Assembly: GCA_947460255.1 (NCBI GenBank)
Contig: CANHIS010000024.1
Coordinates: 1 to 40,517 of the forward strand
DNA: 40,517 nt
Source: Bacteroidota bacterium
GTDB taxonomy: Bacteria; Bacteroidota; Bacteroidia; M30B66
Reading direction: 5' to 3'
Shown here piece after piece: positions 1 to 40,517 of the stretch. A model generated the notes under the pieces. It was given only the letters and a program-made list of their open reading frames with translations. It ran no database searches and was not told the DNA's origin. A program made the translations under genes and the position numbers. Each line of letters opens with the position of its first letter. The stretch's first letter is position 1.

Positions 1-609
1 AACCACCTTTACAAGGATATTCAATTGGTCAACGATAGCGAGGCTGATTGGTTCCATGTTGACGTGATGGACGGAGTGTTTGTTCCCAATATTTCCTTCG
101 GATTTCCTATCATGAAACACTTGAAAAAGTTGGCCACCAAACCTTTGGATGTGCATCTAATGATAGTTCAACCAGATCGATACTTGGAAGAATTCGCGAA
201 AGCTGGTGCTGACATTCTTACCGTACATTATGAGGCTTGTCCGCATATTCACAGAACATTGCAAAGCATTCGTTCTCTTGGGATGAAAGCTGGAGTGGCA
301 ATAAATCCTGGTACACCCGTTGGTATGGTTGAAGACATATTACATGATTCAGATTTATTCTTGATTATGAGTGTGAATCCTGGATTCGGTGGACAAAAAT
401 TTATTCCTCATACATACGATAAAGTTCGTCAGTTGAGATCGATGATTGAAGCAGTTGAAAGCAACGCAATGATTGAAGTAGATGGAGGTGTAGATTTAAC
501 CAATTACCGCGACTTGATAGAGGCGGGAGTTAATGCTATGGTAGCAGGAAATGCAATCTTTGGTGCGAAAGATCCGAAAGCTGCAATCACAGAAATGAAA
601 TCAATCTAG
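1..609 (+). CDS. rpe: Ribulose-phosphate 3-epimerase (5' end cut by window edge)
   Basis: Interconverts ribulose-5-phosphate and xylulose-5-phosphate in the cytosolic pentose phosphate pathway. The frame is open from base 1 and the first visible codons lie before the TTG at 25, so the true start is outside the window; about the first 15-20 residues are probably missing. Visible family motifs are HVDVMDG with a metal or catalytic Asp, VHLMI with a metal His, MSVNPGFGGQ (phosphate-binding loop) and IEVDGG with the second catalytic Asp near the C-terminus. The C-terminal GNAIFG segment is also typical. The ABC permease gene starts 3 bp after the stop, so the two are probably co-transcribed. The family assignment is secure. 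Confidence 0.96.
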   Translation, partial: NHLYKDIQLVNDSEADWFHVDVMDGVFVPNISFGFPIMKHLKKLATKPLDVHLMIVQPDRYLEEFAKAGADILTVHYEACPHIHRTLQSIRSLGMKAGVAINPGTPVGMVEDILHDSDLFLIMSVNPGFGGQKFIPHTYDKVRQLRSMIEAVESNAMIEVDGGVDLTNYRDLIEAGVNAMVAGNAIFGAKDPKAAITEMKSI

Positions 610-612
610 ATT

Positions 613-1857
613 ATGTTGTTTCTCCGTTTGTTTAGTGAGAGTTTCAAGTTTGCGATGGGATCGCTCATCGAGAACAAACTGCGAACTTTTCTATCCTTAC
701 TGGGCATTACGATAGGAATTTTTGCTATCATCTCAGTTTTTACGATGGTTGATTCTATTCGAAACAATATCGATAAAAGCATCTCTTCTTTAGGAGACAA
801 TGTAATCTACATTCAAAAGTGGCCTTGGGAATTTGGTTCTGATTATCCTTGGTGGAAATACATGAATCGTCCAGTTACGCAGTTGGATGAATTGGAAGAA
901 GTTAGGAAGCGTAGTAAATTGGCAGAATTCAGCGCATTTTTAATTCAAGCTCAAGTAACTCTTCGCTACAAATCAACTAGTGCTGAAAATGTTCAGATCA
1001 ACGCCATTTCTGAAGATTACGATAAAATAAAGAATTTCGAATTACAAGAAGGCCGATACTTTACAGACGCTGAGTTGAGAGCAGGAAGAGGTCTTGTTGT
1101 TATTGGTGCACAAGTGGCAGAAAATCTATTTGGAGAATTAAACCCCATCGGAAAAACTGTATTTCTAAGAGGTGATAAGGTTCAAATAATTGGAATATTC
1201 AAAAAGGAAGGTGAAAATATCATTGATTTTGGATTGGATAATGCGGCCATGATTCCATTAAATTTTGCAAGAAGCCGCATCGACATCAGAAATGAGCAAG
1301 TAAATCCATACATTGCTGTAAAAGCACGGGAAGGAATTGAAAATGCTGCATTAAAGGATGAATTAACTGGCATTATGCGAAGTATTAGACGGACATCCCC
1401 TAAGGATGAGGATGATTTTGCCTTGAATGAAACAAAATTGATTTCCAATGGATTTGATCAATTAATTGGTGTGGTAAATATTGCAGGAGGGGTAATTGGA
1501 TTCTTCTCGATTTTGGTTGGTGGCTTTGGAATTGCAAACATTATGTTTGTATCTGTGAAGGAAAGAATTAACATTATTGGAATTCAAAAGTCACTTGGTG
1601 CAAAGAATTACTTTATTCTATTTCAATTTTTGTTTGAGGCTGTTATTTTATCTTTATTAGGAGGAATAATGGGACTCTTACTCATCTTTCTCCTCACACT
1701 TACTCTTTCTGGAGGAATTGATTTCGACATTTCACTGAGCTGGAACAATGTCATTATTGGTCTAATAATTTCCAGTATAATTGGATTAATTTCAGGTATT
1801 GCTCCTGCTATATCTGCATCTAGGCTCAATCCTGTTGATGCAATTCGAGCAAAATAA
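613..1857 (+). CDS. ABC transporter permease, MacB/FtsX type
   Basis: A 414-residue inner-membrane protein with the MacB layout. One N-terminal membrane segment (about residues 24-46, after an LRTFLSLLGITIGI motif) is followed by a roughly 230-residue periplasmic MacB-PCD-like domain, then three C-terminal membrane helices (about 288-312, 335-360 and 375-400) forming the FtsX domain. The EAVILSLLGGIMG and ARLNPVDAIRAK segments are typical of the family. Such permeases work with a separate ATPase in lipoprotein or small-molecule export or mechanotransmission; no ATPase gene is visible nearby. The ATG lies 3 bp after rpe. The substrate cannot be told from sequence. Confidence 0.92.
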   Translation: MLFLRLFSESFKFAMGSLIENKLRTFLSLLGITIGIFAIISVFTMVDSIRNNIDKSISSLGDNVIYIQKWPWEFGSDYPWWKYMNRPVTQLDELEEVRKRSKLAEFSAFLIQAQVTLRYKSTSAENVQINAISEDYDKIKNFELQEGRYFTDAELRAGRGLVVIGAQVAENLFGELNPIGKTVFLRGDKVQIIGIFKKEGENIIDFGLDNAAMIPLNFARSRIDIRNEQVNPYIAVKAREGIENAALKDELTGIMRSIRRTSPKDEDDFALNETKLISNGFDQLIGVVNIAGGVIGFFSILVGGFGIANIMFVSVKERINIIGIQKSLGAKNYFILFQFLFEAVILSLLGGIMGLLLIFLLTLTLSGGIDFDISLSWNNVIIGLIISSIIGLISGIAPAISASRLNPVDAIRAK

Positions 1858-1904
1858 TTCACCGAAAATCCTTATTTCTTTATAAACCTAAGTCGATCTT
1901 TCAG

Positions 1905-2381
1905 TTGAAAAACGCACAAATCCCTAAATACATTGCTGCACTTAGTTTGATTATTCCAATCGTGGTTGGGGTGGCTTTGTATTTGCTTTTTGATCAATTA
2001 GATCCCATTCGAGTTACCGACATGCTTTGGTTTTCGATCACCCTGCTTATTTTAATCACTTTGGTTTTGTGGATGCCGCTCTTCCATATCTTGTTTCGAT
2101 TACCTGACGGTATCATAAAAAACGAATTGATTAGAGTGGGCTTTTATATTGTCTTAATGACATTTAGCATTCCATTGTTTTGGCTCACCTATAAAATGCT
2201 ATTAAGCAAGGATTATCTTTTACTTCTAACTGGTGCAATAGCTATTTTATTTAATCAACTGATTAAAATATTTGCCAAAAGAAATCAATGGGACTTTAAT
2301 TTAATCCACTTTGATTTCAGCTATTGGATTTTATGCTATCAATTACTGATGTGTTGTGTTTTATACAATTTAATTGGATAA
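1905..2381 (+). CDS. Hypothetical integral membrane protein
   Basis: I do not recognise this 158-residue protein. It is strongly hydrophobic, with about five predicted membrane helices (near residues 8-28, 38-62, 75-96, 103-122 and 138-157) and a short soluble loop (KIFAKRNQWDFNLIHFDF) before the last helix. The start used is a TTG 47 bp after the upstream permease stop; the frame has no ATG near the start and stays open further upstream, so the start is uncertain. It probably belongs to the rpe/ABC-permease transcription unit. No catalytic motif was seen. Confidence 0.7.
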   Translation: MKNAQIPKYIAALSLIIPIVVGVALYLLFDQLDPIRVTDMLWFSITLLILITLVLWMPLFHILFRLPDGIIKNELIRVGFYIVLMTFSIPLFWLTYKMLLSKDYLLLLTGAIAILFNQLIKIFAKRNQWDFNLIHFDFSYWILCYQLLMCCVLYNLIG

Positions 2382-2472
2382 GAAAAATTGAATTGAATAA
2401 ACCAATTCTTTCGAAATGCTATTAATTAGGGTTGTTATTTTTCCTTTCAAAAACGAAAAGGATTAGATTAAC

Positions 2473-5163
2473 CTATCGAATAACCTGAATTCGACCTGTA
2501 TAGTTTTTAGTTTCACAGGTAGTCTCAATCTTAACTTTATATACATACATTCCTTCAGGGACAAACTCACCATTCAGTTTGCCATTCCAGCCTTGATTTG
2601 TATCCGACCAGCTAAAAATTAAATCCCCCCAGCGGCTGTAAATTTCTGCATCTAATTTGGGATTTCCTGCTGTGTATAAACGGAATTCAGAATTGATTTG
2701 ATCTTCATTTGGTGTAAAGCAATTGGGAATATAAACTGGTTCATTTTCTAGAATGATCAAAGGAATTGAGTCTGTTGCCACTTCAGCATCGCAGCCGTTT
2801 AAGACGCATCTTAAAACAAGGCCGTTCATATCGGATGTAGATTCTATGGAGAGATCAGGAGATTCAACACCTGTAAATCCTGTAAGATTAAGCGGAACAA
2901 AATCACCTGAAGCGTCCAACACTTCCCATTGATACTCAATTCCTACGCCTTTTGATAGAACTTGTAACAAGAATGAGCTACCAGAGCATATTGGGGTTAC
3001 AATGGGCTGGGCTAATAAAACAGGAAGCCCATTCACAGTAAGTGTTAGAATAGTGCTGAACAAGGTTGTGCATTCTCCTTCTACTACACAGCGCAATTTA
3101 GCGAAGTGCCATGAAGCTGGCATGTTGGTTATCAACAAATTGGAGGTGTTTTCACCATTTACTCCAACGGTATTGAGTAAAGGCTGGAAACCTGAGCCAG
3201 TATTCAATTCCCATTGATAAGTACTTGCATTTTCAGCTTGAATGGATATCAACAATGATTCTCCTTCACAGCTTGTTGCCAGCGCCGGAATAGGTTCTAT
3301 GGTTAATTCGGGCAATAAATTGAGAGATGCATTGGAACTGATAAGTTCTTGGCCGCATCCTGATGCTTTTACACGAAAAATCCAATCCTGCATAGAATCA
3401 GTTACAGGGTTTATCGTGAGTATTGAACTACTAGAACCATTGTATGGAGCGTTACTTGGAGCGTTTTGAAAAGTCATTCCGCCATCATTGCTGTATTCCC
3501 ATTGCCAAATGTCTGAATCTGTTGCTGCTGATTCAAACTGTACTGAATTTCCAATGCAGGCTTCAGCATTGATCGGTTGTTGCGTGAAGACTGGAAAATT
3601 CTGCACTGATAATATAGCAGGAGTAGATTGAACAGGAATTCCACAAGTACCACTAACTACACATTGAAACAAAGCGTTATCTAATCCGGCAGTAACGCCT
3701 GAAAGCAACAAAGAATCTGTATTTACTTGACTATAAATGACGCCATTTACAAGTGGTGTATATGTGTTTCCACCGTCATTACTTATCTGCCACTGATAGG
3801 ATAAGCCAAGCCCCTCAGCATCGAAGTTGAATGCTGTATTTGCACCAAGACAAATTGACTGAGCTATAGGTTGGTTAAGAATTGATGGTCCAGGATTGTG
3901 GTTGATGTTTACTTCATTGGTGATTATTTCGGCACTGCAATTTGCCCAAAGCAAGCATCGATAAACACGACTTCCTGCGACAGTTGATGCACCATTGAGG
4001 TTTAAGTTGGACGTTTGAGTACCAGCAATTCCCAAATTGATATTGTCGGTTAAATTCACCCAAGCACCTCCAACAAATTCTTGCCATTGATAATTTGTGG
4101 CTTCTGGCGAGATTACAGTTAATGTGGTTGGAGCATTTTCACACAAATCCTGATTGATTGGTTGTTGGGTGATAGTGACCAATTGACCAGCCGTAATCTC
4201 AGCGGGATCGCTAATAAACTGTCCGCCACAACCAGAAATCACAACTTGGTAAAGATTTCCAATAAAACTGTTTGGGGCATTGACTAAGTTAAGCGTTGGT
4301 GTTGTACTTCCACTATAAATGGCTGAATTGGTAACATTGCTAAAAGTTGCTCCTCCGTTAGTACTGACTTGCCATTGATAAGTAACGGTGGTAATTGGAT
4401 TTCCGACACTAAATGAGATGTTTTGATTGGCGCACCAAGTTGTATCTGACGGTTGAGTTTGATTATCGGTAAAATTGTTGATGCAAACCGTATGGCTATT
4501 ATTAAATCCTCCAGTTGCAGATGTAAATCCCCAATAAACCATAGAATTTCCGTCGAAAATAGAATTTATGATATCGCCGGTATAGGAAGTTCTAAGTGTA
4601 TTATTAAAATAAACATCTAAGGTTTGTATAGCAGCCTGCCAATGGATTCGAACGGCATAATTGAGTCCGTTTTCGATATCTCCACAATTTGTTAGGGCGC
4701 AAACTGGCGGAGATAAAGAGGTTGGTCCGGTGTGAAACAGAACACCATCGCTTAAGATCCCGATATGATCCTCGGTAAGATCGTCGTTATCAGGATTGAG
4801 AAATGTATCAAATTCTATAAACAGAGATGGATTTACACCTTCGATACCCATTCCTCCACCTGTTGACCCCACATTGGTGCAAAGATTTTGAAGAGCGAAT
4901 ACAATTCCATCAGCACCAAAATCATTGAAGCCAAAATTAAGGTCTGCTGTGAGGTCGAAATCTTGATTAAGATCAGCTTGCCATCTATACCAAACAGCTC
5001 CGAAAGAAGTATTTTGGGCTTGGGTTAGTCGAAAGCAATTGTTACCTAAATCCGCCTGACCTCCATTTCCAATTAATTGAAAATCGCCTTGTGCACGAAG
5101 TAAACCGCATAGCTGAAAAAGCATTATTGCGGTTAGGAGGCAGATTCGTAAAGTTGGAAACAT
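2473..5163 (-). CDS. Secreted L-type lectin protein with Ig-like repeats and T9SS type B sorting domain
   Basis: An 896-residue predicted surface or secreted protein. A signal peptide (about 1-24, ending LLRAQ) precedes a legume/L-type lectin-like domain at about 25-235, recognised by FGADGIVFALQN, an EFDTFLNPDNDD segment and HIGI. Six Ig-like repeats of roughly 95 residues follow; each has an early Cys, a YQW motif and a late Cys. The last about 85 residues (YIPNCFTPNEDQIN, then RWGDLIF, then EGMYVYKVKI) are a gliding-motility-associated C-terminal domain, the type B signal for type IX secretion. The lectin domain suggests carbohydrate binding; the ligand is unknown. It has its own likely promoter at 5185-5215. 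Confidence 0.9.
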   Translation of the reverse strand: MFPTLRICLLTAIMLFQLCGLLRAQGDFQLIGNGGQADLGNNCFRLTQAQNTSFGAVWYRWQADLNQDFDLTADLNFGFNDFGADGIVFALQNLCTNVGSTGGGMGIEGVNPSLFIEFDTFLNPDNDDLTEDHIGILSDGVLFHTGPTSLSPPVCALTNCGDIENGLNYAVRIHWQAAIQTLDVYFNNTLRTSYTGDIINSIFDGNSMVYWGFTSATGGFNNSHTVCINNFTDNQTQPSDTTWCANQNISFSVGNPITTVTYQWQVSTNGGATFSNVTNSAIYSGSTTPTLNLVNAPNSFIGNLYQVVISGCGGQFISDPAEITAGQLVTITQQPINQDLCENAPTTLTVISPEATNYQWQEFVGGAWVNLTDNINLGIAGTQTSNLNLNGASTVAGSRVYRCLLWANCSAEIITNEVNINHNPGPSILNQPIAQSICLGANTAFNFDAEGLGLSYQWQISNDGGNTYTPLVNGVIYSQVNTDSLLLSGVTAGLDNALFQCVVSGTCGIPVQSTPAILSVQNFPVFTQQPINAEACIGNSVQFESAATDSDIWQWEYSNDGGMTFQNAPSNAPYNGSSSSILTINPVTDSMQDWIFRVKASGCGQELISSNASLNLLPELTIEPIPALATSCEGESLLISIQAENASTYQWELNTGSGFQPLLNTVGVNGENTSNLLITNMPASWHFAKLRCVVEGECTTLFSTILTLTVNGLPVLLAQPIVTPICSGSSFLLQVLSKGVGIEYQWEVLDASGDFVPLNLTGFTGVESPDLSIESTSDMNGLVLRCVLNGCDAEVATDSIPLIILENEPVYIPNCFTPNEDQINSEFRLYTAGNPKLDAEIYSRWGDLIFSWSDTNQGWNGKLNGEFVPEGMYVYKVKIETTCETKNYTGRIQVIR

Positions 5164-5184
5164 AGATTTTTCTCGAAGGCGATT

Positions 5185-5215
5185 CGAAGATATGAAATTG
5201 ATGGCAAGTCACAAA
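5185..5215 (-). promoter_or_regulatory. Predicted Bacteroidota promoter of the lectin gene
   Basis: On the minus strand a TTTG (5215-5212) is followed after exactly 19 nt by TATCTTCG (5192-5185). This matches the Bacteroidota TTTG-N19-TAnnTTTG consensus at 11 of 12 defined or near-defined positions. The gene starts 21 nt downstream, giving a leader of about 15 nt. Predicted only. Confidence 0.5.
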
Positions 5216-5421
5216 AATGACATGCGTGAATTCGTCTTAAATGCCTCTTCAAAACAAAAACGACAAATTAAATTCTAGAAACACCAAGTAATTGAATTTG
5301 ATATCGGGCTAATTGAATTATTTAAGTCAAATTGAATAGCTAATTGTGCCTAGGATTGATGAATTAATTTAATACATGATGATACATTTATAGGAAATTG
5401 ATTTATATAAATCGAAATGCT

Positions 5422-5483
5422 GCGGCAGCGATTGCAGCGGGTAGCGCCCGAAGGGACTACAAGCGTAAAGCGCGAAAGCCGCC
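5422..5483 (-). repeat. REP-like structured intergenic repeat, copy 1
   Basis: A GC-rich 62-bp element in AT-rich surroundings. The ends pair (GCGGC at 5422-5426 with GCCGC at 5478-5482), and an internal hairpin GTAG...CTAC (5441-5444 with 5457-5460) encloses CCC-gaa-GGG. Copy 2 at 8299-8359 matches at about 52 of 62 positions, and a diverged relative lies at 28787-28872. It starts 43 bp after the stop of the minus-strand gene at 5526, and is given in that gene's direction. Confidence 0.8.
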
Positions 5484-5525
5484 CAAATTTTTTAAACGTT
5501 AAGCAATCCCAAATGATTATCTCCC

Positions 5526-5756
5526 CTACTCTTTCCAAGGATTGGCAGCATGCATGGATCTAAATGCAGCAGCTACCTCAACAAGAAATTCATCGGTGAC
5601 TTTAGATTTTAGTCCGACGAGACCTTCAACCTCCATTTCATCCACTTTGTAGGTTTGTTCGTAAGGCCCAGCTTCGAATTTCACCATATATTTTCCATTC
5701 ATTTGAAAAATGGAAATTTTCAATTGTGGATGAGGAATGGTATCTATGATGCGCAT
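5526..5756 (-). CDS. Small conserved hypothetical protein downstream of tyrS
   Basis: A 76-residue soluble, acidic protein that I cannot assign to a named family. It begins with an alternating hydrophobic pattern (KISIFQMNGKYMVKFEAG) suggesting a small beta-sheet, followed by an amphipathic helix (DEFLVEVAAAFRSMHAANPW). The ATG is 3 bp after the tyrS stop, so it is almost certainly co-transcribed and perhaps translationally coupled. No signal peptide or membrane segment. Coding-type composition and tight spacing make it a real gene; function unknown. Confidence 0.75.
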   Translation of the reverse strand: MRIIDTIPHPQLKISIFQMNGKYMVKFEAGPYEQTYKVDEMEVEGLVGLKSKVTDEFLVEVAAAFRSMHAANPWKE

Positions 5757-5759
5757 AAA

Positions 5760-7028
5760 CTAGGAGAAATTAATTAAATAATAATTCTTTTTCCCTTTTT
5801 GAATGAGCATGTATTTCTTAGCGATTAAGGCTGATTCTGTAAGTATTCCAGCGGCATCTGCGTACTTTTCTTTATTAATTGAAAGTGCATTTTGCTGAAT
5901 CATTTTTCGTGCATCTCCTTTAGAATCGAATACTTGTGTATTAACGGCCAATAAATCGAGAATATTAATTCCTGATTTAAGAAGATTTAATTCAACTGAA
6001 AATCTAGGTACGCTTTCGAACACTTGTAAGAGCGTATTTTCGCTCATTGCTTCAAGTTGCTCGCGGGTTCCACTTCCAAACAAAATCGAAGTTGCTGCAA
6101 TGGCTGCTTGATATTCCTCTTCACCGTGAACAAGAGTTGTAATTTCTTGTCCGAGGCGTTTTTGCAAACTCCTAGCAGCAGGATTCACGCGATGTTCCTC
6201 GATGAGACTTTCGATTGTTTCTTGATCGAGAAAAGTGAATATTTTGATGTATTTCTCAGCGTCTTCATCAGAAGTATTTAGCCAGAACTGATAGAATTGG
6301 TAAGGGCTTGTGAGTTTTGCATCGAGCCACACATTCCCTTGTTCTGTTTTACCGAATTTGGAACCGTCGGCTTTGGTCACAAGTGGAACTGTTAAAGCAA
6401 ATGCTTCTCCGCCTCCAATTCGTCGGATGAGCTCAGTACCAGTTACGATATTTCCCCATTGATCGGAGCCTCCAAGCTGGAGTTTGGCCTTTTTATTTTT
6501 CCATAACCAATAGAAATCGTACCCTTGAATGAGTTGGTAACTGAATTCTGTAAATGAAATTCCTGTTTCAAGTCGTTTCTTCACAGAGTCCTTAGCCATC
6601 ATGTAGTTTACGCTGATGTGCTTACCTACTTCGCGCATGAAACCTAAGAACGAAAAATCTTTAAACCAGTCGTAATTGTTGACCAACTCAGCACCTTGAT
6701 TAAAATCGATGAATTTGCGAAGTTGAGATTCGATGCCAGCTACGTTTTTCTGTAAGGTTTCTTCGCTTAGCATCTTTCGTTCTTCTGATTTGAAAGAAGG
6801 GTCGCCAATCATACCGGTAGCTCCGCCAACGAGGGCGATTGGTGTATGTCCGTGGCGCTGAAGGTGCATCAACAAGATTATCTGCACCATCGAACCAATA
6901 TGGAGCGATTCTGCAGTTGGGTCAAAACCAATATATGCGGCTACTTTTTCTTTAGAAAGGAGTTCTTCAGTGCCTGGGATCATATCGTGGAGCAGACCTC
7001 TCCAGCGTAATTCTTCTACAAAATTCAT
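5760..7028 (-). CDS. tyrS: Tyrosyl-tRNA synthetase
   Basis: Charges tRNA-Tyr with tyrosine in the cytosol. At 422 residues it has the usual bacterial class I TyrRS length. The HIGH-type motif is HIGS (43-46) after FDPTAESL. The tyrosine-binding region includes [13 protein letters not shown] and LGGSDQWGN (185-193). The KMSKS-type loop is KFGKT (224-228), the variant used by the KFGKS-type subgroup. A C-terminal S4-like RNA-binding domain spans about 350-422. The small gene at 5526-5756 follows in the same unit. A -7-like TAATTTTG lies only 4 nt before the ATG. Confidence 0.97.
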
Positions 7029-7032
7029 GGGG

Positions 7033-7040
7033 CAAAATTA
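7033..7040 (-). promoter_or_regulatory. Candidate -7 element for tyrS
   Basis: TAATTTTG on the minus strand fits the Bacteroidota -7 consensus TAnnTTTG. It ends just 4 nt before the tyrS ATG, so the transcript would be leaderless or nearly so. No good TTTG lies 19-21 nt upstream, which lowers confidence. Confidence 0.35.
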
Positions 7041-7092
7041 ACCGTAATTATGAGATTATCTTTATTCTGAGTGCTAAGCAGAGTTCGAAAAA

Positions 7093-7584
7093 TTATTTCA
7101 TGCCCTTTTTCTTTCGTTCGGCCTGAATTTCCTCAGCACGTTTTAAAATGAGAATAGAGCGTTTAATGCGCACGTCGACAGATTTAGCAGAGTTTACATA
7201 GTGTAGTAAACTGCGTTTCATTCCAGGGTTTAGAGCTTCCCAAATTTTACGACCATCTTCGTCTTGTTCGAGGAGTGCTTCCATTTCTTCGGGTAACTCA
7301 TAACCATAAGTGGTTAGATCTGCTTCCATTGTAACCTCAACAAGATCGTTATGAATGGCCTTGATTTTCTTCAAAGTAGCCTTTCCCATTTGGATGAGGT
7401 AGTATCCATCTTTTCGCCGGAGCACTCCTCCATGAAAAGTGGCATCGTGGATAGTAATTATTGCTCTTGCTGGAAATTTATCGAAAAGAGACTCAGCAAT
7501 TTCTATGGGAACTTCTATGAAATGCAGCGAAAGAGATCCATCGCCTTGAAAGATGTGAGTTTTAAAGGTGAAAGGTTGCTTCAT
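7093..7584 (-). CDS. DUF1905 / YdeI-OmdA-like protein
   Basis: A 163-residue soluble protein with two parts: an N-terminal DUF1905-type beta-barrel domain (about 1-90, with IPIEIAE-like and GVLRRKDGYYLIQMGK strands) and a C-terminal helical segment (LNPGMKRSLLHYVNSAKSVDVRIKR broken into helices, about 115-163) typical of the bacteriocin-protection YdeI/OmpD-associated family. That family's biochemical role is unclear; E. coli YdeI was linked to peptide resistance. Stops 64 bp before the tyrS start, on the same strand, but tyrS has its own possible promoter. No export signal. Confidence 0.82.
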   Translation of the reverse strand: MKQPFTFKTHIFQGDGSLSLHFIEVPIEIAESLFDKFPARAIITIHDATFHGGVLRRKDGYYLIQMGKATLKKIKAIHNDLVEVTMEADLTTYGYELPEEMEALLEQDEDGRKIWEALNPGMKRSLLHYVNSAKSVDVRIKRSILILKRAEEIQAERKKKGMK

Positions 7585-8367
7585 TTATTGTCTACGCTTT
7601 AATATGATACATTTAAGGAATTCGATAAATGTTCTTCGTGCAAAGCAAAAGAACATTATTGTGCCTAAAAAATGTTCGAGGAAAAAATTTAAGCAAACGC
7701 AGCGATACGGCATGCCATTTTACTTTGAAATACCAAAACTTATACATACGTCACATTATCAATATATTAACTCTATTTAACAATAAAAAAAATTACAGTT
7801 TCGCAATTTATTGATTATCCGACATATGCAGCTGACGTTTACATAACAACTACTTTAAAGTGAATTTATGATTTTTAAAATCTTTATAAACAACGAATTA
7901 ACTGCGTGTAAAAATGAAACGTGTATAAACGATTAACGCCGTTTAACTCGAAATTATTTATTTACTTCGTCCTGGGGAGGAGGTTGGAGGCCCCCATAAA
8001 AAGTTAAATTTTTCGTGTTTAATTTACTTCATTATTGCCACTTAAAACACCGCCATTAGCTTCATTTTTAATGACAATCTAAGTTTTTCAATAAGCATAA
8101 TTTTTTTTAACCGATCTCTTGGATGAATTTTAAACTTTAATCTTTACAACTTAGCTTCAGTTAAGCAATGGCCCCAATTCATTCCCCACGAAAATTTGAT
8201 GTTTACCTAAATTGGATGCACATTAAAGTGCAGTAAACGCATCTAGACCTGATTAAGCATTTACCTCAACAAAACCCAAATGATAAATTAATTTGTGAGC
8301 GGCAGCGATTGAGGCAAGTAGCGCCCGGAGGGACTACAGCCGAAAGCGCGATTGCCGCCAAAATAAT
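7585..8367. other. Long AT-rich intergenic region
   Basis: 783 bp with no supported gene. It is very AT-rich, with many stops in all frames. Contents seen: a 9-bp inverted repeat (7628-7636 with 7649-7657, loop of 12) 44 bp upstream of the DUF1905 gene; an isolated GC-rich patch at about 7971-7995; and the REP-like copy 2 at 8299-8359 beside the adhesin stop codon. Small ORFs at 7568-7814 look like chance. Confidence 0.65.
8299..8359 (-). repeat. REP-like structured intergenic repeat, copy 2
   Basis: A 61-bp homologue of the element at 5422-5483, with 9 mismatches and one gap by hand alignment. The GCGGC/GCCGC ends and the GTAG...CTAC hairpin with its CCC/GGG core are both kept. It begins 8 bp beyond the adhesin stop codon, in the same orientation relative to the upstream gene as copy 1. 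Confidence 0.8.
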
Positions 8368-11300
8368 TTATTCAGTAACTATTACAGAGCCAATGTGATC
8401 GTTCTGATTTCCTGTCTTGTCGAAATATCGAACCTTGCAAACATATTGATCCAATGGAACAGGTTTCCCATTGATTGTTCCGTCCCAGCCTTTATCCCAA
8501 TCATTCGAACTAAAAATCAATTCGCCCCAACGATTGTAAATTCGCATTTCGAATCCTTCTGGCGACAAACCTGTAGCTTTAGGAAGAAACATGTCGTTCA
8601 AACCATCGGCATTGGGAGTAAATGCTCGAGGGATATAAAATGCTGTAAAGCCTCCGATATGGATAGTTTGAACCGCCTCATCGTAACAGCCATCTGTGCT
8701 AGTAACCTGAAGTGTGACTTCGAAAAAGCCGGTATCTTGGTAAGCAAATGCAGCGTCCGGACTCATCACATAACTTTGCGAAGGATCGCCGAAATGATAA
8801 GAGTAGCTTGTCGCTCCGATGCTTTGATTTTGGAAAGTGATCACCGGATTATCTAGAGAAGCTTCAAGCGGATTAGCTGCAAAACCTGCAATTGGTGTTG
8901 GGAACACTTCGATCGTTTCTGACCATGTCATTGAAGTTGAACAACCGTTTGTATCAGATGCATATAGTTGAATACCATAAATCCCCGGGAGATCAAAACA
9001 CGGTTGGATGTCTTGTTCTGTAAATGACTGTCCATTTGTGAACGTCCAAACAAATGAACTTGCGCTAGAGATCGCCGAAAGCTTCGCACAGAAAGGCGCA
9101 CATCCAGCACTGTCTACTGCGGAAATTGCTAAACTAGGAATAGGGTTCACCTCAACCAATATACTCTTATTGCCAGAACAGCCTGTTGAATCGGTAACTG
9201 TAACTGTGTAAAATGTGGTGGCTTGAGGATTGGCGGAAATGGCTTGACCAGTTACTCCATGATCCCAAACGAAACTGTATTGATTGTGCAAGCCTACTGC
9301 TGATGCCTGTAATATTGTTTGCTCCCCGATGCACAACACAGTGTCACCTTCAATGTAAATATCAAATGCTGGATCCGATGATAAATCTGCTGTCATTTGC
9401 TTTGTACAACCATTCTCATCAATTACATTAACAGTATATGATCCAGCTGCCAATCCAGCAATTCCAGGAGCAATTGAACCATTACTCCATTGGAAATTGT
9501 ATAAGCCAGTTCCACCAGTAACAATCGCAGTAATTGCACCGTTGTTGTTTCCATTGCAGCCTGGCTGATCGATTTCAAGAGTCAGCTCAATCGGACTCGG
9601 TTCCATCACTACATCAGAAACAGTTATAGAACATCCATTCAAATCAGTAATTGTACAACTGTAATTACCCGCTGGAAGATTGTTGTTCGCAACGGTTTGA
9701 GGACCATTCGACCAGCTAAAGCTATACGGCTGAGTCCCTCCATTTACTGAAAGCAATACTCTTCCATCGTTTGATCCATTGCAAGTAAGGTCTTCTGCTG
9801 TTGCAGTTGCCAACAATGCCAAAGGCTGATTGATTGTGAAGTTAACGTTCGCTGTACAGCCATTCACATCCAATACTTGAATTGTATAAGTGCCTGATGG
9901 CATACTATCGGGTAATGATGTTTGCAAACCTTGCCCCCACTGATAAACGTAAGGTGCCGTTCCTCCACTTACTGATAAATATACTCTACCATTGCCAACT
10001 CCATTACAAGTTGCATCAATCACTGAGTCAACTAATGCCGTAACCGGTGGAAAATCTTGCAAGGTTGCTGATGTCGTCTCGATACACCCTTGTGCATCTG
10101 TAATTGTTAAGTTGTATGCTCCCGGGTTTAGGTTTCCTATTATCGGATTGTTCACTCCTGGCACTTCTGTCCAGTCGTAGCTGTAAGGTGCAGTTCCTCC
10201 GGTAGATATAACTGTGATAGTTCCTCCACTGCTTCCACAATCTCCTGCAGTAACGGTTGTTTGAAGAAGAATAGGCTGTTGAGGCTGTGCAACATTAAAT
10301 GTGTCGGAAAATAAACAACCGTTTGCATCTGTAACATCAACTGTGTATTCACCCGTTGGGATGCTTGAAAGAATGTTGCCTGAAGCTCCTGTTTCCCAAA
10401 GAAGCTGCAAAGCACCGGTTCCTCCACTGAGGCTTAAACTAATACTTCCTGTAGATGAGCCATAACAATCAACATTCAAAATAACTGGCACCAAAGCAAT
10501 TTGAGGAGGCTGAGTAATCGTTATCGTTTCGGTGATTGTACATCCCGCGGCATCTGAAATCGTAACATATTGGGATCCAGCAGATAACATTGATGCCGTA
10601 TATGTAGCTTCCTCCGAACTCCAAGAAATCTGAAACGGAGCCGTTCCGCCAGTTACTTGTACTTGTGCCTCTCCATCGTTTCCACCAAAACAACTCACAT
10701 GACTTACATTGATAATCGAGGCTGAAATCGCAGCTGGTGAAGGAACACTAACGAATCTAGTTAACTCGCAATTGTTCGCATCACGGATCACCAATTCATG
10801 CATCCCAGCGGTTAGACTTCCAAAGAAAGGAGAATTCTGAAACAAAGACCCATCCAACGAAAACTGATAAGGCGTTTGTCCACCACTAGCTGAAAACAAC
10901 AAGGTGCCCGTTGATGCACTGCATGCCGAAGGCGTTACGGCCCAAGTGAACGAAATTGAATCGGGTTCAGTAACTACAGCGCTAGCTGAAACAACACATC
11001 CAGAATTATCAGTAATATTGGCTACATAATTGCCTGCAGATGCAGATGTTAAATCTTCGATGGTTACTGAATTGCTCCAAACTACTGAATATGGCGAACT
11101 GCCACCTGTAATGGTGAGGTCGATAGAACCGTCGGATGAATTGAAACAACTCACCGGACTAGCAATCGCCACAGCTTGTAGTGCTGATGGAGCAGTAATC
11201 GATAAAGTTCCTGTTTTCTGACAACCAGAAGCATCTTGCAAAGTGTAAGAATAGGCTCCTGCTGATAGATTAGTGATCGACAAACCTGTTACTCCGTTAC

Positions 11301-14300
11301 TCCAAGTGCAAGTGTATGGCGCTTGTCCACCGTTCACTGCCAATAAAATTGATCCGTTATTTGTTCCAGCACAAGTGATCTGTGTAACGGTTGGATTTAC
11401 AACAATCTCAGTAGGTTGAGTGATCGAAGCAATTCGATTTATAGAACAATTGTTCAGGTCGCTGATTACAACTGTGTAATTTCCAGCCACCAAATTAGAA
11501 GCTACAGCGCCAGTCGCTCCATTGCTCCATGAATAAGTATAGGAACCAGCTCCTCCTGTTGATGTAATTGTCGCAGACCCATTGTTTCCTCCGAAACATG
11601 AAACAGCTGTAGAAGAAACCGTCGCGCTAATCACTGTAGGTTGGGTAATTGTAAACGCTTGAACAGCGTTACACCCAGCTCCATCAACGACCATCACAGA
11701 ATAATTACCTGCCGAAATGCCTGTTGAATTATTGCCGCTGCCACCAGATGTCCAGAAATACGTGTAAGGTGTTGAGCCACCGTTGGCAGATGCGACAGCT
11801 GCTCCATCATTTCCTCCAAAGCAAGAAACGTTGGAGGTTACCGTTGCAGTTAAGCTCAGTGAGCCAGTATTGTTAACTGTTGATGTTGATGTAGTCGAAC
11901 ATCCTGTTGCATCTGTTACAGTTAAAGTATAAACACCTGCTGCCAAATTCGATGCAACTGTGGTGGATTGAACTGGAGTTGTATTCCAACTATATGCGTA
12001 AGGACCAGTTCCGCCCGACACAATCACCGAAATACTTCCATTGGGAGAACCGCAAGTCGCTTCAGTTACAGATGCTGTTAGATTCATTCCCGCAGGCTGG
12101 ATAATTGTTGCAGATGAAGTTGCAGAACATCCCGAGCCATCGGTAACTGTTAAGGTATAATTGCCTGGAATTAATGATGAAATCTGATTCGAAGATCCAC
12201 CGTTTGACCAACTGTAGGAAATCGGTGCAACACCTCCAACAACAGTCGAAACAATGCTTCCATTTGCTGCTCCAAAACAGTTCACATTTGTAGCATTCAA
12301 ACTCACCGAAAGAACCGATGCTGCATTGATTGAAAAGTTATCGTTGTCGGTGCAACCGTTATTGTCTGTAACTAATAATGTGTAACTACCAGCCGTTAAT
12401 CCAGTTGTTGAACTGGTTGTACTTCCATTGCTCCAAGCATAAGCATAAGGTGCGGTTCCTCCGCTAACCGTTGCTGAGGCTGTTCCCTGCGGGGATGTGC
12501 ATCCTGGTTGAACCACAGCCACAGTCGAAACTAAACTTGTAGGTTGTGTGATCGTTCCGTTTCTGGTTACTGTACACCCTGAAGCATCTGTTATAGTTAC
12601 ACCAATCGCTCCTGGCGACAATGAACTCAAGGAAGTTGCAGTTGATCCGTTCGTCCAAAGATAATTGTATGGCGCGGTGCCTCCTGAAAGGATTAAATTC
12701 GATTGTCCGTTGGCTGCTCCATTACAAGTCACCTGCGTGAGATTCAATGTTGCTGATAATGCAGCTGGCTGATTGATCGTAAAGTTTCTAGTAACAGTGC
12801 AACCGCGGTTGTCAGTTACAGTAACTGTGTAGCTTCCATTGGCTAATCCTGTAGCTGATGTTCCAGATCCACCAGAACTCCAATTGTAGGTGTAAGGTGA
12901 AGTTCCGCCAGAAGCAACAATGCTTGCAGATCCGGTTCCTCCAGCACAAGTTACAGGCGATGTCGTTACGGTTGCTGTAAGTGCAGTAGGCTGTGTAATG
13001 TTAAATGATTGTGTTGCTGAACATCCTCCAGCATCAGTAACCGTTACCGTGTAAGCTCCAGCCGCTAAACCATTCACACTAGCACCTGTTGCTCCAGTAC
13101 TCCATGAATAAGTATATGGTGCGGTTCCTCCTGATCCTAATGCTGTTGCAGATCCTGTCGCAGATCCATTACAAGTAGCAGAAACTGGATTCACATTCAA
13201 CGAAATTGAGCCTCCAGACAAAACAGTTGCTGTTGCTACTGTAGAACATCCCGTAGATGAATTTACCGCTACGGTGTAAGTTCCTGCAGACAAACCAGTA
13301 GCTGTTTGGGTGGTTTGCCCGTTGCTCCATAAATAGGTGTAAATCCCAGCCAATGCAGGTGTTACTGTAGCCGTTCCATTCGAAACACCGCAAGATGCAT
13401 TGGTTGCACTCGTGTTTACATTGAAACCACTTAGGTTGATTGTTCTTGTAATGGTATCGTTATAACATCCCAAATTAAGTATCAAGGTTACTGTGTATGA
13501 ACCAACTGCAGTAAAATTGTGCGACGGATTTAAGGTGGTTGAAGTATTTAAAGCGCCTGAAGCAGGATCCCCAAAATTCCATAGTACCGATTGTATAGCG
13601 TTCGCAGCACCAGCACAACTGCTAGATGAAACGGTTACGGATGGAGATACAAATCCAACATTTAAACAGTTTGCGGTAAAATTAAATGGCTGAATCTGAG
13701 GTCGAACATAAAATGAAGCCATGTTTGGCAATCCCATTCTTGAGATTCTTCCGGCAAGCGGGATGGCTGCATTCACAAAGCCACATCCTACACCAAGTGT
13801 GTTTGGGTTATTAATCACCGACAAAGAAGTGGTGTTTCGAGCAACATAGATTTTATTGTCAGGCCCAAGCTGTAATGAACCAATGAATGGCCCGAGGGAT
13901 CCAACCACATAGCGAGATGCTGTTATCGCTGCCGCATTGGCTGCACAAATATTATACTGTAGTAAGGTTCCTCCATTGGTTGATCCATAAACCACACGTC
14001 CATTAGGGGAAAACTCAGCTCCATAAAGTCCAATATCAGTTGCTAGTGTTACTGCATTCGACACCACACCCGTTTGGTTATTAAAATCGTAAAGCTCCAT
14101 GCGGTTTGTGCCTCCGGTTGAAAAACCGTAATAGCTTGCAAGAAGCTTGTTCCCATCTGGATTGGATTTCAACTGACCGTAAGACGATTGGTTGATGCCC
14201 GTAACTACCGCTCCTGCAGAACTCAAAACAGGAGTTAAATTCACACCGGCTGGAGTAATCAACCAAGTTCTAAATTGATTTGAATTCCAATCATGTGAAA

Positions 14301-14856
14301 CAATCCAAATATCTCTGTTATTGCAATGACGAACTGCTGTGAGTTTTTCGCAAGATGGAGTTTGGAGTGGAATATTTTTATTGGCAGTTACAGCGCCTAA
14401 ACCTGCCGATAAAGACATATTGATCTCCGAGTACTGAATTCCATCTGGTCCAACGTCTGCATCAGCTGTAAAAATGTAGTAGTTAGTGGCGCTATTTGGC
14501 CTCTGAACAATGATTCCAGATTGCGTGGATGAAGCGTGACCGTTGAGCAAAGTACCATTGGTCATCGGAAGGTGATTGGCATTCCACACAGTTACGCCAT
14601 CAGAGTAAAATAGAAGGTTTCCTAACTCATCCGACATGCTTGCACATCCTTCTGTGGTAACCAAAGCACCGTTTGTAAGTGCGACAGGCGTTCCAGAAGC
14701 AAAAGACACACCCGCAGTATTTCCAAAATACCAGTTGTTAAATCTTCCCGACTGAGCATCTGCATGAGCAAACCACAAAAAGGTAAATGCAAAAAACAGC
14801 ATGCTTAAAACATGGCTGCCCTTGTGGGTAAAAGTTTTATGGGTAGAATTCGACAT
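8368..14856 (-). CDS. Giant SprB-type adhesin with propeller domain and T9SS type B sorting domain
   Basis: A 2162-residue predicted cell-surface protein. A signal peptide (about 1-35, ending HADAQ) leads into a beta-propeller-like N-terminal domain (about 36-395) that opens with NWYFGNTAGVSF and contains EGCASMSDELGNLLFYSDG, a form common in large Bacteroidota surface proteins. A PKD domain with VLWNFGDP follows (about 405-475), then about 18 SprB-type repeats of about 75 residues (478-1829), two or three further PKD/Ig-like domains (to about 2070), and a type B sorting domain (YIPRAFTPNADGLND, RWGELIF, CKVRYFD). SprB is the gliding adhesin of Flavobacterium johnsoniae, but SprB repeats also occur in non-motile relatives, so gliding is only inferred. 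A GAGGAG purine run lies about 10 nt before the ATG. Confidence 0.92.
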   Translation of the reverse strand: MSNSTHKTFTHKGSHVLSMLFFAFTFLWFAHADAQSGRFNNWYFGNTAGVSFASGTPVALTNGALVTTEGCASMSDELGNLLFYSDGVTVWNANHLPMTNGTLLNGHASSTQSGIIVQRPNSATNYYIFTADADVGPDGIQYSEINMSLSAGLGAVTANKNIPLQTPSCEKLTAVRHCNNRDIWIVSHDWNSNQFRTWLITPAGVNLTPVLSSAGAVVTGINQSSYGQLKSNPDGNKLLASYYGFSTGGTNRMELYDFNNQTGVVSNAVTLATDIGLYGAEFSPNGRVVYGSTNGGTLLQYNICAANAAAITASRYVVGSLGPFIGSLQLGPDNKIYVARNTTSLSVINNPNTLGVGCGFVNAAIPLAGRISRMGLPNMASFYVRPQIQPFNFTANCLNVGFVSPSVTVSSSSCAGAANAIQSVLWNFGDPASGALNTSTTLNPSHNFTAVGSYTVTLILNLGCYNDTITRTINLSGFNVNTSATNASCGVSNGTATVTPALAGIYTYLWSNGQTTQTATGLSAGTYTVAVNSSTGCSTVATATVLSGGSISLNVNPVSATCNGSATGSATALGSGGTAPYTYSWSTGATGASVNGLAAGAYTVTVTDAGGCSATQSFNITQPTALTATVTTSPVTCAGGTGSASIVASGGTSPYTYNWSSGGSGTSATGLANGSYTVTVTDNRGCTVTRNFTINQPAALSATLNLTQVTCNGAANGQSNLILSGGTAPYNYLWTNGSTATSLSSLSPGAIGVTITDASGCTVTRNGTITQPTSLVSTVAVVQPGCTSPQGTASATVSGGTAPYAYAWSNGSTTSSTTGLTAGSYTLLVTDNNGCTDNDNFSINAASVLSVSLNATNVNCFGAANGSIVSTVVGGVAPISYSWSNGGSSNQISSLIPGNYTLTVTDGSGCSATSSATIIQPAGMNLTASVTEATCGSPNGSISVIVSGGTGPYAYSWNTTPVQSTTVASNLAAGVYTLTVTDATGCSTTSTSTVNNTGSLSLTATVTSNVSCFGGNDGAAVASANGGSTPYTYFWTSGGSGNNSTGISAGNYSVMVVDGAGCNAVQAFTITQPTVISATVSSTAVSCFGGNNGSATITSTGGAGSYTYSWSNGATGAVASNLVAGNYTVVISDLNNCSINRIASITQPTEIVVNPTVTQITCAGTNNGSILLAVNGGQAPYTCTWSNGVTGLSITNLSAGAYSYTLQDASGCQKTGTLSITAPSALQAVAIASPVSCFNSSDGSIDLTITGGSSPYSVVWSNSVTIEDLTSASAGNYVANITDNSGCVVSASAVVTEPDSISFTWAVTPSACSASTGTLLFSASGGQTPYQFSLDGSLFQNSPFFGSLTAGMHELVIRDANNCELTRFVSVPSPAAISASIINVSHVSCFGGNDGEAQVQVTGGTAPFQISWSSEEATYTASMLSAGSQYVTISDAAGCTITETITITQPPQIALVPVILNVDCYGSSTGSISLSLSGGTGALQLLWETGASGNILSSIPTGEYTVDVTDANGCLFSDTFNVAQPQQPILLQTTVTAGDCGSSGGTITVISTGGTAPYSYDWTEVPGVNNPIIGNLNPGAYNLTITDAQGCIETTSATLQDFPPVTALVDSVIDATCNGVGNGRVYLSVSGGTAPYVYQWGQGLQTSLPDSMPSGTYTIQVLDVNGCTANVNFTINQPLALLATATAEDLTCNGSNDGRVLLSVNGGTQPYSFSWSNGPQTVANNNLPAGNYSCTITDLNGCSITVSDVVMEPSPIELTLEIDQPGCNGNNNGAITAIVTGGTGLYNFQWSNGSIAPGIAGLAAGSYTVNVIDENGCTKQMTADLSSDPAFDIYIEGDTVLCIGEQTILQASAVGLHNQYSFVWDHGVTGQAISANPQATTFYTVTVTDSTGCSGNKSILVEVNPIPSLAISAVDSAGCAPFCAKLSAISSASSFVWTFTNGQSFTEQDIQPCFDLPGIYGIQLYASDTNGCSTSMTWSETIEVFPTPIAGFAANPLEASLDNPVITFQNQSIGATSYSYHFGDPSQSYVMSPDAAFAYQDTGFFEVTLQVTSTDGCYDEAVQTIHIGGFTAFYIPRAFTPNADGLNDMFLPKATGLSPEGFEMRIYNRWGELIFSSNDWDKGWDGTINGKPVPLDQYVCKVRYFDKTGNQNDHIGSVIVTE
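9370..13425 (-). repeat. Array of about 18 SprB-type repeats inside the adhesin gene
   Basis: Tandem coding repeats of about 225 nt. The protein pattern is C-x-G-x-x-N/D-G, then GGTAPYxYxWSNG, an AGxYTVTVTDxxGC segment, and an ITQP linker. Codon usage differs between copies, so the DNA is not highly repetitive and recent expansion is not evident. Copies 11-15 are the most divergent, with partial loss of the PYxYxW motif. Confidence 0.88.
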
Positions 14857-15055
14857 CCTTGAAACTCCTCGTTCGTTTGGAAGAGTTTACGGGAATGCGC
14901 ATTTCAGGGTTGGTTAGATTCCATTTAGAATGCTACTTGAAATTACAACCCATACCAATAAAAAATCTTTTACATTGATATAACAATCAACTACTTACGG
15001 TCTGATCAGTTACTTTAGGTTGAAGAACCTTACATCAACTGAAAAAACGGTTGAA

Positions 15056-15811
15056 TCAAATCACTTCTAGATCGCCTAGAATTACCCAGCCTTCTTTGCC
15101 ATCGTCTAATCGAATTCGCACCCATTCGCCAAGTTCATCGGTAATTTTTACCGTGGCGCCCGCGTGAATAATAAACAAGCCATTTCCAGAAGCCACGGGA
15201 GCACTTTTCACCGAAATGCTGCCAGCGAAAACAACAGCACGTTGTGAAATGTAATTGTTGCTCCAAGATGTATATGCTGTTACAAATAGAAAAACGGCAA
15301 TCGCCAAACTAAATATTCCACCGTAAAATCCTGCTTTCTTTTGACCTGAAGATTTTCCATGGATGAATAAAATCCAAAATGCAGCCGAACCCATGAAAAA
15401 GATCACAAAAAGCCAAGCCCAAGAATCCGTTGAAAACGCCTTCGTAATTGCCTTGAACCAACGTTTGTAAAAAAGTTCAGGCATCGGTTCTATCTTGTCT
15501 TCCAATTTGCTTTTGGTGATTTGCAGATTGGTTAAAACGTCTTCGTCGGAAGGATCTCCTTTTAATGCACGTTCATAATTCAGCACTGCACTTGGGTAAT
15601 CCGACAAACGGAAGTAGGTGTTTCCAAGGTTGAAATGCAATTCTTTAGACGACACACCTTGATCTCGAACTATTTGTTCGTAAAGGTTAGCTGCTTTTTG
15701 GAAATCGCCCTTTTGATAAGCTTGGTTTGCATCCTTAAAAAGCGAACTGGGCGACAATCCAAATCCCAAAATGGAATTCAAACACAAGAAAATGATGAAG
15801 ATCTTTTTCAT
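15056..15811 (-). CDS. batE: BatE-like TPR and SH3 protein
   Basis: Last gene of the Bat operon, 251 residues. A signal peptide or N-terminal anchor (1-17) precedes TPR motifs (about 25-100: KDANQAYQKGDFQKAANLYEQ, HFNLGNTYFRLSDYPSAVLNYERAL in two pieces). Two membrane helices follow (about 122-142 and 155-175), then a C-terminal bacterial SH3 domain (about 190-251, ending GWVILGDLEVI). This TPR-TM-SH3 order is the usual BatE layout in Bacteroidota. The ATG overlaps the batD stop by 4 bp. Bat proteins have been linked to aerotolerance and stress or virulence, but their molecular role is unsettled. Confidence 0.88.
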   Translation of the reverse strand: MKKIFIIFLCLNSILGFGLSPSSLFKDANQAYQKGDFQKAANLYEQIVRDQGVSSKELHFNLGNTYFRLSDYPSAVLNYERALKGDPSDEDVLTNLQITKSKLEDKIEPMPELFYKRWFKAITKAFSTDSWAWLFVIFFMGSAAFWILFIHGKSSGQKKAGFYGGIFSLAIAVFLFVTAYTSWSNNYISQRAVVFAGSISVKSAPVASGNGLFIIHAGATVKITDELGEWVRIRLDDGKEGWVILGDLEVI

Positions 15812-17622
15812 GATTTCAACAAGTTTTCAGTTTCACGGATTACTTTTTCCGCATCAGCATAAATTTCACTCATCGCCGCAGAAGCCCCCGGTGCAAATCG
15901 AGCAAACTCGCAGCTGTCTAATGTATTTAACAATCGCAAAATCGTCTCATCAGGCACTTTACTTGAACTTAGTAATTCGCTAATTTTCTGACGATTAAGA
16001 TCAGCTATCGGAAGTCTTAGTTTATCCGACAAATAGCCATATAAGGCTCTGTAAACCTCTTCGTAAAACGCATCTTTTTCGCCTTTACTCAACATGTCTT
16101 TCGCAATTTTCAATCGCTTACCAGCCGTGTTTCCAGCCTCCTTCACACGATATTCTCCGATATTTTCCCTGCGTTTTTTCGAGCGATATCTTACTAACAA
16201 AAAGCCCAAAAACGACAGCGGAGCCAATGCACTTAACAGGTAAAATGGTGTTGAAAGGAAAAACAAATTGCCTTCACCTTCACTAAACTCCGTTTCTCCA
16301 ACTTTAATGTATCGAATGTCTTCTGAAAGCTGTTTAGGAGCAGTTGAGTTTCGACCTCTTCCAACTCCTATTTGATCACCAGAACCTTTCGATACAATGA
16401 GTTTCAATGCAGCAATTGTTTTCGATTGCCAGTTATTCTTGTTCGGATCGAACCAAGAGAAAGTCAATGGCCCGAGTAAAAACTCACCACCTGCACGAGG
16501 AATGATTAGGTACTCGAATGTTCTTGAACCTGTCATTCCGGCGCTACTCACCGAGATATTGTCTTTTATTTGAGGATCATACACTTCCAATTCTGCTGCA
16601 AGCCCTAACACTGGTGGCTCGATCAATTTGAGGTTACCTTTTCCCGAAACTTGCAGTTTGAGATTTACCGCTTCACCACTTTTTACTGAGTTTTTGTCAA
16701 GACTCAATTCATAGTCAAGCTTCCCAACCGCACCTGTGAAATCGGCTGGCTTTCCAGCTGCGTCTGGCGACAAAACATTGACAGTAACGGCTGGACTTTT
16801 CACATTCATCTCTACATCTCGGTAACCGCCTCCAAGCAGCTGGTCGAAGATATTTTGCGACTGAACGCGCTGACGAACAACGCACGAAAGCTCGATCGGG
16901 GGAATTTCTAACTTCCCGCTTTTCTGCGGAAACAACAACACCTTTTTTATCTCTGCTGTTAGGTAATCTTGTCCGTTGTAAGTCTCTTTTTGACCATTGG
17001 TAGCCTTTCCTAACGCAATATCTTCAGCATAAAAGCCATTAAAGGTGGGCGCTTTAGAAAGCTCGTAGTTGAGTTGTGAATACTTCGAATAAAGCTTGTA
17101 TGATACCAAAATTTGGTCACCAACGATGGTGTTAGTTTTAGAAACAGTAGCTTTTATGAATAAATCATTGCCTGCAGTATTTGGTTGAGCTTGTGAACCG
17201 TTTTTGGCTTGATTTGGCTGTGCTGTTTTAGACTGCTGTGGCTGTTGTTTTTGCCCTTGTACAATCTCAATTTCTATGGCATTACTTTTAATCAAACCGT
17301 TCCCGATGCGCATACTTGCCGGTTGAATTACATATTTTCCAGGCTTTTTACCTGAAACAATGTAAGTGAACGAAAGTGTTTGTGTAACCTTTCCACCATA
17401 ATCTTGTGAGCCGTACATCTGTTGCGGGCCCATCAAAACATTAAATGCCGAAAGGTCGGGCTGGTTAAATGCATTGCCCATCGCATTGAGCGAATATGTG
17501 AGCCTAATTTGCTCGTCTACAGCAGCTTTTGCTTTATTTGATATGGCTGTAAACTTCAACTCCTGCGCATTGATCAAGCTCAGAAAAAAGGAAAAAATTA
17601 GAACTAAGTATTGTTTCTTCAT
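15808..17622 (-). CDS. batD: BatD-like protein
   Basis: A 604-residue protein of the BatD (oxygen tolerance) family. I chose the ATG at 17622 because it opens a good signal peptide (MKKQYLVLIFSFF, cleavage near INA-QE) and lies 4 bp after the batC stop; an in-frame ATG at 17658 would add 12 unlikely residues inside batC. The large exported part (about 25-455) contains repeated beta domains (IRLTYSLN, VSKTNTIVGDQILVSYKLYSK, LDKNSVKSGEAVNLKLQVSG). One membrane helix (about 458-480) leads to a basic cytoplasmic tail with a helical domain. A Gln-rich linker sits near 125-145. Probably works with the VWA proteins BatA and BatB. Confidence 0.9.
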   Translation of the reverse strand: MKKQYLVLIFSFFLSLINAQELKFTAISNKAKAAVDEQIRLTYSLNAMGNAFNQPDLSAFNVLMGPQQMYGSQDYGGKVTQTLSFTYIVSGKKPGKYVIQPASMRIGNGLIKSNAIEIEIVQGQKQQPQQSKTAQPNQAKNGSQAQPNTAGNDLFIKATVSKTNTIVGDQILVSYKLYSKYSQLNYELSKAPTFNGFYAEDIALGKATNGQKETYNGQDYLTAEIKKVLLFPQKSGKLEIPPIELSCVVRQRVQSQNIFDQLLGGGYRDVEMNVKSPAVTVNVLSPDAAGKPADFTGAVGKLDYELSLDKNSVKSGEAVNLKLQVSGKGNLKLIEPPVLGLAAELEVYDPQIKDNISVSSAGMTGSRTFEYLIIPRAGGEFLLGPLTFSWFDPNKNNWQSKTIAALKLIVSKGSGDQIGVGRGRNSTAPKQLSEDIRYIKVGETEFSEGEGNLFFLSTPFYLLSALAPLSFLGFLLVRYRSKKRRENIGEYRVKEAGNTAGKRLKIAKDMLSKGEKDAFYEEVYRALYGYLSDKLRLPIADLNRQKISELLSSSKVPDETILRLLNTLDSCEFARFAPGASAAMSEIYADAEKVIRETENLLKS

Positions 17623-17626
17623 GGCT

Positions 17627-18304
17627 TTACCATTCTTTTCCACTGGCTGGAACGCCATCCTTGCCTTTTTGTTTATCCGTCTTCTTGCGTAATTCTTTCT
17701 CGTTACGGTTTAATGCATCGAGCATTTGCTCAGCTTCATCGCGGTTAATTTGTTGCTTGCGTTGTTCCTCTTTAGGTTGCTGCGGTTGCTGATTTGGATC
17801 TTTAGGCTTTTGTTGATTGTTGTCTTTAGGTTGTTGCTGCTTCTTTTGTTGCTGTTGCTGCTGTTGTTCTTGCTGGCGTTGCAGCTTCTTCATAGCGTAC
17901 GAAAGATTATAGCGTGTATCTTCAGCATTTGGATCCTGTTTCAACGCTTTCTTGTAGGCATTTGCACTTCTTTCGTAATCTTTGTCTTCTAACAGCGCAT
18001 TTCCAAGGTTGTGATAAAGTCTTGATAGTTCTTTCGGATCTTTCGTTTTGGTCGATAAGCTGTCCAAAATTGTAGAAGCTTCCTTGTAACGTTTTTGCCG
18101 ATACAATGTATTCGACAGGTTGTATTGGGCTTTCGCTGCTGTATTGTTCTTATCGAGTGCTTTACGGTACTCAATTTCAGCCTCATTGAACTTCTTCTGC
18201 TTGTAGAGTTCGTTGCCTTTACGGATGTGGTTATTCTCTTTCTGCGCAACGGCACCGAAACAACAGAAAATCAAAATCATCCATGCGAATAATGCTCTCA
18301 TCAT
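17627..18304 (-). CDS. batC: BatC-like TPR protein
   Basis: A 225-residue exported TPR protein. The signal peptide ends near FGAVAQ (about 20). Three or more TPR units span about 25-135 (GNELYKQKKFNEAEIEYRKAL, AQYNLSNTLYRQKRYKEA, HNLGNALLEDKDYERSANAYKKAL begins the third). A low-complexity Gln/Lys/Pro tract (about 140-190) and a charged helical tail follow. The first ATG overlaps the batB stop as ATGA; a second ATG is the next codon. TPRs probably act as a scaffold for other Bat proteins. Confidence 0.88.
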   Translation of the reverse strand: MMRALFAWMILIFCCFGAVAQKENNHIRKGNELYKQKKFNEAEIEYRKALDKNNTAAKAQYNLSNTLYRQKRYKEASTILDSLSTKTKDPKELSRLYHNLGNALLEDKDYERSANAYKKALKQDPNAEDTRYNLSYAMKKLQRQQEQQQQQQQKKQQQPKDNNQQKPKDPNQQPQQPKEEQRKQQINRDEAEQMLDALNRNEKELRKKTDKQKGKDGVPASGKEW

Positions 18305-19344
18305 TTGGTGTTTTTAGTTCCAAAAAGATTTACTCGTTTCGACAATGCGCTGCGCCTTTCAGAGATCAACAACTCTATTAAAAAGAGCAGCAATGCCATA
18401 CCTAGAAAATATTGAAAACGGTCTTCATAATCAGTAAATGCGCGCGTACCCATTTCGGATTTCTGCATGCTACTGATTTGATCAACAAGGGTTTCGAGAC
18501 CAACATCAGAGTTCGACGCTTGAACGAATTTCCCACCACCGGCCGAAGCTACTTCCATAAGCATTCCTGGATTCATTGCAGTTATCACTGGATTTCCATT
18601 GTCATCTCTTCGATAACCACGGCTTCCACTTTCTTCAACAATTGGAATCGGAGCGCCTTGTTCTGATCCAATTCCGAGTGTGTGCACAACAACTCCTTTT
18701 TCCTTTGCCGCTTTGGCTGCCCCAATGGCATCGTCTTCATGGTTCTCGCCATCCGAGATTACAACAATGGCTCTACTTCTATTGTTTCCCTTTGGAAGGG
18801 CTTGAACAGACAAATCGATTGCGGTGCCAATTGCAGTGCCTTGGGTTTGAATACTTTCGGTGGTAACACCTGATAGAAACAATCGCGCAGCTGCAAAATC
18901 GTTAGTGAATGGTAGTTGCAAATAAGCATCACCAGCGAAAATCACAATTCCAATCTGGTCATCGTTGAGCTTATCGAGTAGCTTGGCAATGGCTTGCTTG
19001 GCGCGTTCTAAACGACTTGGTCGAATGTCTTCTGCCAACATACTGTTCGACACGTCTAAGGCGATCACCAAGTCAATTCCTTGCCGTTTCACTTCCTCGT
19101 ATCGTGAACCAATTTGAGGATTGCTCAAGCCAATCACCAAAAAAAGGAATGATCCAGCCATCAAGAAAAACTTTGTTCTGATTCGGGCATTCGATTTATC
19201 AGGCATAAGCAGATGCACCAAACGCGGATCGCCAAAGCGTTTGATGGCTTTCTTCTTCCAGTTCATACGACTCCAAAAAAGAAGTCCGTAAAGTGGAATC
19301 AGGCATAAGCCCCACAAGAATATTGGATAGGCAAATCGCAGCAT
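18301..19344 (-). CDS. batB: BatB-like VWA membrane protein
   Basis: A 347-residue protein with two N-terminal membrane helices (about 5-25 and 57-75), a von Willebrand factor A domain (about 88-290) and a C-terminal helix (about 308-328). The MIDAS metal-binding motif is DVSNS (97-101), and ISDGENHEDD supplies a further metal-loop segment. The VWA domain should bind a divalent metal and partner proteins at the membrane. It starts 3 bp after batA and overlaps batC by 4 bp, consistent with translational coupling. Confidence 0.92.
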   Translation of the reverse strand: MLRFAYPIFLWGLCLIPLYGLLFWSRMNWKKKAIKRFGDPRLVHLLMPDKSNARIRTKFFLMAGSFLFLVIGLSNPQIGSRYEEVKRQGIDLVIALDVSNSMLAEDIRPSRLERAKQAIAKLLDKLNDDQIGIVIFAGDAYLQLPFTNDFAAARLFLSGVTTESIQTQGTAIGTAIDLSVQALPKGNNRSRAIVVISDGENHEDDAIGAAKAAKEKGVVVHTLGIGSEQGAPIPIVEESGSRGYRRDDNGNPVITAMNPGMLMEVASAGGGKFVQASNSDVGLETLVDQISSMQKSEMGTRAFTDYEDRFQYFLGMALLLFLIELLISERRSALSKRVNLFGTKNTK

Positions 19345-19347
19345 TTC

Positions 19348-20379
19348 TTAGGGAATTGAACGCATGAGTGTATTACGAAGCAGCCATTCTAGGGCAATTA
19401 GTAAAACTGCTATAAAGGCAAGAGGCCAAAACTCTTCCTTGCGGCGACGAAATTCAGTTGAATCGAAACGGGTCTTTTCCATTTCATCGATTTTCTGATA
19501 AATCTCCGCGAGCGCTTCATTGTTTGTGGCTCTAAAGTACTGACCACCAGTCATTGAAGATATTTGTTTCAACAAAGCTTCATCGATACGTACTTCTGCA
19601 TAATCGAAGGCAAACTGACCATTCGGATATCGGTAAACGGGCGAATATGCCACACCACGAGTTCCAACGCCAATTGTATAAACACGGATTCCATAAAGCT
19701 GAGCAATTTCGGCAGCCGTAAGTGGAGAAACCGAACCAGCATTGTTCTCGCCATCGGTAATTAAAATCACAACTTTCGACGTCGATTTGCTTTCTCGTAA
19801 TCTATTAACTGCTGTGGCCAAACCAAGTCCAATGGCTGTCCCTTCGGGAAGAAAGTCTGGCTCAACAGCCTGAAGCAGCGTCTTCATTACCGAATGATCG
19901 ATTGTAAGCGGGCACTGCGTGAAGGCATCACCAGAAAAAATCACCAATCCTATTCGGTCGTTCGGGCGGCCTGAAACGAAATCTTGAGCCACCTCTTTAG
20001 CTGCTTCTAATCGATTCGGCTTTAAGTCGCGCGCTAACATACTAGGTGAAAGGTCCATCGTCATCATAATATCGATTCCTTCAGCCTTCATGTCTTGCCA
20101 AGAAAGTTTGGTTTGTGGCCTGGCTATCGCGATGATAATCAACATGATTGCCAAACATCGTAGCACGAACGGTAAATGAATCAACCGAACTACCGCACTT
20201 TTTCGCTGGTTTTTCAAACCTGCAAAGGTTGAAATTCTGATTTCTGGTCGTGCCTTTTTGCCTCTCAGCATGTACCAAACTATAAGTGCTGGCAAAATGA
20301 GCAGCAACAAAAGCAACCATGGATTGGCGAAAGTAACTTCCGACAATTCAGGGAAGTTCAACATTTCATTCTCATCCAT
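19348..20379 (-). CDS. batA: BatA-like VWA membrane protein
   Basis: A 343-residue paralogue of BatB with the same plan: N-terminal helices (about 18-38 and 68-86), a VWA domain (about 100-300) and a C-terminal helix (about 320-338). The MIDAS motif is DLSPS (109-113), with LITDGENNAG later in the domain. Conserved TAIGLGLATAVNRL supports the family. The ATG lies 8 bp inside the end of the upstream gene. An alternative ATG five codons in would remove the overlap. Duplicate VWA genes in tandem are usual for Bat loci. Confidence 0.92.
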   Translation of the reverse strand: MDENEMLNFPELSEVTFANPWLLLLLLILPALIVWYMLRGKKARPEIRISTFAGLKNQRKSAVVRLIHLPFVLRCLAIMLIIIAIARPQTKLSWQDMKAEGIDIMMTMDLSPSMLARDLKPNRLEAAKEVAQDFVSGRPNDRIGLVIFSGDAFTQCPLTIDHSVMKTLLQAVEPDFLPEGTAIGLGLATAVNRLRESKSTSKVVILITDGENNAGSVSPLTAAEIAQLYGIRVYTIGVGTRGVAYSPVYRYPNGQFAFDYAEVRIDEALLKQISSMTGGQYFRATNNEALAEIYQKIDEMEKTRFDSTEFRRRKEEFWPLAFIAVLLIALEWLLRNTLMRSIP

Positions 20380-21319
20380 TTGAATCCTCCTTTCCTGGTG
20401 TTGGTGAAGTTTCTGGACGAGTTAATGCAACAAACTCTCGGGCGAAATTAAGACTTGCTACATGTTCAGCTGGAAGTGGTTTTTCCTTGGCAAATTTTAC
20501 TAAATCGGCCAAAGTGAGCACTCTGCGAATACACTCGATAGCCTCAACTTTGTTCAGTGATCTTTTGAGAAGACTAAGCGTTTCGTCGGTTGTTGATTCT
20601 AAAGCTGGTAATTTCAACTGCTCTTCAACATAGGCTCTAAGCGTTTCAGCGATAGATGAATGGTAAAGCTTGTCGTTTCCTGATTTCCAAACAGCATCCT
20701 TTTCGATACGATCAAGTGCTGCCAATGCAATCTCCCAAGGAGGTGTTACCGGTACTTTAGGAACCTGAACAATAACTGGCCGCTTACGCTTATTGTAATA
20801 ATAAATACCAAAACCAATACCCGCTAGAACCACTAATGCTAAAAGGCTGTACAAGATTAAATCGGTAAAGTCTTCCGGAACATCTTCAAGTCCACGAATG
20901 TCTTTAATGGCTTGGGTTGTATCAACAGGAATGGTAAGCACTTCGATGCTCAGCAGATCCGAAAGAACAGATTGAGTATCCTTTCCAGGATTGATGAATT
21001 GAAAATCGAATACAGGTAGCGTATGCATGCCTGAATCGAAAGATGTAATTTTAATACGTTGTTCAAGTGCGATGCCGTTTCCAGAAGCTGCAACGGTATC
21101 GATGGTGTCGCGGAGAATGACGTCGAAAAACGGACCAATTGAATCACTCACAGAAGGCCAAATAATTTTTTGATCCTTGGCTGCTTCAGCTTTGAGTAAA
21201 AGTTCAATCTGTTCGCCAATTCTCATGCGGTATTTTTCAGCACGCACCGATGCATTCTGTGCTACAACAGCAGAAGAGAACAGAACAAATAGTAACGATA
21301 ACAACTTTCTACTTGTCAT
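20372..21319 (-). CDS. DUF4381-like Bat-operon membrane protein of unknown function
   Basis: A 315-residue protein with a signal peptide (1-20, cleavage after VVA), an exported beta-rich domain (about 22-150), one membrane helix (about 158-178, followed by YYYNKRKRP) and a cytoplasmic helical domain (about 195-315). It sits where DUF4381-type proteins are usual in MoxR/VWA operons, between the DUF58 gene and batA, and overlaps both neighbours (4 bp and 8 bp). This suggests a membrane partner of the complex, resembling a short BatD. Function unknown. Confidence 0.8.
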   Translation of the reverse strand: MTSRKLLSLLFVLFSSAVVAQNASVRAEKYRMRIGEQIELLLKAEAAKDQKIIWPSVSDSIGPFFDVILRDTIDTVAASGNGIALEQRIKITSFDSGMHTLPVFDFQFINPGKDTQSVLSDLLSIEVLTIPVDTTQAIKDIRGLEDVPEDFTDLILYSLLALVVLAGIGFGIYYYNKRKRPVIVQVPKVPVTPPWEIALAALDRIEKDAVWKSGNDKLYHSSIAETLRAYVEEQLKLPALESTTDETLSLLKRSLNKVEAIECIRRVLTLADLVKFAKEKPLPAEHVASLNFAREFVALTRPETSPTPGKEDSNG

Positions 21320-22188
21320 TTTGCGCCTCTTCTTTTCAAAAGGTTACTTAATGGCTGAATCCACGATTTATTGGTGTTCAGTACGGCCAGATCAACACCA
21401 GCTCGGGCGAAGGTGTTTTTGATGATATCTTCTTGTTTTCTGAATGTTACTTCATAGGATTTTCTCACAGCACGATCGGAAGTATCTACCCATTGTGTGT
21501 CGCCAGTTTCAGCGTGTAGAAATTTCACCAAGCCTACATCTGGCAAAGTGGCTTCACGTGGATCGATTACTTGAAGTGCAACGAGATCATGTTTCCGCGC
21601 AGCGATCCTTAAACTGTCATTAAATGAAGTTGCCAGAAAATCGCTGAGAATAAATGCAGTACAGCGTTTTTTGGTCACATTGGTGAGGAACCGAATTGCT
21701 TGATCGATGTTGGTTCGTTTGTTTTCAGGTCGAAAATCGATCAATTCGCGAATAATCCTCAATACGTGCGACTTACCTTTCTTGGGTGGAATGTACTTTT
21801 CAATTTTGTCGGAAAAGAAAATCACTCCAACCTTATCATTATTTTGAAGAGACGAAAAAGCCAAAACGGCGCACACTTCGGTTACCATTTCCATCTTGAA
21901 CATATTGGTGGTTCCGAAATCTTTGGAACCGCTCATGTCTACAACGAGCATGATGGTGAGTTCTCGTTCTTCTTCAAACACCTTTACATATGGGTGATTA
22001 AAGCGTGCTGTAACGTTCCAATCGATGGTTCTGATGTCATCGCCTGGTTGGTATTCACGTACTTCACTGAACGACATACCTCTTCCTTTGAAGGCACTAT
22101 GGTATTGACCAGAGAACAATTCGGAGGATAATCCTCGGCTTTTGATCTCAAGTTTTCGTACTTTTTTGAGGAGGTCGTTTTGGTTCAT
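21316..22188 (-). CDS. DUF58 domain protein of the Bat operon
   Basis: A 290-residue soluble protein. The start used is the ATG at 22188 (MNQNDLLKKV); the in-frame ATG at 22218 adds ten residues without family character. The DUF58 signature REYQPGDDIRTIDWN is at 44-58. A VWA-like MIDAS motif, DMSGS (84-88), and ILSDFL suggest a degenerate VWA fold. DUF58 proteins are near-universal neighbours of MoxR ATPases and are thought to act with them. A 66-bp gap separates it from moxR, and its stop overlaps the next gene as ATGA. Confidence 0.9.
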   Translation of the reverse strand: MNQNDLLKKVRKLEIKSRGLSSELFSGQYHSAFKGRGMSFSEVREYQPGDDIRTIDWNVTARFNHPYVKVFEEERELTIMLVVDMSGSKDFGTTNMFKMEMVTEVCAVLAFSSLQNNDKVGVIFFSDKIEKYIPPKKGKSHVLRIIRELIDFRPENKRTNIDQAIRFLTNVTKKRCTAFILSDFLATSFNDSLRIAARKHDLVALQVIDPREATLPDVGLVKFLHAETGDTQWVDTSDRAVRKSYEVTFRKQEDIIKNTFARAGVDLAVLNTNKSWIQPLSNLLKRRGAK

Positions 22189-22254
22189 AAAATTGGTTTC
22201 GGGCGAAAATTCGAGCATTGTTTAGGCCCGAAAGATTTACCTGTTTCCCTTGAT

Positions 22255-23241
22255 TTATGGAACTTCTACTGTGTTAAGGATTTCAGCTACAATATGTTCC
22301 GTAGTTATGTTTTCGGCTTCGGCTTCGTAGGTTAAACCGATTCGATGCCTTAGCACATCGAGACACACGGCGCGCACATCTTCCGGGATCACATATCCGC
22401 GACGGCGAATAAAGGCGTATGCTTTAGCTGCAATGGCTAAACTTATTGATGCTCTCGGAGAAGCACCAAAACTGATAAGCGATTGATATTTTGCCAATCC
22501 TGCCTCGGCTGGGAAACGCGTTGCAAAAACGATATTCACGATGTAACTCTCAATTTTCTCATCCATATAGACCTCTCTCACAATTTGTCGCGCTTTAATG
22601 ATTTGCTCGATGGAGACAACTTTGGTCGGTTTTGGAAATTCGGCAGTGAGGTTTTGACGAATGATTTTTCGTTCTTCTTCACGGCTTGGGTAAGAGATCA
22701 CGATTTTTAGCATGAATCGGTCTACTTGCGCTTCTGGAAGCGGATAAGTCCCCTCCTGCTCTACCGGATTCTGGGTGGCCAGTACGAGAAATGGCTCAGG
22801 TAATTTATGGGTTGTATCGCCGATTGTTACTTGGCGTTCTTGCATGGCTTCGAGGAGTGCACTTTGCACCTTAGCAGGAGCACGATTGATTTCGTCGGCA
22901 AGAATAAAGTTCGCAAACAATGGCCCTTTTCGAACCGTGAATTGCTCCTGCTTTTGGTTGTAGATCATGGTGCCTACAAGGTCGGCTGGAAGCAAGTCGG
23001 GAGTAAACTGAATTCTGCTAAAGTTGGCATCAATAGTTTGTGCTAATGATTTAATCGCCAGAGTCTTCGCCAATCCAGGAACACCTTCGAGCAATAAGTG
23101 ACCGTTGGCCAACAAGCCGATGAGCAGCCTATCGACCATATATTGCTGACCGATAATGACTTTATCGAGTTCCAGTTTCAATAGTTCAATGAATGCGCTT
23201 TCGCGTTCTATGCGTTCGTTGATTTCTCGTATATCTGTCAT
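22255..23241 (-). CDS. moxR: MoxR-family AAA+ ATPase
   Basis: A 328-residue AAA+ ATPase heading the Bat operon. The ATG at 23241 is preferred over an upstream TTG at 23262, because that TTG lies within a -7-like promoter element. Walker A is GVPGLAKT (53-60), Walker B LADEIN (114-119); LATQNPVEQEGTYPLPEAQ holds sensor 1, and the lid domain with RHRIGLTYEA is at the C-terminus. MoxR ATPases are proposed chaperones that remodel or mature VWA-partner complexes; here the partners are probably the DUF58 protein and BatA/BatB. Confidence 0.95.
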   Translation of the reverse strand: MTDIREINERIERESAFIELLKLELDKVIIGQQYMVDRLLIGLLANGHLLLEGVPGLAKTLAIKSLAQTIDANFSRIQFTPDLLPADLVGTMIYNQKQEQFTVRKGPLFANFILADEINRAPAKVQSALLEAMQERQVTIGDTTHKLPEPFLVLATQNPVEQEGTYPLPEAQVDRFMLKIVISYPSREEERKIIRQNLTAEFPKPTKVVSIEQIIKARQIVREVYMDEKIESYIVNIVFATRFPAEAGLAKYQSLISFGASPRASISLAIAAKAYAFIRRRGYVIPEDVRAVCLDVLRHRIGLTYEAEAENITTEHIVAEILNTVEVP

Positions 23242-23259
23242 AGTAAATTTAAAGACGCG

Positions 23260-23267
23260 CAAAGTAA
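23260..23267 (-). promoter_or_regulatory. Candidate -7 element for the Bat operon
   Basis: TTACTTTG on the minus strand differs at one position from the Bacteroidota -7 consensus and ends 18 nt before the moxR ATG at 23241. A TTGACC lies about 18 nt further upstream. It overlaps the alternative TTG start, which argues against that start. Confidence 0.4.
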
Positions 23268-23411
23268 ACTGTTTGCTTACGATCGGTCAAGATATAGAAT
23301 TTTAAAAAATGTTAAATTATATACAGCTTCAAAAATGGCTGTAGCTCAACAATAATAGCAATATTGGATAGAATGGGGTTGAATTGTTCGTAACTCGATG
23401 GTTATAAACAA

Positions 23412-23639
23412 TTATTCGCAATATGTGCGCGCTGGACCAGTGATTGTAGTGAAGGTTTTACCATCGGTGTTTGCGAGTTCTTCATCACAAACTTGACCGA
23501 TTTCGGTAGTTACTTTTTCACCAGATGCTGCGATCGTTTCTTCTGTAAAGCATTGTTTACAAACTTCTTTCTTGCAGGAAGTTGATAGCAACAAAAGCGA
23601 ACCAACTGCGACGAGTAAAACCTTGCTTGTAGTTATCAT
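23412..23639 (-). CDS. Small Cys-containing lipoprotein
   Basis: A 75-residue protein with a lipoprotein signal peptide: basic or polar start, hydrophobic core VLLVAVGSLLLL, lipobox LSTS-C with the lipidated Cys at 22. The short mature part contains a CxxC motif (EVCKQC), one Cys in GQVCDEEL and one near the C-terminal YCE, so disulfides or metal binding are possible. No known family recognised. It stands alone 170 bp downstream of the moxR start, on the same strand. Real gene likely, function unknown. Confidence 0.72.
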   Translation of the reverse strand: MITTSKVLLVAVGSLLLLSTSCKKEVCKQCFTEETIAASGEKVTTEIGQVCDEELANTDGKTFTTITGPARTYCE

Positions 23640-23903
23640 TGAGTATGCGGCTCGCTGTTCTTGATTTTGTGATGCTAAAATTAGGCTATTCTATCTCAAT
23701 CTCAAAAAACCTTGAACATTTTCATGTTGAATATACTTTTCGGCACACATTAGATAACACAAATAATTGACTAGCAAAAAGATGTGATTCAATCTTGACT
23801 ATTCAAAATTGAATGTAAATGAGATAAGAATATTTGACTTTATAAATGGTATTAAAACTTCAAGTAGTGCAGTAAAACAGCATTTATTAGGCAGTAATTC
23901 TTA

Positions 23904-24842
23904 TCAGGTGAGTTGTTCTTTGATTTGGTAATTGTTTCTATCGTGTCCAGTTCTTGAGATCATTTCACCTAAAAATCCAGCCAAGAAAAGCTGGGTACCG
24001 ATCACCATAAAAAACAAGCCGAAATAAAACATCGGTCGGTCGGTCATACGGTAGGCTTGGTGCACAAATTTCGCATAGGTTAAATAAAGAGCAATTAGAA
24101 AACCGATAAAAAAGCTCAGACTTCCCAAAAGGCCAAAAAGATGCATTGGTCTTTTTCCGAATTTCGAAACAAAAGTAATGCTCAACAAATCGAGAAACCC
24201 GTTTACGAAGCGTTCCCATCCAAACTTGGTTGTTCCGTATTTCCGGGCTCTGTGTTGAACTACTTTTTCTCCAATCTTTTTAAATCCTGCCCACTTTGCC
24301 AATACTGGAATGTATCGGTGCATTTCACCATAAACTTCAATATTCTTCACAACATCTCCCCGGTAGGCTTTTAATCCGCAATTAAAGTCGTGAAGATAAA
24401 TGCCACTCATCCGCCGTGCGGCCCAATTAAAGAGTTTAGTCGGAAGCGTTTTTGTAATCGGATCGAAGCGTTTTTGTTTCCAACCTGAAACTAGATCCAA
24501 TCCTTCTTGCGTGATCATTCTGTGGAGATCTGGAATTTCATCAGGACTGTCCTGAAGATCTGCATCCATGGTAATCACTACATTTCCTTCAGTGATGGCA
24601 AATCCTGAATTTAGAGCAGCAGATTTTCCATAATTCCTTCGAAACCGAATTCCCTTGAATGATGGATTCTTTTTGTGCAACTCTTCAATTACTGCCCAGC
24701 TTTTGTCGGTGCTTCCATCATCAATAAAAATCACTTCATAGCTGAAGCGATTTTCTTGCATGACCTTATTGATCCATTCTGCCAGTTCAGGCAGCGATTC
24801 GTCTTCATTGTAAAGTGGAACTACTACAGAAATATCAAGCAT
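23904..24842 (-). CDS. Family 2 glycosyltransferase, dolichyl-phosphate-mannose-synthase/GtrB type
   Basis: A 312-residue membrane-anchored GT-A glycosyltransferase. The nucleotide-sugar motifs are VVPLYNEDESL (7-17), DDGSTD (41-46) and DADLQD (93-98, the metal-binding DxD). Two C-terminal membrane helices (about 230-256 and 270-294) are typical of enzymes that put a sugar on undecaprenyl or another polyprenyl phosphate, for later use in cell-surface glycan or glycoprotein assembly. The ATG overlaps the DUF4199 stop by 1 bp (TGATG), so the two genes are coupled. Sugar donor not predictable. Confidence 0.92.
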   Translation of the reverse strand: MLDISVVVPLYNEDESLPELAEWINKVMQENRFSYEVIFIDDGSTDKSWAVIEELHKKNPSFKGIRFRRNYGKSAALNSGFAITEGNVVITMDADLQDSPDEIPDLHRMITQEGLDLVSGWKQKRFDPITKTLPTKLFNWAARRMSGIYLHDFNCGLKAYRGDVVKNIEVYGEMHRYIPVLAKWAGFKKIGEKVVQHRARKYGTTKFGWERFVNGFLDLLSITFVSKFGKRPMHLFGLLGSLSFFIGFLIALYLTYAKFVHQAYRMTDRPMFYFGLFFMVIGTQLFLAGFLGEMISRTGHDRNNYQIKEQLT

Positions 24843-25384
24843 CAGAGCGTGTCTTGGTCGAAAGTACTTTCAGGATTCTTGCGAAAAAATATCGAGGCAA
24901 TTAGGCTAACAATCAAGCCTGAAACTCCAAATTGAAAAATAGGGCCGTAAGCAAATCCCCAAGGCGAGGAATTCTCCTGCATTTGATCGATTGCTTTTTC
25001 AATTTGATCAGGTGGAACATTAGAAGATTCCATCATTTCCTGAGTTTGGATAAGCAGTTCATCCATGTATGATGTGTCTACTAACATCACTAGAATCAGC
25101 ATGAAGGCTCCGTATATCAATCCTCCAGCAACAGAAGAAAGGGAACCAATCGATACGCCTTGACCATAAGTCATCCAACCGTTTAAATCGTTGTCTCTGT
25201 AGTTTCGAATTAACATCACGATGGCAGCAACAAACAAAGATCCTGTAGTGATTGAAAAAAAGAATGATACATAAAGTCCAGCTAAATACTGAATCGTTTG
25301 AATCAAGATCAGCAGCATACCGATGTACATGCCGTATCTGGCAGCGGCTTGAACAATGCTTCTTTTCGGTGTAGTATCGGTCAT
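24842..25384 (-). CDS. DUF4199 family membrane protein
   Basis: A 180-residue integral membrane protein. The ATG at 25384 is used; a TTG at 25405 lies inside a perfect -7 promoter element and is unlikely. Four membrane helices (about 18-38, 42-62, 80-105 and 145-168) and the motif GWMTYGQGVSIGSL fit DUF4199, a family frequent in Bacteroidota and often placed directly before a GT2 gene, as here. Function unknown; a role with the polyprenyl-phosphate glycosyltransferase is inferred only from the overlap. Confidence 0.87.
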   Translation of the reverse strand: MTDTTPKRSIVQAAARYGMYIGMLLILIQTIQYLAGLYVSFFFSITTGSLFVAAIVMLIRNYRDNDLNGWMTYGQGVSIGSLSSVAGGLIYGAFMLILVMLVDTSYMDELLIQTQEMMESSNVPPDQIEKAIDQMQENSSPWGFAYGPIFQFGVSGLIVSLIASIFFRKNPESTFDQDTL

Positions 25385-25402
25385 TACTTGATTATTTTGG
25401 CG

Positions 25403-25410
25403 CAAAGATA
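25403..25410 (-). promoter_or_regulatory. Bacteroidota -7 element for the DUF4199/GT2 operon
   Basis: A perfect TATCTTTG on the minus strand ends 18 nt before the ATG at 25384. No clear -33 TTTG was seen at 19-21 nt. It decides the start in favour of 25384. Confidence 0.55.
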
Positions 25411-25443
25411 GAAGTGTTCAGTAAGTAGCACGTTTTTTAAAGA

Positions 25444-28400
25444 TTATTTTCGACATCCGCATGAATGTCCCTGAAAACAACCTGTTTCTTCATGGAAGTG
25501 AAAATCGTTATTGCCAAATTCACTTTCGAAATAGAAAGGCAATCTTGTTCTATTGCCTGTGATTGTTTCCTGCATCGTCATAGAATCATACAAACGGCCA
25601 TTTGCAACTGTATATTTTATGGTGACGATATTGTTTAAATCCTCCAATGGATTTTCATCGAGCACTAAAAAATCGGCAAGCTTTCCTTCTTCAAGTGAGC
25701 CAATTTCTTTTTCTAAGCCCAAGTAAAATGCACCATTCATGGTGGCACTTCGGATTGCTTGAAGGGGTGTTAATCCGCCATCGGCAAGCATTTTCAATTC
25801 CCAGTGTGCTCCTAATCCTTGAATTTGACCATGTGCTCCCAAATTCACTTTTACACCAGCGTCGGCCAATTTTTTACACGACTGCGAAACAAGTAAATGT
25901 CCGTTTTGATATTCTTCAGCAGGAATCATGGTACGATGACGTGCGCGTGGATCAATTAGAGCTCGTGGCGTAAAATTCATCAATCGCTTGTTTTCCCAAA
26001 CCTTTTCGTTTTGGTAATAGAAATATTCGCCATTAACCGATCCGTAATTCACGATCAATGTTGGCGTGTAACCTGTTTTCGACGAAGACCAAAGCTTCAC
26101 CACATCATTATAAATATCATGCACTGGAATGTTGTGTTCTATTCCAGTATGGCCGTCTAAAATCATGCTCATGTTGTGTAAAAAGTGTGATCCACCTTCT
26201 GGAACAACTTGCATGTTCATTTCTCGAGCAGCTGCAATTACTTGCTGGCGTTGATTTCTTCTTGGTTGATTGTAGCTTTTTACGCTAAATGCTCCAAAAG
26301 CCTTTGTTCTGCGCAAGGCAAAACGTGCATCTTCTAGGTTATTGATCTGTGCACGAAAATCGCCATCGGCGCCATAAAGAATAATCCCTGTCGAGTAAAT
26401 TCGCGGTCCAACCATATGCCCAGTTTTCACCATTTCGCTTTGAGAAAAAACCATTTCTGTATTCGATGAAGGATCGTGAGTAGTGGTTACTCCAAAGGCG
26501 AGGTTGGCATAATAAGACCATTGCTGCTGCGGACTCAAGCCATATCTAAAAGTTCCTAAATGTGCATGTACGTCGATGAGTCCAGGCATGATTGTTTTTC
26601 CTTTACAATCGATCACTTTTGAGTTGGCTGGTTGGAGTATTTCGGCAGCGTTTCCAACCTTTACAATTCGGTTGTTTTCAACGAGGATGGTACCATTTTC
26701 AATAACTTGATCGCCATTCATCGTTATGATTCGTGCATTGGTGTATGCAAACATACCAAGGGGCTTATCGTGCAGCAGTTGAAGGCCAATTTTAATCCCC
26801 TTTTCAATCGGCTTTGGTGCTTTATCGCCAACTGCATTGGGGTTTAAAAACGCAGCTACATCCACTTCAAAATACTCGTCGCCTAAAGTCCAATGCAATT
26901 TGTAATCATTTTGTGTCCAATGCACCGAAATGCCTGCTTCTGTGGAAACAAGTTTTACAGGATATGCATCATTTCCGCCACTTAAATCAATAGCACTTCC
27001 TGTTTGAATGAAAGGCGTTACATATACTTTGAATAGTTCTGTAAATGCTAACCATTTGTTGTCGGGACTCAAAATGTAGCTATTTGCATATTTTGAAGTG
27101 TAATGTGTTTGAATGTTGTTTCCAGACAAATCGCAACTTTTAAAAGCTTTTTCCAAAGACCCAAAAAGATAACCGCCCGTTTGATAGTAAACCTTACTAC
27201 CATCTGCCGAAAATCTTGGAAATTCAGCCTCTGTAGAGATTAATTTGTGCTCGTTTGTTTCTAGATTTAACAGATACATTCCAGGTTCAGTGCAATGCGA
27301 AAATCCTTGGTGATCGTTACCTTCTTCTTTGATATAAACCACGAATTTTCCATCATTCGAGATTGAAGGCGTTCTGTAGATGCCCTTTCCCATGCTGATG
27401 GTTTTAGTGGAATTTCCCTTGCTAAAATCCATTAACTTGATTTCGCCCATGGAAGTGTCGGACCATGATACATAAACCATCCATGGCTTCTGGGTACATA
27501 TTGATGGCTCGAATTCGAAAGCAGAAGACGAAGTTAATCTTTGCGGTTTTCCTGCAGGTAAATCCTTCAACCAAAGGTATCCAACAGCATTGAAAATCAA
27601 ACTTTTACCATCTTGTGTTGTAACAGCATGCCGAATAGTTTTAATTGAAACGGTGTCCTCGGCTGCTTGTTTTTCGAAGTGTAAAGCATTGGTTATTTGA
27701 TGATTTGAAGTAAGATTGAAAGGGATAATCTCTTCCTTGCCTGAATCAACTTGAATCTTCCTAATTTTTCCTTTCGACCAGATGATAATTGATTGATCAT
27801 CGGGTGTGAAACTAAAGTTTGTATAAACACCAAAAATCGCCCATGCCTCCTGTTGGTCTTTACTAAGTTCAGTGTAAATCGGCTTTTCTATACCTGTTGA
27901 TAGTTCACGAACAAACAAAACCGATTTTTCGCGCACACGACGAACAAAAGCGAGGTGTTTATTTGAATTTGAGAGTACAGGACGAGCAGCTCCACCAGGT
28001 CCTTGAACGGTGGAAGTTGTTTTGCCAGTTTGTCGGTCAAGACGTTTGATGATATAGATCTGAGAATTTGGATCCTTGTTGTATTGAAAGTATCCTCCGG
28101 GATAAACATCCTCACTGTAGTAAACATAACGACCATCTTTAGAAACTGCAGGTTCACCGGCATCTTGCTGGTCGTTCTTCTTTTTTGTGAGCTGTAATCC
28201 TGCTCCGCCATTTATGTGATACATCCAAAGTTCACCAGCTCCAGCAGAACGTGTGGCAGTGAAGTGTTTCCGAGCGATCAGGTATTCGCCATCGGGAGTC
28301 CATTCGGCATTGTTTAACAATCGGAAATCTTCCTTTGTGACTTGTTTGGCATTGGCGCCAGACAGATCCATCACCCAAATATTGTCACCACCACCAGCAT

Positions 28401-28731
28401 CAGAAGTAAATGAAATCTTTTTGCCGTCGGGCGAAAATCGCGGTTGCACTTCATAGGGATATCCTGCCCTGAGGCAAGTCGCGTTTCCTCCAGAAGAGGG
28501 CATTATGTAAATATCACCAAGCAAATCGAACACGATTTGTTTGCCATCAGGACTTAAATCGAGGTTCATCCAAGTGCCTTCGTCAAGCGAAAAACTCACA
28601 TTTTTTGCCGGCTCTCCAGGACTGCTCACATTCCAATCTTTGGGGGTTTCGGATTTTGCGTTTTTTGACTTCTGTGCCGACAATGAAATCGATGCTATTA
28701 CACAGAATACTAGCGATATACGGTTGAGCAT
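25444..28731 (-). CDS. TolB-like propeller / amidohydrolase fusion protein
   Basis: A 1095-residue exported protein. After a signal peptide (1-20, ISLSAQ) come TolB/PD40-type propeller repeats (about 40-640), such as LSPDGKQIVFDLLGDIYIM and RFSPDGKKISFTSD. An amidohydrolase domain fills about 670-1070. It opens with ARIITMNGDQVIENGTILVE and has the metal motif HAH in GLIDVHAHLG (about residue 720), a Lys in SVKSYNQPRR, and later His residues in EGGSHFLHN and GIEHNIP. It closes with GSLEEGKLADFLVLDENPL. The usual GTD segment of the fold reads GAHGQ here. The last 20 residues are rich in His and Cys. Such fusions are common in Bacteroidota; substrate unknown, hydrolysis of an amide or related bond likely. 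Confidence 0.9.
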   Translation of the reverse strand: MLNRISLVFCVIASISLSAQKSKNAKSETPKDWNVSSPGEPAKNVSFSLDEGTWMNLDLSPDGKQIVFDLLGDIYIMPSSGGNATCLRAGYPYEVQPRFSPDGKKISFTSDAGGGDNIWVMDLSGANAKQVTKEDFRLLNNAEWTPDGEYLIARKHFTATRSAGAGELWMYHINGGAGLQLTKKKNDQQDAGEPAVSKDGRYVYYSEDVYPGGYFQYNKDPNSQIYIIKRLDRQTGKTTSTVQGPGGAARPVLSNSNKHLAFVRRVREKSVLFVRELSTGIEKPIYTELSKDQQEAWAIFGVYTNFSFTPDDQSIIIWSKGKIRKIQVDSGKEEIIPFNLTSNHQITNALHFEKQAAEDTVSIKTIRHAVTTQDGKSLIFNAVGYLWLKDLPAGKPQRLTSSSAFEFEPSICTQKPWMVYVSWSDTSMGEIKLMDFSKGNSTKTISMGKGIYRTPSISNDGKFVVYIKEEGNDHQGFSHCTEPGMYLLNLETNEHKLISTEAEFPRFSADGSKVYYQTGGYLFGSLEKAFKSCDLSGNNIQTHYTSKYANSYILSPDNKWLAFTELFKVYVTPFIQTGSAIDLSGGNDAYPVKLVSTEAGISVHWTQNDYKLHWTLGDEYFEVDVAAFLNPNAVGDKAPKPIEKGIKIGLQLLHDKPLGMFAYTNARIITMNGDQVIENGTILVENNRIVKVGNAAEILQPANSKVIDCKGKTIMPGLIDVHAHLGTFRYGLSPQQQWSYYANLAFGVTTTHDPSSNTEMVFSQSEMVKTGHMVGPRIYSTGIILYGADGDFRAQINNLEDARFALRRTKAFGAFSVKSYNQPRRNQRQQVIAAAREMNMQVVPEGGSHFLHNMSMILDGHTGIEHNIPVHDIYNDVVKLWSSSKTGYTPTLIVNYGSVNGEYFYYQNEKVWENKRLMNFTPRALIDPRARHRTMIPAEEYQNGHLLVSQSCKKLADAGVKVNLGAHGQIQGLGAHWELKMLADGGLTPLQAIRSATMNGAFYLGLEKEIGSLEEGKLADFLVLDENPLEDLNNIVTIKYTVANGRLYDSMTMQETITGNRTRLPFYFESEFGNNDFHFHEETGCFQGHSCGCRK

Positions 28732-28758
28732 GTGAATTTGAAACTTGAAATTGAAAGG

Positions 28759-28766
28759 CGAAGATA
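28759..28766 (-). promoter_or_regulatory. Candidate -7 element for the amidohydrolase gene
   Basis: TATCTTCG on the minus strand, the same octamer as in the lectin promoter, ends 27 nt before the ATG. No TTTG at the expected distance upstream. Confidence 0.3.
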
Positions 28767-28786
28767 AAGAGAAGCAATGTGTTTTG

Positions 28787-28872
28787 GGGCCACGGGCGCG
28801 CCTTACGTTACAAGTCCTCGCCCCGATTGAAAAAATCGGGACTGCGGGCTTTCCACTGCAGTCGCTGGGCCG
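28787..28872 (+). repeat. Diverged REP-like element next to the RAYT-like gene
   Basis: A GC-rich 86-bp structured element. Read on the plus strand it shares an ordered skeleton with the minus-strand reading of copies 1 and 2: CGCG(C)CTTTACG-like, then AGTCC, then GGGC, then CTGCAxTCGCTG. It has an extra 7-bp hairpin (CCCGATT 28822-28828 with AATCGGG 28834-28840, loop GAAAA), a second stem (GACTGC 28840-28845 with GCAGTC 28858-28863), and GGCC at both outer ends. Homology to copies 1 and 2 is judged by eye. Confidence 0.6.
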
Positions 28873-29088
28873 TTTTTCGGAAATCCGATCCCCTTATTGA
28901 ACTAATGCATTCAAAATTAATGAAGTATCAAGATTTTTTTCACAACAACTGTGAACAGAATCCTTCCACTTCTAGCATTTCGACTAAAAGTGCTTTTTAC
29001 ATTTGGAGTTAACGATCGGCATGAAACAACATTGCAAACTTCATACTGTAGGTTTCAGGTGGACGAATACAAAAAAGAACAACAAAAC

Positions 29089-29535
29089 ATGTCTCATTCT
29101 TCTTCAAAAATTTGGATTCATGCCATTTGGTCGACCAAGGATCGATTGCCTATGATACGGCCTGAAATGGAGTTGTATCTATATGGCTTTATTTCAAAAT
29201 TATTAGATGAGATGGGCTGTCCGTCGCGCATACTAAGTGGTACTGAAGACCATGTTCACTGTTTGTTTTTATTGAATCCTCAGCGCTGTGTAGCAGAGGT
29301 ACTGAAACATGTGAAGGGCAGCAGTTCTCATTATGTAAATTTTGAAAACTTGGTTGCTGAGAAATTTTCGTGGCAGAAGGGATACTTGGCTTTTTCGGTA
29401 TCAGATTCAAGTATGGAGAAGGTTGTGGAGGAAATAAAAGGTCATAAGGAATATCATTGTGTGAAAGGATTTATTGAGGAGCACAATGATTTACTAAGGA
29501 TGCATGGGGTTTATCCGTCAGTGAATACTGGGTAA
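29089..29535 (+). CDS. REP-associated tyrosine transposase-like protein (Y1/HUH family)
   Basis: A 148-residue protein of the IS200-like Y1 transposase fold, in the RAYT-like group by size and context. The ATG at 29089 starts the family similarity (SSKIWIHAIWSTKDRLPMI). The HUH metal-binding motif is HVH (55-57) in GTEDHVHCLF, followed by KHVKGSSSHYVN and WQKGYLAFSVS, all typical. The catalytic helix, normally YIxxQ before an HH pair, reads EIKGH (115-119) before KEYH, so the Tyr and Gln appear replaced. RAYTs are single-copy domesticated relatives linked to REP repeats. A perfect palindrome follows 8 bp after the stop and a REP-like element precedes the gene. Confidence 0.88.
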   Translation: MSHSSSKIWIHAIWSTKDRLPMIRPEMELYLYGFISKLLDEMGCPSRILSGTEDHVHCLFLLNPQRCVAEVLKHVKGSSSHYVNFENLVAEKFSWQKGYLAFSVSDSSMEKVVEEIKGHKEYHCVKGFIEEHNDLLRMHGVYPSVNTG

Positions 29536-29543
29536 TTCGGTAC

Positions 29544-29595
29544 TTTTTCTTTTCACGCAGTGACGGTTTAAACCGTCACTGCGTGAAAAGAAAAA
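29544..29595. repeat. 52-bp perfect palindrome after the RAYT-like gene
   Basis: Two uninterrupted 26-nt arms meet at GTTT|AAAC (centre 29569/29570) with no loop. Each arm contains CACGCAGTGACGG and an outer T5-C-T4 tract (or its complement). It lies between convergent genes, but the T tract is 5' and the A tract 3' on both strands, the reverse of an intrinsic terminator. It could extrude as a cruciform or be bound by a dimeric protein or the transposase. Confidence 0.9.
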
Positions 29596-29651
29596 ACGTA
29601 CACGTTTTAAAACTCCTCTTTCCGTTATGGCACACAACCCCTAATCCCGCT

Positions 29652-29948
29652 TCAGTTCAAAGAAATTGCAGGCAAACCACTTCCTGTTGCGTTGTAAAAC
29701 TCCAACTCATACACTGTCGCCTGCATAAAATTGATCAATGGAAACGTTGCTATGATATCCTCTACCTCATGCTCCGATTCAGCATTTATGGTCGCCCAAA
29801 CCTTCGATCTGTCTAAGGATAAAGCATATGAAAGAACCAAACCATTATCCATCAAGTTGTTGATATGCTCACGGTGCTTTGGAATCAATGCAATAAACTC
29901 ATCCGATAATTCTTCAGGTATTTCAAAGTCGACAATAAACTGATTCAT
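29652..29948 (-). CDS. Small dimeric alpha/beta-barrel (muconolactone isomerase / YCII-like) protein
   Basis: A 98-residue soluble protein with a ferredoxin-like pattern: MNQFIVDFEIP strand, EELSDEFIALIPKHREHINNLMDNG helix broken by Pro, VLSYALS strand, KVWATINAES strand, HEVEDIIATFPL helix and ATVYELEFY strand. This matches the muconolactone delta-isomerase/YCII type, whose members include isomerases and many proteins of unknown role. No degradation-pathway gene is nearby, so an actual muconolactone isomerase activity is unlikely. It follows the DUF2185 gene by 26 bp and is probably in the same transcript. Confidence 0.72.
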   Translation of the reverse strand: MNQFIVDFEIPEELSDEFIALIPKHREHINNLMDNGLVLSYALSLDRSKVWATINAESEHEVEDIIATFPLINFMQATVYELEFYNATGSGLPAISLN

Positions 29949-29974
29949 AAAGCCCTTCGGTTTTTCAAATGAAA

Positions 29975-30343
29975 TTATTCCTCCAATGCAACAAACTTAT
30001 CCCCTACCCGCTCAAGTTCGGTTCCAAATGGCAAATGTAGATAATGACGAATAGCATTGTCTAAAACAATTACCATGTCAACATCTGTAATAAATGAATT
30101 CTGCTCCTGTTCCATGTACTCATCATCTTCCTTGCCTGATAAAAAACGCCAGCCACTATCGAAATCATCTTCAGGTACTTCCCTGTACATAAAGCCAACT
30201 TTCATCCCTTCATCGAGTATATGGCGGGTAACTAAACAAGCGCCGTAATCTACCGGCGGACGGTTACCTTTCCCCTTTGTATTTTTCTTGTTGTTCACAC
30301 CGCAAATAATGGAAAAATCATGTTTGTTTTTAAGGTTTCTCAA
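29975..30343 (-). CDS. DUF2185 / Imm33-like protein
   Basis: Up to 122 residues. The core GACLVTRHILDEGMKVGFMYRE, in pieces, followed by DSGWRFLSGKEDDEYM is the DUF2185 signature; this family is also listed among polymorphic-toxin immunity proteins (Imm33-like). The start is unclear: no ATG fits. A TTG at 30343 is the first possible codon after an in-frame stop at 30350, and a GTG at 30298 would give 107 residues, closer to family length. No toxin gene is seen next to it, so an immunity role is only a possibility. Its upstream region is shared with the divergent tetR-type gene. Confidence 0.75.
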   Translation of the reverse strand: MRNLKNKHDFSIICGVNNKKNTKGKGNRPPVDYGACLVTRHILDEGMKVGFMYREVPEDDFDSGWRFLSGKEDDEYMEQEQNSFITDVDMVIVLDNAIRHYLHLPFGTELERVGDKFVALEE

Positions 30344-30386
30344 AAATGGTTAATAATTTTAACATACCAATAAGTATCTTAGCACC

Positions 30387-30971
30387 ATGAAAGCAACCCG
30401 AGATCTTCTTTTAACACAAAATTACAAAGCCTTACATTTAAGTGGCTTTCAGGGATTAAGAACAGATAAAGTGCTCTCAGATCTTCAAATAACCAAAGGA
30501 GCATTTTATCATTATTTCCCAGATAAACTTAGTCTCGGATATGCTATTGTTGATGAAATCTTGCGGCCAAACTATTTGAATCTTTGGAAAAAAGCTGAAG
30601 AAAACCAAGAGAATCCTATAGGTTCCATAATAACTTTATTGGATTACCACCAAAAACACATCTTAAAATCCGATGAAGACGCTAAACTTGGCTGCCCGCT
30701 AAACAATTTAGTGCAGGAAATGGCTCCGCTCGATGAAGGATTTCGCAACCGCTTGCAATTTATTTTAGCTGAGCAAAGAAGGATGATCGCCAATGCATTT
30801 AGAAATGCACAAAAGAAGAGACTCATCAGAAACGAATCTGATCCTGATGAACTTGCACTTTTTGTTCTGTCTTCTATTGAAGGATCTTTCTCGATGGCAA
30901 AAGCCCTTCAAAGTAAAAAGGCATTTGATCAATGCATCAACCAATTAAAAAATTGGCTCACAACTTTATAA
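30387..30971 (+). CDS. TetR/AcrR family transcriptional regulator
   Basis: A 194-residue repressor-type protein. The N-terminal helix-turn-helix has the TetR recognition segment ITKGAFYHYFPDK (35-47); residues 60-194 form the helical ligand and dimer domain. The effector is unknown. The NmrA-like gene lies downstream on the same strand behind a 26-bp perfect palindrome of TetR-operator type, making it the best target candidate. Upstream of its own ATG there is TATCTTAG, one change from the -7 consensus, next to an imperfect ATAC...GTAT pair, so weak autoregulation is possible. Confidence 0.92.
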   Translation: MKATRDLLLTQNYKALHLSGFQGLRTDKVLSDLQITKGAFYHYFPDKLSLGYAIVDEILRPNYLNLWKKAEENQENPIGSIITLLDYHQKHILKSDEDAKLGCPLNNLVQEMAPLDEGFRNRLQFILAEQRRMIANAFRNAQKKRLIRNESDPDELALFVLSSIEGSFSMAKALQSKKAFDQCINQLKNWLTTL

Positions 30972-31194
30972 AACTTTAATCAATTAAATCTTGACCTAGT
31001 TGAATATACTGACTTCTTTAAAAAAGAATTTTCAACTACACCGTAAATGAACTGATTGCCATTAATGAATAAGAAGTTTGTCATCAAGATTTTTTTATCA
31101 AAAACTCACCCCTACCTTATCTACAGTTGTAATTTTTAGAAATTTAATCAACTGATCTCAAACGGTTTAGTAAAGAATATAATACAACCATTAA

Positions 31195-31220
31195 AAACAT
31201 ACATACTAGTATGTATGTTT
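31195..31220. promoter_or_regulatory. 26-bp palindromic operator upstream of the NmrA-like gene
   Basis: A perfect inverted repeat with half-site AAACATACATACT on the left and its complement on the right, centred at 31207/31208. The size and symmetry suit a TetR-family dimer pair, and the tetR-type gene is just upstream. The right arm overlaps the -7 element at 31214-31221, so binding there would block RNA polymerase. Confidence 0.8.
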
Positions 31221-31221
31221 G
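31214..31221 (+). promoter_or_regulatory. -7 element of the NmrA-like gene
   Basis: TATGTTTG matches TAnnTTTG perfectly and ends 24 nt before the ATG at 31246. It lies inside the right arm of the palindrome. No TTTG is seen at the -33 position. Confidence 0.55.
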
Positions 31222-31245
31222 TCGAAACATTTAAAATTTTTAATC

Positions 31246-32136
31246 ATGTACATCATTACAGGGGCGTCTGGAAACACTGGAAAAAGAATCGCCAAAAATC
31301 TACTCCTTGCAAACAAAAAGGTAACCGTTGTTAGTAGAAATATTGAGCATATTCAAGAACTCATCGATCTTGGCGCATTGCCAGCAATCGGTGATCTTCA
31401 AGATACCGCTTTTCTCTCAGCATTGCTCAAAGAAGCCACCGCAGCCTACCTACTAATCCCACCAAATTTTCAAACAACCGATTTCCGGAAATACCAGTTC
31501 GACACAGCGGATGCTCTTGCATTAGCAGTTGAAAACTCTGGGATCAAACATGTTGTGGCATTAAGCAGCGTTGGTGCACATTTGGAAGAAAATTCAGGAG
31601 TTATTCTCGGACTTCATTACTTCGAACAAAAGCTGAAGAAGATTAAAAACCTAAATTCATTAGCCATCCGTGCCGGTTTCTTCATGCAAAATTTCTTCGG
31701 GAATATTCAAATTATTAAAAACATGAACATTCATGGCGGTTTTCCAATTAATGAAGACGTAGCATTCGGCATGATTCATACCAACGATATCGCCGATTAT
31801 GCTGTCAAGCGAATGCTAGCTTTGGATTTCACTGGTTTTAATCACCAAAATCTCATCGGACAAAGAGCTTTATCTTTCAAAGAAGCAACCCTTGTTTTAG
31901 GAAATTCAATTGGCAAACCTGAGCTTCCGTGGGTTACATTTACCTATGAAGATGCTCGCAATGGTATGATTGGAGCAGGCTTATCAGAAAGTCTTGCCAA
32001 TCTCTACATCGAATTTTCGAAATCAATTAACAGCGGTGCCCTCATCGAAGATTTTCATCCATCCACGAACAGCGTAACATCCACATCCATAGAGCAATTC
32101 GCCACAGAATTTGCAATTGCTTATCAAAATTCGTAA
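31246..32136 (+). CDS. NmrA-like NAD(P)-binding oxidoreductase
   Basis: A 296-residue atypical short-chain dehydrogenase. The dinucleotide-binding motif GASGNTG is at 6-12. SVGAH follows in the region where extended SDRs carry catalytic Ser, but the YxxxK pair is not clear, as in NmrA/QorB-like proteins. LAIRAGFFMQNFFGNI and FGMIHTNDIADYAVK are typical of the family. QorB-like members reduce quinones, others sense NADPH. The ATG at 31246 (MYIITGASGN) is chosen over an upstream TTG at 31219 inside the operator. Likely repressed by the adjacent TetR protein and so probably induced by an electrophile or other effector. Confidence 0.9.
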   Translation: MYIITGASGNTGKRIAKNLLLANKKVTVVSRNIEHIQELIDLGALPAIGDLQDTAFLSALLKEATAAYLLIPPNFQTTDFRKYQFDTADALALAVENSGIKHVVALSSVGAHLEENSGVILGLHYFEQKLKKIKNLNSLAIRAGFFMQNFFGNIQIIKNMNIHGGFPINEDVAFGMIHTNDIADYAVKRMLALDFTGFNHQNLIGQRALSFKEATLVLGNSIGKPELPWVTFTYEDARNGMIGAGLSESLANLYIEFSKSINSGALIEDFHPSTNSVTSTSIEQFATEFAIAYQNS

Positions 32137-32146
32137 ACCATATTGA

Positions 32147-32181
32147 GCCAATCATCAATGCGTAAAAACTTGATGATTGGC
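32147..32181. terminator. Terminator hairpin between NmrA-like and MFS genes
   Basis: A perfect 12-bp stem (GCCAATCATCAA at 32147-32158 with its complement at 32170-32181) and an 11-nt loop. On the plus strand it is followed by the T-rich CTATTTTCTTTC. It ends at the stop codon of the converging MFS gene and may act in both directions, better for the plus strand. Confidence 0.72.
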
Positions 32182-33414
32182 CTATTTTCTTTCTAATTCT
32201 GGAACTGTATAATGCGAAAGAACTTTCATCGCAACGAATAAACTCATTAAACATAAAATTGCAGCCAAAATAAATGCTGCGCCAGGAAAATATATCGGTG
32301 CATTAGGTGATGTAAACTTTGCAAACAACCCCGTCATTACTGGCGGACCAACAATTGACGTTAAGCTCACCAAACTCGTTAAGGCTCCTTGAAGTTCTCC
32401 TTGTTCATTTGCCGGAACCTGCGAAGACATAATTCCTTGCAAGGATGGTCCACAAATTCCACCCAAGCAATATGGCACCAACGCAGCATACATCATCCAG
32501 CTTGCTGATGCTAATCCGAAAAACGTTAATCCAATCGCATATAAGATGAGTCCAAAATAAACAGACCGTTTAGCGCCCAATCTCGGATTTATCACGCGAA
32601 TTAATCCGCCCTGAACAACTGCAACCAAGATTCCAACAAATCCCAAAGAATAACCAACGGCAGCTTCATCCCATTTAAATTGCTCCATTGTAAAAAACGA
32701 CCATGTGCTTTGAACAGCATGTGATGCAATGTAGATTAACACTAATGAAATAACCAATCCGCCAATTATTGGAAATCGACGCAATCGGATAATTGCACTG
32801 AAGGGATTTGCCCGGGACCATTCAAATTTTCTGCGATTCTCTAATTCCAAAGATTCGGGTAAAATGAAGTAGCCATAAAGGAAATTGAGAAACGTTAGAG
32901 CTGCTGCAACAAGAAAAGGCACATTCGCACCAAATTGTCCTAACAAACCACCTACCACCGGACCAATGATAAAGCCCAATCCAAAAGCAGCTCCTACCAT
33001 TCCGAAGTTTTGTGCCCTTTTTTCTGGCGTGCTAATGTCTGCTATGTAAGCTGTTGCTGTAGTGATACTTGCCCCCATTACACCAGCAATAAGCCTTCCT
33101 ATAAACAACCAAAATAAATTAGGAGCAAAAGCAAGCAGTAAATAATCGATCGCGAAGCCAATAAGCGACAAAAGTAAAATTGGTCTTCTACCATATTGGT
33201 CGCTTAAATTTCCCAAAATTGGAGAGAAAATAAACTGCATAATGGCAAATGCAAAAAGAAGCCAACCGCCATACTCTGAAGCCACACTTAAGGATGCACC
33301 GGTTAGTTGTTGAATAAGTTTTGGAAATACTGGTATAATAATGCCAAGCCCTGTAACATCAATCAATAAAGTAGCGAAAATAAAGCCCATAGCAGGCTTA
33401 AATCTTTTAGACAT
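32182..33414 (-). CDS. MFS efflux transporter, TetA/TCR-like
   Basis: A 410-residue inner-membrane drug:H+ antiporter type protein with about 12 membrane helices. MFS motif A is [11 protein letters not shown] (68-78) in the loop between helices 2 and 3. The opening [19 protein letters not shown] and motif C-like [16 protein letters not shown] resemble the tetracycline-resistance (TCR) group. Many chromosomal members do not give tetracycline resistance, so substrate is unproven. It lies 24 bp after the YjbR-like gene and likely forms an operon with that gene and the Lrp-type regulator. Confidence 0.93.
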
Positions 33415-33438
33415 TTGAGCGTTTTTCTTTTTATAAAA

Positions 33439-33786
33439 TTAGATATCTAATATCGCTCTTTCTTTCTTCGTTAGTGTTCCTAATACTAAGCTGTATGAAT
33501 GACAAATTAATTCCTCTACCATTTTCGTAGGGAGATCCTCATAATGAACAGTATTCCACCATTTCTTATTCATATGATACCCAGGCGTTATTTGTGGGAA
33601 CTCTTCTCGCAATTCAATTGACCTTTCCGGATCACACTTTAAATTGATAGATCCTGGATTATCGATGGGCAACAAAGCAAAAATCTTCCCGCCAATTCTT
33701 AGTGCCAATGTTTGTGGGCCAAATGGTAGATCTTCAGTTACAACTGGTAACGAAAGGCAGTAAAGCCTTACTTGTTCAACATTCAT
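33439..33786 (-). CDS. MmcQ/YjbR family protein
   Basis: A 115-residue soluble protein of the MmcQ/YjbR family (CyaY-like fold, often annotated as DNA-binding). Typical features are CLSLPVVTEDLPFG near the start, KIFALLPIDNPGSINLKC, PGYHMNKKWWNTV and a C-terminal SYSLVLGTLTKKER. Starts 1 bp after the Lrp-type gene stop and precedes the MFS gene by 24 bp. The cellular role of the family is not established. Confidence 0.9.
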   Translation of the reverse strand: MNVEQVRLYCLSLPVVTEDLPFGPQTLALRIGGKIFALLPIDNPGSINLKCDPERSIELREEFPQITPGYHMNKKWWNTVHYEDLPTKMVEELICHSYSLVLGTLTKKERAILDI

Positions 33787-33787
33787 C

Positions 33788-34273
33788 TTACCTATCGTAT
33801 TTCAATGGTAGAACATGCGAATTCTTCATTTCTGAAATGATAAGCATCGTTTGAACATGTCCGATCTCCTCCATTTTGCTGAAAGTGGACGAAATCAACT
33901 TTTCAAATGCAGGTATGTCTTGAACAAGGACTTTCATCAGATAATCTGCATTGCCAGTAATTTGGTAACACTCCATGATCTCAGGAATCGAATTAATTTT
34001 CTCCTTGAATCGATTGATCACATTCTCAACTTGCCTGCTCAGTGTAATTTGAATAAAAACACTCACTCCTAACTTAAGTTTACTTCTATTCAGATGTGCG
34101 TGGTAACTTTCAATAATTTCAGATTTCTCCAGCTTTTTAACACGTTCTAAAGTGGGAGCAGGCGACAAACCAATTTGAGTACTCAACTCAAGATTGGTAA
34201 TTCGACCATCTTCCTGAAGTAACTTCAGAATTTTCAAGTCGATTGAATCTAATTTATCCTGCGGAATGCTCAT
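33788..34273 (-). CDS. Lrp/AsnC family transcriptional regulator
   Basis: A 161-residue regulator. The ATG at 34273 (MSIPQDKLDSID) gives the usual length; an ATG eight codons upstream is less likely. The N-terminal winged helix-turn-helix (about 8-60) shows LDSIDLKILKLLQEDGRI and LSTQIGLSPAPTLERVKKLE. The C-terminal RAM domain (about 68-150) contains IMECYQITGNADYLMKV, the amino-acid-sensing fold. It heads a three-gene operon with the YjbR-like and MFS genes and so may control an efflux system responding to amino acids. That link is inferred from gene order. Confidence 0.93.
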   Translation of the reverse strand: MSIPQDKLDSIDLKILKLLQEDGRITNLELSTQIGLSPAPTLERVKKLEKSEIIESYHAHLNRSKLKLGVSVFIQITLSRQVENVINRFKEKINSIPEIMECYQITGNADYLMKVLVQDIPAFEKLISSTFSKMEEIGHVQTMLIISEMKNSHVLPLKYDR

Positions 34274-34322
34274 GAGGTAAAAGTACTCAGGAAGCAATTA
34301 ATCAACAAGCAGAATCTGATAA

Positions 34323-36530
34323 TCAGGTGTAAGGAATATTAATCCTAAATGTAGTCCCAACAGACAACTCTGATTCAACTTCAATGGTACCTTGCAGTTT
34401 TGATACAGAATCTCGCACATTCGAAAGGCCTAACCCTGAACTTCCTTCAGCTGTTCCAACCTTATAATATGTATCGAATATTTTACCGTGGTGTTCATGA
34501 GCGATCCCAATTCCATTGTCTTGAACTGAAAACACGGTCAGCATTGGGAATTTCTCAGCACTGATTCTTACATATTTATCTTGCTTCGAAGCGTCGTGAT
34601 AACGAATTGAATTTGCAATCAAATTGCTAAAAATGATTCTAAGCCTTGAAGCATCAGTGTTTACAATTAAATCATCAGGCAATAAATTTTCAAACCGAAT
34701 ACCTGAAGCTTCAGCTGAAAAACGAAGATCATCGATGATATCCGAAATTAAATCGGCGGGCTTCAATTCAGTTTGATGAACAGAGCCCCTACTTTTCAAG
34801 GATGATATCATATCATTGGTGAAAGACTCCAATTTCTTAACCGATTTCTCCATCATGTTAAGATAATTTGCAAATTCTGCGGGATTCTTTTCTTCACGAG
34901 CCAACGCAATCAAACCATTTACAGAATTCATCGGAGCCCGTAAATCGTGAGAAAGCACTTTAATTAACTTATCGAGCTCTTTGTTGTTGTTTTCGATTTC
35001 AATGTACTGACTTCTGAAGCGATCATCTGCTTTTTTCCTTTCGGTGATGTCGATCATGCTCACACAAACTCCAAGCACATTTTCGTTCTCATCGGTTACC
35101 GGACTAAAACTCATACCAAACCAAAATTCTGCACCTGGTCGGAACCGATAAACCAATTCATCATGTACCTGCTCGCCCGATTTTGCTCGGCTAAATTGAT
35201 CCGACCAAGCCGCTTGCATATCATCCAAAATATAATCTATGAAAGAAGAACTTTCTTGCAACTCACGCCCCATCAATTGGATGCTTTGTTTATTGGCCGT
35301 TAGATTGAAAGCCTTAATGCGGCCTTGCGGCTCCAATAAGATAATTCCTTGATCTACTGTATTGAAGATCGAATTAAGCATGGCCACCGTTTCTTTCTGC
35401 TTTTCGCCATACTTTCTGCTTAACGTGATGTCTTTACAAGCTCGAATATATCCAGATACTCTACCCTTATCATCGTATAACAAGGAGGCTTTGTTATCGG
35501 ACCAAATGATCTTATCGTTTTTAGTAATCAATTTGGATTCCCATTGCGTCAAATTACCACCAAAAACATCTTGTATTTCTTTCCTTACCAGATGTTTATC
35601 GATTTCTGCATAGAGTGTTTCGTAGCTTTTCCCAAGCATTTCCTCGCGACTATATCCAAAAGTTTCCTCTGCACCTTCATTCCAATAAGTGATAACACCT
35701 TTTCGGTCTGTAACAAAGATTGTGTCTCGAACATTCTTCAGAATATTGGCTTGAATATACACCTCTTCCTGAACTCTTCGCTTGTCAGTAATATCGTCGG
35801 CAAGCACCAAATAGCAAAGGTTTCCTTGAAACAACATTTCCCTTACTCGACATTCTACAAAAACGATTTTTCCATTTTTGCAGACATGACGAAAGATTTC
35901 TGGTGCATTGTAATTTCCTTCAGATTCGGCAATGGTCTTTAACAAAAAATCAATTTCCTCGGGCGGATGCAACTCTGTAACAGTCATTTGGAGAAATTCC
36001 TCTTCCGAATATCCAAAGTGATTTACCGCAGATTGATTGACTCCAACTATTTTGAAAGAATCCTTTTCCCTAATGTACATTGGGATTGGGTTGTTTTCAA
36101 AAAGTAATCTGTAGGTTTCTTGACTTTCTCTGAGTAGCTCTATGCTATTCTTTCGCTCTATACTATATGTTATAGATTTAGCCAGTAACTTTTCTTCAAA
36201 TTCACCTTTAACAAGATAGTCTTGAGCTCCATTTTTTACGGCATCATGGGCAAATTTCATGTCGTTCAATCCCGACAAGATCAAAACAGGCGTTTGAGGT
36301 GCATTTTGGCTGATTCGAAAAAATGAATCGATCCCGTAGCTATCTGGAAGAGATAAATCTAGCAGGATAACATCGAAATTTTTCTTTTGTATGTTTTGAA
36401 TTGCTTCAGCTAATGCATCAACATGGATGATGTCTTTTTGAAAATCTCGGATTTCCAAAAGCATTTGTTCAATGAGAAGATAATCTCCTGCATTGTCCTC
36501 TACCACTAATATTTGTAGCCGTTTGTTCAT
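34323..36530 (-). CDS. REC-PAS sensor histidine kinase
   Basis: A 735-residue cytoplasmic kinase with an N-terminal receiver (about 5-125, phospho-acceptor Asp58 in VILLDLSLPD, conserved Lys in DYLVKGEF). Three PAS domains follow at about 140-255 (NNPIPMYIRE), 265-375 (RDTIFVTDRKGVITYWN) and 385-500 (VDQGIILLEPQG). HisKA carries His528 in LSHDLRAPMNSVNG, and HATPase_c has N, G1 (DNGIGI) and G2 (GSSGLGL) boxes. No membrane helices, so the signal is internal or relayed through the receiver. Divergent from the PAS-HisKA-REC gene at 37050, across a 519-bp shared upstream region. Confidence 0.93.
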   Translation of the reverse strand: MNKRLQILVVEDNAGDYLLIEQMLLEIRDFQKDIIHVDALAEAIQNIQKKNFDVILLDLSLPDSYGIDSFFRISQNAPQTPVLILSGLNDMKFAHDAVKNGAQDYLVKGEFEEKLLAKSITYSIERKNSIELLRESQETYRLLFENNPIPMYIREKDSFKIVGVNQSAVNHFGYSEEEFLQMTVTELHPPEEIDFLLKTIAESEGNYNAPEIFRHVCKNGKIVFVECRVREMLFQGNLCYLVLADDITDKRRVQEEVYIQANILKNVRDTIFVTDRKGVITYWNEGAEETFGYSREEMLGKSYETLYAEIDKHLVRKEIQDVFGGNLTQWESKLITKNDKIIWSDNKASLLYDDKGRVSGYIRACKDITLSRKYGEKQKETVAMLNSIFNTVDQGIILLEPQGRIKAFNLTANKQSIQLMGRELQESSSFIDYILDDMQAAWSDQFSRAKSGEQVHDELVYRFRPGAEFWFGMSFSPVTDENENVLGVCVSMIDITERKKADDRFRSQYIEIENNNKELDKLIKVLSHDLRAPMNSVNGLIALAREEKNPAEFANYLNMMEKSVKKLESFTNDMISSLKSRGSVHQTELKPADLISDIIDDLRFSAEASGIRFENLLPDDLIVNTDASRLRIIFSNLIANSIRYHDASKQDKYVRISAEKFPMLTVFSVQDNGIGIAHEHHGKIFDTYYKVGTAEGSSGLGLSNVRDSVSKLQGTIEVESELSVGTTFRINIPYT

Positions 36531-37049
36531 TCAGAAACGTCAAATAAGAGCAATAGAATTGTAGAAATATCGAAAATACAAATGCTTCATAAGAAGTTAT
36601 TCAAGGGTGCTTAACGAAAATAAACTAACTGAGTTACACTAAATGATTGTTTGAAAGGATAAATATTCAATGATACTTTTAAACTTCGTAAAGTTATAGA
36701 ATGGCAAATGATCTACAAAAAATCATTTGCTTTAAAGCGTTGTGTGTAAAAGCCCCTCCCAAATAACACTAAAAGATGCCGTAAATTAACTTTTATGACA
36801 AATGTTGACGCTTATTATTACCCGCATGCATAATCAAAAATAAGATACTAGATAGGAACTTATTTTTTCAAATCATTCGTTTTTTTTAATCCACTTGTAT
36901 ATAAATAACATACACATCTAAGAATTATCTAAAATTAGTCGTTGTTTCAATAAGATCGAAAAAAACAAAAACAGAGATTCGAAGAAAAGAATTAATCAGA
37001 TGAAAGTTTTTTTCATAATTTGGTGTAGTGATAATCTACTGAAAATGTG
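36531..37049. other. Divergent intergenic region between two sensor genes
   Basis: 519 bp of AT-rich sequence without a supported gene. It contains a 9-bp inverted repeat (GCAAATGAT at 36704-36712 with its complement at 36722-36730, loop 9 nt) near the middle, and presumably both promoters, though no convincing TTTG/TAnnTTTG pair was found. Confidence 0.6.
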
Positions 37050-39593
37050 ATGAGCGGTAAAACGATGAATGCAAACTTGTTTAAGACATTGTTCAGCAAG
37101 AGCATCCATGCAGGCTGTTTAACAGATTCAAACTTCGTACTCATCCATTACAACGCAGCTTTTGGTAAGCTATTTCAGATTCAACAAGAAATAGCTGGTC
37201 AACTTCTTTGGAAAGTTCTTACAGAAAACGGTCTTAATCCCAACGATCTGCCTCATTCGATTTTGTTACAAAATCAACTCAATGAAGGTCAATCAGTTTC
37301 TGGCAAATTACGCATGAATCCAAGCAGTGGTTCAAGTTTAAAAATCGATTTCACAGGTCATACCCTCGAAGCAAGCGATGAGCTTAGCTATTATTTCGAA
37401 TTTACAGATGTAACTTCTCAGATTGAAATAAAAAATGCTTTACGCGCAACTGTGAGTAGCTTGCAGTTAGCCACCGACATTTCGAATCTTGGAATATTTG
37501 ACTACGATTTCAAAAAGAAAAAATGGTTGTTTAACCCTCGAATTTCTCAAATCCTTGGTGTACAATTTTCGAGTCTGAACAACACCCCAGACATAATAAA
37601 CAATGTTATTCATCCAGAAGATTATCCTATGGTCTTCTCTGAATGGATTGATAAAAAAAAGAATGGCGGCAAACTTGAAATAAACTTCCGAATTATTCAT
37701 CCCAAATCAGGATTGAAATATCTAAAGTGTATTGGTGAATCATTAAGAGACACTAGAAATGAACCATGGAGATTTATCGGCACAATTCAGGATGTTTCAG
37801 AGCAAGTTTTAAAAGAGAAATATCTTAAAAAAGATCGACAATTGCTGCAAAGTATAGCAGACTCTCAAAACCGTTTCATCATCAGAATTTCAATAAACGG
37901 TGAAATTCTCTTTGCCAATCGGCCTTTTTTACAATTAACTGGAATAGAAAAGAGTAATTTAAACAGTCATAATATTTCAAACTATCTAAATTCAGAAGAT
38001 TCAAACAGACTTGACACACTCCTAAAAAATAAGCTAAAAGACTGGAAAGTCGATAGTATCATAACGCAACTCATAAAGCCAAACCAAGAAACAATTTTGG
38101 TTTCATGGGAGATTTTAAATATAGCAATCTCCAATAATTCACAGCAAGAATTACAATTAATAGGAAAGGACATTACCATTGAGGAGGAGTTAAATAAGAA
38201 AATTGAAGAAGCCCATGGCAACATCAATTCTTTAATCAACAACTTTAGTAAAACTAGCATTTGGTCTATCGATAAAGAACTCAAAATAGTAGCTTACAAT
38301 GATTATTTCGCTGAGGAATACCAGAAATTCTGGGGAAAGCCAGTAAAAGCCGGAGAAGCCATTTACGAAAATATAAACGTCGATCCAGAAACCAACGAGT
38401 TTTGGAAATCTCAGTTCATTAAAGCTCTTGATGGAGTAAGGTTTATCCTTGATTATGAAATAAATGATCAATTTTTTGAGGTGTCGTTTAACCCGATCGA
38501 GATAAACGGGGAAATTACCGGAGTTGCGTGTTATGGCATGAACGTTACAGCCACAAAACTAGCGGAGAAAGAACTTCGTATGAGCGAAGAAAGATGGAAA
38601 TTTGCTGTTGAAGGAAATAAAAATGGTATCTGGGATTGGGATATTCTTAATGATGATCTTTACTTTAGCGAGTCATGTTACACCATGCTCGGTTACTCAA
38701 AAAACGAAAATCTTCAGAAGAAAATTAGTGCTTGGAGCGTTGAAATACATCCCGATGATTACGCCCAAATTGATCAAATAACCCAAAAAATGATTTCAGG
38801 AGAATTGGATTCTTTTGATGTGGAAATGAGATTTAAGAATGTTGATGGTAATTATGAGTGGATTGCTAGCAGAGGAAAAACCTTTAAAAGGGATGAAAAC
38901 GGAAAACCTTTGAGAATTCTCGGTTTGTGGTCGGATATTTCTAAGCAAAAATCCGATGAATTCAAAATTACAAAGTATGTAAAGAGTCTTGAAAAATTCG
39001 CCACACTTACTTCGCACGAACTACGGCATCCTGTGGCTAAGATAATGGCCATATCAAACCAATTAAAAGAAGATGAATTTTTAAAAGCTGAGGTTAACCA
39101 ACTTTTGCATAACCTTGCAACAACGGCAGAGGAACTAGATTCAGTTATCGTGGAAATGAGTGAATCGGTGGTAACGGAGAAACAAAAAATGGAACAGCGA
39201 GACATGAGCAAAACACAAACTGCTGAAAATCATCAATCTATATGGTTTATAGATGATGATTTGATCAACAATCTTTTGAACGAACGCCTACTAAAAAAAC
39301 ACTTTCCTCAAATAGCATGTAAAACATTTAGTGAGGCGGAAAGAGCATTTTCGGAGATTTCCTCCAATACAGACCAGTTACCTGATGCGATTTTCCTAGA
39401 TATCAACATGCCTGTAATGAATGGCTGGGATTTTTTAGATAACCTGTTAAGCAAAAACTTGAACCTGAAAGTTTACATGCTAACTTCTTCCATTGATCCC
39501 AAAGACCAAGAAAAAGCTCTTGGCTATTCTGCTGTACAAGACTTCATATCCAAACCCTTAAAAGAGGAAAGACTGAGAAAAATTATCGAATAA
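37050..39593 (+). CDS. Multi-PAS HisKA-REC protein lacking a HATPase domain
   Basis: An 847-residue cytoplasmic sensor protein. Five PAS/PAC-like units fill about 1-640, ending with SEERWKFAVEGNKNGIWDWD, HPDDY and LGLWSDIS, a well-formed PAS with PAC. A HisKA-like helix carries His656 in TSHELRHPVAKIMAIS. Only about 75 residues separate this from a receiver (731-847) with acidic pocket DDD, Asp784 in AIFLDINMP and Lys in FISKPLK. No N, G1, F or G2 box of HATPase_c is present. The start is the ATG at 37050; a GTG directly before and an ATG at 37065 are alternatives. It may be phosphorylated in trans. Confidence 0.88.
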   Translation: MSGKTMNANLFKTLFSKSIHAGCLTDSNFVLIHYNAAFGKLFQIQQEIAGQLLWKVLTENGLNPNDLPHSILLQNQLNEGQSVSGKLRMNPSSGSSLKIDFTGHTLEASDELSYYFEFTDVTSQIEIKNALRATVSSLQLATDISNLGIFDYDFKKKKWLFNPRISQILGVQFSSLNNTPDIINNVIHPEDYPMVFSEWIDKKKNGGKLEINFRIIHPKSGLKYLKCIGESLRDTRNEPWRFIGTIQDVSEQVLKEKYLKKDRQLLQSIADSQNRFIIRISINGEILFANRPFLQLTGIEKSNLNSHNISNYLNSEDSNRLDTLLKNKLKDWKVDSIITQLIKPNQETILVSWEILNIAISNNSQQELQLIGKDITIEEELNKKIEEAHGNINSLINNFSKTSIWSIDKELKIVAYNDYFAEEYQKFWGKPVKAGEAIYENINVDPETNEFWKSQFIKALDGVRFILDYEINDQFFEVSFNPIEINGEITGVACYGMNVTATKLAEKELRMSEERWKFAVEGNKNGIWDWDILNDDLYFSESCYTMLGYSKNENLQKKISAWSVEIHPDDYAQIDQITQKMISGELDSFDVEMRFKNVDGNYEWIASRGKTFKRDENGKPLRILGLWSDISKQKSDEFKITKYVKSLEKFATLTSHELRHPVAKIMAISNQLKEDEFLKAEVNQLLHNLATTAEELDSVIVEMSESVVTEKQKMEQRDMSKTQTAENHQSIWFIDDDLINNLLNERLLKKHFPQIACKTFSEAERAFSEISSNTDQLPDAIFLDINMPVMNGWDFLDNLLSKNLNLKVYMLTSSIDPKDQEKALGYSAVQDFISKPLKEERLRKIIE

Positions 39594-39622
39594 CTTAAAC
39601 TTGATTAGTTAAAATTAATTCT

Positions 39623-40517
39623 TCACTTGTGAACTGAAAAGTAAAAAGTACTTCCTTCAGATAACTTGCTTTCTACCCAAATTTGGCCTTGGTGCTTCTC
39701 CGCAATCTTTTTGCACACTGCTAATCCTATTCCCGTTCCTGAATATTCGTTTTTGTTGTGAAGTCGCTTAAAAGGCAAATAGATTAAATCATGTTGCCTT
39801 GGATCGATTCCTATTCCATTGTCTTTCACTGTAAAAACATGATGGGTTGGAGTTTCCGAGTATCCAAAGTGAATTTCAGGACTTGATTTATCGTTATACT
39901 TTATTGCATTTGAAAGTAGATTATCAATAATTTGTTGCAACAGCGATCGAATTCCACGTATTTCGGGTAAGTCTCCTAAAAAAATCTTCGCATCCCTTTC
40001 TCGAATCATCTGCTGATAAACCAACAAGGTATCTCGAACAATTTCCATCATATTTAATTCTGCAAAATCTTCTTCAGTTGTACCGACTCTCGAATATGTT
40101 AGCAAATCCTGAATTAAGCGCTTCATTCTATTGGCGCCATCAATAGCAAAACCTACATATTGTTCGGTTCGCTCTGTCATCGATATTTCTTTGCTGTTCA
40201 ACAAAAGCTGCATAAATGAAGATATCATGCGCAAAGGCTCTTGTAAATCATGCGAAACGATGTAAGCAAATTGTTCCAACTCTTTGTTAAATCCCATCAA
40301 CTGAGTGGCTCGGTGTTGCAATGCGTCGTTCAACTGGATCAAAGTTGCTTCACTTTGCTTCAACGCAGTAATGTCTTGCATCGTTCCAATCATTCGAAGC
40401 GCATTTCCTTTTTCATCGTAAAGAAAAATACCTCTATCAAGAACATATTTATATGTACCATCTGCACATAAATACTGGTATTCATCAATCCAATACTTGC
40501 CTTTCATCAGCATTCCA
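39623..40517 (-). CDS. PAS sensor histidine kinase (5' end cut by window edge)
   Basis: The visible 297-odd codons are open to the right edge, so the N-terminus lies outside. In order: end of a PAS fold with PAC (YQYLCADGTYKYVLDRG, MIGTMQDITALK), a short coiled-coil linker (LNDALQHRATQLMGFNKELEQ), and HisKA with the phospho-His in FAYIVSHDLQEPLRM. A complete HATPase_c follows, with N box (NLLSNAIKYND), G1 (DNGIGID) and G2 (GTGIGLAV). This belongs to the phytochrome-like PAS kinase group. It converges on the HisKA-REC gene with only a 29-bp gap and could supply its missing kinase activity, which is speculation. Confidence 0.93.
   Translation of the reverse strand, partial: GMLMKGKYWIDEYQYLCADGTYKYVLDRGIFLYDEKGNALRMIGTMQDITALKQSEATLIQLNDALQHRATQLMGFNKELEQFAYIVSHDLQEPLRMISSFMQLLLNSKEISMTERTEQYVGFAIDGANRMKRLIQDLLTYSRVGTTEEDFAELNMMEIVRDTLLVYQQMIRERDAKIFLGDLPEIRGIRSLLQQIIDNLLSNAIKYNDKSSPEIHFGYSETPTHHVFTVKDNGIGIDPRQHDLIYLPFKRLHNKNEYSGTGIGLAVCKKIAEKHQGQIWVESKLSEGSTFYFSVHK

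Follow-up and report, generated by a model that had tools for sequence, protein, structure and literature searches.

The window, i.e. the entire 40,517 nt stretch that was analysed, carries a long copy of a structured repeat, here called R1, in the gap between two divergent genes, one for an amidohydrolase and one for a Y1/HUH protein. The Y1 gene is followed by a perfect palindrome. The order amidohydrolase, R1, Y1 gene, palindrome, MIase and Imm33 is common to the window genome (G000) and to G002, a genome of the same family. The features concerned are:

5422-5483, plus strand: R1 repeat, short form, found with the family model; the orthologous G002 site carries a 94% identical copy
8299-8359, plus strand: R1 repeat, short form, found with the family model; the orthologous site in G002 holds no R1 copy
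28788-28872, minus strand: R1 repeat, long form, found with the family covariance model; lies between the amidohydrolase and Y1 genes, which are divergent
28822-28840: variable central hairpin of the 28788-28872 copy, CCCGATT ... AATCGGG, paired otherwise in the G002 orthologue
29089-29535, plus strand: Y1/HUH gene, IS200-like, 148 aa, matching the Y1_Tnp profile and fitting subclass 1.2; residues of the Tyr motif lost
29251-29259, plus strand: HUH motif H55-V-H57, intact
29431-29433, plus strand: codon 115, Glu; catalytic Tyr in 75 of 78 readable sequences
29443-29445, plus strand: codon 119, His; metal-binding Gln in 77 of 78 readable sequences
29544-29595, no strand: perfect 52-bp palindrome, within the family a conserved companion of the Y1 gene
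29561-29578: conserved core of the palindrome, TGACGGTTTAAACCGTCA; outer arms re-paired in the G002 orthologue

Next to the Y1 locus, at 29975-30343 on the minus strand, lies a gene with a domain of the immunity-protein family Imm33. Further away, 8368-14856 on the minus strand encodes a protein of 2162 aa with many repeated Ser/Thr/Gly-rich units and, at its C-terminus, a gliding-motility-like segment; it is probably secreted to the cell surface.

Comparison with relatives places the start of the Y1 gene at the ATG at 29089. Its product exceeds the cut-offs of both Y1_Tnp (69.7 bits, cut-off 23) and the model for IS200 (58.6 bits, cut-off 55); the model for REP-associated transposases, NF047646, was failed with 25.3 bits (cut-off 80). 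A Y1 fold is predicted by AlphaFold2 (pLDDT 84). Among PDB entries the modelled fold comes closest to hairpin-DNA complexes of the IS608 and ISDra2 transposases (E down to 4e-8); the RAYT structure 4er8 is a weaker match (E 7e-5). In the classification of TnpA-Y1 proteins, RAYTs proper form class 2 and exhibit a Y---NP motif. Subclass 1.2, a part of class 1, is described by DH[IV]H, Y---Q--HH, a C-terminal extension, low copy number and occurrence in Bacteroidota, and its members are said as a rule to lack typical terminal structures (Quentin et al. 2018, PMC6006769). The window protein shares with this subclass DH[IV]H, the W-Q motif and the C-terminal extension. Low copy number and host phylum are likewise in accordance with it: the window genome holds three Y1 genes, one of the window lineage and two others with an intact Y---Q motif, and nearly all relatives come from Bacteroidota. 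A Y---Q--HH-like motif is present in the relatives (YIKNQK.HH). The window copy differs in that it keeps DHVH but has E and H in place of Tyr and Gln (EIKGHKEYH), and the relatives differ from the published description in that they carry perfect palindromes in three-hairpin modules. No Y---NP motif was found. On the whole the protein fits TnpA-Y1 subclass 1.2, and not the class-2 RAYTs. The initial annotation had called the gene RAYT-like; a Y1/HUH gene is indeed located at 29089-29535, but its features point to class 1, subclass 1.2, and not to the TnpAREP class. Measured against IS200/IS605 insertion sequences, the HUH-Y1 fold is present and the intact nucleophile is missing in the window copy. 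Similar to IS608 and ISDra2, its best fold matches, the window family combines an HUH core with hairpins adjoining the gene. Their hairpins are short and bulged, however, whereas those of the window family are long and perfect, and for the window family a low copy number and no sign of recent transposition were seen.

The consensus of R1 is a long imperfect hairpin in which two similar half-modules, AGSGATTGnAGCGGAAAGCCCG and GGACTTGnAGCGAAAAGCGCG, flank a variable central hairpin that the short copies lack. With the family model the copy at 28788-28872 scores 56 bits on the minus strand. A leave-one-out covariance model, built from ten other copies without this one and without its orthologue, recovered it with 53.9 bits (E=1.3e-11, 370 kb searched), the sole match outside the R1 family in that search having E=0.98. 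In pairwise tests the likeness to the copy at 5422 beats shuffled sequences (8 of 2000 equally good), whereas that to the copy at 8299 does not go beyond chance (239 of 2000). The kinship with 8299 is therefore carried by the family model. The claims that the element at 28787 shares a skeleton with the repeats at 5422 and 8299, and that it is longer by an extra hairpin, are borne out on this basis: all three belong to one family, and the additional hairpin is the variable central one.

Pairing within R1 is well conserved. In 44 copies from three genomes, aligned by fitting to the model, 97.5% of the pair cells hold standard pairs compared to 75% after shuffling, and nine of ten pairs show changes on both sides; the same pairs were visible in an earlier 13-copy MAFFT alignment. 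The covariation score amounts to 0.54; shuffling gave 0.15 and sliding 0.12 at most. Coding sequence makes up about 85% of what was sampled, yet 41 of 43 copies avoid long ORFs. R1 is hence extragenic, dispersed and palindromic, with conserved pairing, as is typical for REP elements. It resembles REP/BIME-like repeats as an imperfect palindrome with compensatory changes; unlike them it is 55-110 bp long and built of two similar half-modules around a variable central hairpin, and a cognate enzyme was not found for it. A known RNA family was rejected, as R1 gave no Rfam match at gathering thresholds. Roughly 25-28 copies were detected in the window genome. Within the class, R1 is present in 54 of 149 sampled genomes, where copy counts are lower bounds because only part of the candidates was scored.

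R1 is an old family whose copies have for the most part been passed on at fixed sites. For six copies of the window genome (those at 5422 and 28787, plus four on other contigs) G002 has an R1 at the orthologous position, with identities of 85-97% in the element and 47-90% in the flanks. For 28788-28872 the values are 85% and, for the 60-bp flanks, 47-65%; the central hairpin of this copy differs from that of G002 yet is re-paired. Since the copy at 8299 has no counterpart in G002, gain or loss of R1 does occur. At the amidohydrolase-orthologue loci examined in other family genomes no R1 match was found. The neighbours of these orthologues differ, so that the locus offers no empty-site comparison. 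At another site of the window genome (L335, G000:C27, ~2954-6480) a segment of ~3.3 kb is absent from the orthologous G002 site; an R1 copy with a counterpart in G001 lies at its right edge.

The R1 element had been proposed to be the REP of the neighbouring enzyme. The occurrence of R1 does not depend on the presence of a Y1 gene. G001, which belongs to the same genus and is 100% complete, has no Y1_Tnp match and the most R1 copies, at least 107 (107-110); G003 (86% complete) has 80 copies and no Y1_Tnp match either. In total, 6 of the 54 R1-positive genomes are without a Y1 or class-2 RAYT match. R1-rich relatives without any such match, named at the outset, together with a lack of binding, as what would speak against the proposal, therefore exist. 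Y1 genes are nevertheless more frequent in R1-positive genomes (48/54) than in other genomes of the class (65/95; Fisher p=0.005, kinship ignored), and R1 was found near 9 of 88 class-1 Y1 loci, where a uniform spread would give about 0.6-0.9. The significance of this adjacency depends on the intergenic bias assumed (P=0.005 at 3-fold, 0.07 at 5-fold, 0.38 at 8-fold); co-occurrence and adjacency might also arise if R1 and Y1 genes have a liking for intergenic DNA in common. The nine loci span several Y1 clades with other hairpin types. We read the weak general excess as such a common liking or as an old link to another Y1 clade, and not to the window enzyme.

A further possibility, though on the whole an unlikely one, is that R1 is not autonomous and owed its former spread to a different Y1 clade or to a class-2 RAYT, e.g. 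of subclass 2.6, which has since been lost, for example from G001. R1 co-occurs class-wide with NF047646 (p=0.016), the excess near Y1 genes extends over several clades, and subclass 2.6 is said to be flanked by atypical structures that are copied elsewhere (PMC6006769). In contrast, 16 of the 54 R1-positive genomes have no class-2 match, and most comparable R1 copies occupy orthologous sites, so that recent spread is not seen. A direct tie to class-2 RAYTs was rejected, R1 lying alongside only 1 of 31 class-2 loci.

Far less probable is the proposal itself, according to which R1 serves the RAYT-like enzyme as its REP and forms with gene and palindrome a single unit in movement or action. It could draw on the class-wide co-occurrence, on the nine adjacent loci, on G022, whose sole R1 copy found lies ~190 bp from its sole Y1_Tnp match, and on the synteny of all parts in G000 and G002. 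Against this stand the R1-rich G001, the different clades and hairpins of the R1-adjacent Y1 genes, and the missing Tyr of the window enzyme. Further, just two of the gene's 80 close relatives have R1 nearby: one is the syntenic G002 orthologue, and the other, in Lutibacter, has it 2.5 kb off. R1 as the REP of this gene was accordingly rejected as the main reading. Of the proposed three-part unit, gene and palindrome are conserved together, and the tie of R1 to the gene is not supported.

The palindrome at 29544-29595, downstream of the Y1 gene, consists of two 26-nt arms with 100% complementarity and a spacer of 0 nt, centred on GACGGTTTAAACCGTC. Folded as single-stranded DNA it reaches z=-11.5. 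Window genome and G002 share one core, around which the arms read CACGCAG/CTGCGTG and TACTTAT/ATAAGTA, respectively. This core occurs once per genome and, among ten family genomes, only in these two. In a 385-kb sample of the window genome no perfect palindrome with a stem of at least 11 was found. A dispersed REP was thus rejected for the palindrome in this genome.

To judge the link between palindrome and gene, 76 relatives across Bacteroidota were used that had been picked solely by two peptide motifs. Perfect palindromes (stem at least 11) number 87 in the 44 kb within 300 bp of the genes, compared to 4 in 359 kb of sequence at distances above 1 kb, an excess of ~176-fold. At least one lies within 300 bp of the gene at 57 of the 76 loci, on both sides at 18; the remaining 19 relatives have no palindrome of this stem length within that distance. 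The centre is GGTTTAAACC in 74 of the 87 and GAATTAATTC in 7. The arms vary symmetrically: complementarity was demanded for selection at eight positions, and beyond these, at positions 9-14, it still holds in 54-57 of 57. In intact relatives the palindrome is part of a three-hairpin module, AATGGTTAAAACCATT - ~25 nt - CATAGCCCACGGTTTAAACCGTGGGCTATG - ~20 nt - AACCGTTTTAACGGTT, located before the ATG, after the stop codon or at both places, and sometimes in tandem. The small hairpins of the module are gone from the window lineage. By its build the window palindrome is clearly of the same type as those of the relatives. The data indicate that it belongs with the Y1 gene in a conserved gene-palindrome unit, a part of the initial annotation that is upheld, and that the palindrome, not R1, is the conserved companion of the gene. 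These modules look new, because subclass 1.2 has been described as generally lacking terminal structures. A literature search, itself incomplete, gave no relevant paper with the R1 or palindrome sequences.

RAYT/TnpAREP systems, i.e. the class-2 REPtrons, and TIRtrons (PMC3733652) likewise combine a Y1 enzyme with adjoining palindromes, sometimes in tandem arrays, and some TIRs are self-complementary (PMC3733652). Unlike RAYTs, the window protein lacks Y---NP and stays below the NF047646 cut-off, and no GTAG-tagged REP hairpin was seen at the locus. Unlike in REPtrons and TIRtrons, palindromes of the window family rarely turned up in sampled sequence at a distance from the gene; in G093, for example, there is none in 362 kb away from the gene. 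Flanking REPs of its own with dispersed copies are not associated with the window gene: the palindrome core is unique in the genome, and R1, although dispersed, shows no tie to the gene. That the palindrome is a mere bidirectional terminator unrelated to the enzyme is improbable, since despite its position between the convergent Y1 and MIase genes and its strong fold on both strands, the stem is followed on both strands by an A tract instead of a U tract, an order of A and T tracts which makes intrinsic termination unlikely, and the same palindrome type lies upstream as well as downstream of the relatives' genes with the enrichment given above.

The residue counts at codons 115 and 119 refer to 82 aligned sequences, 78 of them readable at the Tyr position. 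Apart from the window with its Glu, the exceptions are G006 and a record identical to it, both with Asn in place of Tyr. In a tree that is poorly resolved and based on few columns, Tyr was lost twice separately, in the window lineage and in G006; the G006 copy keeps such a palindrome too, upstream. In IS608 the Gln partner takes part in metal binding (PMC6006769). Tyr is intact in the G002 orthologue, which shares 74% identity with the window protein. For this pair a dN/dS of 0.076 was obtained, similar to the 0.05-0.07 of neighbouring genes, and the last 43 codons with the Tyr helix are more relaxed (0.27). The window gene was thus under constraint for the greater part of its history; as synonymous sites are saturated, the low value is no proof of constraint after the loss of Tyr.

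Taken together, we consider with a probability of roughly 80% that two independent things adjoin at this locus: a Y1/HUH gene fitting subclass 1.2 together with its cognate palindrome, and a separate, old R1 repeat. In intact relatives, by analogy to IS608 and ISDra2, a dimer of the enzyme would most likely bind the palindrome hairpin in single-stranded DNA, Tyr would cut beside the hairpin, and the gene-palindrome unit, which may formerly have been mobile, would be moved or maintained in very few copies. The window lineage has inherited its unit at one syntenic site. With Tyr, its Gln partner and the small hairpins gone, the window protein can at most bind the palindrome; cutting by Tyr chemistry would not take place, and the protein may still bind its one palindrome. 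From its sequence features we therefore take the window copy, the only one of its lineage in the genome, for a relic that can no longer cleave or for a hairpin binder put to new use; on this reading the old R1 next to it is unrelated. A kept binding role is doubtful; otherwise the copy would be in slow decay. Only tentatively do we suggest the wider picture of a widespread Bacteroidota Y1 family with three-hairpin modules, in which the window lineage was repurposed as a cleavage-dead hairpin-binding protein that lost Tyr and Gln and kept the HUH core and a re-paired palindrome at one inherited site. R1, an old structured extragenic repeat, would have been spread by some enzyme other than the one found here.

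With these findings the little-studied HUH-Y1 subclass 1.2 gains a likely DNA partner in a phylum in which REP/RAYT-like pairs are hardly described. The natural copies without Tyr, twice arisen, are ready comparisons for asking if an enzyme of this kind may retain a function once it no longer cuts. Additionally, R1, a second, strongly structured repeat family, is separated from the Y1 system.

Other subclass-1.2-like Y1 genes, at L194, L192, L193 and L191 (G005, G057, G119 and G022), have in their flanks another kind of short hairpin, ACCCC-GAAG or TTCG-GGGGT, frequently in many copies, which suggests that each Y1 clade has its own hairpin. At L189 and L255 (G081) palindromes CCCCACGAAGGGTTTTAAACCCTTCGTGGGG, a clade-specific variant, lie on either side of the Y1 gene. 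Another repeat type was observed in G002 (L351, G002:C1, ~10975-11157), where several short hairpins CCCACGGACTNNAGTCCGTGGG share one intergenic gap.
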